Assembly: GCA_902812365.1 (NCBI GenBank)
Contig: CADDZC010000010.1
Span: 1 to 64,000 of the forward strand
Length of the DNA: 64,000 bases
From: Acidobacteriota bacterium
GTDB lineage: Bacteria > Acidobacteriota > Terriglobia > UBA7540
Direction: 5' to 3'
This document shows, piece by piece, positions 1-64,000 of the stretch. Positions within the stretch are counted from its first letter, which is position 1. Each line of letters starts with the position of its first letter. The translations under genes and the position numbers were made by a program. Under the pieces are notes generated by a model. That model did no database searches, was not told the DNA's origin, and saw nothing but the letters and a program-made list of their open reading frames with translations.

Positions 1-2
1 AG

Positions 3-983
3 CTGCCGGACGGCATCTTTATTTTTTACTATGTGTATCCGCTCGACTCCTTCCGCATCCCGCTGGCGCAGTTCTGGAATTTGACGCTGCAGCGGGAAAT
101 CCGGCCGAACCTGACGGCGGAAGTGGCGTACGTGGGCAACGTCGGGCGGCATCTCTACGTCAACCCCAACACCAACCAAGCCGTACCGGGGCCGGGGGAT
201 TTCGATTCGCGGCGCCCCTTCTTCCGGAAGTTCGGGCTGGAGCAGGGCATTCTGGATGATTGCAACTGCGACAATTCGAGCTACCATGCCTTGCAGGCCA
301 AGCTCCAGCAGCGGGCTTCGCACGGGCTCGACTTCCTGCTCACCTATACCTATTCGCGGGCAATGACCAACACCGAGGGCAGCGGCGTCTTTGACAATAA
401 CTACGACTGGCGCAATGACCACGGCCCCGCCAGCTTCAACCGCACCCATCAGTTGACCCTGCTTAACGGCTGGGACCTGCCGTTCGGTAAGGGGCGGAAG
501 TGGGCGGCGAACAGTCGCAAGTGGCTGGACGCCCTGATCGGCGGCTGGAGCCTGGACGGCGTCACCACCCTGGCTTCGGGCGTCCCCTTTACGCCGCAGG
601 TATCGAGCGCCCCGCTGTTGAACGCCGACTTCAACGGCGTACGCCCGGACATCATCGGGAATCCGCACGTCGCGAATCCGAACCGGAATGAATGGTTCAA
701 CCCCAACGCTTACGTGGCGCCGCGCCAGCCCTTCCGTGACGGTCAGGCGTCCCGCGACTCGCTGTGGGGTCCGGCCTTCTACGTCTTCAACCTGGCCCTG
801 GCCAAGACGTTCGTCATTGCCGAAGGCAAGACGCTGGAATTCCGCTGGGAAAACTTTAATGCCTTCAACATCGATAACCTGGGGCTGCCGGCCAACCTGG
901 TGGACGTTGCCGGTGCCGGCCAGATCACCAGCACCCAGACGGACATGCGCCAGATGCAGTTCGGCTTGCACCTGCGGTTCTAA
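3..983 (+). CDS. TonB-dependent receptor, Oar-like, C-terminal part (5' end outside window)
   Basis: This is the C-terminal half of an outer-membrane beta-barrel receptor of the Oar-like TonB-dependent family that is greatly expanded in Acidobacteriota. The reading frame is already open at base 3, before the first possible start (GTG at 33), so the gene enters from the left. The visible 326 residues alternate polar and aromatic residues as barrel strands do, contain the family-typical block FWNLTLQREI followed by VAYVGN..GRHLY, and later LTYTYSRAM and FRWENFNAFN. The protein ends in LHLRF; a terminal aromatic Phe is the usual outer-membrane assembly signal. By family it takes up large substrates, probably glycans or their products, using TonB energy. 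The substrate cannot be read from this part. The plug and carboxypeptidase-like N-terminal domains lie outside the window. Confidence 0.88.
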   Translation: MPDGIFIFYYVYPLDSFRIPLAQFWNLTLQREIRPNLTAEVAYVGNVGRHLYVNPNTNQAVPGPGDFDSRRPFFRKFGLEQGILDDCNCDNSSYHALQAKLQQRASHGLDFLLTYTYSRAMTNTEGSGVFDNNYDWRNDHGPASFNRTHQLTLLNGWDLPFGKGRKWAANSRKWLDALIGGWSLDGVTTLASGVPFTPQVSSAPLLNADFNGVRPDIIGNPHVANPNRNEWFNPNAYVAPRQPFRDGQASRDSLWGPAFYVFNLALAKTFVIAEGKTLEFRWENFNAFNIDNLGLPANLVDVAGAGQITSTQTDMRQMQFGLHLRF

Positions 984-1034
984 GAGATCGGCCGACCGGC
1001 GGCGGACGGGACTTCTGAAGAAAGGACGAGTGAC

Positions 1035-2447
1035 GTGTTCCATCTTTCCTCGCGATGTTGGGTGACGTTGGCTCTGCTGCCGGTGGTGATGGCGGCGACG
1101 GGCGGGGCGGCCGGAGCCCGCGCGGGCCAGGCACCGGTTCGTGAAGCCGCGCCCAGCCCGCCGCCAGACGATCGTTATAAGGCGGACATCCTCGTCGTGG
1201 TCGCCCACCCCGACGATGAAACGATGGTGACGGGATATCTGGCGCGAGCCATCTACGACGAGCACAAGCGGGTGGCGGTCGTCTATGGCACGCCGGGGAA
1301 CAGCGGCGGGAATGCGATGGGTTACGAGCAGGCGGCGGCTCTCGGGGCCGAGCGGGAGATCGAGGCGCGGCGGGCGGTGGCCGACTTCGGTATCATGAAC
1401 GTGTGGTTTCTGGGCGGCACCGATACGCCGGGCCAGGATGTGCTTCGCTCGCTCGAGACGTGGAATCACGGGCGGGCCTTGTGGAACGCGGTGCGGATCG
1501 TGCGGCTGACCCGGCCGGAAGTGATCCTGACATGGCTGCCCGACTACGTGGCGGGCGAGAATCATGACGATCACCAGGCGGCGGGGGTGATCGCCACCGA
1601 GGCTTTCGATATGGCCGGCGATCCGACGCAGTTTCCCGAGCAGGTGGCCGCTCCCCGCGACCGCAGCGGCATCGGCAATCTGACGGAGGGGTTGCGCCCC
1701 TGGCAGCCCAAGAAGATCTATTACTTCTCCGACGCCTCGCACGTCGACTTTCTCCGCGGCCGGGGGCCGGAGTACTCCACGCTGGATGTGTCCCCCTCCC
1801 GCCACGTTCCTTACTATCGCCTCGCCGCCGAGGAGATGGCGTACCATCTGACGCAGGGCGATACGGGTCAACTGGCCCGACAAGCCCTGGCCACCGGACA
1901 TCTGGAATACTTCCAGCAACCGGTCTATCTGGTGATGGGAAAATCGCTGGTCGGCGGCTCGCCGACCGGAGACATTTTTGAAAACGTGACCGACCACCCC
2001 TTGCCTTTCGCCCCCGTACGGGGCTACCAGCCCGAGGCTCGGGCCGGGCTGTGGGTGGAGCTGGGGGGTCCCTGGGCGTTCTACCGCCGGTTCTGGAAGG
2101 CGCACAATCTTGATCACCTGGCCACGCTGTTGCCGCAGCCCGAAGTCAGCCTCAGCGACCATGAGGTGCTGCACTTGCCGGTGCTGATCCACAACGACAC
2201 CGACAGCCCGGCGGAGGTCGTGCTGACGGTAGCCGCGCCCGAGGGGTGGAAGGAGTTGAGGGGGACGGCTCGTTACCCGGTGCGCGCTCACGACGTCTAT
2301 CCCGTCGAGGTGCAGGCTGCCGCGGCGCCTTCGCCGTCCGGGGCGGCCTGGCAGACGGTGAGTCTTCGCGCGCAGTCCGAGGGTCGCGAAATCGGCTCGA
2401 TCACGGTCCGAGTCAACGTGGTACGGTCGGGCGGTTTGCCGCAATGA
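1035..2447 (+). CDS. secreted PIG-L/LmbE family deacetylase with C-terminal NEW3-like domain
   Basis: A 470-residue zinc-dependent N-acetyl-sugar deacetylase-type protein. Residues 1-31 form a signal peptide (hydrophobic LALLPVVMAATGG, then small residues), so it acts outside the cytoplasm. The PIG-L signature AHPDDE is at 57-62, and the second metal-binding cluster HDDH is near 176. From about residue 370 the fold changes to a beta-rich domain (LPVLIHNDTDSP..VVLTVAAPEGW) resembling the NEW3 domain found after secreted glycosidases. The start is GTG with AAGGA about nine bases upstream. It lies 51 bases behind the TonB receptor gene on the same strand, which suggests joint use on an imported or surface sugar. 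It is not the bacillithiol deacetylase BshB, which is cytosolic and half this size. The substrate is unknown. Confidence 0.85.
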   Translation: MFHLSSRCWVTLALLPVVMAATGGAAGARAGQAPVREAAPSPPPDDRYKADILVVVAHPDDETMVTGYLARAIYDEHKRVAVVYGTPGNSGGNAMGYEQAAALGAEREIEARRAVADFGIMNVWFLGGTDTPGQDVLRSLETWNHGRALWNAVRIVRLTRPEVILTWLPDYVAGENHDDHQAAGVIATEAFDMAGDPTQFPEQVAAPRDRSGIGNLTEGLRPWQPKKIYYFSDASHVDFLRGRGPEYSTLDVSPSRHVPYYRLAAEEMAYHLTQGDTGQLARQALATGHLEYFQQPVYLVMGKSLVGGSPTGDIFENVTDHPLPFAPVRGYQPEARAGLWVELGGPWAFYRRFWKAHNLDHLATLLPQPEVSLSDHEVLHLPVLIHNDTDSPAEVVLTVAAPEGWKELRGTARYPVRAHDVYPVEVQAAAAPSPSGAAWQTVSLRAQSEGREIGSITVRVNVVRSGGLPQ

Positions 2448-2477
2448 GGCCCGGATGGAGCTGAGGCCGGCCGGCGG

Positions 2478-3074
2478 GTGATGAGAGAAGACATCAAGAT
2501 GGCGGAATGGCGTGCCGATCCGGCGGAAGCCGCGGCCTCGCGGGGGGCGTTGCCGAACGAGCCGTTCCCGTGCCCGTATTGCGGCCAAATGCTGGCTCCA
2601 TCGTGCCGGGTCTGCGTGGCGTGCAAACAGGCCATCGATCCCGCCATCATTCGCCGGGCCGGCCCCGCCGTCATCTCCGTACGCCCGGCTCAACCTCTGC
2701 CCCCGCCGGTGCGATTTCCCTGGCGCTTGTTCCTGCTGACCTTCGTCATCGCCTGGACCGTCTCCGCCGCCGCGGTCGCGGCCGTCGGCCTCGCACGGGC
2801 TCAGGTGCTGCTGGCTATTCTTGAATTCGTTTCGGCGGCGTGGGTGTTCTATGACGCGCATGGCAAGCGCGTTCCCAAGCCCTTTCGGTGGGGCGTGGCG
2901 ACGCTGCTCCTGTGGATTTTCATGTTCCCCTGGTATCTGGCTCGACGGGCCGTCCCGGAAGCGCCGTGCCCTTTCGTCGAGGCGCCGAGCACCAAGCGGA
3001 GCAAGGTACTGCTCCTGGTGCTGTGGATGGCGTTGCTGGTGATCCTGGCCCTCCGAGGCGGACCACCGCGCTAG
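2478..3074 (+). CDS. zinc-ribbon membrane protein, function unknown
   Basis: A 198-residue protein not assignable to a named family. Near residues 30-50 are two Cys pairs, CPYCG and CRVCVACK, forming a probable zinc ribbon on the cytoplasmic side. Three or four hydrophobic segments follow: FLLTFVIAWTVSAAAVAAVGLA, a pair around VLLAILEFVSAAWVFYDA and GVATLLLWIFMFPWYLA, and VLLLVLWMALLVILAL near the end. This soluble zinc ribbon plus membrane bundle occurs in many uncharacterised small acidobacterial proteins. The start could be GTG 2478, ATG 2481 or ATG 2499; all are in frame and the first two sit next to a GGCGGG purine stretch. It begins 30 bases after the deacetylase stop and is probably co-transcribed with it. 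Confidence 0.7.
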   Translation: MMREDIKMAEWRADPAEAAASRGALPNEPFPCPYCGQMLAPSCRVCVACKQAIDPAIIRRAGPAVISVRPAQPLPPPVRFPWRLFLLTFVIAWTVSAAAVAAVGLARAQVLLAILEFVSAAWVFYDAHGKRVPKPFRWGVATLLLWIFMFPWYLARRAVPEAPCPFVEAPSTKRSKVLLLVLWMALLVILALRGGPPR

Positions 3075-3339
3075 GCCTGCGGATGGCCGTCCGCGGGCAG
3101 GGTGGCGCCATCAGGGGCTGCCGTTTAAACCCCAGTTTCAAGACATATCGAGCTTGTTTTCAAAGATGTTTTGCCGCTCGGATTCCGCCGACCTCCGAAA
3201 CACTTCAGCAAGGCCGGCCTTCGCCTGCGGCCGGAAGCGATCATGGCTGGAACAGTTCTCGCCGGCGCCCTCCCAGCCGCCCGTTTCGCGAGCGCTGGGG
3301 GGCAGGTCGGCCGGGTTTACGGGGTGGCGAGGAATGGTC

Positions 3340-3368
3340 TTGGGGAAGGTCAAACTGAGAAGTATAAT
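3340..3368 (+). promoter_or_regulatory. putative sigma70-type promoter, plus strand
   Basis: TTGGGG at 3340-3345, a 17-base spacer, then a perfect TATAAT at 3363-3368. Transcription would run rightward, antisense to mqnC. No plus-strand gene follows, so this is either antisense/small-RNA transcription or chance in an AT-rich patch. Confidence 0.35.
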
Positions 3369-3374
3369 AACTAT

Positions 3375-3402
3375 ATAATACATAAGGCTCCGGCCTTGTC
3401 AA
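3375..3402 (-). promoter_or_regulatory. putative sigma70-type promoter, minus strand
   Basis: Read on the minus strand, a perfect TTGACA (3402-3397), a 16-base spacer and TATTAT (3380-3375, five of six consensus bases). It would transcribe leftward, away from the end of mqnC and into the gap, antisense to the zinc-ribbon membrane protein gene. It matches consensus better than almost any other promoter in the window yet has no obvious gene. Confidence 0.45.
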
Positions 3403-3436
3403 GGGCTGACGGCCTCCGGTATTTCTCTCGCGGAAG

Positions 3437-4474
3437 TTAATTTAAGAAGTAGGTGCGATACAGCGTATCGCGTTTATGAGGACGGAAGCCCGCCTCTTCG
3501 ATGAGCCGCCGCAACCGCTCTTCGCTGGACGTGTTCTTGCAACCCGCCGCATAGACGACGTTCTCTTCGATCAGGATGCTGCCCACGTCGTTGGCTCCGA
3601 AGCGCAAGGCGATCTGGCAGATTTTGTGGCCGGGCGTCAGCCACGAGGCCTGGACGTTGAGCACGTTATCGAGATACAGCCGCGAGACGGCGAGCGTCTT
3701 CAGGTAATCGACCGCCGTCGCCTCCTGCTTGACGAAGCGGCCAAGCGACGTATTCTCGCGCTGGAAGAACCAGGGAATAAAGGCCGTGAATCCGCCCGTC
3801 TCGTCTTGCAGTTGCCGGATGCGCTCGAGATGGTTGAGGCGCTGTTCGGCCGTCTCGCCCACGCCGAACATCATCGTGGCCGTCGTGCGCAGGCCCAGTT
3901 GGTGAGCGGTGCGGTGCACCGAGAGCCATTCGTCGGTGTGGCACTTCCGGCGCGCGATGCGGAAGCGGACGGCGTCGTCCAGAATCTCGGCGCCGGCCCC
4001 GGGGATGGAATCCAGGCCGGCGTCGCGCAGCCGGGCGATCACCTCGCGCACCGTCAACCCGCAGATTTCGGCGAGGTTGAGGATTTCGGGCGCCGACAAA
4101 CAGTGCAGGTGGAGTTGCGGATACCGCCGCTTGATGCTGGAAAGGAGATGCTCGTAATAATCCAGCTTCAAGTGCGGGTGAAGCCCGCCCTGCATGAGGA
4201 TCCCGGTACCGCCCAGCGCCAGCGTTTCGTCAATCTTCTGGAAGATGGATTCGAGCGGCTGGACGTAACCCTCGGGCGATCCGACGGGGCGGTAAAAGGC
4301 GCAGAACGAACAATATTCCGTGCAGACGTTGGTGTAGTTGATGTTGCGGTCGATCTGATAGGTGATGACGTTGCCCGGGTGGAGGCGCTGCCGCATGGCG
4401 TCCGCCTCCATGCCGAGGCCGATGAGGTCATCAGAACGGAGCCAATCCAGGGCTTGAGTGCGCGTCAGGTTCAT
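3437..4474 (-). CDS. mqnC: cyclic dehypoxanthinyl futalosine synthase (radical SAM)
   Basis: MqnC is the radical S-adenosylmethionine enzyme that cyclises dehypoxanthine futalosine in the futalosine route to menaquinone. The 345-residue protein has the usual length. The 4Fe-4S motif is C51-x3-C55-x2-C58 inside NINYTNVCTEYCSFC, typical of the MqnC/MqnE/CofH group. GGTGILMQGGLHP and the downstream FGVGET and FIPWFFQRENTSLG stretches favour MqnC over MqnE. It lies 35 bases downstream of mqnA on the same strand, which fits the pathway. Its ATG overlaps the TGA of an eight-codon leader frame (ATGA) that carries the better ribosome binding site, so its translation may be coupled to that leader. Confidence 0.95.
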   Translation of the reverse strand: MNLTRTQALDWLRSDDLIGLGMEADAMRQRLHPGNVITYQIDRNINYTNVCTEYCSFCAFYRPVGSPEGYVQPLESIFQKIDETLALGGTGILMQGGLHPHLKLDYYEHLLSSIKRRYPQLHLHCLSAPEILNLAEICGLTVREVIARLRDAGLDSIPGAGAEILDDAVRFRIARRKCHTDEWLSVHRTAHQLGLRTTATMMFGVGETAEQRLNHLERIRQLQDETGGFTAFIPWFFQRENTSLGRFVKQEATAVDYLKTLAVSRLYLDNVLNVQASWLTPGHKICQIALRFGANDVGSILIEENVVYAAGCKNTSSEERLRRLIEEAGFRPHKRDTLYRTYFLN

Positions 4475-4494
4475 GCTCGCCGGCCTTTCGCCAT
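4471..4494 (-). CDS. seven-residue leader ORF overlapping mqnC start
   Basis: On the minus strand a strong GGGGGAGG Shine-Dalgarno sits five bases before ATG 4494, opening a frame that encodes MAKGRRA and stops at TGA 4471. That TGA overlaps the mqnC start as ATGA. mqnC itself has only a weak AAAGG about 12 bases upstream. The arrangement resembles a translational-coupling leader peptide. The alternative is that it is only the relic of an earlier mqnC start in another frame. No family can be named for a peptide this short. Confidence 0.4.
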   Translation of the reverse strand: MAKGRRA

Positions 4495-4509
4495 CGTGAC
4501 CTCCCCCTT

Positions 4510-5340
4510 TTAGCCGGCCGGGGCGGCCGAGATGAGGCCGGAGGCGAACTGCAGACTCTTCTCGGCCGGGATCAAACCGTGCTCGCGGGCCAACCGATAA
4601 AAGAGCCGCAATCCCTTCAGGTTGTCCTCGTCCAAAGTATAGTCAATGTTTCGGGTGAGGTAAACCTTCACGTCGTCCGGGGTCGTGCCGAGGCGCGGGG
4701 CATACTCGGCGGCAATCTCATCGATATGCGCTAGGCCATAGTCTCGCGACGCCGCGAAATCCGGGCCGATCTCGCCCAGCCGGGCCTCGGGATGGCCCGC
4801 CCACAAGGCGAAGACGAAGGGCAAGCCGGTGAACTTGCGCCACTCTGACGCCAAATCGTAGGCGTAAGGAGCGCGCGCGGGGGAGGGGCGAGCCAGCGCG
4901 GGATCGCCGATGAGGAGCGCCGCGTCGGCCCGGGCCAGCATCGCGTCCAGATCGGGGTCGGAGAACAGGCCTTCAAACTCCCGCCGGTAGAAATGGCGGA
5001 GCAGGATCGTGGTGAGGGCAACCGAAGTGCGGGAGGAATGATCCAGGGCCACGGTGCGGACCTCGGGGAGGGGGACGCGGCTGAAGATCATCACGCTGCG
5101 CACCGGAGCTTTCGAGGCGATGGCGAGGCCGGGAATGATTTCCAGGTTGTCGATGCGCTGGTATTCGATGGCGGGAATAATGCCGACGTCGACGCGGCGG
5201 GCGGCCAAGTCGTCGGCGCAGCGGGCCGGGGTTGTCAACTCGAGCTCAAACCGCCCTTGCTCGCGGCCGTGCTGCATTCCCCAGACAAGGGGAGCGGTAT
5301 TCAGATACTGAACGACGGAGACTCGGGGTCGGCGCGTCAT
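4510..5340 (-). CDS. mqnA: chorismate dehydratase, futalosine pathway
   Basis: MqnA converts chorismate to 3-enolpyruvyl-benzoate, the first committed step of futalosine-dependent menaquinone synthesis. The 276-residue protein has the periplasmic-binding-protein-like fold of the family. It starts with RVSVVQYLNTAPLVWGM, matching the family N-terminus, followed by RRVDVGIIPAIEYQ, then LDHSSRTSVALTTILLRHFY and the ALLIGDPAL segment. It is cytosolic, with no signal peptide. It starts at ATG 5340 and is followed by mqnC, giving two pathway genes in order. mqnB, mqnD and mqnE are not in this window. A hairpin-forming repeat lies 20 bases upstream of the start. Confidence 0.94.
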   Translation of the reverse strand: MTRRPRVSVVQYLNTAPLVWGMQHGREQGRFELELTTPARCADDLAARRVDVGIIPAIEYQRIDNLEIIPGLAIASKAPVRSVMIFSRVPLPEVRTVALDHSSRTSVALTTILLRHFYRREFEGLFSDPDLDAMLARADAALLIGDPALARPSPARAPYAYDLASEWRKFTGLPFVFALWAGHPEARLGEIGPDFAASRDYGLAHIDEIAAEYAPRLGTTPDDVKVYLTRNIDYTLDEDNLKGLRLFYRLAREHGLIPAEKSLQFASGLISAAPAG

Positions 5341-5359
5341 CGCGTTTCCGCAGGGTTAG

Positions 5360-5380
5360 CGGTTCATTGTACACGAACCG
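5360..5380 (-). repeat. inverted repeat upstream of mqnA
   Basis: CGGTTC (5360-5365) and GAACCG (5375-5380) are perfect complements separated by nine bases that contain TGTACA. The repeat lies 20 bases ahead of the mqnA ATG, inside the probable 5' untranslated region between the MFS gene and mqnA. It could be a small RNA hairpin or an operator half-site pair. Confidence 0.3.
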
Positions 5381-5399
5381 GAACGACGGCCGCCCGTTT

Positions 5400-6686
5400 T
5401 CAGGGGCGGCGCGGCCGGGGCGCCGGTCCAGGCGCGGCGCGGAACCGCGGCTTCAATTCCCCGACGATCAACCAGTAGGCGGCCAACCCGGTGACGAGGA
5501 CTAGGGCCGCGAGCAGAAACCCGGGAAAATATGATCCCGTCCGGCTGATCAAAAATCCGGTGGCCAGAGGAGCGATCACGCCCGCGACGTTGCCGGCAAA
5601 ATTCTCAAACCCTGTCCACACGCCGACCTCCTCGTCGGGAGCGCAGCACTGCACAATCACGATCAGGTTGGCCGTGCCGAATCCCACCAGAGACGCTCCG
5701 GCGATCAGCCAGATGGCCCGGGTGGGGCTTTCGACGCGGGCGGCCGGAATGAGAAGCAACCCGGTTAAGAAGGCCGCCGTGATCATTCCCTTGCGCACCC
5801 TGGTCTCGTTCAGGCCGCGGCCGATCAGGCGATCCGCGATCCAGCCGCCCACAGGCTCGCCGATTCCGAAAACGACATAGGGGAGGGAGGCATAAAGGCC
5901 CGCCCGGAGCAGAGGCAAATGGCGCACCGTCATTAGGTAGTCGGGGAGCCAGGTGACGAGCAGGTACCAGTAATAGTCGAAACAGAAGAATCCCATGCAG
6001 ATACCGAGCAGGTTGCGGTCGAGCGATACCCAGCGCGAGCCCGCCGCCGAAGCGGCGCTCTTCATGGTGCGCTCGGCGATGTGCGTGGGAAATGCGGCCA
6101 GCCACGGGGCCAGCCAGAGCACGGCGGCGAATCCCACGATCAGAAACATATGCCGCCAGCCGTAATGCTTGATGAGGAGCGCCGTCACGGGCGCCCCCAA
6201 GGCCAAACCGACGCGCGTGCCGCAGTCGAAAATTCCCGAGGGAAAGCCGCGATCTTGCGGGGCGAACAGGACGCTGACAATCTTCGTGCCGCCCGGCAGG
6301 TAGATGGATTCGCCGATGCCGAGCAGAATGCGGAACAGAATCAGCATCCCGAGAGTGGCGGCGGTTCCCGTCAAGCCTTGGGAAACCGACCATAGCAAAA
6401 AGGCTCCGGTATAGAGCCACCGCAGGTTGTAGCGATCCGCCGCCCAGCCCACCGGAATCTGCATGAGGGCGTACGACCAGAAAAAGGCCGACAGCAACAC
6501 CCCCTTCCGCTCGGGGCCGAAATGGAGATCGTGGGCGATGAGGGGCAGGGCGACGGAGACGGTTCCGCGATCCAGATAGTTGATGAAGGTGGCGACGAAG
6601 AGCAGGTCGACAATCAGCCAGCGGCGGGCGTGGGTGATCGGCGGGGCGGCAGAGGCGGGGCGAAGGGGGGCGTTCTCAGTAGCCAC
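5400..6686 (-). CDS. MFS transporter, anion:cation symporter (ACS)-like
   Basis: A 428-residue, 12-helix major facilitator. The first helix contains FINYLDRGTVSVALPLI, the hallmark of the ACS family (hexuronate, glucarate and phthalate importers). The conserved loop after helix 2-3 (GWAADRYNLRW) and the LGIGESIYLPGGTKIVS block in helix 5 agree. A proton-coupled importer of an organic acid such as a sugar acid is the family expectation. The exact substrate cannot be inferred. It starts at GTG 6686 and ends 59 bases before mqnA. There is no functional link to menaquinone synthesis, so it probably rides in the same long minus-strand transcript. Confidence 0.85.
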   Translation of the reverse strand: MATENAPLRPASAAPPITHARRWLIVDLLFVATFINYLDRGTVSVALPLIAHDLHFGPERKGVLLSAFFWSYALMQIPVGWAADRYNLRWLYTGAFLLWSVSQGLTGTAATLGMLILFRILLGIGESIYLPGGTKIVSVLFAPQDRGFPSGIFDCGTRVGLALGAPVTALLIKHYGWRHMFLIVGFAAVLWLAPWLAAFPTHIAERTMKSAASAAGSRWVSLDRNLLGICMGFFCFDYYWYLLVTWLPDYLMTVRHLPLLRAGLYASLPYVVFGIGEPVGGWIADRLIGRGLNETRVRKGMITAAFLTGLLLIPAARVESPTRAIWLIAGASLVGFGTANLIVIVQCCAPDEEVGVWTGFENFAGNVAGVIAPLATGFLISRTGSYFPGFLLAALVLVTGLAAYWLIVGELKPRFRAAPGPAPRPRRP

Positions 6687-6735
6687 GAGACCACGCTCGG
6701 AGGGCCCGCCGGGCCGGGGCCGGGCTTGCCGGAGG

Positions 6736-7182
6736 TCAATCGGAAACGATCTTCACCCGCAGCTCCCGGCGGCGCGGGCCGTCAAACTCGCAGAGAAAGA
6801 CTCCCTGCCACCGGCCGAGCAGGAGACGGCCGCCTTCGATGAGCAGAGTCTTGGAGCAGCCGATGACCGCGGCCTTCAGATGAGCGTCGCAGTTGCCGTC
6901 ATTGTGGCAGTAATCGCGGTCGCGCGGCGCGAGCTGCCGGAGGAAATTATCCAGGTCTTTCTGTAGGGCCGGATCGTCGTTCTCCTGAATCAGCACGGCG
7001 GCCGAGGTGTGCGGGGTAAAGACGTGGCAGACGCCGCTCTGGACGCCGGATTCGGCGACGGCCTTTTGGATGACGCCGGTAATATCGCGGAACTCGACCC
7101 GCGCCTGGGTCTCGACCTGAAAAGTGCGCAGGTCGGAGCCGGCCTTCTGAACATACACCGCTCTTCCGCCCTCCAGGGCCAT
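6736..7182 (-). CDS. yjbQ: YjbQ/UPF0047 family protein (secondary thiamine-phosphate synthase-like)
   Basis: A small single-domain protein of the YjbQ family, homohexamers for which a weak thiamine phosphate synthase activity has been reported; the physiological role is unsettled. The family motifs are present: HVFTPHTSAAVLIQEND with its paired histidines, the acidic His block HNDGNCDAHLKAAVIG, and LLLGRWQGVFLCEFDGPR at the end. I place the start at ATG 7182, giving 148 residues. A GGAGG at 7203-7207 would also suit TTG 7194 eight bases on, and the frame is open up to TTG 7212. It lies between bshC and the MFS gene in the minus-strand block. Confidence 0.88.
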   Translation of the reverse strand: MALEGGRAVYVQKAGSDLRTFQVETQARVEFRDITGVIQKAVAESGVQSGVCHVFTPHTSAAVLIQENDDPALQKDLDNFLRQLAPRDRDYCHNDGNCDAHLKAAVIGCSKTLLIEGGRLLLGRWQGVFLCEFDGPRRRELRVKIVSD

Positions 7183-7316
7183 GGTTACCCCCAATCTCGT
7201 GACCTCCACCAAATTACATGAAAAAGCGGGAAGTTACAATGCGGAGCCTGAGGGCCCGGCGGCCGGCGCGACGCTGGGCGCGCAAACCCGGGGAATGGGT
7301 TGTTTCTCCGCCGCGC

Positions 7317-8954
7317 CTAATAGACGAGCGTCTGATGGTGGGCGGAGTGAGTTGGAATCTGCACCAGGAGGCGGTCGAGCAACTCATAGCCGGCGTGGGC
7401 CAGGAAATAGACGCCGCTGACCTCGCGCTCCTGAAGCTCCTGGCGCGGGAGGAGAAAGCGCTCGAGGGCCTGGGCGTGCCGCCGGAGAATTTCCGAGCGC
7501 TCGAAGGCAGCGCGGGTAATGCGCCCCCGCAGGCGTTCCAGGTGATACCTCATCTTCTCTTCGGCATGCCGCAGGGCGTCAACGAGGGTGGGGTCCAGCC
7601 GCTCGATGTCGCCGCGCAGCCGCTCGAGCAAGCGAGTCAAATCCTGCTCGCTCTGGTCGAGCCGGTCCGACCAGCCCTCGGCAAATCCCACCGCCGCGAT
7701 CTTGCGGTTGAGGTGATCTTCGCCTTGCCAGGCGTCCTCCAGGCGCAGGCGGTACTTTTCCATCAGGCGGCGCGTGCGTTGGTCCAGCAAGGTGAAGCCG
7801 GCGCGCGGAAACAGGACGGGCTGGGGGCGTCCGAACGCAGGATAGAGGACCTGGGTTTGGGCGTGGTAGGCCAATTCCGAGGGGCCTGCCACGCAGGCCA
7901 CAGTCGGCAACACGGTGTCTTGAACGACGGGGCGCAAGAGGGCGTTCGCCGAAAATTCCCCGGGATGGCTGCGGATCCGCGACTGTAATTCGGCGAGCGA
8001 AGCCTGGGCCGCGCCGTCGAGCGAAAACCCGGCGCCAACGCCGGTCCCGGCCTGATGGAGGGCCACGCGGTTGCCGTCGGCGGTGGCGAACAGCAGGGTG
8101 GAATCGCGGCCCACGTGAACCTGCGCATGGTAACCGGCGGCCACCAGCGCCCGGGATCGTTCGAGGAGCCGGCCGCGCAATTCAGGAGCCCGCGCCAGGG
8201 CCGTCTGGTAGACGCCGCTCGCCAGCTCGTGGAGTTCCGGATCGAGGGCGTCTAACAGAACCACTCCCCAGCGGCCGAAGAGGCGGGTCATGAAGCGGCC
8301 GAAGGCTTCCCCCCATCGGGCGCCGGCCGGGTAGCTGGCTTGCAGATCGGCAACCAGCCGGTCGCGCCTTTCGCCGGCGGGCAGGAGGGAAGCGAGCCGC
8401 TCGAGCGTGCTCGGAATCGTTTCCGAGAGCCGGACGTAGCCGACCGACGATCGCGGGGCGGGGCGCACGCCGGCGTCCGCCAGCGGGACGAGCTGATAGT
8501 CCTCATCGAAGATCGCCGTCTGCGCCACCTCGGCCAAATCATGATCCTCGGTGGCCAGCCAGAAGACCGGCACCGAGCGGAGTCCTTGTTCGGTCAGCCA
8601 CTGGGCCAGCCGGATGGCGGTCAGCGCCTTGTAGAGGGTAAAGGCCGGACCGGAAAACAGCCCCACCTGCTGGCCGGTGACGACGGCGAACGTTCCTTCG
8701 CCGGCCAGAAGGTCGATGTGGGCTCGAGTGGGTTCGGCGCACCCGAACTGGGCATTCTGGCGGTGCAGGATTTCGGCCAGGCGGCGGCGCGACCGAGCGT
8801 CCAGTTGGAAGCTCTGCGCCGCCTGCTGGTAGCTGCGGAGGTCAAACGGGAAATGGGTGTAAAACGGCGCGACCCGTTCGTAGTCATAGAGATAGTCCAG
8901 AAAGAGGCGGCTGGCCTTGGGCAGATGGCGATAGGAGATACAGGTGCATTCCAT
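7317..8954 (-). CDS. bshC: bacillithiol biosynthesis cysteine-adding enzyme
   Basis: BshC joins cysteine to glucosaminyl-malate, the last step in making the thiol bacillithiol, and works in the cytosol. The 545-residue length matches the family. The N-terminus (YLYDYERVAPFYTHFPFD) and the core motif GTFAVVTGQQVGLFSGP, followed by KALTAIRLA and VFWLATEDHDLAEV, are diagnostic; a long helical arm follows (EDAWQGEDHLNRKIAAVGF and later segments). bshA and bshB are not in the window. The gene follows the DapA-type aldolase gene by 52 bases and is probably in the same transcript. Finding it implies bacillithiol rather than glutathione as the main thiol of this organism. Confidence 0.94.
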   Translation of the reverse strand: MECTCISYRHLPKASRLFLDYLYDYERVAPFYTHFPFDLRSYQQAAQSFQLDARSRRRLAEILHRQNAQFGCAEPTRAHIDLLAGEGTFAVVTGQQVGLFSGPAFTLYKALTAIRLAQWLTEQGLRSVPVFWLATEDHDLAEVAQTAIFDEDYQLVPLADAGVRPAPRSSVGYVRLSETIPSTLERLASLLPAGERRDRLVADLQASYPAGARWGEAFGRFMTRLFGRWGVVLLDALDPELHELASGVYQTALARAPELRGRLLERSRALVAAGYHAQVHVGRDSTLLFATADGNRVALHQAGTGVGAGFSLDGAAQASLAELQSRIRSHPGEFSANALLRPVVQDTVLPTVACVAGPSELAYHAQTQVLYPAFGRPQPVLFPRAGFTLLDQRTRRLMEKYRLRLEDAWQGEDHLNRKIAAVGFAEGWSDRLDQSEQDLTRLLERLRGDIERLDPTLVDALRHAEEKMRYHLERLRGRITRAAFERSEILRRHAQALERFLLPRQELQEREVSGVYFLAHAGYELLDRLLVQIPTHSAHHQTLVY

Positions 8955-9006
8955 AAGCGGCCCGAGTCAAACGCTTCCCTTAGATGCCGCAAGATTCCGG
9001 GGCGAT

Positions 9007-9921
9007 TCAAAATTCCAGGCCGGCGCGCCATTCCCGGATCGCCGCCGCCACCCGCTTCCGCTCGGCGGGGCTCAAAGGAGTGAGTGGCAAGCGCGGATCG
9101 CCGCCGCGATAGCCGGCGGCGTCCAGGGCCGCCTTGACGCCGGCGACTCCGTAAGGAAGGCTGATTTTGGCGGCCAGGAGCACAAGCCGCCGCTGCAGGT
9201 CTCGCGCCTCGGCGAGGCGGCGGCTGCGGAAGGCCTCATAGAGGCCGACACAGAGGTCGGGAGCAAACCCGGCCTGGCCCAGGACGGCGCCTGAGGCTCC
9301 GGCGCGCAGCGCCTGAAGAAAGATTACAGCCGACCCGACCAGAACGCGAAAGCCGCGCCGGGCTTCGCGGAGGACGCGGCGGATGTGGCGGATATTGCCG
9401 GAGCTCTCCTTGAGGCCGACGATATTCGGATGGCGCGACAGGGCGGCGACGGTCGGGGTGGCGACGTGGACGCCGGTGAATTGGGGGATCGAGTAAACCA
9501 GGATCGGGCGCCGGACGCCGTCGGCCACGGCGCGGTAGTGAGCCTGGAGCGCGGCGGCGTCCATGCGGGATTTGTAGTAGCCGGGGGTCACGACCAGCAG
9601 GGCGTCAGCCCCCCGGGCGACCGCTTCGCGGCTGAGGCGGAGGGTCTCGCGAGTGCTTTCCAGCCCCGTCCCCGCCAGAAGCAGCTCGGGCGGACGGAGG
9701 ATGGCGCGGGCCAGCTCGACCAGGCGCAAGCGCTCGCGCTCGGTAAGGTAGGGCGCTTCCCCGGTCGAACCGGCCACGACGATGCCTCCGAGGCCGATGC
9801 CGGCGTATCGCTCGACGTTGGCCCGGAACGCGGCTTCGTCCACATCGCCTCGCCGGTTAAAAGGCGTCACTACGGGCGGGAAGACGCCTTGCAGTCTGCG
9901 AACGATCTCTTGACGGTTCAT
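9007..9921 (-). CDS. DapA/HOGA family class I aldolase
   Basis: A 304-residue TIM-barrel aldolase of the dihydrodipicolinate synthase superfamily, which forms a Schiff base with pyruvate or a 2-oxo acid. The Schiff-base Lys sits in GLKESSGN and the helper Tyr in VTPGYYKS. The substrate loop reads GSTGEAPYL. True DapA usually has GTTGE there, whereas 4-hydroxy-2-oxoglutarate aldolase (HOGA) has GSNGE, so DapA is not a safe name. It lies 16 bases downstream of carB and is likely co-transcribed with it. It starts at ATG 9921. Lysine precursor synthesis and hydroxyproline/oxo-acid cleavage are both possible; I lean to the second. Confidence 0.88.
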   Translation of the reverse strand: MNRQEIVRRLQGVFPPVVTPFNRRGDVDEAAFRANVERYAGIGLGGIVVAGSTGEAPYLTERERLRLVELARAILRPPELLLAGTGLESTRETLRLSREAVARGADALLVVTPGYYKSRMDAAALQAHYRAVADGVRRPILVYSIPQFTGVHVATPTVAALSRHPNIVGLKESSGNIRHIRRVLREARRGFRVLVGSAVIFLQALRAGASGAVLGQAGFAPDLCVGLYEAFRSRRLAEARDLQRRLVLLAAKISLPYGVAGVKAALDAAGYRGGDPRLPLTPLSPAERKRVAAAIREWRAGLEF

Positions 9922-9937
9922 GGTGGCGTTGTCGCCG

Positions 9938-13194
<3,257 letters not shown>

Positions 13195-13195
<1 letters not shown>

Positions 13196-13464
13196 TATAG
13201 CGCCTGGTTAAAAACTATCGCCCCAGCTATCAGCGAAGCCGTGAAGTTGGCAGAGCTCAGTTCGGGCGACGGCTCGCGGGAGTAACCTTTGGTGCTCTTT
13301 GGCACCGGCAAAGCCGCGGCATACTGGCTACCGCCGGTGACGGCACTTCTTGCTCCCGCGTCTCGTACTCCAGTTCGGCTACCTTGCTTCTGTACCTGAG
13401 CCTCGCGGGTCTTCCAGAAGCGCGCGATAGCAGCCTTGAGTTTGTGTTCTAACGGTTCGTTCAA
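13195..13464 (-). pseudogene. gutted type II restriction endonuclease remnant (PaeR7I/XhoI-like ends)
   Basis: An 89-codon frame between the methyltransferase gene and carB. Residues 8-48 (containing ARFWKTREAQ, DAGARSAVTGG) resemble what I recall of the N-terminus of PaeR7I/XhoI-type endonucleases. Residues 59-89 (YSREPSPELSSANFTASL) look like the C-terminus of the same family. Family members are about 240 residues, so roughly 150 central residues, including the catalytic PD-(D/E)xK core, would be missing, apparently through an internal deletion that kept the frame. It starts at TTG 13464; this TTG overlaps the stop of a second methyltransferase frame (TTGA). Its stop overlaps the carB ATG. 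It cannot cut DNA if this reading is right. The homology is from memory and unverified. Confidence 0.55.
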
Positions 13465-13467
13465 TCC

Positions 13468-14406
13468 TTAACCTTGCTCGATGACGACGGCTGACCGAGA
13501 AAGGAGACTATTGAATTCACTTCGAAGCCGCGCCGCTGCCAGGGCAGTGGTCCCAGTCCCCATGAAGGGATCCAACACCGTGTCGCCGACAAAGCTGAAC
13601 ATGCGAATGAGGCGTTCGGCCAGCTCGACGAGGTAAGGAGCTGGGTGTTGCTTCGTTGAGGGGCCGGGCAAGCCGGTCCAAATTTGCTCAAACCACCTTT
13701 TGTGTTCGTCGGCTGAGATAATACTGAGAATGCGAACCGCGGCGCTGGGAGCGCGATAGCCGCCCGGCTTTCGTTGCATCAAGATGAATTCAATATCATT
13801 CTTCACGATGGCATTGGGCTCATAGGGCTTGCCGAGAAAACCGCCGCCGCCATTCTCCACCTCGTAGGCGGCGTTGGCGATTTTCTGCCATATGATTGGA
13901 GCAAGATTGTCAAAACCGATTCGCCGGCAATGCTCTTGGATGGCGGCATGGAGCGGCACCACGGTGTGACGGCCCTCGTTCTTGCGCCGCGATAGGCAGA
14001 CGGCGCTGACCACGCAAATGAGCCTGCCTCCCGGCACTAGCGCGTCATAGCACTCTTGCCAGACTCGATCCAATTCAGTAAGAAAGTCTTCGTAATTAGG
14101 GATATGACCCAGTTGTCCCGCGGTATCGCGATATTCTTTAAGAGTCCAATAAGGCGGCCAGGTTACGACCAACTGCACGGATCCTGAAAGCTTCCGGCTC
14201 AGATTCCGGGCGTCGCCGTGAATTAAGACGTGCCGCGTAGGGAGCCGAGCGACGCTCCTGCGTATAACCTCCATCAGTACGCGGTCCTTGGCGCCGCGAG
14301 GGATAGCGGTTTGAAGGTCGTCCAGAGCCAGCAGTTCGGCGGGGAGGAACGCTCGAAAGTCCGGCTCGCGTGCTCCTTCGCTGGTTGTGCTTGCCGCCGT
14401 GTTCAT
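13468..14406 (-). CDS. beta-class DNA methyltransferase (N4-cytosine/N6-adenine type), probably impaired
   Basis: A 312-residue site-specific DNA methyltransferase in beta-class order: catalytic motif IV near the N-terminus, AdoMet motif DPFMGTGTT near residues 279-287. Motif IV reads TWPPYW (residues 82-87). Active enzymes have Ser, Asp or Asn before PPY, and here TGG (14160-14158) replaces what would be TCG, so catalysis is doubtful. Family members continue about 30 residues past the AdoMet motif; this one stops early, and the -1-type alternative frame (ending at 13461 with a TTGA overlap to the next gene) looks like the original end, implying a frameshift. The start at ATG 14406 overlaps the carA stop as ATGA and has GGAAAGG just upstream. 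Base composition is visibly less GC-rich than carA and carB, indicating transfer. Confidence 0.78.
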
Positions 14407-15527
14407 CCTTTCCACTCTTCGATCATCTTCACAAAATGTCCGAACAGGTACCCTGCGTCGTGCGGACCGGGCGACGCCTCAGGATGATACTGGACGCTGA
14501 AGAGGGGCATGGTTTTGTGCCGCAACCCTTCGAGCGTCTGATCATTCAAGTTCATGTGGGTCAGGGCGACTTCGCTAAGCTTCAGAGAGTCGGGATCAAC
14601 GGCGAAACCGTGGTTCTGCGCCGTGATTTCCACTTTTTGAGTTTCCAGGTTCAGCACCGGATGATTGGCCCCGTGGTGGCCGAATTTCAGCTTGTAAGTC
14701 TTCCCGCCGAGCGCCCGGCCGATGATCTGATGGCCGAGGCAAATGCCGAAAATGGGAACGCGTCCCATCAGACTCTGGACGGCCCTCACGGCGTAGCCCA
14801 GAGGCTCGGGATCGCCGGGACCGTTGGAAAGAAACACGCCGTCGGGATGAAGGTCGAGCACATCGTCGGTCGAGGTTCGGGCGGGCACGACGGTGACGCC
14901 GCATCCTGCGTCCACCAGCCTGCGCAAAATGTTGTGTTTGATGCCGTAATCATAGGCCACGACATGAAAGCGCGGCGGAGGCGACGGGGCGGCCTCGGTG
15001 CGGTACACGTCGGGCGACGGCTCGGACCAGCGATAACGGAAGGCCGTGGATACTTGGCTCGCCAGGTCCCGTCCTACCATGCTCGGAGAAGCCTTGGCCT
15101 TGGCCACTAAACGCTCCTCGTCCAAGTCGATGCTCGACAGCACGCCTCGCATGGCGCCGTGGCGCCGCAGGTGGAGAACGAGGGCGCGCGTGTCGATCTG
15201 ATCAATGGCGGGCACTCCGAATTCTGCGAGGAACGCCGACGTGTCTTCCTCTGAGCGCCAACTGCTCGCCAACTGGCTGAGTTCCCTGACCACCAGGCCC
15301 TCGGCAAACGGTCGGATAGACTCGCTGTCAACAGGGTTAGTGCCGTAATTTCCGATATGAGGGTAGGTGAGGACAACGATTTGGCCCGCGTAGGAAGGGT
15401 CGGTGAGGATTTCCTGATAGCCGGAAAGAGAAGTGTTGAAAACGACCTCGCCAAAGCGTTCGGCCGGCGCGCCCTGCGCCCGCCCGCGAAACACGCGACC
15501 GTCTTCTAAGGCGAGGATCGCCTGCAT
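14403..15527 (-). CDS. carA: carbamoyl-phosphate synthase small subunit (glutaminase)
   Basis: CarA hydrolyses glutamine and channels ammonia to CarB. The 374-residue length is normal. The N-terminal CPSase domain ([35 protein letters not shown]) is followed by a class I glutamine amidotransferase domain with nucleophile Cys in FGICLGHQ, the [16 protein letters not shown] loop, and His in [13 protein letters not shown]. It starts at ATG 15527 behind GGGAG. Its last codon overlaps the methyltransferase start (ATGA), so the two are translationally coupled. A 210-base leader with competing hairpins separates it from lepB upstream. Confidence 0.97.
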
Positions 15528-15666
15528 AAACTCCCGCGTCGCTCCGGAGGGCCCACCGCGAAGCGATTGGGGCCCGTGCTGCGCGGCTCCTCAACCGGCG
15601 AAAGCGGATAGACTCCGCGCTGACCCCGGGGAATGGCCGGCCGGCTGCTCCTTCCCATGGCTTCGG

Positions 15667-15701
15667 CGCCCGCTCAGCGGGCGTAAGCGGCCCGCTGAGC
15701 G
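15667..15701 (-). promoter_or_regulatory. mutually exclusive hairpins in the lepB-carA spacer
   Basis: On the minus-strand RNA a perfect 12-bp stem can form between 15701-15690 and 15682-15671 with a seven-base loop. A second hairpin, 7 bp with a three-base loop (15683-15677 with 15673-15667), uses the same bases as the downstream arm, so only one can exist at a time. It starts 36 bases after the lepB stop and about 140 bases before carA. No T-run follows either, so it is not a classical terminator. It could be an RNA-processing or stability element between lepB and carA, or a regulatory switch. Confidence 0.5.
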
Positions 15702-15737
15702 ATCCCCTCCTGTCGCGTCTACGGTTCCGTCCAAATC

Positions 15738-16313
15738 TTACTGCAGCGATCCCATCTCGTTGAAAGGCCAGTAGACAAACGCCGCCTTGCCATAGATGTA
15801 CTTTCGATCCACGGTGCCCCATACCCGGCTGTCATTCGACGAATCGCGATGATCGCCCAGCACGTAATAGTGGTCGGGAGGCACCTTTAAGGCCGGGTAG
15901 CTGTCGTGATCGAGGTAGTTCGGCGGAACGTAAGATTCGGCCAGCCTTCGGCCGTTGATATACACCACCCCGTCCTGAATGCTCACCCATTCGCCGGGAA
16001 GTCCGATGACACGCTTGATGAATGACTTGGATGGATCCAGCGGATATTGGAAGACGACGATATCGCCCCGCTGGATTGGTTCAAAACGATAGACAAACTT
16101 GTTAACGAAAATGCGCTCATGATTATAGAGTCGCGGCATCATGCTGGTTCCTTCGACCTGAACCGGCTGGTAAAGGAAAACCACAACAATGAACGCCAAA
16201 AGAACAGAAAGGATGAGATCGCGGAGCCAGTAGCGCGCGTCGAAAAAGCTCCGATGGGTGACGGGCGGGACCACCGGGCCAGCTCCTGGATTGTGACGAG
16301 ACCCTATCTGCAT
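15738..16313 (-). CDS. lepB: signal peptidase I
   Basis: Type I leader peptidase cleaves signal peptides from exported proteins at the outer face of the cytoplasmic membrane. From ATG 16313 the protein is 191 residues: one membrane helix (DLILSVLLAFIVVVFLYQP, about 32-50), catalytic Ser57 in EGTSMMPRL, catalytic Lys100 in KRVIGLPGE, and box E YVLGDHRDSSNDSR. The frame is open 36 codons further upstream, but an extended -10 promoter lies inside that extension, so I reject the longer form. GGAGG lies only two bases before the ATG, which is close. It begins the long minus-strand block running to mqnC. Confidence 0.94.
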   Translation of the reverse strand: MQIGSRHNPGAGPVVPPVTHRSFFDARYWLRDLILSVLLAFIVVVFLYQPVQVEGTSMMPRLYNHERIFVNKFVYRFEPIQRGDIVVFQYPLDPSKSFIKRVIGLPGEWVSIQDGVVYINGRRLAESYVPPNYLDHDSYPALKVPPDHYYVLGDHRDSSNDSRVWGTVDRKYIYGKAAFVYWPFNEMGSLQ

Positions 16314-16335
16314 AACCTCCGCAGCCCGATACTTT

Positions 16336-16344
16336 TTTATACCA
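16336..16344 (-). promoter_or_regulatory. extended -10 promoter of lepB
   Basis: The minus strand reads TGGTATAAA (16344-16336), an extended -10 (TG-N-TATAAA), about 22 bases before the lepB ATG at 16313. No good -35 is seen, which is acceptable for an extended -10 promoter. Its position decides the lepB start. Confidence 0.5.
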
Positions 16345-16939
16345 CAGTTAGCCGGCCTGGCGACAGAGGTGGCGCTCCGGTCGATCCCTGCGGTTCGGGC
16401 CTCGGTGAGAATTCTTGACAAGCCCCCGCGAGCGTTGTGGTATCAACGTGACGATTCTGCTACCTGGAGACTCGCCTGGGTCACCCGAGCGTCTGGCAAT
16501 ATGCCCGGCCCGCGGCGAGGTCAGCTGGCAGTTTCGCCGGTTGGGCACAGCGGCAAGAGAGGAGCCCGCCGCTAACCGAGGCATGTTCGGCCGCTCCGAC
16601 GCAACCACGATGGTGATGGCTGTTCAGATCGATTGGAGCCCTTCGCTTACAACGTCGCCAGGAGGCTCTCGCGGTCAGCCGCCAGACCTTGAGTTTAGGC
16701 CGGGCAGATTCTGAAGTCGGCGAAGCTGATCGTGGAAGCCGCCTGATTGAACCAACATAGACCCTAGGTTTATCGGACACTTCCGACTCGCTTTCGCCGC
16801 GAGAAAAGGCGCGCCTCGCACCTCGCTAGGAACGCTCCAGCGGATCGTTCGAGTTTCCTGATTCTGCTTGCCTCAGAGAGTTACCGGGCGGATAATGAAG
16901 TCAGCTTAGCGCGGCGCATGGGATGCCGGGCAATGCCTC
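16345..16939. other. divergent intergenic region between lepB and the kinase gene
   Basis: About 600 bases with no recognisable protein or RNA gene. A perfect TTGACA on the plus strand (16415-16420) is followed 17 bases later by TGGTAT, a weak -10, pointing at the kinase gene 500 bases away; this would give a long untranslated leader. Open frames here (for example 16415-16714 plus) have no family resemblance. Confidence 0.4.
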
Positions 16940-19774
16940 ATGGTGTGTCCAAGCTGTCAGGCCGATAACGCGGACGGGGTTCTCTCCTGCAGTCGCTGTG
17001 GCACTGCGCTCTTTGTGACCGATGATTCCGTGACGCTGGGCGGCGACCCCGATCTTACGGCGGCCGAGACTTCGCCCGTAATTCCCAAGGCCTCGGCGGC
17101 GATTGGCGTGGCGACACCGGCCCCGGGCTCTTCCCCCACGACGCCGCCTCCCGGCCGGACGTGGCAGGCGCCCTACGGCGCTCCCCACCTTTTGGAACCC
17201 GGATCCGATTTCGGACCTCGCTATCGTATCGAGGTGGTGCTCGGTCGCGGCGGCATGGGGACGGTCTATAAAGCTTACGACAAGGAATTGGATCGCACCG
17301 TGGCCCTGAAACTGGTGCGCCCCGACCTGACAACCGATCCGGCCGTCATGCAACGCTTTCGCCAAGAATTACTCTTGGCGAGCAAAGTTTCTCACAAGAA
17401 CGTCCTGCGAATCCATGACCTCGGCGACGTGGACGGCCTGAAGTTTATCTCCATGGCCTACATCGAGGGGGAGGATCTGCATCACCTGCTTGAAAAGTGC
17501 GGGCGCCTCGCCCCGGACCATGCCGCTGACATCGCCCACCAGCTTTGCGAGGCCCTCGAGGCCGCCCACGCCCAGGGGGTGGTGCACCGTGACCTGAAAC
17601 CGCAGAACGTCCTCATTGATCGGGAGGGGAACGCTTACGTCTCGGATTTTGGGCTGGCAAAGTCACTCGAGGCCGGAGCGGCCATGATGACGGGCACCGG
17701 CGAGATTCTGGGAACGCCCCGGTACATGTCCCCCGAGCAGGTTGAAGGCAAGCCTGCGGATGGCCGGAGCGATCTTTACGCCCTGGGCCTCATTCTCTAT
17801 GAAATGGTGACGGGCGAAGTTCCTTTTAAGGGCGATTCGACGCTGCAGGTGATGTACCAGCGGATCAAAGATCGACCGAAGGATCCCCAGTCCGTCAATC
17901 CGGAAGTGCCGAACTCTTTGGCGCGAATTGTTATGCGTTGCCTAGAGCGTGATCCCGACCACCGCTACCAGACGGCGAAAGAGATCATTAAAGACCTGGA
18001 AGCGCCGCGGACAGCTCTGGGCTTTCGCGCCTGGCGAATCTCCGTTCCTGCGCACCCGAGTCGGGTCGCCGCGCTGGCAGGAGTACTGGTTCTGGCGGCG
18101 TTCACGGGCTTCTGGGAACTCCGAAATCGAGTTTCGCGGCGCCCGACGCCATTGCCGGCCCGAATCGCCGGCATCCCTTCCTTGACGACCGGAAAGTATA
18201 TCGCCGTGCTCCCCTTCCGCGTTCTGGGCGATCGGTCGGCGCTCGGTTACGTCGCCGAGGGCCTGCAAGATGCCCTCGCCGCCAAACTCTTTCAATTGAA
18301 GGACGTTCACATCGCGTCAAATGAGGCCATCGAAAAGATGAACGCGCAGAAATCCTTGCTGGGGGCAGCGCGGGAACTCGGCGCGAACCTCATTGTCGAC
18401 GGCACGTTGCAGGGAGCGGGAGGTAAGATCGCGGTCATCGCCAATCTGCGGGATATGACGACCGGGCAACTACGCTGGTCGCAGGAGTTCTCGGGTGTGC
18501 CCGACGACCTCCTGACGCTCGAGGATCATATTTACAACCAGCTGGTGAACGCCCTGGAACTGAAGCCGAGTAGCGAAGAGTTGGCGCGGGCCTCCGCCCA
18601 TCCCACCGAGAACGTTCAAGCGTACGATTTCTATCTTAAGGGCCGGGAGGCGATGCACGGTCAGCCCGCCGCCAAGAACTATCAGACCGCGATCGATGAT
18701 TATCAGAAAGCTTTGGTTCAGGATCCGAACTTTGCCTTGGCCTACGCCGGTTTGGCCGAGGCCAGCCTGGCTATGTACAAGGAGACCAAGGATCGGTTTT
18801 GGTCAGACAAGGCGCTGGGAGCGGCTGAGCGAGCCCAGCGACTGAACGGGAATCTGCCGGAGGTCCATCTGGCTCTGGGAAGCGTTTACGACGCCACGGG
18901 CCGATCGGCCCAGGCCATTGAAGAGCTGCAGCGGGCGGTTGCACTGGCCCCCAACTCTGACGATGCTTACCGCCGCCTGGGAAACGCCTACCTGGCCGCC
19001 GGCAACAAGACCAGAGCGATCCCTGCATTTGAGAAGGCCGTACAGATTGATCCCTATTACTGGGTCAATGTCGACCAGTTGGCCATCGCCTACGACACCT
19101 TCGGAGATTATGAGAACGCCTTGCGTGCCTTCCGAAAAGTGATTGAGCTGGAACCTGCGAGCGCGATGGGATACGAAAACGTGGGCCTGGTTTACATGCA
19201 GGAGGGAAAGTACAGCGAGTCGATTTCTTCCCTGGAGAAAGCCTTACAACTTGATCCTAGCTTCCAGCACTACTCCAACCTGGGATCGGCTTACTTATAT
19301 GTGAAACGCTATGCCGATGCCGTCCGGATGCTCGAGAAGGCGGTGGCGATGAGCCCGAATCAAGAGGCGGTCGTAGGGAATCTGGCCCAGGCCTATCTCT
19401 TACTGGGTCAGAAAGAAAAAGCGCAGGAGACCTTTAACCAAGCCATTGCTTTAGCTTACCGGGAACTGCAGGTTAATCCCCGTGACGCGGCGACGATGGC
19501 CGACTTGGCGCTTTACTATGCCAATACAGGAAGCGCCGCGCACGCCATTGAATTTATCCGTAACGCCCGCTCGATTGATCCTGCGAACCCTGATTATGCT
19601 TACGACGAAGCAGTAGTCACTGCGCTGACCGCCACTCCCCAGGCTGCGCTCCAGTCGCTCCGGCAGGCCCTTCAAAGAGGCTGCCCGCCGCAAAAAGCGG
19701 CCAGCGACCCGCAGCTAGCCGTCCTCCAAAGCCGGCCTGAATTCCGACAACTGATCCAGCAGTTCAGTCGCTGA
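16940..19774 (+). CDS. zinc-ribbon Ser/Thr protein kinase with TolB-like and TPR domains
   Basis: A 944-residue membrane-anchored signalling protein. In order: a zinc ribbon with Cys 3, 6, 17 and 20; a proline-rich linker; a Hanks-type kinase domain from about 94 (glycine loop GRGGMGTVY, Lys124 in VALKLV, HRDLKPQN, DFGLAKS, GTPRYMSPEQ) to about 355; one membrane helix (VAALAGVLVLAAFTGFW, about 374-390); a TolB/FlgO-like domain (YIAVLPFRVLGD..GLQDALAAKL) at about 420-540; and about nine TPR repeats to the end. All catalytic residues are present, so the kinase should be active. The outer part probably senses or binds proteins. Kinases of this layout are numerous in Acidobacteriota. The start is ATG 16940 because the zinc ribbon follows immediately. 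It ends five bases from the stop of the convergent PEP-CTERM gene. Confidence 0.92.
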   Translation: MVCPSCQADNADGVLSCSRCGTALFVTDDSVTLGGDPDLTAAETSPVIPKASAAIGVATPAPGSSPTTPPPGRTWQAPYGAPHLLEPGSDFGPRYRIEVVLGRGGMGTVYKAYDKELDRTVALKLVRPDLTTDPAVMQRFRQELLLASKVSHKNVLRIHDLGDVDGLKFISMAYIEGEDLHHLLEKCGRLAPDHAADIAHQLCEALEAAHAQGVVHRDLKPQNVLIDREGNAYVSDFGLAKSLEAGAAMMTGTGEILGTPRYMSPEQVEGKPADGRSDLYALGLILYEMVTGEVPFKGDSTLQVMYQRIKDRPKDPQSVNPEVPNSLARIVMRCLERDPDHRYQTAKEIIKDLEAPRTALGFRAWRISVPAHPSRVAALAGVLVLAAFTGFWELRNRVSRRPTPLPARIAGIPSLTTGKYIAVLPFRVLGDRSALGYVAEGLQDALAAKLFQLKDVHIASNEAIEKMNAQKSLLGAARELGANLIVDGTLQGAGGKIAVIANLRDMTTGQLRWSQEFSGVPDDLLTLEDHIYNQLVNALELKPSSEELARASAHPTENVQAYDFYLKGREAMHGQPAAKNYQTAIDDYQKALVQDPNFALAYAGLAEASLAMYKETKDRFWSDKALGAAERAQRLNGNLPEVHLALGSVYDATGRSAQAIEELQRAVALAPNSDDAYRRLGNAYLAAGNKTRAIPAFEKAVQIDPYYWVNVDQLAIAYDTFGDYENALRAFRKVIELEPASAMGYENVGLVYMQEGKYSESISSLEKALQLDPSFQHYSNLGSAYLYVKRYADAVRMLEKAVAMSPNQEAVVGNLAQAYLLLGQKEKAQETFNQAIALAYRELQVNPRDAATMADLALYYANTGSAAHAIEFIRNARSIDPANPDYAYDEAVVTALTATPQAALQSLRQALQRGCPPQKAASDPQLAVLQSRPEFRQLIQQFSR

Positions 19775-19779
19775 TGCGG

Positions 19780-20379
19780 CTACCCGTGTAACCGAACCCG
19801 GCGTCGCCGCTGCCCCCATAGACCGAGCGTCGCCAATCCCGTAACCAGGAGCATCACGCTCGCGGGCTCGGGCGTGGTTCCGGCTGTAACGCCAAACGGC
19901 ACACTCTGAATGTCGCTCAGGCCCACGCCGGTCTCCCCGATAAAGAAGAGAGTATTGTTGGGGACCGGAGTACCCCCCGTAAACAACGCGCTCACGACCT
20001 CGCCTGCCGTCAACGTTTCGCCGATCGAGCAATTGTTGATGGTGAGATTCACGCCGTTCGTCGAACAATCTAGGGTCTGGCCGACCAGAGGTCCGGAGCT
20101 GGGAACGGTAAACTGAAAAGCGAAGCTGGTCAGGGGTTGGTTCGTCTGATTAATGAAGCCGATACAGGCATCAAAACCGGACGTGCTCGGGAACCCCGCT
20201 TGGTTACATGTCACCCAGTTCACGGTATACTCGACGTTGTCGCTTACAATCAGGTTGAAGTTGCCTTGCTGGGGCGGCTGTGACGGATCAAAAATGATGT
20301 GGATATCGGTCGCCGCCGCTCCACGGGCGGACAGGCTGACCAATCCAAGCAGAGTCACTAACGGCCTCAAAGCCTTCAT
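19780..20379 (-). CDS. PEP-CTERM sorting-domain exported protein
   Basis: A 199-residue secreted protein. It starts at ATG 20379, preceded by GGAGAGGAG; a cleavable signal peptide covers residues 1-23 or so (LVTLLGLVSLSARGAAA). The body is rich in Asn, Thr, Val and Gly, consistent with a beta-sandwich surface protein. The C-terminus carries the PEP-CTERM tripartite tag: TPEPAS, a hydrophobic helix (VMLLVTGLATLGLWG) and an RRRRVR basic tail, recognised by an exosortase. No exosortase or exopolysaccharide genes are in the window. Its binding target is unknown. Confidence 0.85.
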   Translation of the reverse strand: MKALRPLVTLLGLVSLSARGAAATDIHIIFDPSQPPQQGNFNLIVSDNVEYTVNWVTCNQAGFPSTSGFDACIGFINQTNQPLTSFAFQFTVPSSGPLVGQTLDCSTNGVNLTINNCSIGETLTAGEVVSALFTGGTPVPNNTLFFIGETGVGLSDIQSVPFGVTAGTTPEPASVMLLVTGLATLGLWGQRRRRVRLHG

Positions 20380-20787
20380 GTATATTTCTCCTCTCCGCCT
20401 CACCGAACTGTCAATCGAACCTGGGGGCTGGACGTCTCGAATCCGATCCTTACTTCTGCGCTCTAGAGACCATAGTCCGCTCTAATGCGATGGAAAGTCA
20501 AGTCCTTCTTGGATTATGGCGTCAGAGTAATAGGGGTGGAAAACAGGATTGCCTCCGCCCTGACACAGTACCCAGAACTCGTCCGCCGGCGGCATGGTCG
20601 CCCATAGGACCGGTTGCAATTTCTGGCCCAATGTTAGTATGGGTTGTTCGGACGGCGCACGAGCCGGTAAAAAAGAGAAACCTGCTTGACTTCGGAGTGC
20701 GTTTGACATTTATTAGAAAAGCTTGTGGAGGGCAGGATACGATCAACTTTGGTGCTTAAATGCCGAAATTTAATGAGAGGATCTCGG
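20380..20787. other. intergenic region between divergent genes
   Basis: About 400 bases. The right end holds the promoter for the peptidoglycan-binding protein gene, listed separately. A 75-codon minus-strand frame (20482-20709) and an 89-codon plus-strand frame (20490-20759) overlap each other, lack ribosome binding sites and resemble no family, so I do not call them. Confidence 0.4.
20686..20714 (+). promoter_or_regulatory. sigma70-type promoter for the peptidoglycan-binding protein gene
   Basis: TTGACT (20686-20691), a 17-base spacer, then TTTATT (20709-20714). It lies about 74 bases ahead of the start at 20788. A second TTGACA occurs inside the spacer (20703-20708) but lacks a good -10 partner. 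Confidence 0.45.
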
Positions 20788-21354
20788 ATGGCCCGGAAGA
20801 CGTTACGGAAGGGAATAGCGGTGCTGGCGGCCGCCCTGTGTATGGCGGCCGTGGGGGCTCAAGCGAGTCCAGGGAATGCGCTGGCCCCGGCCCGGAACAC
20901 GCGTAGTTCCCACCAGTCTCGCAGGCGTTCCCGCTTCAAACCGAGGCATACGGCGCGGAAATCTTCCCCGCGAACCCGGCGTCATCGACCTGCTGGCCGG
21001 CGGAACCGCCGCCCTTCTACGCTAAGACAGCGGCTGGCCCACATGCATCCTGAACCGGGTCGCGTGGAGCAAATCCAGCGAGCGCTGGTCGAGGCCGGGG
21101 AGCTGCACGAGCAGCCGACAGGCCAGTGGGACGCGGCGACGCGAGATGCTATGTCCCGCTATCAGAGCCGAAACGGGTTTCCGGTGACCGGGTTGCCGGA
21201 CGCCAAGTCTCTCATGAAGTTGGGACTCGGCCCCCACCCGTTGCCGCCCGAGCTGGATAGCAAACGTGCCGCCCTGGATTCGGCTGCCAGCCCCGCTGAG
21301 GCGTCGAGCCCTTCCTCAGCGGAGAGAAAATCTGACGCCCCACCTCCGCAATAA
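20788..21354 (+). CDS. exported peptidoglycan-binding domain protein
   Basis: A 188-residue protein starting at ATG 20788, eight bases after GAGAGG; an earlier in-frame start at 20725 would remove the signal peptide from the N-terminus. Residues 1-27 form a signal peptide (KGIAVLAAALCMAAVGAQA). A very basic Arg/Ser/His-rich stretch follows (about 35-75). A peptidoglycan-binding type 1 domain (PF01471-like) comes next, about 88-145 (VEQIQRALVEAGEL, GQWDAATRDAMSRYQ, GLPDAKSLMKLGLG). The tail is rich in Pro, Ser and Ala. It probably anchors in the periplasmic wall; no catalytic domain is present. Confidence 0.82.
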   Translation: MARKTLRKGIAVLAAALCMAAVGAQASPGNALAPARNTRSSHQSRRRSRFKPRHTARKSSPRTRRHRPAGRRNRRPSTLRQRLAHMHPEPGRVEQIQRALVEAGELHEQPTGQWDAATRDAMSRYQSRNGFPVTGLPDAKSLMKLGLGPHPLPPELDSKRAALDSAASPAEASSPSSAERKSDAPPPQ

Positions 21355-21451
21355 GTGCTCCATGCATCTCTGGGCGGAGGGGCAAGCGGGTTGTCGTTCG
21401 CCCTCCTTCGCCCCCGTCCTCCTGGGCAAGTTGAGGGATGCGGTATATGCT

Positions 21452-22945
21452 TTACGCCTGGTCGATTTGGGCCCTTTGTAACTTACCGCTGTAGTCCACG
21501 TAGATCGTCTTCCATTCCGAATAGACGTCGAGAGCCGCCACAGCAGCTTCGCGATGACCATTGCCGGTCTGCTTCATGCCTCCAAAGGGCAGGTGAATTT
21601 CGGCTCCGATCGTAGAGGCGTTTACATAAAAAATTCCTGTCTCCATCTCCCGCATCGCGCGAAACGCCTTGTTAACGTCCGCGGTGTAGATCGACGACGA
21701 CAACCCGTACACCACGTTGTTACCGATCTCGATCGCTTGGTCGAGGTCGGTGGCGGGAATGAGCGCGACAACCGGCCCGAAGATCTCTTCCTGGGCAATG
21801 CGCATCTGAGGAGAACAGTCGCCGAATACCGTGGGCGCGTAAAACCATCCTTGATCATACGCGCCGCCGGTAAGCCGGTGTCCGCCGCAGAGAAGTTTGG
21901 CCCCTTCGTTCTTGCCGATTGCGATATAACGGTCAACGGTTTCGAGCTGCGTTTGGTTGATCAGTGGGCCCATCTGAACCCTCGGGTCAAGCGGATCGCC
22001 GATCCGCAACGCCTTCGCGCGCTCCACGAAAATCTCGCTGAACTGGCGATAAACTGCCTTGTGGATTACCAGCCGGCTGGCGGCGGTGCAACGTTGCCCC
22101 GTTGTGCCGAATGCACCCCACACAGCGCCTTCCACGGCCAGCTCGAGGTCGGCGTCCTCCATCACCAAGATGACGTTTTTGCCTCCCATCTCCAGGCATA
22201 GGTGCTTGAACGATCCGGCGCAGACCTGGGCAACTTCCCGTCCCACTTCGGACGATCCCGTGAAGGAGATGACGCGCGTGAGAGGATGTTTCACCAGCGG
22301 CGCGCCCGCTTCCGGTCCGAAGCCAGCAACGTAGTTCACGACGCCGCGCGGAATGCCCGCGTCTTCGAGCACTTTCACCAAGTTGTAAGCCGATAGGGGC
22401 GTGTCCTCAGCGGGTTTAAGCACGACCGTGTTTCCGCAGATCAGAGCTGGCATCAACTTCCACGCCGGGATCGCCATAGGGAAGTTCCATGGGGTGATCA
22501 GCCCGCAGACGCCCACCGGGCTGCGCACGGTCATGCAAAACTTGTCCGGCAGCTCCGAAGGCGTCGTCTGCCCAAACTGCCGCCGCCCCTCGCCCGCCAT
22601 GTAAAACGCCATGTCGATGGCTTCCTGGACGTCCGCGCGCGCCTCTTCGAGAGCCTTACCCATCTCGCGCGCCATATCTCTGGCGATCATCTCTTTGCGT
22701 TCGATCAGCATTCGGCCCGCCCGGTAAAGGATCTCGCCCCGGCGCGGCGCCGGTGTCAGCCTCCAGGCGCGGTAGGCGTCGCGGGCCGCGGTAACGGCGC
22801 GCTCCACGTCTTCACCACTCGAGCGCGGGAACAGCCCGATCAGGTCCTGATGCTGGGCGGGATTGATATTTTCGAAGGCCTCCCCGCTTACGGCTTCCAC
22901 CCATTCGCCGTTGATGAAGTTTTTGGAGATTTTTGGTGGAGCCAT
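21452..22945 (-). CDS. NAD(P)-dependent aldehyde dehydrogenase
   Basis: A 497-residue cytosolic aldehyde dehydrogenase. The start is ATG 22945 behind AAGGAGG; the frame is open 44 codons further but those residues are unlike the family. Conserved elements are PWNFPMAIP (oxyanion Asn), FTGSSEVG (cofactor fold), LEMGGKN (general-base Glu), and the nucleophile Cys in [10 protein letters not shown]. The N-terminus FINGEWVEA and the [10 protein letters not shown] block resemble 2-oxoglutarate semialdehyde dehydrogenases of sugar-acid breakdown, but substrate assignment within this superfamily is unreliable from sequence alone. It lies 156 bases downstream of the amidohydrolase gene on the same strand. 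Confidence 0.9.
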
Positions 22946-23101
22946 GATTGATTCCTCCTTGCAAGTCCGACGTGTGCGCCGAGGACGTGCTCCGGTCGAC
23001 GAGCAGAAGCAACGGAGCCGACGACTATAGCAGACGGCCTCGCTGCGCCTCAAGAGCCCGAACAAGTATATTTTCAAGTCAATTGAGAAGGCTCAGCCGG
23101 G

Positions 23102-24457
23102 TCATCGGAGTTCGTTCCTCACAATCTTCCCGCCCTTCATGACAAACTGAACTCGCTCGAGTTCGGTAATGTCAGACAGCGGATTGCCGGCCACGGCGAT
23201 GAGATCCGCGTACTTGCCCGGCTCAATGGATCCCACGCGGTCTTGCCATCCCATGAGCTCGGCGGCCCTGATCGTGGCCGATTGAAGGGCGGCGACCGAA
23301 CCCATGCCGTAGCGCGTCATATATTCAAACTCGATGGCCTGGGTGCCGTGGGGGAACGGTCCGACGTCGGTGCCGAAGGCGATTTTCACGCCGCGCGCGA
23401 GGGCCCGGCGGAAGCTCAGTTCGTGTAGGCGAACGCTGCTCATTGTGCCACCGGTGATCTTCAATTCTTTCTCGGTCAACGCCGGCTGGCAGGTGAAGAC
23501 GTACAGCGTAGGGACGTACCAGATGCCTCTGGCGAGCATTTGCGCGATCGAGTCATCGTCAAGGTCGATGCCGTGTTCGATGGAATCGGCGCCCGCTTCG
23601 AGGCAATTGCGTAACCCTTCGCCGCCATAGGAGTGGCAGGCCACCTTCAGGCCGAGCCGGTGAGCTTCGCTTACAATGGCCTCGGTCTCTTCTCGCGTGA
23701 AGGTGGGAATCACGTGGTACCGGCCATCGGCAGTGAAGTAACCCTGCTGGGTGCTGTAGATCTTGATCAGGTCGGCGCCGTACGAGCGTTCCTCGCGGAC
23801 CGCCCGGCGCGCTTCCCAGGGACCGTCCACGATTTGTACCCCTTTCGGAACCATGACCTCAGGTGAATAGCCGAGAAGCGGGTAGCTTCCGGTGGGGGAA
23901 AGCGCCCGGGTCGCGACCTCGAGGCGCGGGCCGGGAATGAGGCCACGGTTGATGGCCGTTTTCACATCCACGTCGCTGTACATGGCCCCTTCGGTCTCGA
24001 GATCACGCATGGAGGTAAATCCCGCCTCCAGATCCTTCTTGGCGTTCACGACGGCTTCGATGGTGCGGTACTGCCAGGACTCTTTCAGCAGCTGCTCGTC
24101 ATAGCGCCCGTTGAATTCACCTGTCAGCAGCAGGTGAGTGTGGGCGTCGATGAGTCCCGGAAGTACGGTGGCGCGACTAAGGTCGATCACCTCCGCGCCC
24201 GCCGGCAGGGGGATGCTCGAACCGACTTGGTCGATGTGCTCCCCCCGAACGACGATCAACTGGTTTTCGAGCATCCGGCCGCTAGTGCTGTCAAACAGGC
24301 GCCCGGCGCGAATGGCGAGAACGGCCGGCGCGGGTGCTTTCATCTGTTCATCTGGCTGTCCATTGACCGGCAGAGCGGTGAAGGCAGCGATCGTCGCCAG
24401 GGCGGAGGCCCAGGCGAGCGAGGCGAGCTTTTGGGGACCGGGCAAAAAACGTTTCAT
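23102..24457 (-). CDS. exported metal-dependent amidohydrolase (imidazolonepropionase/prolidase-like)
   Basis: A 451-residue TIM-barrel hydrolase of the amidohydrolase superfamily. It has an N-terminal signal peptide (LAWASALATIAAFTALPVNG). Metal ligands are seen in order: HxH in IDAHTHLLL, His in VACHSYGGEG, His in SIEHGIDLD and Asp in FGTDVGPFP. The Ala-Gly-Phe-Thr-Ser (AGFTSMRDLE) and VGSIEPGKYADLIAVAGNPL stretches are typical of the Xaa-Pro dipeptidase/imidazolonepropionase-like group common in Acidobacteriota and Bacteroidetes, which acts on dipeptides or cyclic amides outside the cytoplasm. Its ATG overlaps the end of the protease gene by four bases, so the two are coupled. Confidence 0.88.
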   Translation of the reverse strand: MKRFLPGPQKLASLAWASALATIAAFTALPVNGQPDEQMKAPAPAVLAIRAGRLFDSTSGRMLENQLIVVRGEHIDQVGSSIPLPAGAEVIDLSRATVLPGLIDAHTHLLLTGEFNGRYDEQLLKESWQYRTIEAVVNAKKDLEAGFTSMRDLETEGAMYSDVDVKTAINRGLIPGPRLEVATRALSPTGSYPLLGYSPEVMVPKGVQIVDGPWEARRAVREERSYGADLIKIYSTQQGYFTADGRYHVIPTFTREETEAIVSEAHRLGLKVACHSYGGEGLRNCLEAGADSIEHGIDLDDDSIAQMLARGIWYVPTLYVFTCQPALTEKELKITGGTMSSVRLHELSFRRALARGVKIAFGTDVGPFPHGTQAIEFEYMTRYGMGSVAALQSATIRAAELMGWQDRVGSIEPGKYADLIAVAGNPLSDITELERVQFVMKGGKIVRNELR

Positions 24458-25215
24458 GATTCCTCCTTCGTATCGTCTGAACCGGGTGGCCCGGAAATCA
24501 TCATCTGGGCTGCCTCGAGGCGGTTGTGTTCCTCGTCGCGCATCAGTGTCGCGCCCAGCCAGCCGAAAGCTGCGGCATCAATAATAAAGTGGGCGCACAT
24601 GGAAGGGTACAACGAGCCCGCGCGCACGACCGGGTAGGCGAGCAGCGCTCCGAGCAGCGCAGCCCGGATGATTCCGTGCCAGCGTTGGTAAACGTGAGCG
24701 AGCCCGAACGCCACCGAAGAGAAAATCCATCCCGCCGTTACCGAATGCGCCCAGCCGGCGAGCTCGTTCAGCAGATAACCCCGATAAAGAAACTCCTCGC
24801 AGATTGCCGCCGTCGGCGCGACCACCAGTACGGCCCACAGTTTTTCGCGGCGCGTGCGAGGCAGCAACCGATAAAGCAACTCGGATTCCCGGGGCCACAG
24901 CCTGACGGCCTCCAGCAGCATCAGGAGCGCCGTACCGAGCGCCGTAACCGTAATCAGGAATACGACCCACCAGGAGAAGGGCGCGGGGGAAACCGGATGC
25001 AGGCCGAGGTCGCGAGGGTGCATGTGCTTCTCGGCAGCCACGGCGGCGGCGAGAGTCACCAGCGTCCATTGCGAAACCACGGCCGAGGCATACAGCACCG
25101 GACGGGGCAGAAAACAGATCTTCGGGTCGCGCATCGTCAGAAACGATAAAATCGGAACGCCCACCACGACGAGCAGAGCGAAAATGACGGACGTTAATTG
25201 GGGTAATAGCGACAT
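24454..25215 (-). CDS. CPBP family intramembrane glutamic-type protease
   Basis: A 253-residue polytopic membrane protein with about seven helices. The CPBP (CAAX/Rce1-like, formerly Abi) motifs are present: EExxxR in AICEEFLYRG, a His in FGLAHVYQ, and a third in CAHFIIDAAAF. By family it cleaves within or near the membrane, processing prenylated or bacteriocin-like peptides or regulatory proteins; no partner can be read here. It overlaps both the TetR regulator upstream (TGATG) and the amidohydrolase downstream (four bases), so it is the middle of a tight operon controlled by that regulator. Confidence 0.88.
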   Translation of the reverse strand: MSLLPQLTSVIFALLVVVGVPILSFLTMRDPKICFLPRPVLYASAVVSQWTLVTLAAAVAAEKHMHPRDLGLHPVSPAPFSWWVVFLITVTALGTALLMLLEAVRLWPRESELLYRLLPRTRREKLWAVLVVAPTAAICEEFLYRGYLLNELAGWAHSVTAGWIFSSVAFGLAHVYQRWHGIIRAALLGALLAYPVVRAGSLYPSMCAHFIIDAAAFGWLGATLMRDEEHNRLEAAQMMISGPPGSDDTKEES

Positions 25216-25820
25216 CAGCGTAAGAGATAGACATGGAGGACGTCGCGACAGCGGTCACGGTAAACCTCGATGGGCTCGGCGCTCTCGCCCATCAGCCACT
25301 GCCAGCAGTAGCCGTCAACCAAGGCCCGCATCGTGCTGGCGGCGCCTTCGGGATCCACCTTGCGAAATTCACCCCGACGAATTCCTTCCTCGACGAGGGC
25401 GCGGTCGCGCCGGCGGCAGCGGCGCAAGAAGTCGTCAAGGATGCTCCGATACGGCTCGAGACGCGAGCCGAGCGCGGCGTAGTCGAAAAGCACCCGGTAG
25501 AGCTTTCGATTGACGTCGGCGCTATGGAACAGGACTTCCAGTTCGGCCTCCAAGCGGGCGCGAGGCGATTGGTGCGCCCGCACCACTTCATCGAGCGTCC
25601 GCGTGAGCTGGGCGAGGAGCCACTCCAGCACCGCCGTGATCAAGGCGTCTTTGGTGGGAAAGTAATGGAGCGCTCCTCCCTTGCTCGTGGCCGCCCGCGC
25701 GACGACCGCGTCCAGCGTGAGGGCCCCCACGCCTTTGTCCACAATCTCTGCGTAGCCGGCTCGGATTAAGTCGTCGCGGCGACGCTGGGTGAGCGCGGGA
25801 TCGGGACGGCGTGGGCTCAT
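25215..25820 (-). CDS. TetR/AcrR family transcriptional regulator
   Basis: A 201-residue repressor-type protein. ATG 25820 places the helix-turn-helix at the normal position: TQRRRDDLIRAGYAEIVDKG, then LTLDAVVARAATSKGGALHYFPTKDALITAV, the standard TetR DNA-recognition block. The longer open frame upstream contains a promoter and operator and is not coding. The C-terminal half is helical and should bind an inducer. It is first in the operon with the CPBP protease and the amidohydrolase. A palindrome covering its own promoter indicates autoregulation. Confidence 0.92.
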   Translation of the reverse strand: MSPRRPDPALTQRRRDDLIRAGYAEIVDKGVGALTLDAVVARAATSKGGALHYFPTKDALITAVLEWLLAQLTRTLDEVVRAHQSPRARLEAELEVLFHSADVNRKLYRVLFDYAALGSRLEPYRSILDDFLRRCRRRDRALVEEGIRRGEFRKVDPEGAASTMRALVDGYCWQWLMGESAEPIEVYRDRCRDVLHVYLLR

Positions 25821-25853
25821 GGAGTCACAGGTCCTGCGCGGTCCGGACAGGCT

Positions 25854-25886
25854 ATTAACGTCGATTGCGACAACCATTGTCAATCG
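25854..25886 (-). promoter_or_regulatory. TetR-gene promoter with embedded palindromic operator
   Basis: On the minus strand: TTGACA (25883-25878), an 18-base spacer, then GTTAAT (25859-25854), about 34 bases before the regulator ATG. A palindrome covers the -35 and spacer: perfect GACAA-CCA-TTGTC at 25869-25881, extended outward as CGATTG (25862-25867) and CAATCG (25881-25886) with a two-base asymmetry. Overlap with the promoter is the classical arrangement for TetR autorepression. Confidence 0.65.
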
Positions 25887-26047
25887 GTTCGTGGGGGCGG
25901 TGCGGCAAAGCCCTGCACCTTGCCTAAGAAACCGTCGCGAGAAAGCCCTGCCGACTGGAGGCAGGCGGCTCCCGGCCGATGCCGGCAGGCAAGCCGACAT
26001 CAGGCGATGTCCGGCTGGGGGGCTATTGAACGGCGATACCAACGGCC

Positions 26048-26098
26048 AAAAAGGGAACAGCGGGTGCCAGCCGGGCGGACGGTGCCCGGCGGGCACCC
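26048..26098 (-). terminator. probable intrinsic terminator after the phosphoesterase gene
   Basis: A long hairpin of two perfect 7-bp stems separated by a single A/G mismatch (26062-26068 with 26092-26098; 26070-26076 with 26084-26090; seven-base loop). It lies 55 bases after the phosphoesterase stop on the minus strand and is followed nine bases later by TTTTT (26052-26048). The displaced T-run makes efficiency uncertain. Confidence 0.55.
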
Positions 26099-26152
26099 AC
26101 GGATCTCAACCGAGTGGCCCTGGCGAGGCTGCCTTGCCGAAATCTACACTAC

Positions 26153-28087
26153 TTACGGTCCTTGCTCCCCTTCGTGCTCACCGAATTCGAACAGATCCAT
26201 CAGGTCACCAATGGCTGGACTGTTTGTGGCCACGTAGGGATTCTCGTCATCCGCGATCGGGTTCGGCATGTTATCCCGACTTCGCTTCGTCAGCGGCTCC
26301 AGGTTCCAGTTAGCCTCGATAAATTTAAGGATGGAAACATGGTCCGAGTAGCGGTGGGAGATGTGACCTTGCTTAGCGAAGGGAGAAACCGCGATCAGCG
26401 GGATTCGGGTTCCATCGCCGAAGTAATCGAGTGGCTGGATGTAGCCGGAATCGTAGTATCCACCTCCCTCGTCAAAAGTAACAAAGATGGCGGTGTGGCG
26501 CCACAGTTCCGGCTGACTCTGAACCAGGTCCACGATCTTTTTGACAAACCCCTCGAACAGATCGAGCTTGGACGAAGCCGGATGGCCGTCCACCAGGCCG
26601 CTGGGTTTCACGAAGGCCACGGCCGGCAACCACCCCCGACGGATGTCGCGATAGAGGTCCGCCGTATCTTTGAGGTGCTCGGTGCGCACCGCGGGATTGG
26701 TCATGATCGACGTGGAATACTGGAATGGGTTGCAGATGTCGCAATAGTTGTTGAGGGGATCCTTGTAATGCGGATCCTTCAAGTATCGATTCCACTGGTC
26801 GCCGTAATAGCGCCAGGAGATTTTCCTTTCCAACAGCTCGTCCCCGATGGTGCGGAGAGTCGAAGGGGGAACGGCAAACTCGTCGGCGTTGACGGTGCCG
26901 TCGCCCAAGTAACCGGGGGCGTAATTGTTGAGCAGATAGAAGTGGCCCGGATCACATCGGGGGTCGACTCGGTAAGGTAGAGAGCTGAGGTACTCCAGAA
27001 CCGCCGTGACCCCCGGTTCATCGGAATCAGAGCAATTGCTGTAGGTACCGCCGGAATAGCCGTCCTGGGTGTACCAGTTATTCGTGCCGGGTTGGGGGTC
27101 CGGATTTTCAATTGTCAACTCCGGGGGCGTGACGGCGTGTCCGCGCCCATCGCTGTACCAGATGACGTCGCCAGTGCCAAGGGCGACGTGATTGGCCCCG
27201 GTGCCGCCCATGATCGACTGGTGGAAGTTGTCGCTCATCACGTAATGGTCGGCCAACTCCTTGAAATAAGGTGCGTCCCCTTCCAGAACGTTGTAGAAGC
27301 CCAGGGCGGTCGACCCTTCCCGGGTCGTCAGATTGGAAAAAGGGGAAGGTTGAGGCTTGCCATTGTTTCCGGCTCCAATTGTAACCTCCACCCAGGAAAA
27401 CAGATCGTTCTTGCAACCGGTCGGATTAGCTAGGGTCGAATAGGCGACGTTACAATCCACCTGCTGCCACATCTGGTAGAAACGGTGGACAGGGCTGGCG
27501 GCGTAAGCGTCGTAGGGGATGCCGGGGGTGAGCTGGAAAGGACCCGGCGGCAAGGCGTTGACATTAGGTATCCGGGTGTCCGGGACCCCAGGCTTCAAGC
27601 CCGTTCCGCCGGTCGTCAGGAATTGATAATACGCTTCGGGAAGACCGTTCTCTGCCTTTTTGGCGTCAGCGACCGACGAAAAAAACGGCGTGCTCGGGCC
27701 TCCCGCGAGGGGCGGCGGCAGCACGGAGTACAGGGTCTTTGACATGGGGCTGATCTCGTAGGGTGCCGGAGCCGCGTCAATCGCTTCAAACTGCGCGGCC
27801 AGAGAGTAGTTGGGACCCGGCGTGCCATTTTCGTTGATGATACGTTGGGAGAGCAAATTCCAGATTTTTTGGCCGTGCTTTGGCTTATAGGTTGCGAAGA
27901 TATGATCGAAGGTCCGATTTTCTCCAATAATCACCACCACGTGCTTAATCGGGGTGCGGGTGTGATGCTGTTCCGCTGTTGCCGGGGCCGCCACGGGACC
28001 TGCTAACGTCATCGGGAGTAGCGCCACGGAAAGCAAGAAGCAGCGGATACCCACGGTGGATTGGGCAGCGAAAGAGTGGGTGCTCAT
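26153..28087 (-). CDS. secreted phosphoesterase, phospholipase C/acid phosphatase family
   Basis: A 644-residue exported hydrolase of the bacterial phospholipase C/AcpA phosphoesterase family. ATG 28087 follows GGAGG by six bases. Signal peptide about 1-40 (FLLSVALLPMTLAGPVAAPATA). Family motifs are IKHVVVIIGENRTFDHIFATY near the mature N-terminus (metal-binding Glu-Asn), SDNFHQSIMGGTGANHVALGTGD in the middle, FVTFDEGGGYYDSG, and RIPLIAVSPFAKQGHISHRYSDHVSILKFIE close to the end. It likely releases phosphate or head groups outside the cell. It is monocistronic, with a hairpin terminator downstream. Phospholipase versus phosphatase activity cannot be told from sequence. Confidence 0.9.
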   Translation of the reverse strand: MSTHSFAAQSTVGIRCFLLSVALLPMTLAGPVAAPATAEQHHTRTPIKHVVVIIGENRTFDHIFATYKPKHGQKIWNLLSQRIINENGTPGPNYSLAAQFEAIDAAPAPYEISPMSKTLYSVLPPPLAGGPSTPFFSSVADAKKAENGLPEAYYQFLTTGGTGLKPGVPDTRIPNVNALPPGPFQLTPGIPYDAYAASPVHRFYQMWQQVDCNVAYSTLANPTGCKNDLFSWVEVTIGAGNNGKPQPSPFSNLTTREGSTALGFYNVLEGDAPYFKELADHYVMSDNFHQSIMGGTGANHVALGTGDVIWYSDGRGHAVTPPELTIENPDPQPGTNNWYTQDGYSGGTYSNCSDSDEPGVTAVLEYLSSLPYRVDPRCDPGHFYLLNNYAPGYLGDGTVNADEFAVPPSTLRTIGDELLERKISWRYYGDQWNRYLKDPHYKDPLNNYCDICNPFQYSTSIMTNPAVRTEHLKDTADLYRDIRRGWLPAVAFVKPSGLVDGHPASSKLDLFEGFVKKIVDLVQSQPELWRHTAIFVTFDEGGGYYDSGYIQPLDYFGDGTRIPLIAVSPFAKQGHISHRYSDHVSILKFIEANWNLEPLTKRSRDNMPNPIADDENPYVATNSPAIGDLMDLFEFGEHEGEQGP

Positions 28088-28275
28088 TGCCAACCTCCGT
28101 CACGAAGTGAGATTCGATGGCTGACGCCACCATAGGTACGGTAGTCCGAGCTTGTTAAAAGAAGATTAGTGGGGGATGAAATTAGCAGGATGATGAACCG
28201 CCCCTGGAGGTTTCTGGGTACGACAAGAAGGGTACCGGGCAGTTCTCCCGGAAAGAGCCCGAAAGGGAGGTGCGC

Positions 28276-28383
28276 ATGCTCGCGACGAGGGGTGCGGACG
28301 TGAATGCGTCCCGCTCCTCCTCAACACTACGATCGGGGAAAGTTGAGGAAAAAGAGGGGGGCGTCGGTATAGAGGAGCTTTGA
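28276..28383 (+). CDS. candidate small ORF, 35 codons
   Basis: ATG 28276 follows GGGAGG by five bases; the frame is open from 28186 and ends at TGA 28381. The peptide begins MLATRGADVNAS, then turns charged (KVEEKEGG). The start resembles half an ankyrin repeat, but it is too short to call. The next small frame begins three bases after its stop. Coding status is uncertain. Confidence 0.2.
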   Translation: MLATRGADVNASRSSSTLRSGKVEEKEGGVGIEEL

Positions 28384-28386
28384 GAT

Positions 28387-28551
28387 GTGAAGACAGCCTA
28401 TTATGAGAACGGAAATATCAGAGGCTATGACGAGCCTAAAACCGGATTCGGCAGCGAGCACTCCGCGAGCCGGAAGCGATCAACCAAAGGCAGAGAAAAG
28501 GTGAGAGAATTGCACCGACGAGGGCCTGCTCTTTCGTCCGGAAGTCCGTAA
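28387..28551 (+). CDS. candidate small ORF, 54 codons
   Basis: GTG 28387 lies nine bases after GAGGAG (28372-28377). The 54-residue product is basic and hydrophilic (KTAYYENGNIRGYDEP near its start, then SRKRSTKGREK), with no membrane segment. I recognise no family. The spacing to the preceding small frame and the clear Shine-Dalgarno favour translation, but chance is not excluded. Confidence 0.25.
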   Translation: MKTAYYENGNIRGYDEPKTGFGSEHSASRKRSTKGREKVRELHRRGPALSSGSP

Positions 28552-29111
28552 TTCCTTATGGGTTTCGTGCTCAGAGCACGGCCGGTGCGAAGCTGATACC
28601 AACACCTTCTGCCTTCGCTCTCATGCGGCCACTGGCGGAACGATCAGTGTCCTGCTCAACGCTGTGGGTTATCAAAGGCGATAAGGTGCTCGCGAACCGA
28701 TTTGAAGTTGTCGAGAATGCACCCGAAAGCTGTCTTTCCCCGAGGCCGCCAACGGACGGAGCCGGCTGTCTCTCAATGTCATTCTCGCCCACTGGAGTGC
28801 TCGGAGCCGTTGGCTGTGGACCGATTCAACGGAAATAACAGTTGGCGCGGGCGGGAAGGCTGTGCTACATTTCGCCCACGAGTTCAGGGACTAGCCGGTT
28901 GACGGAGGCGGTGCGACTTTTGCGCTGCGCCATGGTTGGGCGGCAGTGGGACGGAGCGCGGAGTAGACCCCGTGACTCAATGCTGACAAGGGCGCAATGT
29001 GACAATTGACGAACTTCGGCCTCGGGGTGATTGGGCCGAGGAATAAGTCGTCCAGCTTGCTGGGACGCGGATGGGTCGGGGCGACCGGACTTGGCCGCGG
29101 GAGGCGTACTG

Positions 29112-31463
29112 ATGGCTCGCTTATCTTCTCCGATCGAGCAGATCAAAGATCATTACACTGTGGTCGTGGTGGGTTCGGGCTACGGCGCTTCGATCGCGGC
29201 CTCTCGTTTGGCACGGGCCGGGCAGCAGGTAGCGGTGCTGGAGCGCGGCAAGGAATTTCAGCCGGGTGATTATCCCGACACCCAGTTGAAGGCCCTCGCG
29301 GAGATGCAGGCCGACACCCCCCAGGATCACATCGGGCCGCGAAACGGCCTCTACGAGTTCAGCGTCAACCGTGACATCAACGTGTTTAAGGGCTGCGGGT
29401 TGGGGGGTACATCGCTGGTGAATGCTAATGTCTCGCTGCGCGCCGAACCCCGCGTCTTTGATGATCCCCGATGGCCTCGCGGCTTCCGAGATGACATCCC
29501 GACCCTGTTCGAAGAGAGCTACCGCCGCGCCGAAGAGATGCTCAAGCCGACGCCGTACCCGGACGATTTCCCCCTCCTGCCTAAATTGCAAGCGCACGAG
29601 AAGTCGGCCCAGGCGCTGGGGTCGAAGTTTTATCGAACGCCGATTAACGTTAACTTCACGGTTCAAGGTCCAAACCATGTGGGGGCGGAACAGCATCCCT
29701 GCGTGGCCTGCGGAGACTGCGTCACCGGGTGCAATTACGGTGCCAAAAACACACTCATGATGAATTATCTTCCCGACGCCAGGAATTACGGCGCGGAAAT
29801 CTTTACGGGGACGGATGTGCGCTGGGTTGAACAAAGGAATGGCCGATGGCTCGTTCATTACCAAGTGCTCGGGGCGGGCCGGGAAAAGTTCACCGCTCCG
29901 GATCTCACCGTCAGCGCCGATCTGCTGATCTTGGGAGCCGGGACGCTCGGCTCGACCGAGATTCTGCTTCGCTCGAAACAACGCGGCCTGGCGCTTTCCG
30001 ATCTGGTGGGCGAACGCTTCACGGGCAACGGTGACGTGCTCGGCTTCGCTTATAATACCGACCGGGTTATCAACGGCGTGGGCTGGGGACACCACCGTCG
30101 CGGCGATTTGCCGCCCGTCGGGCCGTGCATCACGAGCGTCATCGACATGAGGAATCAACCGAAGCTGGAAGAGGGCATGATCATTGAAGAAGGCTCGCCG
30201 CCCGGGGCGCTGGCCGGATTTTTGGGACCCGGCTTGGCGATTGCGGCCGCTCTGGCCGGGCGGGAGGCGACGTCCGGCCCGACGGAGGCGGCGCGCGAAG
30301 CGGGGCGGTGGCTGGTGGGAGCGGTCGAGGGTCCGTACCGGGGAGCCGTCCAGCATACGCAAACCTATCTCGTCATGACGCACGACGATGGAGCTGGGCG
30401 CATGAGGCTTGCCGATGATCGGCTGCGCATTGAATGGCCGGGCGTGGGCGACCAGCCCATCTTCCAAAAGGTTAACCGGCGACTTTACGATGCCGCCCAA
30501 GCCTTGGGCGGAACTTACGTTCAAAATCCTCTGTGGACGAGGCTGCTGCACAACAATCTCATGACCGTCCATCCCCTGGGCGGTTGTGTCATGGCTGATG
30601 ATGCCGAGCGCGGCGTGGTGAACCACAAGTGTCAGGTTTTTAGTGGAACGCACGGCGATTCGGTTTACGAGAGTTTTTACGTCGTCGACGGGTCCGTGAT
30701 ACCCGTGGCGTTGGGTGTGAACCCCCTGCTCACCATTTCGGCGATCGCCGAGCGCGCGATAGCGCTCGCCGCCGTCGACCGGGGATGGAAAATCCATTAT
30801 GAGTTGCCTTCGGTGCCGGCTGCCCCTGCGCCCCAATCGAAGGTCGGTATCGAATTTACCGAGACAATGAGCGGCTACTTCTCGACGAAGGTCAAGGATG
30901 ATTATCAGCGGGGTTGGGAGCAAGGCAAGGCCGACGGATCGAGTTTCGTCTTTACCCTGACGATCGTTTCCGAGGACGTCGATGAGATGCTTTCCAACCC
31001 CGAGCACGAAGCGCGCATGGTGGGCACGGTGAATGCTCCGATTCTGTCCGCCCAGCCACTCACCGTGACGGGGGGCACATTCAACCTCTTTGTCATCGAT
31101 GAGGACGATCCCCGCCAACGCCGCATGCGGTACCGGATGACGATGGCCTCCGCGGAAGGAAAGACGTACTACATGGAGGGGTTCAAGATCATCAAGGATG
31201 ATCCTGCTTGGGATGTCTGGGCGGCAACCACCACGCTTTACATCACCGTTTACGACGGCTCCGACAACCGCAGTCCCGTACTCGGCAAAGGGATTCTGGT
31301 CATCAAACCGCAGGACTTTTTGCGCCAGTTGGCGACGATGACGGCCACAAACGCCGGGAGCCTCGAACGGCGTCTCGAAGCGGAGGCGCGGTTCGGGCGC
31401 TTTTTCCTTGGCGTGCTCCTTGACAAGTATGGCAAAGTATTTCGGTGGCCGACGGCATCCTAG
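29112..31463 (+). CDS. GMC-type flavoprotein oxidoreductase, cholesterol-oxidase-like, with four-Cys motif
   Basis: A 783-residue FAD enzyme oxidising an alcohol on a lipophilic substrate. ATG 29112 follows GGGAGG. The FAD Rossmann motif is VVVVGSGYGASIAA (Gly 21, 23, 25). Residues 197-207 hold CVACGDCVTGC, a C-x2-C-x2-C-x3-C pattern like a ferredoxin cluster site, typical of this bacterial cholesterol-oxidase-like branch. The catalytic His487 is in VHPLGGC and the Asn537 in GVNPLLT. After about residue 575 comes an extra beta-rich domain of roughly 200 residues (VGIEFTETMSGYFS onward). There is no signal peptide. It leads a three-gene plus-strand cluster with a hydrolase and a phosphoesterase. 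A sterol, hopanoid or other terpenoid alcohol is a guess. Confidence 0.88.
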   Translation: MARLSSPIEQIKDHYTVVVVGSGYGASIAASRLARAGQQVAVLERGKEFQPGDYPDTQLKALAEMQADTPQDHIGPRNGLYEFSVNRDINVFKGCGLGGTSLVNANVSLRAEPRVFDDPRWPRGFRDDIPTLFEESYRRAEEMLKPTPYPDDFPLLPKLQAHEKSAQALGSKFYRTPINVNFTVQGPNHVGAEQHPCVACGDCVTGCNYGAKNTLMMNYLPDARNYGAEIFTGTDVRWVEQRNGRWLVHYQVLGAGREKFTAPDLTVSADLLILGAGTLGSTEILLRSKQRGLALSDLVGERFTGNGDVLGFAYNTDRVINGVGWGHHRRGDLPPVGPCITSVIDMRNQPKLEEGMIIEEGSPPGALAGFLGPGLAIAAALAGREATSGPTEAAREAGRWLVGAVEGPYRGAVQHTQTYLVMTHDDGAGRMRLADDRLRIEWPGVGDQPIFQKVNRRLYDAAQALGGTYVQNPLWTRLLHNNLMTVHPLGGCVMADDAERGVVNHKCQVFSGTHGDSVYESFYVVDGSVIPVALGVNPLLTISAIAERAIALAAVDRGWKIHYELPSVPAAPAPQSKVGIEFTETMSGYFSTKVKDDYQRGWEQGKADGSSFVFTLTIVSEDVDEMLSNPEHEARMVGTVNAPILSAQPLTVTGGTFNLFVIDEDDPRQRRMRYRMTMASAEGKTYYMEGFKIIKDDPAWDVWAATTTLYITVYDGSDNRSPVLGKGILVIKPQDFLRQLATMTATNAGSLERRLEAEARFGRFFLGVLLDKYGKVFRWPTAS

Positions 31464-31568
31464 CGGATTCCACTGCGGCAAGGGGGCCGAAGATCCGCCA
31501 ACTCGGCGCCTCGGCTGGGCGGCGGCAGTCCCGCCGCCAGATAAAGTCTCGATGACGAGTGTCGCCGC

Positions 31569-32624
31569 GTGACTCCACCCACCCCTTCGACCAAACCCGT
31601 TTTGAGGGATACGATCATCCCATTTCGCGCCGGAGACGGTTTTGATTGTAATTTAGTACACGTGCAGGGCGACCAGCCGCCCGCAAAGGGACCCGTGCTG
31701 CTCGTGCACGGGGCCGGGGTGCGCGCCAACATCTTCCGCGCTCCGACGGCGGCCAACTTGGTGGACGTTCTCATCGCCAGCGGGTTTGACGTGTGGCTGG
31801 AAAACTGGCGGGCCAGCATTGACTTGACCCCCAACCTCTGGACCCTTGATCAGGCGGCCGTGCATGACCACCCTCTGGCGGTGCGGACCGTTTGCGAACG
31901 AACCGGCACGAGCGAACTCAAAGCCATCATCCATTGCCAGGGTTCCACCAGTTTTACGATGTCGGTCGTGGCCGGCCTTGTGCCCGAAGTGAAGACCGTG
32001 ATCTCAAACGCGGTGTCGTTGCACCCGATCATCCCGGCGTTTTCCCGTTTCAAGATCACTTACGCCACGCCGCTCCTGCGGCTGGTGACCGACTATCTGA
32101 ATCCGCAGTGGGGCTTGCGCGCGCCGACGTGGACCGCCAAGCTTGTCAACCTCCTCGTGCGCCTGACCCACTGGGAGTGTTCGAATCCGGTCTGTAAAGA
32201 GGTCAGCTTCACCTATGGCAGCGGGCGTCCGGCCCTTTGGCGACACGAAAATCTGGACGAAGCAACCCACGAGTGGTTGAAATGGGAATTCGCCCAGGTG
32301 CCCCTCACTTTTTTCGCTCAGATGAAGCGCTGTGTTGAGTGCGGCCACCTGGTGAGTGTCAGCGGCTTCAAGGAACTGCCGGCGGATTTCATCGGCCAGC
32401 CGCCCGCCACCGACGCCCGCTTTGCTTTTTTCGCTGGTGAGAACAACCTCTGCTTTTTGCCGGAGAGCCAAGTGAAGACTTACCGCTACTTTGACCAGCA
32501 GCGTCGCAACTATCATTCCCTGTACACTCTCGCCGGCTACGGCCATCTGGATGTGTTTATGGGTGCGAACGCGGCCCGCGATGTATTCCCGCTCATGCTG
32601 GCGGAGTTGGACAAGGTTGCCTGA
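31569..32624 (+). CDS. alpha/beta hydrolase with cysteine at the nucleophile position
   Basis: A 351-residue alpha/beta-hydrolase-fold protein. The oxyanion region is LLVHGAGVRANIF. The nucleophile elbow reads IIHCQGS, so the position of the usual Ser in GHSMGG is Cys123; the catalytic His326 is in GYGHLDVFMG, and the acid position (FFAGENNLCF) carries Glu/Asn rather than a plain Asp. A Cys nucleophile occurs in dienelactone hydrolase and a few other branches, so activity is possible. It starts at GTG 31569 because the only nearby ATG frame closes at once. It lies between the GMC oxidase and the metallophosphoesterase on the same strand and probably works on the same substrate. Confidence 0.85.
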   Translation: MTPPTPSTKPVLRDTIIPFRAGDGFDCNLVHVQGDQPPAKGPVLLVHGAGVRANIFRAPTAANLVDVLIASGFDVWLENWRASIDLTPNLWTLDQAAVHDHPLAVRTVCERTGTSELKAIIHCQGSTSFTMSVVAGLVPEVKTVISNAVSLHPIIPAFSRFKITYATPLLRLVTDYLNPQWGLRAPTWTAKLVNLLVRLTHWECSNPVCKEVSFTYGSGRPALWRHENLDEATHEWLKWEFAQVPLTFFAQMKRCVECGHLVSVSGFKELPADFIGQPPATDARFAFFAGENNLCFLPESQVKTYRYFDQQRRNYHSLYTLAGYGHLDVFMGANAARDVFPLMLAELDKVA

Positions 32625-32742
32625 GCGTGACGGGCGGAAGAGTGTGCCCCGGCCGCTCGTTTTGGGCGTCTGATGCGAATCGGACGCGGCCAACCGCCAA
32701 CTGCGCTGCACCGTGTCGCCGCTTCCCAAAGACTGAACCGCG

Positions 32743-34167
32743 ATGCTCGTTATCGTTAGCGATCTCCACCTCACGGACGGCACCTCCGGGGAGACGATCC
32801 GCGCCGGCGCGTTTCGAGTGTTTGCGCAAAGGCTGCGAGACCTGGCGTATGACGCTTCCTGGCGGGCGCCCGACGGCAAGGGACGGGCTCAGTATCGCCC
32901 GATCGAAGAAATGCACGTCGTCCTGCTCGGCGATATTCTGGATGTGATCCGCTCCACGAAGTGGCTGAAGGAAGACGGAGTGCCGTGCTCAGTTCGACCG
33001 TGGGACGATCCGCAACGCCCGGACTTCATCCAGAAGGTGGATTCGATTACTTCCGCCATCCTGCGTCACAACCGCGAGTCGTTGGAGGTGATCCGCCGCC
33101 TTAACGACGGCAAGACGATTACCGTTCCGCCGGCGACTCCCGAGGGCACCGTGCAGACCGTTGGCTGGAATCCCGATGCCCCCGGTCGTTTGCCAGTCCG
33201 GGTGCACCTTCACTACACGGTGGGCAACCACGACTGGATGTACCACCTGCCCGGGAAAGCCTACAACGAGATTCGGCGGGCAATTGTTCGAGCCCTAGGC
33301 CTAGACAATCCTCCTGATGTTCCGTTTCCCTACGATCCCGCCGAATCAGAGCCGCTTGCGAAAATCTATCGAGAGCACGGGGTCCTGGCGCGCCACGGTG
33401 ATATTTACGACCGCTATAACTTCGCTGGTGACCGCAACCGTTCTTCGGTCGGCGATGCCGTCGTCGTGGAGCTGATCGATCGCTTTGCGATGACCGTAGT
33501 GGAAGAGTTTCGAGATCGCTTGCCCGAGGCGTGCCTGAGAGGCCTGCGAGAGATCGATAATCTGCGGCCTTCCTTCATCATTCCGGTCTGGCTCGATAGC
33601 TTGCTGGAACAGACGGTCGGGCAGCCGGAACTGCGCCGCGCGGTCCGGTCCGTATGGGACGGACTGGTGGACGAATTTTGCCGGCTCGACTTCGTGCGCC
33701 ACTACGGATTCCGCTTCAATCCTTGGAATCCGGCCACTCGCGCACGGTGGGCATTCCGCTTCACTAAGGGCTTGTTAAGCCGATCTCGGAGCCGCGGGTT
33801 AGCGTGGGCGTCGGTCCGCTGGCCGACGTTCACAAACCGGCTACTGGGCGGCGGGGGACCGACGTGGCGGGACGCCGCCAATGAGACGGCGCGAGAAGAC
33901 GGCGACGCCAATTTCATCGTCTACGGCCACACCCATCAATACGACCTGGTGCCGCTGAACACGCGCCGCTTCGGGAACCGGTATATCCGGCAGATCTACA
34001 TCAATTCGGGGACCTGGCGGCCCTACCATCAACTCACTGTGTTGCGGCCCACGCGAGAACAATTCGGGTGTTACGAGCTCATGACTTATGTCGCCTTCTT
34101 TAGAGACGGGGAGCGGGGAGGGCGGGCGTGGGAGGTCTGGACCGGCTTTCTCGGCCCCAGGGAATAA
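32743..34167 (+). CDS. calcineurin-like metallophosphoesterase
   Basis: A 474-residue two-metal phosphoesterase. The signature motifs are in order: SDLHL (DxH) at residues 6-10, LLGDILD (GD) near 64-70, VGNHDWMY (GNHD) near 163, and VYGHTHQYD (GHTH) near 391. The insert between the third and fourth motifs is long (over 200 residues) and has no recognisable domain, making the protein larger than simple family members. There is no signal peptide or membrane helix. Its place behind the GMC oxidase and Cys-hydrolase genes suggests the three act on a phosphorylated lipid-like compound, which is inference only. Confidence 0.86.
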   Translation: MLVIVSDLHLTDGTSGETIRAGAFRVFAQRLRDLAYDASWRAPDGKGRAQYRPIEEMHVVLLGDILDVIRSTKWLKEDGVPCSVRPWDDPQRPDFIQKVDSITSAILRHNRESLEVIRRLNDGKTITVPPATPEGTVQTVGWNPDAPGRLPVRVHLHYTVGNHDWMYHLPGKAYNEIRRAIVRALGLDNPPDVPFPYDPAESEPLAKIYREHGVLARHGDIYDRYNFAGDRNRSSVGDAVVVELIDRFAMTVVEEFRDRLPEACLRGLREIDNLRPSFIIPVWLDSLLEQTVGQPELRRAVRSVWDGLVDEFCRLDFVRHYGFRFNPWNPATRARWAFRFTKGLLSRSRSRGLAWASVRWPTFTNRLLGGGGPTWRDAANETAREDGDANFIVYGHTHQYDLVPLNTRRFGNRYIRQIYINSGTWRPYHQLTVLRPTREQFGCYELMTYVAFFRDGERGGRAWEVWTGFLGPRE

Positions 34168-34294
34168 CCGGTCGCCGGCAGTACCTCTGAACCTTGGCGG
34201 CGGTCTTGACCACTCGTCGGGAGATGGTCTAAACATTTGAGAAGTAACGGAAGTTTGGAAAGGAGACGGGAACCGATCCGGAGGGGCAGCCGCC

Positions 34295-34621
34295 ATGAGT
34301 AGTATTCCCAGCTCGAAGCCGGTGGAAAGAGAGTTGCCGCCAGCTCAAAACTTGCCTCGGGAGCTAGACGCCATTTATCAGCAAGGAAAGATCGTGGCGC
34401 GAGTGATCGACCCGGAGATTGACCGGCAGGGTCGCGAAATTCGCTTCGCCGAGATTTACAACAGCGATTATCTGTTGCTTCCGGATGACTGCGAGTATCA
34501 GAACTACCGGATTCTCATCCAGCGTGTCGGCGATGCGACGAAGATCGACCGCGCGGCCGCCCATAAGGGCAGAGTTTTACGGGAGGTGGTCGCCGAAATC
34601 CTCGGCTACCGCGAACAGTAG
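34295..34621 (+). CDS. hypothetical protein, 108 residues
   Basis: I recognise no family. The protein is soluble and charged, with a Pro-rich N-terminus, then a compact stretch rich in Asp, Arg and aromatic residues (VARVIDPEIDRQGREIRFAE, LLPDDCEYQNYRILIQRVG), and a helical end (RVLREVVAEILGY). It starts at ATG 34295 with GGAGG about ten bases upstream. It follows the metallophosphoesterase by 127 bases and converges with a small zinc protein gene. Confidence 0.6.
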   Translation: MSSIPSSKPVERELPPAQNLPRELDAIYQQGKIVARVIDPEIDRQGREIRFAEIYNSDYLLLPDDCEYQNYRILIQRVGDATKIDRAAAHKGRVLREVVAEILGYREQ

Positions 34622-34656
34622 GGCGCCCCGCGGGGCCTCGCCGGCGCGCCGGCATC

Positions 34657-34938
34657 TTATCGATCGTCCGCATCGAGCAGACCATAATTGAAGAGTTGCC
34701 AGGTGATCTCGGGAGTGGTTTCGCGCGGATCGGCGTCGTCCGAGAGGGCCTCTGAGTTGTCACCACGCCCGTCGAGCCACTCGAAAGATGCGCCAACGAG
34801 CTGAGCGGCGCATTCGACGCAGAGGAAACCTTCGCCTCCCTCCGCTGCGCTGCTTGGCCTGCACCGGGCGCACGGCCAGTCCGCCTTCGCATGGAGCACC
34901 ATGCCGCCGCTCGGTCGGATCGTTTCGTCGCTTGCCAT
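34657..34938 (-). CDS. small zinc-binding protein, function unknown
   Basis: A 93-residue protein with ATG 34938 seven bases behind AGGAGG. Two Cys pairs, CARC near residue 23 and CVEC near 40, make a treble-clef or ribbon zinc site; the rest is acidic (SDDADPRE). It resembles uncharacterised acidobacterial small zinc proteins, but no name applies. It is the last gene of the minus-strand group headed by the sugar isomerase-like gene. Confidence 0.6.
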   Translation of the reverse strand: MASDETIRPSGGMVLHAKADWPCARCRPSSAAEGGEGFLCVECAAQLVGASFEWLDGRGDNSEALSDDADPRETTPEITWQLFNYGLLDADDR

Positions 34939-35062
34939 CACTAGCCTCCTGCGGCCACGATCCAACCCGTGGCCGGCCTCTCTACTCGCAGCATCGGCAA
35001 ATCGGGGGGCAAGGATGAACGAAACCCAGCGTTTTGTCGAGCGCGTGAAACCGCGGGAGGGG

Positions 35063-35848
35063 TTAAAGGTTCAGCTGAGCTGCCGACTCGCGATCCAAGT
35101 ACACGGTCGCGTTCGGGTGCCGACGCAGGACGGTGGCGGGACAGGCCGGAGAAATCGGACCATACAAGGTTTGCCTGACGATCTGCGCCTTTCGAAAACC
35201 GGGTACCGAAAGGATGAGTTCGGGAACACGGAAGAGGGTTGGGATGCTCAGAGTGATCGCGCGACGCGGAACCTCATCGAGCGTGGCGAACCATCCTTCG
35301 CTGCGCTGCTGCTCGCGACACACGTCGTCTAGGGTCACCACTTTAATTTCCTGCGGATCGTTAAAGTCGGCTTCGGCGGGATCGTTGAACGCCAGATGGC
35401 CGTTTTCGCCGATGCCGAGCAGGCACAGCCGCGGCGGAAAGGCGTGCAGAAGATCGGCGTAAGCCCGCATCACTCGTTCGACGTTACCGTCAGTCCCATT
35501 GATACCGTAGAACTTGCGCATCGGCACGCGGCCGGTCAGGTGTTCCTGCAAATACCGGCGGAAGGAAGCGGGATGGTTTTCTGGAATTCCCAGATACTCA
35601 TCCATGTGAAAGCCAATAACCCGGTCCCACGGCAGTCCCGGGATCGCCGTTAGCGCTTCCAGCGTGGCGAGCTGCGAAGCTCCGGTCGCAAAGATGACCG
35701 GCACGACCTCGTGTTCAGCGGCCAGGGCGCGCAAGCGGTCGGCGGCGTGCTGAGCGGCAGCCCGCCCCATCTCCTCTCGGTTTTCATAAACTCTGACCGC
35801 CAGCTTGCCAGCCTGCAAGGCCGCTTTCGGCACCGTCTCGGGAGCCAT
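35063..35848 (-). CDS. nagB: glucosamine-6-phosphate deaminase
   Basis: NagB converts glucosamine 6-phosphate to fructose 6-phosphate and ammonia. From ATG 35848 the protein is 261 residues. Signature motifs are FATGASQLATLEAL (phosphate loop), GFHMDEYLGIP (catalytic Asp of the DEY motif), and LLGIGENGHLAFNDP, all in family order. It is slightly divergent from E. coli NagB (ENGHLAF for NDGHIAF). It lies 88 bases downstream of the Tat-exported Gfo/Idh oxidoreductase and ties this gene group to amino-sugar breakdown. It is cytosolic. Confidence 0.92.
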   Translation of the reverse strand: MAPETVPKAALQAGKLAVRVYENREEMGRAAAQHAADRLRALAAEHEVVPVIFATGASQLATLEALTAIPGLPWDRVIGFHMDEYLGIPENHPASFRRYLQEHLTGRVPMRKFYGINGTDGNVERVMRAYADLLHAFPPRLCLLGIGENGHLAFNDPAEADFNDPQEIKVVTLDDVCREQQRSEGWFATLDEVPRRAITLSIPTLFRVPELILSVPGFRKAQIVRQTLYGPISPACPATVLRRHPNATVYLDRESAAQLNL

Positions 35849-35936
35849 TTCGTCCTCGTGTCTGAACAGCCATCCACCACTCAATCCGGAGGCGCACAAA
35901 GTCGGATTTCACGGTCCGTTCCCCATGGCGAGTGAT

Positions 35937-37367
35937 TCAAACCTGCTCGGGAACAACGAAAGGTGCGCGATAGCCGCGATCACCGTCGCGGAGCAAGCTG
36001 TCCGCCTCATCATCTCCGATTACGCGCTCGGTTTCAGGGTTGAAGTGTAGAGTGCGCCCCAGGCGGTAAGAGGCGTTAGCTAGGTGAACCAGCCCGGCAG
36101 AGATGTACCCCTCCTCGATGGGGGCGTTGAGTTCTTCTCGCTTGCGGTTGATCACGCAGTCCACAAAGTTTTTGAAATGCGCCAGTTCGTCGCCGGCGTG
36201 CACACTCGGTTGCGGCTCCTGATCCCGACCTACCCACACCTTATAGGTGTCGGCGTCCTCGTCTCCCGTGGCCAGGTAGCCGTTGGTACCGTAAAAAATG
36301 TTGCCAATCGTATTGTGGCTGCCGGCCAGCGGTCCCAGCTTCGGCGCTCTGGCCGTCCGTAGCGGTTCCGGGGTGCCGAGTTCGCGCGTCCCGATTTCGG
36401 CCTCATGGTTTGTGATCCAGTGTCGGACCTCAAACTCCATCATCTTGCGCTGGTGATTGGGTAGGTCAAACTCGAACACGCAGCTCACGGTGTTCGGGGT
36501 CTCCTGGTCATCGTCAAACATGAAGTGTCCACCGATGGCTGACACCTTATTGGGGAATCCGACGCCTAATCCCCAGCGAGCTACGTCCACCTGATGGACA
36601 CCCTGATTTCCAAGGTCGCCGTTTCCGTAACACCAAAACCAGTGCCAGTTGTAATGGAAGCGGTTGCGCGTGAACGGATGCCGAGGCGCCGGCCCCGTCC
36701 ACAGGTCGTAGTGGACACCGGCCGGAACCGGTTGGATGGGGGCGCGCCCGATGGTGTCGCGCCATTTGTAGCACAATCCCCGCGCCAGATAGACGTCGCC
36801 GATCCAGTCTTGGCGGAGTTTCCTGATACCTTCACGGATGGCGCTGGCGGAACGAATCTGGGTTCCGTGCTGAACGATCCGATTGTAACGGCGGGCGGCG
36901 GCAACCAGTTGGTTCCCTTCCCACAGGTTGTGGCAGCAAGGCTTTTCCACATAAGCATCCTTACCCGCCTGACAGGCCCAGATGGCCATCAGCGAGTGCC
37001 AATGGTTGGGGGTGGCGATGGAGATGGCATCAATAGATTTGTCTTCCAATAGCTTCCGGACGTCGATATACATCTGCGGCTTGGGAATTCCGCGCCTTTC
37101 CATGGCCGCCACGCGCTCGCTTAGAACGTTCTCGTCGACGTCGCAGACCGCGGCGATTTCCACGTTGGGAAGCCGGGAGTAATTGCGAACGTGGTCCATG
37201 CCGCGACCATGAAGCCCGCAGACGCCGATCCGCACGCGGTCATTGGCCCCAAATACTCGGCGGGGGTGAGAGAGGAAGGTCATGCTGCTCAGGGCGGCCA
37301 GCCCCGCCGTGCTCCTGGCGCCGGCCTTAAGGAAATGGCGGCGTGTGGCGTTCGGTTCCCCAGACAT
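35937..37367 (-). CDS. Tat-exported Gfo/Idh/MocA family oxidoreductase
   Basis: A 476-residue NAD(P)-dependent sugar oxidoreductase or glycosidase-like member of the Gfo/Idh/MocA family. The N-terminus has a twin-arginine signal (RRHFLKAGARSTAG). The nucleotide-binding start is RIGVCGLHGRGMDHVRN, followed by VEKPCCHNLWEG (the EKP motif) and the C-terminal sheet domain. Such exported members bind their cofactor tightly, like glucose-fructose oxidoreductase. It lies between the PmoA-family gene (32 bases upstream) and nagB. The substrate is unknown, probably a glycan-derived sugar. Confidence 0.9.
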   Translation of the reverse strand: MSGEPNATRRHFLKAGARSTAGLAALSSMTFLSHPRRVFGANDRVRIGVCGLHGRGMDHVRNYSRLPNVEIAAVCDVDENVLSERVAAMERRGIPKPQMYIDVRKLLEDKSIDAISIATPNHWHSLMAIWACQAGKDAYVEKPCCHNLWEGNQLVAAARRYNRIVQHGTQIRSASAIREGIRKLRQDWIGDVYLARGLCYKWRDTIGRAPIQPVPAGVHYDLWTGPAPRHPFTRNRFHYNWHWFWCYGNGDLGNQGVHQVDVARWGLGVGFPNKVSAIGGHFMFDDDQETPNTVSCVFEFDLPNHQRKMMEFEVRHWITNHEAEIGTRELGTPEPLRTARAPKLGPLAGSHNTIGNIFYGTNGYLATGDEDADTYKVWVGRDQEPQPSVHAGDELAHFKNFVDCVINRKREELNAPIEEGYISAGLVHLANASYRLGRTLHFNPETERVIGDDEADSLLRDGDRGYRAPFVVPEQV

Positions 37368-37399
37368 GATGCCTCCTGATCGCCCGCCCTACCCAAGCT

Positions 37400-38392
37400 T
37401 CACTTCCTCTCCGCCGCGTACTGGCGATAAGCGTCGGCCACTTTTGCCTCTCGATAATCGCCATGGTGAATGAACACCCGGTATTCGAGCCGGAGTGATT
37501 GGCGCTCAGGTATGGTCCAACTTCCGTCCTGGTTCGGATCGCCGGTGAACTCCCGTATGCCGAACGGGTTGGCGGCCAGCAGGCCGTATCCCCGCGCATG
37601 CCAATAGGTGGGATGGCGAAAACTTCGCGGGCTATCGAACACGGCGACGCCCAGAGATTCACCGTCCACGGTTCCGTCATAATCCACCCAATCCGCCCGT
37701 TTCCCCCAGATTTCCTTCTCGCCCACGCTGCCGTTGGAACTGATCATTCGCGCCGGGGGCGAATTGAGGGCTTTCGCCAAACGGATGGCGAACGTACCTT
37801 CCTTCGTATCGCCCACCGTCACGGCGGCGTGCCGATTCGCCTGGATGAAGAAAGTGCAGTCGATCATCCGGGTGTTTTCGTCGCCTCGAAACGTGTACGC
37901 CTGCACTTCTTCGCCAATGACGCGACCGCGCGGTCCCACCAGATCAAAATCCGCGCGGAGCGTCCCGGCCGCTGTGCCGCCGGTCATCGTCTCAATCCGG
38001 CTCAACACCGTTCGCCCGAAAACTCCACCATCGCTCCAGTTCGGAAAAGCGGCCTCTCCCCAAAAGTCGATGCCGTCAATATTTCCGTGACCGAGGTACA
38101 TGGGACGCTGATGCGGCTCGAGGTCGGGATCCTTCCGATGCTCGGCCGGAACAACGTTTCCATTGGGGAAATCGCGCGTCACCAAGGTGCCGCGGGCGCT
38201 CCGCAGCGGCTGAAAGTAAGGCTTCGCGACCTCGGGGTCAAAGTAGTAGGTCGTAAAGATCTTGCCGCCCACGAGGATGTCAATATGATTCCCGAGGCGC
38301 TCCAGTTGGACGGTCTGTTGAGCTCGCGACACTCCGGCCCTTCCGCCCACCGAGATCAGAACCGCCAGTGCCGCCATGATTTTCCCCAGCAT
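37400..38392 (-). CDS. exported PmoA/DUF6807 family protein
   Basis: A 330-residue exported protein of the family often labelled methane oxygenase PmoA; that name is a database artefact, since these proteins bear no relation to particulate methane monooxygenase. Residues 1-24 form a signal peptide (AALAVLISVGGRAGVSRA). The core contains YYFDPEVAKPYFQPLRS and GHGNIDGIDFWGE, and later WVDYDGTVDGESLGVAVFD and HARGYGLLAANPFG, the conserved blocks of the family. Members regularly neighbour Gfo/Idh/MocA and sugar epimerase genes in glycan loci, as here. The biochemical role is not established. Confidence 0.85.
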   Translation of the reverse strand: MLGKIMAALAVLISVGGRAGVSRAQQTVQLERLGNHIDILVGGKIFTTYYFDPEVAKPYFQPLRSARGTLVTRDFPNGNVVPAEHRKDPDLEPHQRPMYLGHGNIDGIDFWGEAAFPNWSDGGVFGRTVLSRIETMTGGTAAGTLRADFDLVGPRGRVIGEEVQAYTFRGDENTRMIDCTFFIQANRHAAVTVGDTKEGTFAIRLAKALNSPPARMISSNGSVGEKEIWGKRADWVDYDGTVDGESLGVAVFDSPRSFRHPTYWHARGYGLLAANPFGIREFTGDPNQDGSWTIPERQSLRLEYRVFIHHGDYREAKVADAYRQYAAERK

Positions 38393-38424
38393 GAATCACT
38401 CCCTGAGCCGTTTGCCCCGGTCGA

Positions 38425-39378
38425 CTATCTCAGATACTTCAAACTCTCGTCGATCAGCTTTTGTGTGCCGCGGTAGACGTCTCCTTGGGCCGTCTCCCAC
38501 TCCATGGAAAAATATCCCCGATATCCGCTCGCTCGGGCGATGGCGAAAATTTTACCGACATCCACAACGTGAGTTTCTCCGTGCGCGTCGGTCACGGCAT
38601 CCTTGACGTGCGACATGTTGAAGGCATGGCGAAACATGAGCCTCAGCGCCTGCTCATTCACCTCCGGGCCGCCGATGACGATGGAGTTTCCGAAGTCCGG
38701 CAGGGCTCGCAGATACGGGTTCTCCACCTTGTCGATAACTTTCACCAGAAAGAACGGGTTCTCGGCCACCGGATTGTCGTTCTCAAGATTGACGACAACA
38801 TTGTTTCTAGCGCCATACTCGGCAAGCGCCCCCAAGGTCTGGGCGGCGCGATCCAAGTTGGGCGGCTGACCCGGCGCGCCCCGAATGTGCTGCCGGACGC
38901 TCGGTGACCCGACGATCACGGCCATATCGATCCATTTCTTCCCGTACGCCAGAGCGGCCTCGCGCCGAGAAGCATCCGAATCATAAAAGCTTCCGGCCCC
39001 TAATCCGAGGTCCACTATGTGTGATCCGGCCTCTTCGACGGACTTCCGAAACGCCTCAAGGTAAGCCGGCTCCGTCGAACGAAAATGGTCGCCGAGCGGA
39101 TTGATGTTATGGACGCCGAACACTCTGGCGATCATGCCGGGGAAATCCTTTAAGTCCATACCCGGCAGCTTCGGATTTCGGGCCCGATTTGTAGGGCTGT
39201 CGATATAAGCGCGAAAAGGCCACGAGGTTACCGCCAGTCTCTGGCGGGGCGCAGTTGGAAAATCGAGGTGCGGCTCTCGGTACGGCGGTTGAGCAACGCC
39301 GCCGAGCCCTGCGGCTCCGACCAGCCCGAATGAACTCTTGATGAATTGGCGGCGCGAAATCGGCTTCAGGCCTCGCAC
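38425..39378 (-). CDS. Tat-exported sugar phosphate isomerase/epimerase-like TIM-barrel protein
   Basis: A 317-residue xylose-isomerase-like TIM-barrel protein. It has a clear twin-arginine signal (SRRQFIKSSFGLVGAAGLGG). The core shows NVVVNLENDNPV (metal-binding Glu), ALPDFGNS (Asp) and HVKDAV..HVVDVGKIFAIARASGYRGYFSMEWE (His and Glu near the C-terminus), the usual ligands of this fold. It is first in the minus-strand operon followed, at 32-base spacings, by the PmoA-family and Gfo/Idh genes. The substrate is unknown. Confidence 0.88.
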   Translation of the reverse strand: MRGLKPISRRQFIKSSFGLVGAAGLGGVAQPPYREPHLDFPTAPRQRLAVTSWPFRAYIDSPTNRARNPKLPGMDLKDFPGMIARVFGVHNINPLGDHFRSTEPAYLEAFRKSVEEAGSHIVDLGLGAGSFYDSDASRREAALAYGKKWIDMAVIVGSPSVRQHIRGAPGQPPNLDRAAQTLGALAEYGARNNVVVNLENDNPVAENPFFLVKVIDKVENPYLRALPDFGNSIVIGGPEVNEQALRLMFRHAFNMSHVKDAVTDAHGETHVVDVGKIFAIARASGYRGYFSMEWETAQGDVYRGTQKLIDESLKYLR

Positions 39379-39740
39379 AGCACCTCGCTTCCTTCGATGC
39401 CTGGGGTATCGTTAGCGGTAAGTATCCTCGTCGAGCCGGTTTGTTGCATGGCGAAAGAGTTTACGTATCACCAGGCTTGAACGTCGTCAAGCCCCTTTTG
39501 GCGGTTATTTCTTCCCTGTTTGCGGTCAACCGAGTTGGACCGATCGCACGGCTGCCGAGCGCATGAAGTCGGACAGCAATCCCAAGCCTCAGATGAGTCG
39601 TCCGATTCTGGCCCATCGGTCAGCGGAATGAGCTCCAAAATTCGCGTCCCAACTTTCATCGGTCTAGATATAGACCTTCCCGTCCTGATGAATCACGCCC
39701 AAACCTTACCGCTCGAGTCCGTTGGTGTAACATAACGGGT
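39379..39740. other. divergent intergenic region
   Basis: A 362-bp gap between the sugar-operon start (minus) and the CRTAC1-like gene (plus). I find no gene in it. It contains the palindrome listed at 39661, the only structured element noted. Confidence 0.4.
39661..39676. repeat. perfect palindrome GGTCTA-GATA-TAGACC
   Basis: Six-base arms, four-base spacer, 65 bases ahead of the CRTAC1-like gene and about 280 bases ahead of the sugar operon. The symmetry and lack of coding use suggest a regulator site, but no matching regulator is adjacent. Confidence 0.3.
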
Positions 39741-41510
39741 GTGAGACATCCTCGGTTATCACGACGTCGGGAATCGAGTGGCCAGGCGGAAGGCGCCAGC
39801 CGCCGCCGTTTCCTGTGTCAGGCCGCCGGGGTCTGCTTCGTCGTGCCGTTGTTCCGGAGCGGAAAGCTGGGGCAGCCGGTGCTCGTCCCCGGACCATGGT
39901 TCGTGGATGTCGCCCGGCGATCCGGCTTAAGTGGGTTTCGAGACACCTGTGGATCGCCCGCCAAGGATTATTTGGTGGAGACGGTGGGAAGCGGAGTGGC
40001 TCTGCTCGATTACAACGGGGACGGCTTGACGGACATCTTTCTGGTCAACGGATCGTCGTTGGAAGTGCTGGCCGACCCAAGCCTGCCACGCCCGTCGAGC
40101 CGGCTCTTCCGCAATAACGGAGACGGAACCTTTACCGACGTCACGAAGGCCAGCGGCTTAGTGAATGAAGGCTGGGGGATGGGCGTGGCGGCGGCGGATT
40201 ACGATAATGACGGCCACACCGATGTTTTCGTGACGAATTTCGGTTCGAACGCCCTGTTTCACAATAACGGGGACGGAACGTTCACGAACGTGACGCGCGA
40301 GGCCGGCCTGGGAGGCGGGAACTGGTCTACCGGCTGTGCCTGGGGAGATTATGACGGCGACGGCCGGCTGGACCTCTACGTTGCCCGCTACGTGGACTTC
40401 GATCGTGCGCGTATTCCGCGTCCCGGCACCGCCAACTATTGCCTCTACCGCGGCATTCCCGTGGCCTGCGGCCCCCGGGGACTCCCGGGCCTGCCCGATC
40501 TTTTCTACCGCAATGAAGGCCATGGTCGGTTCCGAGAGATCAGCGTTGAGGCGGGAATCATCGACAGTGACAAGGCGTACGGGTTCAGTGTTGTCTGGTG
40601 CGACTTTGATAACGACGGCCATCCGGATATCTATGTGGCGAACGACTCCATGGCGAATTTCCTTTGGCACAACAAGGGCAACGGCACGTTCGAGGAAATC
40701 GGGGTTGAAGCCGGTTGCGCGCTGAGCGGGGACGGGCGCGCGCAGTCCTCGATGGGTATCGCGGTCGGCGATTACAACAACGACGGCTGGATGGACCTTT
40801 TGGTAACCAACTTCTCCGAGGACTACAACACCCTCTATCGTAACCAAAGCGGCCAGTTCGACGACGTGACGTTCGAGGCCGGCCTCGGGACGGCGAGCTT
40901 TAGCCAATTAGGTTGGGGCACCGGTTTCATCGATTACGACAATGATGGTTGGAAAGATTTGTTTGTCGCCAACGGCCATATCTATCCGCAGGCCGACAAG
41001 GCCGGGAACACGTACTTCCAGAATAACCAGCTATTCCGGAACACGCGCAACGGCAGGTTTGTGCTCCTTGGCCACGGCGAAAGCGGATTCACCCAGGCCT
41101 GGAGCAGCCGAGGTGCAGCCTTCGGCGACCTCGCTAACAGCGGGCGGATCTGGATTGCCGTCAACAACATAGACCGAGAACCCTGCCTTTATCAGCCTGT
41201 CTCTCTAGCCGGTGCCTGGGCGCGCTTTAAACTGATCGGCACGAGCTCGAATCGCGATGCCATTGGGGCACGGGTGCAGGTGACGGCAGGAGGCGTTACC
41301 CAGACGGACGAAGTGCGCAGCGGGGAAAGCTACCTCAGCTCGAGCGAGGTTCGCCTGCATTTCGGTCTCGGCGAGGCGATGGCGATTGACCAAGTGGCGA
41401 TCCGCTGGCCCAGTGGCAGGACCGAGAAGCATACGCACTTGGCCGTGAATCGCCAATACACTTTTGTGGAAGGAAGCGGGAGTGCAAAGGCCGAGGACAC
41501 CGATGGATAA
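39741..41510 (+). CDS. exported FG-GAP/VCBS repeat protein with ASPIC/UnbV C-terminal domain (CRTAC1-like)
   Basis: A 589-residue exported beta-propeller. The N-terminal segment has a twin-arginine-type signal (SRRRFLCQAAGVCFVVPLF). Six or seven FG-GAP/VCBS repeats follow, each with a calcium-binding DYDNDGxxD-type loop (YNGDGLTDI, YDNDGHTDV, YDGDGRLDL, FDNDGHPDI, YNNDGWMDL, YDNDGWKDL). The last 90 residues are the ASPIC/UnbV domain (RDAIGARVQV, EVRSGESYLSSS, FGLGEA..VAIRWPSGRTE). The start is GTG 39741 with a weak ribosome site. The stop overlaps the start of the next TPR gene, so the two are translated together. Such pairs are common in Acidobacteriota; their function is unproven. Confidence 0.9.
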   Translation: MRHPRLSRRRESSGQAEGASRRRFLCQAAGVCFVVPLFRSGKLGQPVLVPGPWFVDVARRSGLSGFRDTCGSPAKDYLVETVGSGVALLDYNGDGLTDIFLVNGSSLEVLADPSLPRPSSRLFRNNGDGTFTDVTKASGLVNEGWGMGVAAADYDNDGHTDVFVTNFGSNALFHNNGDGTFTNVTREAGLGGGNWSTGCAWGDYDGDGRLDLYVARYVDFDRARIPRPGTANYCLYRGIPVACGPRGLPGLPDLFYRNEGHGRFREISVEAGIIDSDKAYGFSVVWCDFDNDGHPDIYVANDSMANFLWHNKGNGTFEEIGVEAGCALSGDGRAQSSMGIAVGDYNNDGWMDLLVTNFSEDYNTLYRNQSGQFDDVTFEAGLGTASFSQLGWGTGFIDYDNDGWKDLFVANGHIYPQADKAGNTYFQNNQLFRNTRNGRFVLLGHGESGFTQAWSSRGAAFGDLANSGRIWIAVNNIDREPCLYQPVSLAGAWARFKLIGTSSNRDAIGARVQVTAGGVTQTDEVRSGESYLSSSEVRLHFGLGEAMAIDQVAIRWPSGRTEKHTHLAVNRQYTFVEGSGSAKAEDTDG

Positions 41511-43014
41511 ATCGAGCCGTATTCGCTCCCTCGACAGCCTGCGAGGGCCTTTCCTACGAAGCGTTTCGGCGGCCCATCGAGGCGGCCTCTTCGCCGGCTT
41601 TTGGGTGTGCGCGTTATGCCTGATAGGGCCGGCGTCCCTCGCGCAAGTCACTGAACTTCGGGATGGATCGGCGGAGATTGTGCCCCCTGCGACCTCGGTG
41701 CCGGCCAGCCAAGTGCTTGCCGCTGTTGCCGACGCCCGGAAAATGATCGCCGGACGCCCTGACTCGGCCGAGGGCTATCTGTCACTGGCCGTGGCGCTGC
41801 GCTCCGGAGGCGATGCGGAGGGGGCGCTGGCTGCCCTCCGCCAAGCCCTGAAACTCGACCCTCGTCTCTCGCGGGCATGGCTGGAGAAGGGCATCGTCGA
41901 CAGCGATCACGGCACCCTGGAGGCTGCCACGGAAGATTTCGGCAGGGCCGTCGCGACGGATCCCTCGAACGTCGTGGCGCGCCTCGAGCTGGCCTCCGCG
42001 CTATTTCAGAAGGGCGACTTTCAGGCCGTTCGAGCCCAGCTTGAAGCCGTCCTAAAACTTGATCCTGAGAATGCCCGAGCCTGCAACGGCAGGGGACTGC
42101 TTAAGTTGCAGGCGGGCGACCTCCGGGGCGCCGCCGAGGATTTTCGTCTGGCGGTCGCCCGCCGGTCTCATTACCCGGCGGCTCAGATGAACCTTGGAAA
42201 TGCCCTTTTTCAGCTGGGCGACGCGGCCGCAGCGCGCGCCGCTTACGAACAGGCCCTGCGCGATGAACCGGACGATTCCATGGTTACCTACGGCCTCGCC
42301 CGTGCCCTCGATCGGCTTGGCGAGCGGGCGCGGGCGGCGGCGATGTTCGCCCAGGCCAGGGCGCTGATGAAGAAGGACTTGGCGGCCGTGCGCGCCAAGG
42401 GCGAGAACAATCGCGGCTTGAAGCTCTGGTATTTCGGAGACTTGACCGGCGCGGCGGCCGCTTTTCGCTCGGCGCTAGCGGAAGATCCGACTTATGCGGA
42501 AGCCCACAACAACTTGGGCGGGGTGCTTTGGCAGCAAGGAGAAGTGCAATCCGCGCGTCAGGAATTTGAGGCTGCCGTGCGCAGCCAGCCGGGTTTCGCC
42601 CAGGCGCTCAACAACCTCGGCAACGTGCTGCTCGCAACGGGAGATCTCGAGGCGGCCATCGCTGATTTCCGGCGCGCCCTGGCGGCGAGTCCCGCTTTGG
42701 CCACCGCGCATTTCAACCTGGGCATGGCCCTGGCGCGGAGCGGGCGGAGGGATCAGGCTGAGACGGAATTCCGCCAAGCCTTATTGCTCGAACCGGACAT
42801 GCCGGCGGCCCATTTGGAGTTGGGATTATCACTGATTCGGGATCCTGGCCGCATCCCTTCGGCCGCCCGCCTGGAGATTGAAAAGGGCCTCCGGCTTAAC
42901 CCGCAACTGATCCGTGAAGTACCGCCAGCCCTTCTTCATGAGCTCGCGATGGCGGATCACGTCGTAGCGCCGCCCGCCCCCGATAAAGCGGCGCGCCCGG
43001 CGCTACTTCAGTAA
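41503..43014 (+). CDS. exported TPR-repeat protein
   Basis: A 503-residue protein starting at ATG 41503, overlapping the end of the CRTAC1-like gene by eight bases. A signal peptide or anchor is near 32-50 (GFWVCALCLIGPASLAQ). About ten tetratricopeptide repeats fill the rest (for example GYLSLAVALRSGGDAEGALA and AHNNLGGVLWQQGEVQSARQ), predicting a protein-binding superhelix. It has no catalytic domain. Translational coupling with the propeller protein suggests a complex between the two. Confidence 0.88.
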   Translation: MDKSSRIRSLDSLRGPFLRSVSAAHRGGLFAGFWVCALCLIGPASLAQVTELRDGSAEIVPPATSVPASQVLAAVADARKMIAGRPDSAEGYLSLAVALRSGGDAEGALAALRQALKLDPRLSRAWLEKGIVDSDHGTLEAATEDFGRAVATDPSNVVARLELASALFQKGDFQAVRAQLEAVLKLDPENARACNGRGLLKLQAGDLRGAAEDFRLAVARRSHYPAAQMNLGNALFQLGDAAAARAAYEQALRDEPDDSMVTYGLARALDRLGERARAAAMFAQARALMKKDLAAVRAKGENNRGLKLWYFGDLTGAAAAFRSALAEDPTYAEAHNNLGGVLWQQGEVQSARQEFEAAVRSQPGFAQALNNLGNVLLATGDLEAAIADFRRALAASPALATAHFNLGMALARSGRRDQAETEFRQALLLEPDMPAAHLELGLSLIRDPGRIPSAARLEIEKGLRLNPQLIREVPPALLHELAMADHVVAPPAPDKAARPALLQ

Positions 43015-43190
43015 CGGCCGGCAAAGGGATCGGGCAGGCTCAAAAAAACAGTGCCCGGAGTTCAAGGGATCTGTATGTTGGTTGCCGCTTGACCCTTCTG
43101 GGGCTGGCTGAATGGCTGGGCCGGAGTGGAGGCCGCCTCAGAATCGACTCCCATGGCCGGGGCGAGTCCGCCCCGTGAACGGTTCCAGAG

Positions 43191-44216
43191 CTATTGCACG
43201 AGGAACTGAATCCGTTCGATGGTGTTGTTCGCGTAAGGATCGATGCGCCGTGGATCGCGCGTAGCGGGCTGTTCCGCCCCCGTGTCATCGACGGCGCGGC
43301 AGGCGAACTCAGCGATGCCGGTCCCTTGGATGTGGACCGTATAACGCCAAATCGTCCATTCGTAGCGGCTACCCGGCTCGAGGCTGGCGAGGCGCCAGCT
43401 CTTGCCGCCATCGGTCGTCACCTCAACGGCCACGATGCGGCCGCTCCCCGACCAGGCAAGTCCGCGGAGGGTCACGGTTCCGCGATGCAGGACGGCTCCC
43501 AGAGCGGGATAAGTGATGACCGATTTGGTCAGCACCCGCGGCAGGGGTTCTCGCGTCACTGTGCCATCAGGCGCTTTGAGGCTGGCCAGGTAGTCCGCTG
43601 GTTGGGCCGGCCAGGGTGCCACCGCGAGTTCGATCTCGCGGAGCCACTTCACCGATTCCATTCCATACCGACCCGGGAACAGAGCTCGCCAAGGCGCGCC
43701 GTGCTCGGCACCGAGCGGCCGCCGGTTCAACCGGGTCACCAGCATGGCGTCTTCATGCACATAATCGATCGGGATGCTCCGTCGAAATCCATCAGCGCCC
43801 GTGAGGTGAAGGTATTTGGCCTGGGCTGTGGGGCGGGCGAGGGCGAGCACCTCGCCGAGCGACCAGCCTTCCCAGAGGCCGTTGCTGACCAGCGCGTCGG
43901 GTCCCGTGCCATTTCCCGAACACTCGAGAACCGCCCCCACTTGGCGAACCTTCAGGGCCGCCAGATCCCGGTCGGTTAAAGTAACAGGCCTCTGTACCTC
44001 GCCTTTTAGGATCAGGGTGGCCGCCGCGGGAGGTATTCCGTAATGATTGCGAACGTAAAAGTCGTCCACAGGCGTGTATCGGTCATCCACGGACTCGAGG
44101 TTGTACTCGGAGATCAAGGGATTGGACGATACCAGAATCGAGTCTGCCAGCAATCTTCGGGCGGGTCCGAGCAGGCCACCGGTCGCGAGGGCAGCGAAAA
44201 ACTCCCTTCGGCGCAT
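43191..44216 (-). CDS. Tat-exported sulfite oxidase-type molybdopterin oxidoreductase
   Basis: A 341-residue molybdenum enzyme of the sulfite oxidase family. The twin-arginine-like signal is MRRREFFAALATGGLLGPAR. The cofactor domain has RNHYGIPP and the invariant Cys ligand in LECSGNG, then GLWEGWSLGEVL and PIDYVHEDAMLV; a C-terminal dimerisation immunoglobulin-like domain follows (GTVTLRGLAWSGSGRIVAVEVTTDGGKSWRLA). The key motifs are intact, so it should bind Mo-pterin. Reductants or electron acceptors (a cytochrome subunit) are not encoded beside it. It is likely periplasmic, oxidising sulfite or reducing an oxidised substrate; the substrate is not known. Confidence 0.88.
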   Translation of the reverse strand: MRRREFFAALATGGLLGPARRLLADSILVSSNPLISEYNLESVDDRYTPVDDFYVRNHYGIPPAAATLILKGEVQRPVTLTDRDLAALKVRQVGAVLECSGNGTGPDALVSNGLWEGWSLGEVLALARPTAQAKYLHLTGADGFRRSIPIDYVHEDAMLVTRLNRRPLGAEHGAPWRALFPGRYGMESVKWLREIELAVAPWPAQPADYLASLKAPDGTVTREPLPRVLTKSVITYPALGAVLHRGTVTLRGLAWSGSGRIVAVEVTTDGGKSWRLASLEPGSRYEWTIWRYTVHIQGTGIAEFACRAVDDTGAEQPATRDPRRIDPYANNTIERIQFLVQ

Positions 44217-44334
44217 AAGCTGATTCTAAGCGAAGCCCGGGCAGGAATAGAAGCCATTTCAGCCAGAAGCACCCGCCGATGTGCCGGCGGGCTCAGTGAG
44301 GCAGACTCTCGCCGGGTCGCGGAGCCGCGCGATT

Positions 44335-47300
44335 TCAGCCGGCCATCGTACGGTCAAGGCTAGCGAGAGTCGGAATGAGGAAAAGAATGGCGAGAGGCGT
44401 CGTGATCATCGCTCCCACCACGACGCGCGCGAGCGGCTGCTGGGCCTGGGCCCCGATTCCGGTGGAGATCGCAGCCGGCAGCAGGCCCAAACCCGCCGCC
44501 AGGCAGGCCATCAGGATGGGGCGCATCTCGAGCAGGGCCCCTTGCTGGATTGCGCGGAAGCGCGAGGAGCGGCCGTCAGAGCCCTCGCTGCCGCTTCGCT
44601 GATCCGACGTCGAAAGCGGCGATTCCCGCCCGGCCCGCCGGATGCCCGACAGGAACACGCTTCCGCCGAGCGTGCCAACGCCCAGCGCCGAGGTAAACCC
44701 GACGGCGGCTGAAATACTGAAGGGCGTCCGCGTCATGAGCAGAGACAGGACTCCTCCAACAGCCCCAAAAGGTAGGGTGCCCAGGACGATCGACGCGCTC
44801 CGCCACGAATTAAAGAGACCGTAAAGCAGAGCCAGAATCATGATCAGGCTGATGGGAATCACAACCGCGAGCCGTCGCTCTTCTTTTCGGAGGCTATCGT
44901 ACTCACCGGCCCATTCATAGTGATATCCTGGCGGCAACTGAATGCGCGTGGCGATTCGGTTTTGCGCGTCCTCGATGGTCGAGGCTAAATCTCGTCCGCG
45001 GATGCTGAACTTCACCGGAATATACCGCTGGCCGTTTTCCCGATAGATCATAAAAGCGCCCCGCCGAATTTCCACTTGGGCCACTTGGCCGAGCGGGACG
45101 CGGCCGCCGTCGGGCGTGGGTAAGAGAATATTACGGATCGCCTCGGGATCAGCGCGGTATCGCGGTTCGTAGCGCACGACAAAATCGAAGCGGCGATCGC
45201 CCTCAAGGATCTGGGTGGTGGCCTGGCCTCCAATAGCCGCCTGGACGGCGGTGTTGACGTCGGCGGCCCCCAGGCCGTAGCGCGCGCTCGCTCGACGATC
45301 GATGGCAACAGTGAGCTCGGGTTGGCCGGTCTCCTGGAAGATGCCGAGGTCCGTGATACCCGGTACCTGGGCCATGACATCGCGAATCTGCGCCGCCTTC
45401 TCCGCCAGAATATCGATATCGTCGCCGAAGAGCTTCAGAGAGTTTTCACCCTTGACTCCCGACATGGCCTCTTCCACGTTGTCCTCGATGTTCTGGGAAA
45501 ATCCGAACGTCACTCCAGGGAACTTCCCGAGCTGGGCATCCATCTGCCGGATGAGGTCAGGCTTGGACAGGCCGTGGGGCCACTGGTCTTCCGGCTTCAG
45601 TTGCACGAAGAACTCGATGTTATTGAACGTCGTCACATCGGTTCCGTCGTCCGGGCGGCCCATTTGGGAGACAACGTGCGTGACCACGGGAAAGCTCCGC
45701 AAGACATCTCGGATTTGATCAGCCAGTCGGGCCGAGGATTCGAAAGAGATGTCGACGGGCAGGGTGGCCCGTACCCAAAGATTGCCCTCCTCGAGCTTCG
45801 GCATAAACTCACGGCCCAAGGACGGTAGCAGGGCGAGCGTCACCGCCAGCGATGCAACCGCAATACCGAGCACCATCCACCGGAATCTGAGAGTCCCCGG
45901 CAGCAGCCGTTCGTAAAGATGGTGTAACCACCTCACCACGGCGGTCCGGCCGGCGCCGCGCTGGCGCGCCGATTGGGCGCCGAAGGAAGCGAGGACGGGG
46001 GCAAACACCAGAGCAAACAATCGTCCGCCCACCAAGGCGTAGCCGTAGGTGATCGACATGGGCGAAAAAATCTTCCCCGGCACACCGCGCATGGTGAACA
46101 GCGGAAAAAAGGCGACGAGGATGATCGCCACCGAAAACAGCACGGGACGCGACGCTTCGGCCATCGCTTCGGCAATGACACCTTCGACCGTTTCGTCGTC
46201 GCGGCGGGATCGGAGTCGGCGGTGGATGTGCTCGAGGTCGATGACCGTTGCGTCAACGAGAATGCCGAAGTCGATGGCACCGACTGAGATCAGGTTGGCG
46301 GACTGATGGCTCAGCACCATGAGGGCGAACGCAAACAGCAGGGACACGGGGATGGACAAGGCGGCGATAAGGGAAATCCGGACATCGCCGAGAAAAATCA
46401 GGAGCAAAGCCGTAACTCCGATCAGGCCCAGCAGCACCAGGTGTTCGACGGTGCGGGTGGTGACGCGGATCAGGTCAGTGCGGTCGTAAAGGGTGTGAAT
46501 CCTCATGCCGCGGGGCAGCCTTCCACCGTTCAGCCGGGTGATTCGTTGGCGCAGGGCGCGGAGCGCGGGCAGCGATTGCTGGTTGCGTTCGAGCAAGACA
46601 ATGCCCTCGATAATGTCATCGTTTCCATCCATGCCGACTTTGCCGAGCCGCGGCTGGTAGCCTTCGTGGACATCGGCTACGTCCTTGAGATAGACGGGAA
46701 CACCGTTCCGCTCGCTGATGATGACGGTTCTCATGTCGTCCAGCGTTTGCAGCAGACCGATGCCGCGAACGTTCACGTTCTGGCTGCCGAGCGTCAAATA
46801 ATTTCCCCCCACGTTGGCGTTGCTGGCGGCAACGGCGTTCAGGACCTCGGGCAGGGCCACGTTGTACTCGAGCAGCTTCGCCGGATCGATTTCCGCCTGG
46901 TACTGCCGAGTCGTGCCTCCAAAGGTGGTGACGTCGATGATGCCCGGCACTTGCTTGATCTCACGGCGGACGTACCAGTCTTCCCATGCCTTCAACTCGT
47001 TTAACGAATAGCCGGCTCCGTCCAGCCGATAACGATAAATTTCCCCTACCGGCGACCACGGTGAAAGCTGGGGCGAGAGGCCATTCGGCAAAGTAACAAG
47101 CTGCATGCGGTTCAAGGCTTCCTGCCGGTCACGGAAGTAGTCGCTGCCGTAGTCGAAGTAAAGCTTCACGTCGCTGAGGCCGAATAGGCTGATCGAGCGG
47201 GTGTACGCCAGGCGGGGAATCCCGAAAAGCGCCGTCTCCACCGGAACGGTGATCTGGCGCTCCATTTCTTCGGCCGACCACGACGGATTCTGGGTGATGA

Positions 47301-47442
47301 ACTCGACGAGCGGCGGCGAGGGGTCGGGATAGGCTTCGATGTCCAGACGGAGGAAGGCGTATACGCCCACGACGAGCCAGGCCGCCAGCCCCACCATCAC
47401 CAAGGCGCGATAGCGAAGCAGGTTATGAACGATAAATTTCAT
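44335..47442 (-). CDS. heavy-metal RND efflux pump inner-membrane component (CusA/CzcA family)
   Basis: A 1035-residue RND transporter that exports metal ions across both membranes using the proton gradient. It has 12 membrane helices and two large periplasmic loops. The HME-type motifs are present: the N-terminal loop begins LDIEAYPDPSPPLVEFITQNP, and helix 4 reads AIDFGILVDATVIDLEHI, keeping the proton-relay Asp, Asp and Glu. Metal specificity (copper/silver or cobalt/zinc/cadmium) cannot be read. It is preceded four bases upstream by the adaptor gene; no outer-membrane channel gene is in the cluster. The stretch following GIRRAGRESPLS (Ser/Gly/Arg-rich) is an unusual cytoplasmic loop insert between helices. 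Confidence 0.93.
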   Translation of the reverse strand: MKFIVHNLLRYRALVMVGLAAWLVVGVYAFLRLDIEAYPDPSPPLVEFITQNPSWSAEEMERQITVPVETALFGIPRLAYTRSISLFGLSDVKLYFDYGSDYFRDRQEALNRMQLVTLPNGLSPQLSPWSPVGEIYRYRLDGAGYSLNELKAWEDWYVRREIKQVPGIIDVTTFGGTTRQYQAEIDPAKLLEYNVALPEVLNAVAASNANVGGNYLTLGSQNVNVRGIGLLQTLDDMRTVIISERNGVPVYLKDVADVHEGYQPRLGKVGMDGNDDIIEGIVLLERNQQSLPALRALRQRITRLNGGRLPRGMRIHTLYDRTDLIRVTTRTVEHLVLLGLIGVTALLLIFLGDVRISLIAALSIPVSLLFAFALMVLSHQSANLISVGAIDFGILVDATVIDLEHIHRRLRSRRDDETVEGVIAEAMAEASRPVLFSVAIILVAFFPLFTMRGVPGKIFSPMSITYGYALVGGRLFALVFAPVLASFGAQSARQRGAGRTAVVRWLHHLYERLLPGTLRFRWMVLGIAVASLAVTLALLPSLGREFMPKLEEGNLWVRATLPVDISFESSARLADQIRDVLRSFPVVTHVVSQMGRPDDGTDVTTFNNIEFFVQLKPEDQWPHGLSKPDLIRQMDAQLGKFPGVTFGFSQNIEDNVEEAMSGVKGENSLKLFGDDIDILAEKAAQIRDVMAQVPGITDLGIFQETGQPELTVAIDRRASARYGLGAADVNTAVQAAIGGQATTQILEGDRRFDFVVRYEPRYRADPEAIRNILLPTPDGGRVPLGQVAQVEIRRGAFMIYRENGQRYIPVKFSIRGRDLASTIEDAQNRIATRIQLPPGYHYEWAGEYDSLRKEERRLAVVIPISLIMILALLYGLFNSWRSASIVLGTLPFGAVGGVLSLLMTRTPFSISAAVGFTSALGVGTLGGSVFLSGIRRAGRESPLSTSDQRSGSEGSDGRSSRFRAIQQGALLEMRPILMACLAAGLGLLPAAISTGIGAQAQQPLARVVVGAMITTPLAILFLIPTLASLDRTMAG

Positions 47443-47445
47443 GTC

Positions 47446-48600
47446 TCACTGCGGTGCTGCGCCGACAGCTAATAAGTCGGCCCCTTCCACGACCACTCGT
47501 TCGCCGGGCCCGAGGCCGGAGACGATTTCTACTTGGTCGCCCGTCAGGCTCCTCCCTAAGGCAACGGCGCGGCGCTCGAAGCGACCGCCGGACCGCTCGA
47601 CAAAGACAGACGCCGAGCTTCCTTCATGCAGTATCGCCGACTGAGGCACGATAACGGCGGAGCGCGCGGCGCGGACGAGGCGGATGGTGGCAAACATTCC
47701 CGGCTTCAGCAGCGTGCCGGGATTGGGCAACACGACGCGTACATCGAGGGTCCGCGTCGTCGGATCGAGCGCTCCGCCGATCGCGGTCACTCGCCCGCGC
47801 CAGCTCCGGCCAGGGTAGGCGGTGGTGGTGATGAACGCCGCTTGACCCAGCTTAACGCTCGCCAGGTCCTTCTCATACACGTTCGCCACCGCCCAGACGG
47901 TGCGCAGATCGGCGAGGGTGCACAGCGGCGAAGAACTGTCGAGCGATTTCGAGAATTCGCCCGCCGCCGCGCCGAGGTCGAGCACAATGCCCGGCCGAGG
48001 CGCCCGAACCAGAATCTCATCGGACGAGCCGGCCGCGTCAACGCCGAGAAGCGCCAGCCGCTCGCGCGCGCTCTCAAGCGCCGCCTGAGCCGTCTGGGCG
48101 TCGGCTTGCGCCTGCTGGTAATCCTTAAGGGCAATCGCCTTGTGTTCATACAAGGACTGGGAACGCGCCAGGGCTTCCTGTTTGAGGCCGGCGTCGGCTT
48201 GCGCTTGCCGGTACGCGGCGCGCGCGGCGGCGACGTCGCTGCTGGCTAAGGTGGCGAGAACCTGCCCCTGCCGGACGTAGTCGGCCGGCCGAGCCTGCAC
48301 GGAGATCAGGCGCCCGCTCACCGGGGCATACACATGGACGATACGCGTCGGATCCGCCTGAATCTGACCGCCGGCCTCGAGATACTCAGGCAGTGTAGCC
48401 ATCTTCACGAAAGCCGTTGTGACCCCGCGCGAGCCTGCCGGCAACACGTACTCCAGCGAGGAGCGCGCGGTTGGAGAGTCGGCGGGATTCACGGCGCCCG
48501 AACGCGAGCAGCCGGCGGACACCAGCGGCAACCAGCCGCAGGCGACGATGATGGCCGCCCGGCTCAGGGGACCAGAACGTCGGTGCTGCATGTCTTTCAT
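47446..48600 (-). CDS. RND efflux periplasmic adaptor lipoprotein
   Basis: A 384-residue membrane fusion protein linking the RND pump to an outer-membrane channel. Start at ATG 48600 (ATG 48591 is also possible); the longer frame upstream is not protein-like. A lipoprotein signal ends in LVSAGC. A beta-barrel/lipoyl region follows (IVHVYAPVSGRLISVQARPADYVRQGQVLATL), then a coiled-coil hairpin (AYRQAQADAGLKQEALARSQ onward), and the second lipoyl half and barrel domain (RAPRPGIVLDLGAAAGEF). It is translated in tight series with the pump gene downstream (three bases apart). Confidence 0.9.
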   Translation of the reverse strand: MKDMQHRRSGPLSRAAIIVACGWLPLVSAGCSRSGAVNPADSPTARSSLEYVLPAGSRGVTTAFVKMATLPEYLEAGGQIQADPTRIVHVYAPVSGRLISVQARPADYVRQGQVLATLASSDVAAARAAYRQAQADAGLKQEALARSQSLYEHKAIALKDYQQAQADAQTAQAALESARERLALLGVDAAGSSDEILVRAPRPGIVLDLGAAAGEFSKSLDSSSPLCTLADLRTVWAVANVYEKDLASVKLGQAAFITTTAYPGRSWRGRVTAIGGALDPTTRTLDVRVVLPNPGTLLKPGMFATIRLVRAARSAVIVPQSAILHEGSSASVFVERSGGRFERRAVALGRSLTGDQVEIVSGLGPGERVVVEGADLLAVGAAPQ

Positions 48601-48771
48601 CCGGGGCCTCGGCCCGTCTATCGGGTTCGGTTTGGAGGAGCGGCAGGCTGCCAGCCGCTGACGGGATCGCTGGCTGTGGCCGCGAGGCACTTTTCCAGCG
48701 ACCCGTGAAAACCACCGGCGCCAGTTCAGGTTGAACCTCAGTTGCACAGGATGCCGGAGGCGGATGGCGAA

Positions 48772-49215
48772 TCAGGAGCAGAAAGAAGGCGGTGCCCGAC
48801 TGGCCCGGCAGGGAAGGAAGCGATCGCGGCCGTGCTCGTGGCGCATCCGGACCAGCGAAAAGAAACCTAACGTGACGAGAATCCAGACGCCGGTCGCCAT
48901 CTGGAAATTGTCGAGGGCTTCGAGCAACCGTGCCAGGTCAATAGCCGGCTTTTGGCTGGACCGCCCGTCCAGCGCGGGAGTCAGCACGGTGGGGGCTTCA
49001 ACGCCGAGCGGCAGAACCTCGAAGCGCACGAGATCGTCGCTGGCGGAAACGCAGGGGAAAAGCGCGACCGTGGCGATGAAAACGGCAAGACCTCGGCGCC
49101 AACCGGGGCGCCGGGGAGCGACGCCCTTTCGACCGCGCTCCCACACTGCAAACGCGGCCGGTGCTGCCACGGCGATGGCCGCCCAAAACAGGTTCAGGGC
49201 CGCATCAATTCCCAT
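48772..49215 (-). CDS. small membrane protein upstream of the RND operon, function unknown
   Basis: A 147-residue protein with two or three hydrophobic segments (LFWAAIAVAAPAAFAVW, LAVFIATVALFPCVSASDD, ATGVWILVTLGFFSLV). The FPCVSASDDLVRFE stretch recurs in acidobacterial proteins beside metal efflux genes as I recall them. It lies on the same strand 171 bases before the adaptor start. No family name can be given. A role in metal sensing or pump assembly is only a guess from position. Confidence 0.6.
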   Translation of the reverse strand: MGIDAALNLFWAAIAVAAPAAFAVWERGRKGVAPRRPGWRRGLAVFIATVALFPCVSASDDLVRFEVLPLGVEAPTVLTPALDGRSSQKPAIDLARLLEALDNFQMATGVWILVTLGFFSLVRMRHEHGRDRFLPCRASRAPPSFCS

Positions 49216-49344
49216 GCTACCAGCCAGCTTACCAGACCCGAGGGGACAGGGACAAGCTCAAGGGGTGGCGCCGCGTCGGCGACGCGCGACACCCGGCCCG
49301 CCAACAGCCGCGACCGTTCAGCCCGCGAGAGGCCCATTTAGCCT

Positions 49345-50676
49345 CTAGGGATAGCTGACGCGCCAAATCGAGTTCGATCCGTCGTCGGTCACCATCAGCG
49401 AGCCGTCCTTGGCCACGGCCACGCCGACCGGGCGCCCCCACACGTCGCCGTGCGGCGTCACGAATCCGGTCAGGAAGTCCTCATAGTCGCCAGCGGCACG
49501 ACCGGAGCGGAGTGGGACGCGAATGACTTCGTATCCCGTCCGGACGGCCTTGTTCCACGAACCGTGCTCGGCGGCGAAGATGTCGCCCCGGTATTCCGCC
49601 GGGAATTGCGTCCCCTCATAGAAGGTCATTTCGAGTGAAGCGTCGTGGGGTTGAAGCAGTACGTCCGGCACGATGACGCGGTCTTTCAGCTCTGGATGCC
49701 GGCCTTGGTGCCTCGGGTCCGGATGCCCGCCCATGTACTACCACGGCCAGCCATAGAAGCCGCCCTGCTCAATGTGGGTGATGTAGTCGGGCGGCAAATT
49801 GTCCCCCAATTCATCCCGCTCATTGACCGATGCCCACAGGATGCCGGTTTGAGGATCAATGGCGATGCCCACCGGATTGCGGAGACCCCAGGCGTAGACG
49901 CGCAGGTCGGAGCCGTCGGGATTGGCGACGAGAATGTCGGCGCGGTGATATTCGGCGGGATTGTGGTCCGTGTCATCGACATTCGAGCGCGACCCGACGG
50001 AAATGAAGAGCTTCGTGCCATCCGGCGAAAAAGCCAGGTCGCGCGTCCAGTGGCCCCCGCCCCGCAAGCGTCCAAAGCCGGGCAGGTTTCGCACGATGAC
50101 CTCCCCACGTCCCCGAGGCTTTAAGTCCCCATTACGATACGGGAAGCGCACGACCGAGTCGGTGTTGGCGACATAGACATATTGCGGATTGGGCCCGGGC
50201 GGATAGAAGGCTATGCCGAACGGCAAGGTGAGGCCAGTGGCGAAGGTCGCCACCGGCTCGGCCTTGCCCTCAGCCGAGATTCCCCGAAACACTTTGATTT
50301 TGCCCGGCTGGCTTTCGGCTACAAAAAGGTCCCCGTTGGGCGCGGTTCGAATCTCGCGCGGGTTGTTCAAATGGGTGGTGTACAGCTCCACCCGAAAACC
50401 CGGCGGTGCTTGCGGCCAGGCATCGGCAGGCCGCGCCATCAGCCGCGGGCCATTGCCGACGGATCGGCTGGCGTACGGTTGGGGAAGGTCCGCGACGGTG
50501 ATTTCGCGGAAGGTTCCGGGCTTCTCGTTGCGATAATCCGAGAATGCCGCGGGCCCGCGCAGGATGGGTGCCTCCGCGGCCGAAGTCGCGGCCGGCGATG
50601 GGTGCCGGCGCCATATGAGCGGCACCGCACCCAGAACTGCGACGGTGATGGCGACAGCTCGCTGGAAATTCCGCAT
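49345..50676 (-). pseudogene. sorbosone/glucose dehydrogenase-like PQQ-type beta-propeller broken by an in-frame stop
   Basis: The two frames 49738-50676 and 49345-49734 are one reading frame interrupted by TAG at 49740-49738. The upstream part (312 residues, signal peptide AVAITVAVLGAVPLIW) has the L-sorbosone dehydrogenase/PQQ-glucose dehydrogenase propeller motifs (PPGFRVELYTTHLNNPREI, LTLPFGIAFYPPG, NPVGIAIDPQTG). It ends at GGFYGWPW, where the family normally continues with Tyr-Tyr or similar. The second part restarts YMGGHPDPRH and runs to VTDDGSNSIWRVSY, the normal end. A one-base change from TAC/TAT to TAG explains it. The rest of the gene is undamaged, so the mutation is recent or a base error; amber readthrough is not excluded. 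Confidence 0.85.
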
Positions 50677-50851
50677 CGCTCACTCCTAGCGAAGCTTCCC
50701 GGATTTTGATTTCGATCCGGTCCCGCTATTTCTTCTCTGGAAACTTCGCTCTCTTCAGGATACAATGCCGGCCGTCAGGTAAGACGGGTTCCCGGTAAAA
50801 AAAAGTGATGGCACGATTCATGGCAAGCCAAACCACCATAGGAGAATTCTC

Positions 50852-52207
50852 ATGGCGAACCTCGCAGTCACCAACTGGTTCGGGGACCTGGTCTGGAACC
50901 CCAGCGTGCTCGTAGAGCCCAACTCCATCGAGGACGTCGTCAGCGTAGTGAACAACCCCGATCGATATCCTTCTCCCGTGCGGGCCGTCGGTTCCCTGCA
51001 TTCGACGGCGCGTTGCAACGTGGCGGACGGCGGGACGGTGCTCAAGATGACCAGGATGAATCGCATCTTGAACATCACCTCCGACACGGTGACGGCCGAG
51101 GCGGGAGCCCTCTACATCGACATCGCGCAAGAACTCGAAAAGCATCAATTACAGTTCTATGTGAACACGGAGATCGGCAGCCTCTCGGTCGGCAGCGCGG
51201 CCTGCGCCGGGACCAAGGACGCCTCCATGCCGGGTGAATACGGCCAAGTCAATTCCTATGTGATCGGCGTCAAGATGGTCCTGCCTTCAGGCGAGATACT
51301 GGAAGTGAAAGAGGATCAACCGGAACTTCTCGCCCAGGTCCGTTCCAGTTACGGAACCTTCGGCATCGTCACGGAGGCGACCTTTCGAATCCGTCCCATC
51401 CAGCCCATGGCCGTGTATCACGAAACCTATGCCCTGGAAGATTTCGTCCAAAAACTGCCGGAACTGCAAGCTCGCCACGAATCGATGATGTTTTACATCT
51501 TCCCCTTCGACAATTTGATCACTATCGAGTTCCGCCGTTACAATCCCGGCGCGACCGGAAGCCCGAACCGGCACGTGTGGCCGCTGCGCAACTATCTTTG
51601 GGCCAAGGCCGGCCCCCGCTTCTGCGCTGACATTGAAAAGGACATTCCCGTTCCCGCGATTCGTTACAAGATCATCGACGACTTCTGCGCGATGTGGCGC
51701 TTCAAGCTCGACCACCTGATCCGGAGCGATTACACGATCGCCACCGACCAGATCATCCGCTATCCCGCCGTGTCGGACGACAGCCGCTACACCTTCAGTC
51801 TCTGGGCCTTTCCCGAGGAAGCCTATCCGACCGTTCTACCCGCGTTTTTCCAGTTTTGCCGTGACTACTATAGCCGGAAAGGCTACCGCACCAACGTGCT
51901 TAACGTGGGTTACCGTATCGCCAAAGATACGAGTTCCCTGCTCTCCTACTCTTATGATGGAACCGTGATGACGGTAGACCCGGTCTCGACGGCCAATCCG
52001 GGCTGGAAGCCATTTCTCGAAGCCTACAACGAATTTTGCAGCGCCCGAGGCGGCGTTCCGTTGTTTAACCAGACTTACGGCGTGACTCGTCCCCAGGCCC
52101 AGAAGGCGTTCGCAGATCGGCTGAAGATCATGGCCAGGACCCGCAAGGCTTACGATCCCGGCGATCGTTTGCTGAACGACTACTTTCGGGAGCTGCTGGC
52201 CGATTGA
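50852..52207 (+). CDS. FAD-binding lactone-oxidase-like oxidoreductase (ALO/gulonolactone oxidase family)
   Basis: A 451-residue vanillyl-alcohol-oxidase-type flavoenzyme. The N-terminal FAD domain has PNSIEDVVSVV, VRAVGSLHSTARC (the His is the usual site of covalent FAD attachment in lactone oxidases), and SLSVGSAACAGTKDASMPGEYG. The C-terminal half matches the D-arabinono-1,4-lactone oxidase/gulonolactone oxidase domain, ending FADRLKIMARTRKAYDPGDRLLNDYF. Substrates in the family are aldonolactones or polyols. It starts at ATG 50852 after GGAG. It has no signal peptide. It stands alone between the broken sorbosone dehydrogenase and the DnaC-like gene; both it and the broken gene act on sugar derivatives. 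Confidence 0.85.
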   Translation: MANLAVTNWFGDLVWNPSVLVEPNSIEDVVSVVNNPDRYPSPVRAVGSLHSTARCNVADGGTVLKMTRMNRILNITSDTVTAEAGALYIDIAQELEKHQLQFYVNTEIGSLSVGSAACAGTKDASMPGEYGQVNSYVIGVKMVLPSGEILEVKEDQPELLAQVRSSYGTFGIVTEATFRIRPIQPMAVYHETYALEDFVQKLPELQARHESMMFYIFPFDNLITIEFRRYNPGATGSPNRHVWPLRNYLWAKAGPRFCADIEKDIPVPAIRYKIIDDFCAMWRFKLDHLIRSDYTIATDQIIRYPAVSDDSRYTFSLWAFPEEAYPTVLPAFFQFCRDYYSRKGYRTNVLNVGYRIAKDTSSLLSYSYDGTVMTVDPVSTANPGWKPFLEAYNEFCSARGGVPLFNQTYGVTRPQAQKAFADRLKIMARTRKAYDPGDRLLNDYFRELLAD

Positions 52208-52425
52208 GGCCCTCCAGCCTCCCTCGCCGGGGCGCGACTCGACCGCCGGATGTGCGAAATTCGGCCGCCCCATCGCCTCGCAGTCGATGGCTCGTCTTAA
52301 CTCGCCCCCCCTCGCCGGCGTCCGCGCTCATGGGGATTCGTGGGAAGCATACCGGCGGCCGATTCGATTTTCCGGTTCCGTGTTGTTACAATGGCGGTGA
52401 GCTGGGCAATCGGCAGGTTCATGGT

Positions 52426-53232
52426 ATGGCGAGAAGAGACTGCCGGGCGTGTGATGGCACCGGGTGGAAGCCTGTCGAAGCCGGGGGCGTCCGCTGTGTG
52501 GTGCGGTGTGAATGCCAAGTCAGCGAACGCTCGGATCAGCTTCTGCGCCAAGCCCGGATTCCCCGGCGGTACGCACAGTGCGAATTTGAAAATTTCGACG
52601 TGCGCAAGGATCAGGCGACCGGCGACGCCAACCCCAGCTTGGCGGCAGCGCGCTTTTATGCCCAGAAGTTCGTTGACGAATATCCCACCGACTTCGGGCT
52701 GCTCTTCATCGGCCCAACTGGAGCCGGCAAAACGCACCTGGCCGTGGCCGTGCTGCGCGAGCTGATTCTCCGTCGCGGAATTGAAGGCTTGTTCTACGAC
52801 TTTCGCGACCTGCTCAAAGAGATTCAAGACAGCTACAATCCGGTTTCCCAGGTCTCGGAATTTCGGGTGCTCCAGCCCGTGATCGATGTGGAAGTCTTGT
52901 TGCTCGACGAGCTGGCCTCGACCAGCCCCACCGAATGGGTCAAGGAAACGCTTCACCATATTATCAATTCCCGTTACAACCAGAAGAAAACGACCTTGAT
53001 TACGACGACGCTGCCGCCTCCGAGAGAGCTCTCCGACCACGACAGGCCGAGAACACCTTCCGGAGAAGAGATTCCGGAAGTGGAAAGAAGCCTCAACCAG
53101 TTTGGCATTACCCTCAGTTCGCGGCTTTTCGAGATGTGCAAGATTATTGAGATGCGTTCCGACGACTATCGGAAAGCCATCAAACAGAAGGGCATCCGCT
53201 TCAAGCCGGACTGCACGGTCAACGAGGCATAA
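52426..53232 (+). CDS. DnaC/IstB-like ATPase with N-terminal zinc finger
   Basis: A 268-residue AAA+ ATPase. ATG 52426 is chosen because a TACAAT -10 (52387-52392) lies inside the longer open frame; the longer start is thereby excluded. The N-terminus binds zinc (CRACDGTGW..CVVRCEC). The P-loop is IGPTGAGKT near residues 98-106, and the Walker B is VEVLLLDELAS. The architecture resembles helicase loader DnaC/DnaI and phage or IS-linked IstB; the gene is not next to a transposase, so a chromosomal loader or repair role is more likely. It ends 12 bases before a DinG-type helicase gene. Confidence 0.85.
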   Translation: MARRDCRACDGTGWKPVEAGGVRCVVRCECQVSERSDQLLRQARIPRRYAQCEFENFDVRKDQATGDANPSLAAARFYAQKFVDEYPTDFGLLFIGPTGAGKTHLAVAVLRELILRRGIEGLFYDFRDLLKEIQDSYNPVSQVSEFRVLQPVIDVEVLLLDELASTSPTEWVKETLHHIINSRYNQKKTTLITTTLPPPRELSDHDRPRTPSGEEIPEVERSLNQFGITLSSRLFEMCKIIEMRSDDYRKAIKQKGIRFKPDCTVNEA

Positions 53233-53244
53233 GGCGCCGATTCG

Positions 53245-55182
53245 ATGCCGGTCAAAGTCCAAGCCGTCGAGAAGCCGCCGCTCGAGAGGATTTTCGGGCC
53301 CGGCGGGTGGCTCGCCCGGCATCATCCGCGTTACGAGTACCGCCCGGCTCAGCTCGAAATGGCGGAGGAGGTGCAATCGGCGCTCGAGAACCGCCGCCAC
53401 CTGATCGTCGAAGCGGGCACCGGTATCGGCAAGACGCTCGCCTATCTGGTGCCGGTTCTGTTGAGCGGACGCCGGATCGTGATCTCCACGGGCACCAAGA
53501 ACCTGCAAGAGCAGGTGTTCTTCAAAGATCTTCCTTTCCTCAAAAAGCTCTTCCCCCGCGTCCGCGCCACGCTGATGAAAGGCCGGCAAAACTATCTTTG
53601 CCGCCAAAAGCTTTACGATCTCGAACGCCAACCCAGCCTCGAGGGTTTGGAGGAGGTTGACCTTTACTCACAGATTCGGGAGTGGGAGTGCCGCACCGAG
53701 ACCGGGGATCGCGCCGAGCTCCAACACTTGCCTGACACCAGCCAGCTCTGGTCACGCATCGACGCGCGACGCGAGGCCTGCACCGGCCAGAAGTGCCCGG
53801 AATTCGAGCGTTGCTTTATCACCTTAATGCACCAGCGGGCCTTCGAATCCGATGTTGTCATCGTCAATCATCACCTCTTCTTTGCCGACCTCGCCTTGAA
53901 GCAGATGGAGTTTTCCAGTCTCCTGCCGGAATACAGCGCCGTGATTTTCGACGAGGCTCATGAGATCGAAGACGTGGCCACACAGTATTTTGGCTTGCAG
54001 ATCTCGAACTATCGTCTGGAAGAGCTGGCCCGTGATACAGAAGCGATTCTGCGCTGGAAGGCGCTGGAGAGTCCCGGCGTTCTGGCGGCGGTGAGCGAGC
54101 TGCGCCACCGCGCCAGTCTGTTTTTCGATCCGTTTCCCTCGAAGGAAGGCCGTTTCAGCTTCGACAACCGCCAGGAGTTCCTGGAAACCCATCGCGCCGC
54201 TTACTCGGCCTTGCTCAATGCTCTGGTTCGGCTGGAAACGGAGCTGAGCCGCCTCAAAGAGCGCCCCGAAGAAATCAACAACTTGGCAAGCCGCGCTGCA
54301 GAGCTCCGCCAGGCTTGTGAGATGATGCTGGAGAGCCGAGACCGCAATTATGTGTTTTGGTGGGAACGCCGGGGCCGAGGCATTTTCTTCGAGGCCTCTC
54401 CCATCGACGTTTCCGACATTCTGCGCGAGCGGCTGTTCCATACTGCCGAGTGCGTCATCCTGACTTCGGCGACGCTGGCGGTGGGAGGCACGTTTGATTT
54501 TTTGAAGCGCCGGCTCGGCGTCGAACACGCCAAGGAAAGGATTTTTGCCTCCCATTTTGATTACTCCAGACAGGCTTTGCTTTACACGCCCCTTCACTTA
54601 CCCGATCCGCGCCAGCCGGAGTTTTCACTTCAGGCTGCCGAGGAAGTGATCCAGATTCTCAAGGCCACCCGAGGGCGCGCCTTCGTGCTCTTCACCTCCC
54701 ACCAGCAAATGCGGGAGATTTATGAAATCATCCGCCGCCGCCTGCGATATCCGCTGCTGCTGCAGGGGACGGCGCCGCGCACGGCCCTTCTCGACCGCTT
54801 CCGGACGACGCCGAACGCCGTGCTGCTGGCTACCAGCTCCTTCTGGCAGGGCGTGGACGTGCAAGGACAGCAACTGAGCGCAGTGATCATTGACCGCCTG
54901 CCGTTCGCCGTTCCCACCGACCCGGTGGTGGCGGCCCGCATCGCGCAGATCAACGCAGACGGTGGCAACGCCTTTGTGGGCTATCAGATTCCCAACGCCG
55001 TGATCGCCCTCAAGCAGGGTTTTGGGCGGCTCATCCGCAGCCGCCAGGACCGCGGCCTGCTGGCGATTTTAGACCATCGCCTGGTGAGAAAATTCTACGG
55101 AAAGCTGTTTCTCGACAGTTTGCCGGACTACGCCCGCACGACCCGCCTCGAAGACGTGCGGGCTTTCATGCGAGAATGTTAA
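53245..55182 (+). CDS. DinG/XPD-like ATP-dependent DNA helicase with Fe-S cluster
   Basis: A 645-residue superfamily 2 helicase unwinding DNA 5' to 3'. Motif I is EAGTGIGKTL; motif II is the DEAH box in VIFDEAHEIED. The 4Fe-4S cysteines are visible: one in NYLCRQK and three in REACTGQKCPEFERCF. C-terminal motifs include LLATSSFWQGVDVQG, and QGFGRLIRSRQDRG (motif VI). The length matches bacterial DinG-like proteins without an exonuclease domain. It starts at ATG 53245 and is coupled in position to the DnaC-like gene. It probably acts in replication or repair of unusual DNA structures. Confidence 0.93.
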   Translation: MPVKVQAVEKPPLERIFGPGGWLARHHPRYEYRPAQLEMAEEVQSALENRRHLIVEAGTGIGKTLAYLVPVLLSGRRIVISTGTKNLQEQVFFKDLPFLKKLFPRVRATLMKGRQNYLCRQKLYDLERQPSLEGLEEVDLYSQIREWECRTETGDRAELQHLPDTSQLWSRIDARREACTGQKCPEFERCFITLMHQRAFESDVVIVNHHLFFADLALKQMEFSSLLPEYSAVIFDEAHEIEDVATQYFGLQISNYRLEELARDTEAILRWKALESPGVLAAVSELRHRASLFFDPFPSKEGRFSFDNRQEFLETHRAAYSALLNALVRLETELSRLKERPEEINNLASRAAELRQACEMMLESRDRNYVFWWERRGRGIFFEASPIDVSDILRERLFHTAECVILTSATLAVGGTFDFLKRRLGVEHAKERIFASHFDYSRQALLYTPLHLPDPRQPEFSLQAAEEVIQILKATRGRAFVLFTSHQQMREIYEIIRRRLRYPLLLQGTAPRTALLDRFRTTPNAVLLATSSFWQGVDVQGQQLSAVIIDRLPFAVPTDPVVAARIAQINADGGNAFVGYQIPNAVIALKQGFGRLIRSRQDRGLLAILDHRLVRKFYGKLFLDSLPDYARTTRLEDVRAFMREC

Positions 55183-55256
55183 GGAGCTCTGGTCGGTGAG
55201 GGAGCCGGGCCCTCTGCGACCGCGCCGGAAAGGGAGAAGCGACGACACCATACGGA

Positions 55257-55628
55257 ATGTACGAAATTTCTGTCGATTGTTCGTTCTCAGCCGCCCATGC
55301 CCTCCGCCATTACCGGGGGAAGTGCGAGCAGGTGCACGGGCATAATTACAAGGTGCGAGTCACCGTCGCCGGCGAGAAGCTGGACGATACGGGCCTGCTC
55401 ATCGACTTCGCCGACCTGCGGTCGGCCATCACCGGCGTCGCCCGCCGGCTCGATCATCAGTTCTTGAACGAACTCCCGCCTTTTGACCGCGTGAATCCGT
55501 CGGCCGAGAACCTGGCCCGCCATTTCTTTGACGAAGTGGCGAAGCAAGTCGGGAACGGGCTACGCCTTTCCCAAGTGACGGTGTGGGAGACGGACGTTTC
55601 TTCGGCCACCTACCGCCCCACACGGTAG
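55257..55628 (+). CDS. queD: 6-carboxytetrahydropterin synthase, QueD
   Basis: QueD makes 6-carboxytetrahydropterin from dihydroneopterin triphosphate on the way to queuosine and other deazapurines. The 123-residue size is typical. Zinc histidines are in SFSAAHAL and VHGHNYKV; the catalytic Cys is in GKCEQVHGH, and LDHQFLNEL and VTVWETD complete the active site. It starts at ATG 55257, 74 bases after the helicase gene. Other que genes are outside the window. Confidence 0.94.
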   Translation: MYEISVDCSFSAAHALRHYRGKCEQVHGHNYKVRVTVAGEKLDDTGLLIDFADLRSAITGVARRLDHQFLNELPPFDRVNPSAENLARHFFDEVAKQVGNGLRLSQVTVWETDVSSATYRPTR

Positions 55629-55707
55629 GCGGGCACGGGCCGCGGCGCGCGAAGGTTTTTGGTTTCTCGACAGCGCCCTTCGCCAGCCGGGAGAGGGACT
55701 CGGCTTC

Positions 55708-55953
55708 CTAGGGCGGCGATGGCCGGCTTTCGGCGGCCGTCGCCTGCCACGTCCAGAAGGCCAGTTCGCGATGGAGATCGGCGGCGTGCTGGTGGGCACA
55801 GAGTCCGTCCGCGCACCAATACACGTCGTCGCACCGCCGGCAGCGTGCCAGGCGCTCCCGGTCGCGGACGGTGTCGCAAACGGCGCAGGCTTCGACCCCA
55901 CTGGCCACCATGGGGTGCGAGGACTGCCGCCAAGGCTCGTCAACTTCCCACAC
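55708..55953 (-). CDS. candidate small zinc-finger protein, 81 residues
   Basis: The central part has Cys spacing of a compact zinc finger: CAVC near residue 23, CRRC near 38, then WCADGLC with a following HQHAADLH, ending in a helix. This MYND/B-box-like layout is unlikely by chance, but there is no clear ribosome binding site; starts are GTG 55953 or ATG 55911. It lies convergent to queD. The name zinc finger is from spacing only. Confidence 0.45.
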   Translation of the reverse strand: MWEVDEPWRQSSHPMVASGVEACAVCDTVRDRERLARCRRCDDVYWCADGLCAHQHAADLHRELAFWTWQATAAESRPSPP

Positions 55954-56204
55954 TTCCCGCCTCGGCGTCCGATCCTCTTAGCTGGGCATGAGGACCTCCA
56001 ACGGTTGTTTGTGCCAACTATCGACCTCCTGAGGGGCGGGTATGAGGCGCAGCCGCAGGATGCCAGCGGCCGGGTCGCAGCCTTCGGACCGGCTTGTTGA
56101 AGGCTTTCGTCAAGATTGCCCGGTGAGGCCGACGATGATCTCGGGCCGGCCCGCCAGCGCCAAACCTTCTCGGGAGGGCCGGGCTGCATCCAAATGGCGA
56201 GGAG

Positions 56205-56233
56205 TTGAGTCCGAATATTAAAGCCGGTACAAT
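56205..56233 (+). promoter_or_regulatory. sigma70-type promoter of the TPR/Carboxypeptidase-like gene
   Basis: TTGAGT (56205-56210), 17-base spacer, TACAAT (56228-56233), about 34 bases ahead of the ATG at 56273, which has GGAGGAGG just upstream. The best-spaced promoter in the window with a clear target gene. Confidence 0.65.
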
Positions 56234-56272
56234 GCTGGTAACGGGAACGGAGGGTGGACTGGAGGAGGTTTT

Positions 56273-57325
56273 ATGTATCAAACCGTGAGGCTGTGGGGCT
56301 TGGCGATGGTGCTGGGCGTGCTGGCGGGCGGGACGGTCGCGCGGGCGCAAACGGGAGGACTAACCGGCAAGGCCATCTTAAAGGATGGCAGCCCATGCGT
56401 GAAGTGTCCCATTATCATCGAACGTCAGGAGATCAAAGGGGTCTATAAAACCAAGACGGATAAACACGGGAACTACGTGTACATCGGCTTGCCGCTCGGC
56501 CAGTACAAGATTACGCTACAGGACCCGAACGGCAACACGTTGTTCTACATTACGCACCATGTAGGTATGGGCGATCCCACCACGGTGGATTTCGATCTGC
56601 CCAAGGAGATGAAGGAGCAGGCCGCCAGCCCACAGGTCCAGCAGCAAATTCAGGAGCAGCAGAAAGAACAAAAGCAGTTTACCGGTTTGAAAGAGCTCTT
56701 TGATAAGGGCATGGCGGCCATGCAGCAGAAAAACTATGCGGAAGCCATATCGGATTTCGAGCAGGCGCTGCCGCTCGCCAAAGGCAATAACCAGGCGATC
56801 GTCCTCGGTCAGTTGGGCGAGGCCTACGACAAGGCCAAGCAGTACGACCAGGCCCTGGCCACCTATCAGAAGGTCCTGGCAATTGCCCCGAACGATGCCA
56901 ACACGTATAACCAGATCGGCAACGTGTACGCCGAAATGGGCAAGATTCCCGAAGCCCAGCAAGCGTTCCAGAAGTCGGCGGAATTGAATCCGGCCGGCGC
57001 CTCAAAAGCCTATTTCAACCTCGGCGCCATCATGTACAACACGGGGAAGATGGACGAGGCGGCGGCGGCCTTCAAAAAGGCGACGGAGCTCGATCCGAAA
57101 TACGCCGACGCTTACGCCTTGCTGGGACGTTCGTTGATGGGAAAGCTGACGACTGGCGCAGACGGCAAGGTTATCGCACCCGCTGGCACGGCGGATGCCT
57201 GGCAGGAGTACCTGAAGCTGGATCCGAACGGCCCCTATGCGCAGGAAGCCCAGGCTGATTTGCAAATTATTAATGGTAGCGTGCCGACCGAGTTTAAATC
57301 GACGAAAAAGAAAAAGAAGAGCTAA
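56273..57325 (+). CDS. exported protein with carboxypeptidase-regulatory-like and TPR domains
   Basis: A 350-residue exported protein. A signal peptide covers about 1-26 (GLAMVLGVLAGGTVARAQ). Residues 30-105 form a carboxypeptidase regulatory-like beta sandwich (GLTGKAILKDGSP, KTDKHGNYVYIGLPLGQYKIT), then a Gln/Lys/Glu-rich coil (VQQQIQEQQKEQKQ). About five tetratricopeptide repeats follow (for example FDKGMAAMQQKNYAEAISDFEQAL), and a Lys-rich tail KKKKK closes the protein. It is probably a periplasmic scaffold. The start at ATG 56273 has a strong ribosome site and a promoter at 56205. Confidence 0.88.
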   Translation: MYQTVRLWGLAMVLGVLAGGTVARAQTGGLTGKAILKDGSPCVKCPIIIERQEIKGVYKTKTDKHGNYVYIGLPLGQYKITLQDPNGNTLFYITHHVGMGDPTTVDFDLPKEMKEQAASPQVQQQIQEQQKEQKQFTGLKELFDKGMAAMQQKNYAEAISDFEQALPLAKGNNQAIVLGQLGEAYDKAKQYDQALATYQKVLAIAPNDANTYNQIGNVYAEMGKIPEAQQAFQKSAELNPAGASKAYFNLGAIMYNTGKMDEAAAAFKKATELDPKYADAYALLGRSLMGKLTTGADGKVIAPAGTADAWQEYLKLDPNGPYAQEAQADLQIINGSVPTEFKSTKKKKKS

Positions 57326-57382
57326 TCACTGCCTGCCGCCGGCGTGGGGCTCGTGCCGGACAACCGCGCCGGCCTCCTCCCT

Positions 57383-58048
57383 ATGGTTCGCCTGACGCCT
57401 CTCGGCTTGGTCGTCTCCTTATCCCTCGCGGCGGCCTCGTTCGCCGCCGACGTGATCACCCAAACCAATGCCGAGGGCAAGACCCTGGTGATCCAGCGCG
57501 ACTGCATTGTCATTCATCAGGATTCCTCTGCGGTCGTTTACAAGCACTTCGATCTGGCCGAGCGGCGGGTGGTGAAGGTCCGGCTCGAGCAGGGCAGCCT
57601 ACCCTATGAGGTGGACCTGGGTTCGCCCTCCGAGCGGCGGCAGATTGTGGAGCGGTGGAGGGAATTTGGGTACCGGGTCGTGGTTACGGACCTGACCGGA
57701 AAAAGCACGCTGGTCGACGACGCTTACATCGACTTCTACCCGCCCGGAGGTCACGGGTCGCTCCTCGAAGCCCTCCCCGCCCTCACGTCCTTCCCGATCC
57801 AGCTCGATGGCGGCGGGGCCGATAGCATCGAGTTTTCAGACATCGCCCGTGTTGATATGTCGGGCGGCAGCTTGAAGATTACGGAGCGGAATGGAAAAGT
57901 CGAATCGGGAAAATTTCTGATGCCGACCCGCCTGCCGGCCGAAGCCCGTCTTTTGGGCATCACCGACCACTACGATCCCGCCAGCGATGAAGTGTTTGAT
58001 TTCTCTCTGCCCCTGACGCGCATTAAGACCATCCAGTTCGAGCCTTAG
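57383..58048 (+). CDS. exported protein of unknown function
   Basis: A 221-residue protein with signal peptide (LGLVVSLSLAAASFAADV) when started at ATG 57383; GTG 57344 is an earlier in-frame option lacking a signal at its N-terminus. The mature part is beta-rich with the segments IQRDCIVIHQDSSAVVYKHFDL and DSIEFSDIARVDMSGGSLKITERNGKVESGKF, reminding me of surface or envelope proteins that hold a repeated sheet. No motif of catalysis is seen. It follows the TPR gene by 58 bases on the same strand and is probably co-transcribed. Confidence 0.65.
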   Translation: MVRLTPLGLVVSLSLAAASFAADVITQTNAEGKTLVIQRDCIVIHQDSSAVVYKHFDLAERRVVKVRLEQGSLPYEVDLGSPSERRQIVERWREFGYRVVVTDLTGKSTLVDDAYIDFYPPGGHGSLLEALPALTSFPIQLDGGGADSIEFSDIARVDMSGGSLKITERNGKVESGKFLMPTRLPAEARLLGITDHYDPASDEVFDFSLPLTRIKTIQFEP

Positions 58049-58074
58049 TCGAGGCCCGGGGGCAGGCTCGCGGC

Positions 58075-58296
58075 TCACTTCTTCTTCTCATGCGCCCACA
58101 GATCGAGCGAGAGGGCGCGGCCGCAAAAGGGGCAGTAGTTCACGCCAAAGTAGTCGTATCCTTGCCGGCCGGCGGCGCGGATGAAGTACTCGGTGTTCAC
58201 GTCATTCACGATGCGGCCGTCGTCAATGCGGTGTTTGGCTCCGATGTACAGCGCGCCGCGAGCTTCCGCCTCTTGCAATTGGTCGCAACAGTACAC
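58075..58296 (-). CDS. small zinc-ribbon protein, 73 residues
   Basis: A small hydrophilic protein with CC near residue 3 and CPFCG near 55 followed by a Lys-rich tail (HEKKK). The region INDVNTEYFIRAAGRQGYDYFGVNYCPFCG is compact and protein-like. Function unknown. It begins one base before the stop side of the DHDPS-superfamily gene, so it is the last gene of that operon. Confidence 0.55.
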   Translation of the reverse strand: MYCCDQLQEAEARGALYIGAKHRIDDGRIVNDVNTEYFIRAAGRQGYDYFGVNYCPFCGRALSLDLWAHEKKK

Positions 58297-58297
58297 G

Positions 58298-59293
58298 TTA
58301 ACGCCCCGAATTCCCGCCGAGGGCCTCGGGGCCGGGCGCCTTGAGCGCCCGACGGATGCGCTCGGCGGCGTCGCCCAGCGCCGCCCGGTCCCATGCTTCG
58401 CGGCGTGGGGCCAGCGGGTGCGGCTCGTCGCACCCCAGCCCTCCGGTCAGCTTCAGAAAAATGGCCGCCGAGTGCTTGTAGGCCGGCACCGGATCGCGGA
58501 ATCCAATCCAGCCCAGGTATTGGATCAGATCGCGCAGCTCCAGGTAACCGGCATCGCCGTCGGCCCAGGCTCGATCGCGCGCGGCGAAGAGCTCCGGCGC
58601 AAACGTGCTGAGACCCAGCAGATAGTCGCTGCCGAACTCGATCATGTCCGCGGCCAAATCGTTCCCCGTATAGATGACGAACTCGGGCCGGAGGCGATCG
58701 CGGAGTTCCAACCTCGCCCATTCCGCGGCGCGATTGAGAGAGGAGTGCTTCAGGCCGCGACACTGGGGCAAATCCATCAGGGTGGCGAGCACCCGCTCGG
58801 AGAACCGGCGTCCGTGCAGGCTGAACATTTCGCCGAGTTCGAAGGCCAGGAACGCCTCGGCGGCGCGCGCGATTTCGCGAAAGAACTCGATCAGGGCCTC
58901 GTCGTCGAGAGCCGCTGTTGCCGAGGAAGGAAAGATGACTGGCACGCCGCCGGCTCGGGCGATACGCTCGCACTCCCGGGCGTAGGCGAGCGGAACGGGC
59001 CGCGCCCCGCCCGTCGGGACGGCCCCGGCGGCGAACCAGTCCCGGCCTTCCACCACTTCCGCCGTCCACTGCAAGACGCGGTCCTTTTCTTCCGGACTGA
59101 GCAGGTCAACGTAGCCGGTGTCCATGTTCACGGCCGGCCGCAATCCGGCACCGATTGTGCGGCGAAGGTGACGGCGAAAGCCTCCCTCATCGATCCGGCC
59201 CTGCGGGTCGTAAGGGAGCAGGACGGCGCTCACCCCCTGGACGCAGCGGCCGGGCCTCCGCCGGCGATCGTAATCCTCGAGGCGCAGAGTCAT
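58298..59293 (-). CDS. dihydrodipicolinate synthase superfamily protein
   Basis: A 331-residue TIM-barrel protein. The start at ATG 59293 overlaps the OYE gene stop as ATGA; the longer open frame upstream is the shadow of that gene. The Schiff-base Lys is in GLKHSSLN; the GTTGE-type loop is replaced by AVPTGGARP, and the Tyr pair of normal members (YYNKP) is absent where FPSSATAA stands. So it is a divergent branch with an unknown substrate. It acts with the flavin oxidoreductase upstream, the two probably belonging to one degradative path. Confidence 0.8.
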   Translation of the reverse strand: MTLRLEDYDRRRRPGRCVQGVSAVLLPYDPQGRIDEGGFRRHLRRTIGAGLRPAVNMDTGYVDLLSPEEKDRVLQWTAEVVEGRDWFAAGAVPTGGARPVPLAYARECERIARAGGVPVIFPSSATAALDDEALIEFFREIARAAEAFLAFELGEMFSLHGRRFSERVLATLMDLPQCRGLKHSSLNRAAEWARLELRDRLRPEFVIYTGNDLAADMIEFGSDYLLGLSTFAPELFAARDRAWADGDAGYLELRDLIQYLGWIGFRDPVPAYKHSAAIFLKLTGGLGCDEPHPLAPRREAWDRAALGDAAERIRRALKAPGPEALGGNSGR

Positions 59294-60771
59294 CCTCTTG
59301 CCGGCACGCTCCTCATCTCCAGTTTGATCTCTCGCAATCGGCCGGCCTCGACCCTCGCTTTGTAGAAAGGATCGAGCGGGTAGCAGCCGGAGATCATGCC
59401 GTTGCGGGGAGCGTTCGTGCAGTCGCTGAATGTTCGGCAGATTCTCTTCCGATCCACGGTTCCATGTTCCAGCACGTCGCCCGGCAACTCCGGATAGGCC
59501 AGCATCATCCGGCCCAGGCCCACGAAGTCCGCCCAACCCTCGCGAACCACTCCTTGAGCGAAATGCGGCAGATAGTCCTGGAAGTACGACCAGCCGGTTG
59601 AGACCACGGCCGTTGCGGGCGATGCGCGCTTCAGTTCGCGCGCCGCCGAAACCAATCGGGCCGCGCCCGCCAGGGGATCTTCCGGCGGCGGGTAAGCGTC
59701 GCAGGGAGGGAAGAGCGCCGGCCTTTGCACGTGGGCGCAATAATACGGACTGCCGGCGCTGACGTTGATCAGCCGCACACCCAGCGAATCCAGCCACGCG
59801 ACCAGCCGTTTCGCTTCCGACAGGTCCGGCCGGCTGGGTTGCGCCGGGTCGACACCGAAGGCCCAGGTGTAAGGGAGCGGTTCCGGCAGCGGGACGGGCC
59901 GCCCTTGCCCGGTCTCCGGATCGAGTGCAAAGGGAATTGAATCGTAGGCGCTGAGGCGGACGCCGATCTCCAGACCCGGCGCGGAGTGTCGCACGGCGGC
60001 GATACACTCGCTCAGGAAGCGGGTGCGATTTTCGAAACGGCCCCCGTATCGCCCCGGACGGTGGTGAGCGCTCAGGAATTCATGACCCAGGTAGCCGTGG
60101 CAATGCTTGAGGTCCACGAAGTCGAAGCCCGTTTCGCGCGCCAGGCGGGCCGCAGCCCCGAAGGAGGCGACTATACGGCTCACGTCCTCGTCCGCCAGGG
60201 GCGGGCAGCCGGCCACGGCCGGGAATCTGGCGTCAAGGATCGGATGATGATAGGCGATGACGGGTTCGAGCCGCGCCTTGTCATGCGGGCGGCAAAAACG
60301 GCCCGAATGCGTGAGCTGGAGTCCGAAGACGAGATCGTCGCTGGTTCCGAATCGCTGCCGATGGACGCCGACGACCTCGGCGCGCAACGCCTCGAGCGCC
60401 GCCGCGGTGCCGGCGTTCAGCACCAACTGGTGCGGGTTGGCGCGCGCCTCCGGCAGGACGGCGATCGCTTCGCCTCCCCAAATGAGCTTGGCGCCGCTCG
60501 CCCCAAAACGCCGCCAGCGCCGCCGGGTCAGTTCCGAAGGCCGGCCATCCGGCTCGCCGTCCCACCCTTCCATCGGCTGCACGGCGAAGCGGTTGCCCAC
60601 CCGCCGCCTCCCGCCCCGCCACGGGATCTCGACCGGCTGGGCCAAGGGAGAATCAGGGGCCGGCAGGATGAGGTCGTCGAAAGGAAAACTCCATCCCAGG
60701 CGGAGCAGGTGTTCGGCCAGGGCCCGAGGGGTGCGAAAACCAGCGACGCGGGGATAGGAGGTCACGGACAT
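59290..60771 (-). CDS. NADH:flavin oxidoreductase, Old Yellow Enzyme family
   Basis: A 493-residue FMN-containing TIM-barrel reductase acting on enones or related double bonds. From ATG 60771 (GTG 60777 also possible). The FMN part has NRFAVQPMEGWDGEPDGRPSELT and IWGGEAIAVLPEARANPHQLVLN; the active-site His pair in the sheet is LQLTHSGRFCRP; DLKHCHGYLGHEFLSAHHRPGRYGGRFENRTRFLSE is the diagnostic OYE block. It lacks the C-terminal FAD/Fe-S domain of the larger bacterial dienoyl reductases. A DHDPS-superfamily gene overlaps its end. Confidence 0.9.
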   Translation of the reverse strand: MSVTSYPRVAGFRTPRALAEHLLRLGWSFPFDDLILPAPDSPLAQPVEIPWRGGRRRVGNRFAVQPMEGWDGEPDGRPSELTRRRWRRFGASGAKLIWGGEAIAVLPEARANPHQLVLNAGTAAALEALRAEVVGVHRQRFGTSDDLVFGLQLTHSGRFCRPHDKARLEPVIAYHHPILDARFPAVAGCPPLADEDVSRIVASFGAAARLARETGFDFVDLKHCHGYLGHEFLSAHHRPGRYGGRFENRTRFLSECIAAVRHSAPGLEIGVRLSAYDSIPFALDPETGQGRPVPLPEPLPYTWAFGVDPAQPSRPDLSEAKRLVAWLDSLGVRLINVSAGSPYYCAHVQRPALFPPCDAYPPPEDPLAGAARLVSAARELKRASPATAVVSTGWSYFQDYLPHFAQGVVREGWADFVGLGRMMLAYPELPGDVLEHGTVDRKRICRTFSDCTNAPRNGMISGCYPLDPFYKARVEAGRLREIKLEMRSVPARG

Positions 60772-60906
60772 GGGCACCCGAGCATACCATGAAGTATTTC
60801 CCTTGTGGATGTTCCACCGGCTTGACTAGACTGGCGGTTCGCGCGATGCGGGCCCGGCGCGAGCTTCTCGCCCGAAGGCCGGAAGGAGCCGCCTGCCGTC
60901 CAACCT

Positions 60907-62118
60907 ATGTCCGCGATTGCCGCCAGCTCTGGAATTCGCGCCGAAGGGCACACCATGATGGCGTGCTTCCTCGGCTGGATGCTCGACGCGTTCGATTTTT
61001 TCGCCGTCGTTTTTCTGGTCGATACACTAGCCGCGGCCTTCGGCGTCACCAAGGCGGAGATTATCTGGACCTTAACGGCCACGCTCGGAATGCGCCCGGT
61101 GGGCGCGCTGCTGTTCGGCCTGCTGTCCGACCGCTACGGCCGGCGTCTCCCCTTCATGGCCAACGTGCTGTTCTATTCTTTTGTCGAGCTGGCGTGCGGA
61201 TTCGCGCCCAACTACGCCACCTTTCTGTTTCTGCGCGCCCTTTACGGGATCGGCATGGGCGGAGAGTGGGGCGTGGGGGCGTCGCTTGCCATGGAGACCG
61301 TCCCCAAGCGCTGGCGAGGAGTTTTCTCCGGTATCCTCCAGAGCGGCTATCCGGTCGGCTATCTAGTGGCGGCTGTCGCCGCGCGGTTGATCGTCCCGGT
61401 CTGGGGGTGGCGCGCTCTGTTCTGGGCGGGAGCCGCTCCCGCCCTACTGGTCGTTTACATTCGCGCCCGCGTGCCGGAATCGGAAGCGTGGCGGCGGCAC
61501 CGCCCGCCCAATGTCGGCGCCATTCTTCGGACGGCGGGGAGCAGGGGGCGGAGCTTGGCGTATCTCATCGTGCTCATGACGCTCATGATGTTTCTCTCTC
61601 ACGGCTCCCAGGATCTTTATCCTGACTTCCTCAAGACCGAGCGCCGCTTGGCCTCCGCCACGGTGTCGTACCTGGCCGTGTTGTACAACCTCGGCGCCGT
61701 TCTGGGTTCGGTCGTCTTCGGTCACCTCTCCGAGACGTTCGGGCGCCGCCGGGGGATGATCGCCTCTCTCGTTCTTTCCCTGGCGGTGATCCCGCTCTGG
61801 GTTTCGGGCGGCTCGGTGGCCAGCCTCGGGGCGGCCGCGTTTCTGATGCAGGCGGGGGTGCAGGGAGCTTGGGGCATCATTCCCGCCCACCTCAACGAAC
61901 TCTCTCCCGACTCCACGCGCAGCCTGCTGCCGGGCATCGCCTATCAGCTCGGCATCCTTCTCGCCGCCCCCACCAACACTCTCGAATACGCTCTCGGTGG
62001 CCTGCTCGGCTACGGACGGGCCATGGCAGCATTCGAGACGGCGGCGATCGTCGGCGCCGCCATGGTGATCGCGTTCGGCGCTGAGCAGCGCGGCAAGGAC
62101 TTCGTCACGGCGTCCTAA
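60907..62118 (+). CDS. MFS transporter, sugar/aromatic-acid importer type
   Basis: A 403-residue 12-helix major facilitator. Helix 1 is MMACFLGWMLDAFDFFAVVFLVDTL, the Asp-Phe-Phe block of sialate/aromatic-acid importers. Loop motif A is LSDRYGRRLPFM. Helix 4-5 carries GIGMGGEWGVGASLAMETVPKRWRG, conserved in the sialic acid and aromatic acid/proton symporter groups. The substrate is not readable. It runs divergent from the OYE operon across 135 bases, so the pair may be coregulated: import plus breakdown. Confidence 0.86.
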   Translation: MSAIAASSGIRAEGHTMMACFLGWMLDAFDFFAVVFLVDTLAAAFGVTKAEIIWTLTATLGMRPVGALLFGLLSDRYGRRLPFMANVLFYSFVELACGFAPNYATFLFLRALYGIGMGGEWGVGASLAMETVPKRWRGVFSGILQSGYPVGYLVAAVAARLIVPVWGWRALFWAGAAPALLVVYIRARVPESEAWRRHRPPNVGAILRTAGSRGRSLAYLIVLMTLMMFLSHGSQDLYPDFLKTERRLASATVSYLAVLYNLGAVLGSVVFGHLSETFGRRRGMIASLVLSLAVIPLWVSGGSVASLGAAAFLMQAGVQGAWGIIPAHLNELSPDSTRSLLPGIAYQLGILLAAPTNTLEYALGGLLGYGRAMAAFETAAIVGAAMVIAFGAEQRGKDFVTAS

Positions 62119-62273
62119 CCCTGCCGGCATTCCCACCGTGACGATTTTTTGACAAGTTCGTGATCCCGCCGTGACACCCCAGCCCCCGCCCTCCAGCTAT
62201 AAGTAGAGGCTCTCGAGGGCGCTTTGGCTGCGACTCGAGCAGAACCCATCGGACTCAGCCACGCGAGGTCATT

Positions 62274-63410
62274 ATGAAACGACGATTGATGTCCGTCGCC
62301 TTCGGCTCGACTCTGCTGATCGCACTTGGAACCTTGGCTCTGACGGATGACGACCGCCATGAGCCGATCCTTCCTCCCCCGCCCGCACCGACCCTCTCCG
62401 TTTCCACGGTTCCCGCGAACGGAGACCTGAATCCGTACGGCGTTGCTTTCGTCCCCGAGGGCTTCCCTCGGGGCGGGCCGCTCCATCGTGGCGATATTCT
62501 CGTCTCGAATTTCAACAACTCCGCCAACCTCCAGGGGACCGGCACGGCGATTGTCGCCATGACTCCGGCCGGCGATCGATCCGTGTTCTTCGAGGGATCG
62601 CAGGGGCTTGGGCTGACGACCGCCTTGGGTGTTTTACGTCAGGGATTCGTTCTGGTCGGCAACCTGCCCAGTCCGAGCGGCAGTTGCACGGAAGGACCGG
62701 GGGGCGATGAACTCGGCGTTGAGCAGGGCTCGCTGATCGTGTTGGACGAGCGCGGCTCCCCGGTGGCGAACCTCAAAAGCGCCAAGTTCCTCGACGGCCC
62801 CTGGGACCTGGCCATGCAGGAAGAGGGAGATCATGCTCGCGTCTTTGTGTCAAATGTGCTGAATGGCACGGTTGCCCGGCTGGATCTCAAATTCGCGCGC
62901 CGCGACGACGACGATCACGCGGAGAGCCACACCGTGATCGTAGAGCGGGCCACGCGCATCGCCTCCGGGTACAGCCATCGGTGTGATCCGGCGGCGCTCG
63001 TTGTGGGACCGACGGGCTTGGCTTATGACGCCGAAAGGGACATCCTGTACGTCGCGTCCACGGCCGACAATGCCATTTTCGCCGTCCCGCACGCAGCGCG
63101 CACGAACCGCGACCACGGCCTGGGGCGATTCGTCTACCAGGACAGCGCCCACCTCCACGGGCCGCTCGGTCTGGCGCTCGCCCCAAACGGCGACCTCATC
63201 ACTTCGAACGGCGACGCCGTCAATCCGGACCCCAACCAGCCGAGTGAAATCGTCGAGTTCACGCCACAGGGCCAGTTCGTGGCGGAGTTTTCGATCGACC
63301 CGGCGCCGGGCTCGGCCTTCGGCATCGCCGTGGCTGCTTCCGACGACGAGATTCGCCTGGCCGCCGTCGATGACGGCGCCAACATGCTCGATGTCTGGAC
63401 GATCCGCTAG
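62274..63410 (+). CDS. exported NHL/SMP-30-like beta-propeller protein
   Basis: A 378-residue exported protein. The signal peptide is about 1-25 (FGSTLLIALGTLALT), followed by an acidic DDDRHE segment. The body shows propeller-type repeats (NPYGVAFVPEGF, GPLHRGDILVSNFNN, GPWDLAMQ, GPTGLAYDAERDILYVASTADNAIFAV, GPLGLALAPNGDLITSNGDAV). No metal ligand set can be named. The last stop codon overlaps the stop of selA on the other strand. Confidence 0.75.
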   Translation: MKRRLMSVAFGSTLLIALGTLALTDDDRHEPILPPPPAPTLSVSTVPANGDLNPYGVAFVPEGFPRGGPLHRGDILVSNFNNSANLQGTGTAIVAMTPAGDRSVFFEGSQGLGLTTALGVLRQGFVLVGNLPSPSGSCTEGPGGDELGVEQGSLIVLDERGSPVANLKSAKFLDGPWDLAMQEEGDHARVFVSNVLNGTVARLDLKFARRDDDDHAESHTVIVERATRIASGYSHRCDPAALVVGPTGLAYDAERDILYVASTADNAIFAVPHAARTNRDHGLGRFVYQDSAHLHGPLGLALAPNGDLITSNGDAVNPDPNQPSEIVEFTPQGQFVAEFSIDPAPGSAFGIAVAASDDEIRLAAVDDGANMLDVWTIR

Positions 63411-64000
63411 CTTCCTACGGCGTGGAAGGCGTCGACCACTTGCGACTCCTGGGCCTCGAAGACGGTGCGCAGGTCGATCATGACGCACTCCCGCTCCACG
63501 CGGACGATCACCGGGGGCGAGTGCCGGCGCAGGCGCTCCGCCAGCCGCTCGGCGCTCCAATGCGCATGAGTGACGGCGATCAGCCGGGTGGGCAAAAACT
63601 GGCCGGGCGCCGAGCCCCCGCCGGCCACCGACTCTCCGTCCTCGAGCCTTACCGAAACACCCGGCAAGCGGGCGAGCTGCGCGGCGAGGCGGTCGGCGCG
63701 GCGGGCGATCTCCGTCTTGGTGGCGCGGACCATGCGCAGCGCCGGAATCGCATCGAGATCACCCCGCAAATAAAGCCGCACGGTGGCTTCGAGGGCGGCA
63801 ATGGTCAGCTTGTCCACGCGCAAGGCGCGAAACAGGGGATTCTTGCGGATTTTGGCCAGCAATTCCCGCCGCCCAGTGAGGATTCCCGCCTGTGGGCCCC
63901 CCAGCAGCTTGTCACCGCTGAAGGTCACCACGTCGACGCCAGCGGCCAAGCTCCGCCCGACCGGCGCTTCGTCTCCCAAGCCCAACGCCGACAGGTCCGC
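63407..64000 (-). CDS. selA: L-seryl-tRNA(Sec) selenium transferase, C-terminal part (gene continues beyond window)
   Basis: SelA converts seryl-tRNA(Sec) to selenocysteinyl-tRNA(Sec) using selenophosphate and pyridoxal phosphate. The frame is open to the window edge (64000), so the 5' part is missing. The pyridoxal Lys is in FSGDKLLGGPQAG, preceded by GLGDEAPVGRSLAAGVDVVT, and the segment FRALRVDKLTIAALEATVRLYL and the VRVERECVMIDLRTV end match the family. Its presence implies a selenocysteine system; selB, selD and tRNA-Sec are not in view and no in-frame TGA gene was found here. Confidence 0.93.
   Translation of the reverse strand, partial: ADLSALGLGDEAPVGRSLAAGVDVVTFSGDKLLGGPQAGILTGRRELLAKIRKNPLFRALRVDKLTIAALEATVRLYLRGDLDAIPALRMVRATKTEIARRADRLAAQLARLPGVSVRLEDGESVAGGGSAPGQFLPTRLIAVTHAHWSAERLAERLRRHSPPVIVRVERECVMIDLRTVFEAQESQVVDAFHAVGS

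Follow-up and report, generated by a model that had tools for sequence, protein, structure and literature searches.

A decaying XhoI-family restriction-modification pair between carA and carB of an Acidobacteriota bacterium, at a junction that probably serves as an exchange slot for small gene cassettes

In the 64,000-nucleotide stretch of an Acidobacteriota genome analysed here (the window; assembly GCA_902812365.1, contig CADDZC010000010.1, positions 1 to 64,000), the two subunit genes of carbamoyl-phosphate synthase, carA and carB, enclose the remnant of an XhoI-family Type II restriction-modification (RM) system, made up of a damaged methyltransferase gene and a gutted endonuclease gene. 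The same pair lies in the same order between carA and carB elsewhere, a tract running from carA into the endonuclease gene is shared with G001, a genome of another genus, and other relatives hold unrelated genes at this junction, a hotspot whose small cassettes often carry genes of mobile or toxin-like kinds. The explanation that we favour, and hold with good confidence, is that the pair is a decaying cassette in an exchange slot, whose occupants would be swapped via homologous recombination in the car flanks and read through from carA. The features on which the argument turns are the following, with the basis of each in brackets.

14403..15527, minus strand: carA, intact small subunit of carbamoyl-phosphate synthase, 374 aa (PF00988/PF00117)
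13468..14406, minus strand: M, decaying N6_N4_Mtase DNA methyltransferase of 312 codons, with its own stop and no frameshift (Pfam, PADLOC, alignment)
13195..13464, minus strand: R remnant, head and tail of an XhoI-family endonuclease without the catalytic core, in an open frame (G001 alignment, PADLOC)
9938..13195, minus strand: carB, intact large subunit of carbamoyl-phosphate synthase, 1085 aa (Pfam)
14403..14406, minus strand: ATGA, where the carA stop and the M start share 4 bp (sequence)
13193..13197, minus strand: TAATG, where the R stop and the carB start share 1 bp (sequence)
14158..14160, minus strand: M residue 83, Trp, being Ser in 89/90 homologues (alignment of homologues)
14002..14007, minus strand: M residues 134-135, Ser-Ala, being Gly-Asp in 90/90 homologues (alignment of homologues)
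13532..13540, minus strand: deletion scar in M, 63 bp gone in frame, the 9-bp sequence occurring twice in G001 (G001 alignment)
13330..14573, minus strand: recombinant tract that G001 shares, with 94-100% identity inside and about 55-85% on either side, the low end being approximate (window-G001 identity)

Read along the minus strand, the window sequence holds carA, M, the R remnant and carB in that order, and the two RM-type reading frames that the earlier note had reported between the car genes are indeed present. Their lower GC content, also described there, is borne out, with 0.576 in M and 0.578 in R against 0.607 in carA and 0.634 in carB. The overlapping codons at carA/M (ATGA) and R/carB (TAATG) likewise stand, but not the reading of a further overlap, TTGA, as that of a “second frame” continuing M. 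The ORF concerned (13461-13691) is real and overlaps R as TTGA, in another frame and without a family match; its origin from a frameshift in M was rejected, M remaining in frame with its G001 counterpart down to its own TAA (13468-13470). R could start at a TTG three bases past that stop. A search of G000, the genome to which the window belongs, returned no second full-length carA, the two other matches being partial (32-33%). The assemblies used throughout are drafts, and most of the named ones are MAGs.

M matches PF01555 (1.1e-28) and the type II methyltransferases of PADLOC (best 1.9e-53), so that a PF01555 methyltransferase adjoins R in the window, as is expected of the cognate neighbour in an XhoI-family Type II RM system. 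Its decay was scored on 108 columns, each at least 97% conserved across 90 homologues, from which the window M departs in 8 and the G001 M in none. The departures comprise Ser83 to Trp, at the opening Ser of catalytic motif IV (SPPY), Gly134-Asp135 to Ser-Ala, changes at Pro259 and Phe302, and three columns that fall in a gap; in the alignment with G001, the window M lacks the 21 codons that follow the FMGTGT motif, next to the cofactor motif. The two M genes show 19 silent codon differences and 19 residue-changing ones. No other M of the same family was found in G000 at E 1e-25, and the closest solved sequence to the G001 M is PDB 2zie, a putative modification methylase (1.1e-100).

The R remnant retains 89 codons of about 241. 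Aligned to the G001 R, it consists of a head (~13464-13330) and a tail (~13290-13204), corresponding to the first ~45 and last ~29 residues, with about 460 alignment columns, including the core, missing. On its own the remnant matches the PADLOC REase_II model weakly (3.4e-5, residues 6-48), exceeds the cut-off of no Pfam family, and gives no match to PF04555 up to E 10 under the HMMER filters. It is identified because it aligns with the G001 R and because intact homologues exist, one of which matches PF04555 (XhoI) at 1.9e-79, the G001 piece doing so at 5.1e-55. A PDB search with an intact R returned a 0.24 match to a polymerase as its sole result. The earlier proposal that the pair is decaying is upheld for both members, M departing at 8 of the 108 conserved columns and lacking 21 codons, and R having lost its catalytic core. 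In G001, R is broken by a stop and a frame change and M is open; because the lesions differ, the window R and the G001 R were lost separately. Since R is broken in both genomes, and by different lesions, R would have died first, and M would now be drifting because there is no longer an endonuclease against which it must protect.

Among 39 genomes of the window family, M was found in 15 (window included; threshold E 1e-25), and beside carA only in the window and in G001, where M and R occupy the same place between carA and carB. An open R adjoins M in at least 4 of the 14 other family M loci fetched (L082-L085). Another decaying family copy, L087 (G051), lies away from carAB, its M homologue being interrupted by three TGA stops and one TAG. 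The best 80 M loci from a scan of 84,980 species genomes, in which more exist, were examined as well: an R homologue accompanies M in 72 of them, and 12 lie between carA and carB, namely G001's own locus (L204, Acidobacteria bacterium isolate 21) and 11 on further contigs, all Acidobacteriota by title. In all 11, a 4-bp overlap joins carA and M, the start codon nearest the carA stop being chosen; R and carB share 1 bp in three (L205-L207), abut in four (L208-L211) and stand 6-51 bp apart in four; and R is open in 10, the exception being L208 with one internal stop. The stitched junctions, which had seemed a peculiarity of the window genome, probably came with the cassette, since the other carriers show the same overlaps, with R and carB abutting or overlapping in 7. 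Nor is the insertion, called unusual at the outset, unique to the window, G001 and 11 further contigs having the pair there too. An intact pair there in all relatives, which the earlier note would have counted against its reading, is found in 10 of the 11 distant carriers, but not in the family, where G001 alone has the pair and its R is broken.

A class sample of 399 genomes (M threshold E 1e-140) contained M in 31; 8 of the 30 loci read have carA and carB around M. Five of these are, by match values, the window, G001, L208, L209 and L237, and the new ones are G336, G395 and G125, the last an exception to the tight overlap with about 0.6 kb between carA and M. The RM cassette is sparse at carAB, occupying 2 of 23 window-family genomes and 2 of the 30 carA loci read (best 30 of 54) in 60 genomes of another family, f10.

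Identity between the window and G001, taken in 100-bp bins with those at gene ends left out, is 63-79% in carA, then 97-100% across the last ~170 bp of carA and 94-99% along M and the beginning of R, before dropping to 68% in the R tail and 55-85% in carB; a perfect run of 191 bp extends inwards from 14573. The carA tail, at 0.994 against 0.702 for the body, gives the largest such difference of 231 family pairs, the next being 0.164. Because the identity jumps within carA, a tract beginning inside that gene was exchanged, in agreement with the horizontal exchange of the pair proposed in the earlier note, and the older R tail suggests that R was already present beforehand. The window carA tail is 0.68-0.76 identical to those of the 11 other carriers, much as it is to those of family members (0.67-0.78), and so does not point to either as the source.

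The junction itself is unusually variable. carA is followed by carB on one contig in 23 of the 39 family genomes (window included), a gene being missing, partial or off the contig in the other 16, among which G005 has another gene after carA. By eye, L035 (G005) and L057 (G033) show, in place of carB, dihydroorotase-like and PilT-type ATPase-like ORFs. The carA-carB gap exceeds 200 bp in 16 of the 23 and is at most 111 bp in 7, down to a 17-bp overlap. Three control junctions of the same family were taken from the best 30 loci of each search, 4 of the 90 being dropped for ending before the neighbour; their gaps exceed 200 bp in 5/29 (pheS-pheT), 7/27 (sucC-sucD) and 5/30 (trpB-trpA), or 17/86 in total, against 16/23 at carAB (Fisher p 1.2e-5). 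Above 500 bp the comparison is 15/23 against 4/86 (p 1.3e-9), both p values being too small because the genomes are related, and above 900 bp it is 9/23 against 1/86. Operons are loose in general in this family, since 17 of the 86 control junctions (from loci L114-L203) also exceed 200 bp, with gaps of 200-900 bp. Among order and class relatives beyond the family, both genes could be seen in 15, of which 7 have gaps above 200 bp. Among the 30 f10 loci carB is in view in 27, with gaps above 200 bp in 19 and of at most 111 bp in 8.

Thirteen of 20 cargo proteins exceed a Pfam cut-off, the families being DUF559, ParE (2), Y1_Tnp (3), Uma2 (2), HicA, HicB, PDDEXK_3, HTH_3 and GIY-YIG, a proportion that gives no rate because the proteins were picked by eye and some (HicA, HicB, PDDEXK_3, HTH_3 and one Y1_Tnp) come from outside the family. 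The carAB cargo set has a single match, of 39%, among the 90 control loci. Two groups of recurring cargo were noticed by eye, a coiled-coil protein in G009 (L033), G006 (L040), G023 (L043) and G050 (L109), and one with a single N-terminal membrane-like stretch in G009, G023, G048 (L108), G049 (L110) and G013 (L046); the two proteins of these that were scanned gave no Pfam match over a cut-off. In the f10 loci (L315-L343), several gaps hold RAYT-transposase-like or GIY-YIG-nuclease-like ORFs (by eye), and some unrelated cargo frames can start at a GTG overlapping the carA stop (GGGTGA), like the M of L209.

How such cassettes may be replaced is illustrated by two members of one genus, G381 (read as L209, M being identical), with an RM cassette of 1725 bp, and G086, with one of 746 bp, the two being without meaningful similarity. 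Their carA ends are 91-100% identical and their carB starts 93-94%, whereas mid-carA has 80-85% and carB beyond its start 77-86%. As evidence the pair is suggestive only, because identity is also 90-95% over the first 400 bp of carA, and because the head of carB is generally more conserved than its body. Recombination in the flanks is represented by one clear tract in the family, that of the window and G001, and this one suggestive pair. Repeats of at least 14 nt were absent from the cassette ends in the 3 loci searched, two of which have imperfect, chance-like matches of 14-15 nt inside carA and carB. Flank recombination is possibly not the sole entry route, since a Y1 transposase gene is part of several other cassettes.

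In the mechanism that we propose, whole small cassettes would be swapped at carA-carB through homologous recombination within the car genes on either side, an exchange that may work like the minimal mobile element discussed below, and the occupant would be expressed by read-through or coupling from carA, with M and R presumably translated by re-initiation from the carA stop. R would then have been lost in two lines, with drift of M following.

The phylogenies bear on whether the pair arrived or was always there, and leave out G336, G395, G125 and G426. In the M-only tree the carAB-embedded Ms fall in three places; this was rejected as proof of several independent captures, a single clade being unrejected (p 0.437, 43-row subset) and the M+R tree joining them. 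In the latter, which the window and G001 enter by M only, a branch (89/96) sets the 13 carAB pairs apart, and the window and G001 lie inside the other carriers. Together with the unrejected single clade and the junction overlaps conserved among carriers, this would suit an ancient operon inherited vertically, with carA-M-R-carB in the ancestor of two families, mostly lost or replaced since, and the window as a late loss. Such a history is nevertheless rather unlikely in our estimation. The 11 other carriers form a clade in the carA+carB tree (100/99), far from the window and G001, which sit in their own family, yet in the M+R tree these two lie inside them; a constraint holding the 11 together without the window and G001 gives an AU p of 0.037, or 0.175 in a 7-row version (L205-L211); and M at E 1e-25 lies beside carA in only these two of the 39 family genomes. 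With the AU test at 0.037 in its strict and 0.175 in its looser form, transfer across families is likely, going by these sequence trees, but not proven.

Other readings concern why a remnant should persist, or whether it is real. According to the earlier note, the pair survives because its removal would uncouple carB, the open frames carrying ribosomes from carA to carB, and the losses in M and R did both leave the frames open, so that such translation is possible. We find this improbable: two in-frame losses would occur by chance about 1 time in 9, a stop and a shift break the R frame of G001, the car genes lie at most 111 bp apart without any remnant in 7 of 23 family genomes, and an unrelated cassette stands in G086 where G381 of the same genus has the RM pair. 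Domestication of M as an orphan methyltransferase with a host role would accord with the open G001 M, which keeps all 108 columns despite its broken R, but it too has little in its favour for the window, whose M lacks conserved catalytic-motif residues and 21 codons. As for a misjoin or a chimera of related MAGs, the genomes are drafts and sharp identity changes bound the recombinant tract; the window and G001 nonetheless differ by about 5% inside the tract and carry different lesions, and 11 other contigs have the same gene order, which makes an assembly artefact very improbable, including as the source of the carAB spacing, a possibility the earlier note had raised.

The exchange-slot reading may tentatively be extended, though we would not lean on it, to a general docking slot at the Acidobacteriota carA-carB junction, where the carA end would supply an overlapping start by which a cassette could couple to the core operon, and cassettes, including whole RM systems, would pass from carAB to carAB across families. 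If this is true, an RM or toxin pair rides on genes that are hard for the cell to lose. The present case is that of an RM system which has lived within an operon of core biosynthesis and is dying there, and it points to a site in the Acidobacteriota at which small selfish genes may be exchanged; it also makes testable the movement of cassettes by recombination in core flanks and their longer life through core-operon coupling. Neither an RM system between carA and carB nor an exchange slot of this kind in the Acidobacteriota was found described in the open-access literature searched, and passages of PMC6245113 do not mention carA-carB spacing.

Among known systems, the intact homologues resemble RM systems of the XhoI/PaeR7I type in having a PF04555 endonuclease adjoining a PF01555 methyltransferase. 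The window pair differs in being coupled inside carAB and in its gutted state; PaeR7I itself belongs to PF04555. The PaeR7I system has been shown moving in E. coli (PMC3031569), and RM units have been reviewed as mobile (PMC3874152). With PDB 2zie, the likeness of the G001 M is one of sequence.

The carA-carB intergenic region of Neisseria was reportedly found to be variable by Lawson et al. in 1995; the junction is the same one, and there too its length varies. Another parallel is the minimal mobile element (MME) of Neisseria, introduced by Saunders and Snyder in 2002 and described in PMC3898611. As far as that account goes, both are slots between two conserved genes, in which cassettes differ between genomes; in the MME they enter solely by homologous recombination through the flanks, as they may at carAB. 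The region lies between its two conserved genes in 23 of 39 family genomes and 27 of 30 f10 loci, and different genomes hold different whole-gene cassettes there. Unlike in the MME, the conserved genes encode two subunits of one enzyme, overlapping codons couple the cassette to them, it is Acidobacteriota that carry it, and the variation observed is between species, genera and families rather than strains.

Follow-up and report, generated by a model that had tools for sequence, protein, structure and literature searches.

A probable iron-sulfur GMC flavoprotein and a cysteine-nucleophile hydrolase in a conserved, probably lipid-processing gene cluster

Three neighboring genes of an Acidobacteriota bacterium encode a flavoprotein of the GMC family, a hydrolase, and a metallophosphoesterase, raising the question of whether they act in one pathway and, if so, on what kind of substrate. 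The window analyzed here is a stretch of 64,000 nucleotides (G000:C10:1-64000) from a 3.5-Mb draft genome that is 97% complete and was searched family by family. Its three open reading frames lie on one strand in the order GMC, hydrolase, metallophosphoesterase, separated by 105 and 118 bp (Table 1). Promoter and terminator scans returned chance-level numbers overall and nothing in the two gaps, and spacings of this size are no proof that the three genes are co-transcribed. The small ORF at 34295-34621 belongs to no known family and is unmatched in related loci. Just upstream, and divergent, a phosphoesterase/phospholipase-C-family protein (PF04185) is encoded at 26153-28093 on the minus strand, with ~1 kb containing no clear gene between it and the cluster.

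Table 1 Features of the three-gene cluster in the window.
Feature	Position	Strand	Length or remark
GMC flavoprotein with C-terminal barrel domain, probable FAD/iron-sulfur dehydrogenase	29112-31463	+	783 aa
Codons of C197-x2-C200-x2-C203-x3-C207, predicted Fe-S ligands	29700-29732	+	BcGDH structure paper PMC6719666
C-terminal domain, ~aa 575-783, common to patatin-like proteins	30834-31463	+	mostly beta, without Pfam family
Acid-lipase-fold hydrolase or acyltransferase; Cys123 nucleophile, His326, Asn293	31569-32624	+	351 aa, GTG start
Calcineurin-like metallophosphoesterase with large insert	32743-34167	+	474 aa

Gene neighborhood, fusions, and origin of the window copy

We searched a genome collection using only the hydrolase as query and kept 80 loci; since no other gene seeded the scan, it carries no bias toward finding GMC. 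A GMC gene lies within 8 kb of the hydrolase in 72 of the 80 loci. Seven of the eight loci lacking it lie on truncated contigs no longer than 9.1 kb, and a Streptomyces locus (L087) is the only full-length one without GMC. Conserved co-occurrence in other genomes, on which the sequence-only reading had staked its proposal of a single pathway, is therefore found. That proposal is strongly supported for the GMC protein and the hydrolase, both by these counts and by the fusions described below. Support for including the phosphoesterase, which in other genomes often lies apart, is moderate. Carriers include cyanobacteria, methanotrophs, nitrifiers, myxobacteria, Bacteroidota, and actinomycetes, and the sequences in the hydrolase tree span ten NCBI phyla.

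Among the 80 loci, acetoacetate-decarboxylase-like (ADC-like) proteins occur in 62, patatin-like proteins in 59, and metallophosphoesterases, of three sequence types, in 48; the window phosphoesterase matches type c20 and not the other two. The cluster of Bacteroidota is a tight run of eight genes, several with overlapping ends (e.g., L091, by ORF clustering), ordered as hydrolase, ADC-like protein (PF06314), three small membrane proteins (one of them DUF4345), patatin-like protein (PF01734), a metallophosphoesterase whose C-terminal part is hydrophobic and membrane-like, and GMC. Many gammaproteobacteria carry the hydrolase, the ADC-like protein, a patatin bearing the barrel domain, GMC, and a soluble metallophosphoesterase. 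The lysine in the G-M-P-K-H motif of the ADC-like proteins is invariant (63/63) and occupies what we take to be the Schiff-base lysine position of that family. After the metallophosphoesterase, several gammaproteobacterial clusters also encode a conserved protein of ~640 residues (L021 15115-17031) that by eye has a CHAT-type protease domain and has no NCBIfam match. The widespread cluster is apparently undescribed. Our search of open-licence full text found no paper on this gene combination; its matches PMC13083937, where "GMC" stands for author initials, and PMC7409140, a transcriptome paper, were irrelevant.

In other Acidobacteriota the GMC protein and the hydrolase form a single protein of ~1140 residues, and this fused form, with the order GMC, barrel domain, hydrolase, is the usual one in the window's own family. 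Fusion is independent evidence that the two enzymes function jointly. The window genome itself apparently holds one such fusion split over two contigs, as GMC plus barrel ends C51 (L131 1-2373, minus strand) and a hydrolase begins C86 (L132 1-1035, plus strand), followed there by an SRPBCC-like gene as in G297; that C51 and C86 join is our inference. The hydrolase tree puts the window copy beside sequences from cyanobacteria and Chloracidobacterium (support 97/91) and distant from the fused proteins found in the window's own family, and we therefore rejected the idea that this copy is the form native to its lineage. It seems to be an additional, unfused copy that may have been acquired by transfer. 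No patatin or ADC-family gene was found in the window genome (draft, 97% complete), so the pathway there is not the full one.

A further flavoprotein gene in the window, at 50852-52207 on the plus strand, encodes a VAO-type FAD oxidase that is lactone-oxidase-like by eye. It is 71% identical to a counterpart in the same-family genome G305 (L122 904-2259), which adjoins a barrel-domain gene and lies ~5 kb from a fused GMC-hydrolase gene encoding 1135 residues. This oxidase is possibly a member of the same subsystem.

Cysteine motif, Cys nucleophile, and barrel domain

Both Pfam domains of the GMC oxidoreductases score above their curated cut-offs in the first protein (GMC_oxred_N, E 6e-13, 49.6 bits against 23; GMC_oxred_C, E 3e-11, 44.7 bits against 24.6). 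The sequence-only reading had named it an oxidase with a four-cysteine motif. The motif, C197-x2-C200-x2-C203-x3-C207, is real: all 69 relatives have C197, C203, and C207, and 64 of them also have C200. The name "oxidase" is probably wrong, as the motif matches the iron-sulfur site of a dehydrogenase. In profile comparisons the nearest solved structures are cholesterol oxidases, and the next is BcGDH (E 6e-25), the FAD glucose dehydrogenase of Burkholderia, in which Cys212, Cys218, and Cys222 hold a 3Fe-4S cluster 12-13 Å from the FAD N5 (PMC6719666). A family profile alignment pairs C197, C203, and C207 with these three residues without a gap, placing the C-x5-C-x3-C pattern of the iron-sulfur GMC dehydrogenases (BcGDH/FDH type) at the BcGDH position. 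The BcGDH sequence was taken from a search with a closer relative, and an index check put its first cysteine at 212; a short profile of the GMC cysteine region did not reach BcGDH.

Because its three cysteines match the 3Fe-4S ligands of BcGDH and are kept in every relative, the GMC protein is, judged from its sequence, probably a member of the cholesterol-oxidase clade that works as an iron-sulfur dehydrogenase. With three cysteines invariant and the fourth variable, cluster binding is a better fit than two disulfides, and C200 as a fourth ligand would allow a 4Fe-4S cluster. A gene for the Gluconate_2-dh3 small subunit is absent near the window GMC gene and among the conserved families of the cluster; the four PF13618 matches of the genome lie on contigs C71, C16, C46, and C45, and none on the window's C10. 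Candidate electron acceptors, by position only, are the small membrane proteins encoded in the full cluster. If the assignment is true, the cholesterol-oxidase branch of GMC enzymes includes an iron-sulfur-linked, oxygen-independent oxidation.

The hydrolase and the phosphoesterase are divergent members of their families, barely recognized by standard models. Pfam gives the hydrolase a weak Abhydrolase_1 match below the cut-off (E 0.008). Fold and profile searches agree that its closest relatives are gastric and lysosomal acid lipases, whose fold it shares over its full length (query-normalized TM 0.71-0.74, E 6e-16). The cysteine noticed earlier at the position of the expected serine proved genuine. 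Cys123 (I-I-H-C-Q-G-S-T) forms the nucleophile elbow, exactly at the strand-to-helix turn of the structural model (pLDDT 93.8; strand 117-122, helix 123-134). Counting the fused proteins, 100 of 101 relatives retain Cys123, and the same count holds for Asn293 and for His326. We propose a Cys-His-Asn catalytic triad. Asn293 is put forward as its third member because it is placed just after strand 284-290, a placement inferred rather than taken from coordinates. A profile of the C-terminal part reached only the putative esterase 2rau, which supports His326 and leaves Asn293 a candidate. If the proposal holds, an entire conserved family has exchanged the serine of a lipase fold for Cys-based acyl-enzyme chemistry.

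The phosphoesterase just passes the Metallophos model (PF00149, 21.9 against 21.5 bits) and matches nothing in PDB or NCBIfam. It carries the metal-ligand motifs of PF00149 (D-x-H, GD-x2-D, GNHD, H, and GHxH), and D7, H9, D64, N162, H163, H218, and H398 are conserved in 13 of 13 homologues. Its large insert, also noticed from the sequence, is real: ~175 residues separate H218 from the GHTH motif.

Overlooked in that first inspection, the ~200 C-terminal residues of the GMC protein constitute a separate conserved domain that is found on patatins as well. Residues ~575-775 align with the C-terminal parts of patatin-like proteins, and further matching copies stand alone or are fused to ADC-like proteins. 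The domain matches no Pfam family and is modeled with confidence as a mostly-beta, beta-barrel-like fold (pLDDT 91.5). A fold search against PDB returned nothing at E ≤ 0.001, with weak lipocalin-like, DUF3237-like, and designed-barrel matches. Its presence on both an oxidoreductase and a lipase suggests that the barrel binds a substrate common to the GMC protein and the patatin; that this ligand is a lipid is a guess prompted by the weak fold matches.

Proposed mechanism and alternatives

We hypothesize that the GMC protein works in the cytoplasm as an FAD dehydrogenase whose hydrophobic substrate, probably sterol-like or lipid-like, would be oxidized at a hydroxyl group. Electrons would pass from FAD to an iron-sulfur cluster on C197, C203, and C207 (plus C200) and on to an outside carrier, not to oxygen. 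The hydrolase may form a thioester acyl-enzyme on Cys123, assisted by His326 and probably Asn293; the acyl group, taken from the GMC substrate or from the product of its oxidation, would then be released by hydrolysis or transferred. The C-terminal barrel, as on the patatin-like lipases of the cluster, may bind or present the shared ligand, and the metallophosphoesterase may remove a phosphate or head group or play an accessory role. The substrate is likely lipid-like, and the spread of the cluster from cyanobacteria to actinomycetes makes a common lipid probable; a sterol, a hopanoid, or a phospholipid is a reasonable guess. Gene order, conservation, fusion, motif alignment, and folds are observed, whereas the iron-sulfur content, electron route, substrate class, and reaction order of this scheme are predictions. 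With this mechanism included, we consider it rather probable that the three genes of the window are a pared-down form of a cluster that is widespread and probably processes lipids. More tentatively, and with slightly greater doubt than confidence, we suggest that the full cluster is an undescribed, horizontally spread lipid module of ten phyla, in which an iron-sulfur GMC enzyme and a lipase-fold acyl enzyme with a Cys-His-Asn triad share a barrel domain with a patatin and are joined by a metallophosphoesterase and a Schiff-base decarboxylase. The fused two-enzyme protein offers a direct handle for finding the substrate.

Other readings differ in which genes belong together and in what they do. 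The functional pair might be GMC and hydrolase only, the phosphoesterase being an unrelated neighbor, as its position in six other same-family genomes, elsewhere and among unrelated genes, would suggest; nor does the phylum-wide sample contain any co-occurrence of phosphoesterase and hydrolase outside the window's genome. However, some metallophosphoesterase is present in 48 of the 80 clusters, distant homologues of the window protein accompany GMC in five gammaproteobacterial loci, and in G305 the phosphoesterase directly follows the fused gene, within ~30-80 bp. Moreover, all eight same-family genomes with a full-length phosphoesterase carry the hydrolase (hypergeometric p 2e-5, uncorrected for kinship), and we regard restriction to the pair as unlikely. 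The phosphoesterase is single-copy in the window genome. At L123, L125, and L126, from same-family genomes, it stands beside other conserved genes in a different conserved neighborhood, one member of which is a papain-like protease by eye.

The direction of the chemistry might also be reversed, with the hydrolase acting as an acyltransferase, PHA-synthase-like or otherwise, and the cluster building or remodeling a membrane lipid rather than degrading one. The Cys nucleophile and the weak PhaC profile matches point that way, as do the several small membrane proteins of the full cluster and the appearance of RhlA, a dual thioesterase/acyltransferase, among the fold matches. Yet the nearest fold is that of an acid lipase, the PhaC scores are far under the cut-offs (TIGR01836, 19.2 against 365.3 bits; TIGR01838, 12.3 against 622.7), and the usual companions, a patatin-like lipase and an ADC-like protein, are more often degradative, which leaves a biosynthetic role doubtful. 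Least probable, and in our judgment quite improbable, is that the GMC protein is an ordinary cholesterol-oxidase-like user of O2 whose four cysteines are paired in disulfides or hold a structural metal. Its nearest solved relatives are indeed such oxidases, and models of iron-sulfur domains match it weakly (E 0.04-0.06), but its cysteines coincide exactly with a proven 3Fe-4S site of the same superfamily, their pattern of conservation suits three cluster ligands over two disulfides, and the aligned cholesterol oxidases do without them.

Comparison with known systems

For its FAD and substrate domains, the GMC protein of the window has its closest solved relatives in the GMC-type cholesterol oxidases (PDB 1b4v and 1coy; NCBIfam NF058674). 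In the C-terminal GMC motif it keeps the His of HPLGGC and the Asn-Pro of GVNP, whereas the cholesterol oxidases lack the four cysteines in the aligned stretch and have no C-terminal barrel; against NF058674 it scores 174.5 bits, far from the equivalog cut-off of 850. The alpha subunit of DET-type BcGDH (PDB 6a2u) and the large subunit of fructose dehydrogenase (7w2j) combine the GMC fold with C-x5-C-x3-C in the same place, and a 3Fe-4S cluster of the BcGDH type accepts electrons from FAD (PMC6719666). However, BcGDH and FDH work with two partners, a small subunit and a multi-haem cytochrome, and the window-type cluster conserves neither. Moreover, the window protein has C200 as an extra cysteine while BcGDH instead has Cys213, for an intersubunit disulfide.

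For the hydrolase, the gastric and lysosomal acid lipases (1hlg, 1k8q, and 6v7n) are the best match in fold and profile and are similar in length, but they employ a serine nucleophile where the window family has cysteine in 100 of 101 members, and identity is 13-18%. PHA synthases (PhaC; TIGR01836 and TIGR01838) resemble it in placing a Cys nucleophile on an alpha/beta-hydrolase fold, although their profiles match only weakly around the elbow, at 19-22 bits against cut-offs of 365-623. The phosphoesterase shares its full metal-binding motifs with the calcineurin-like metallophosphoesterases (PF00149) and differs from these relatives in its large insert.
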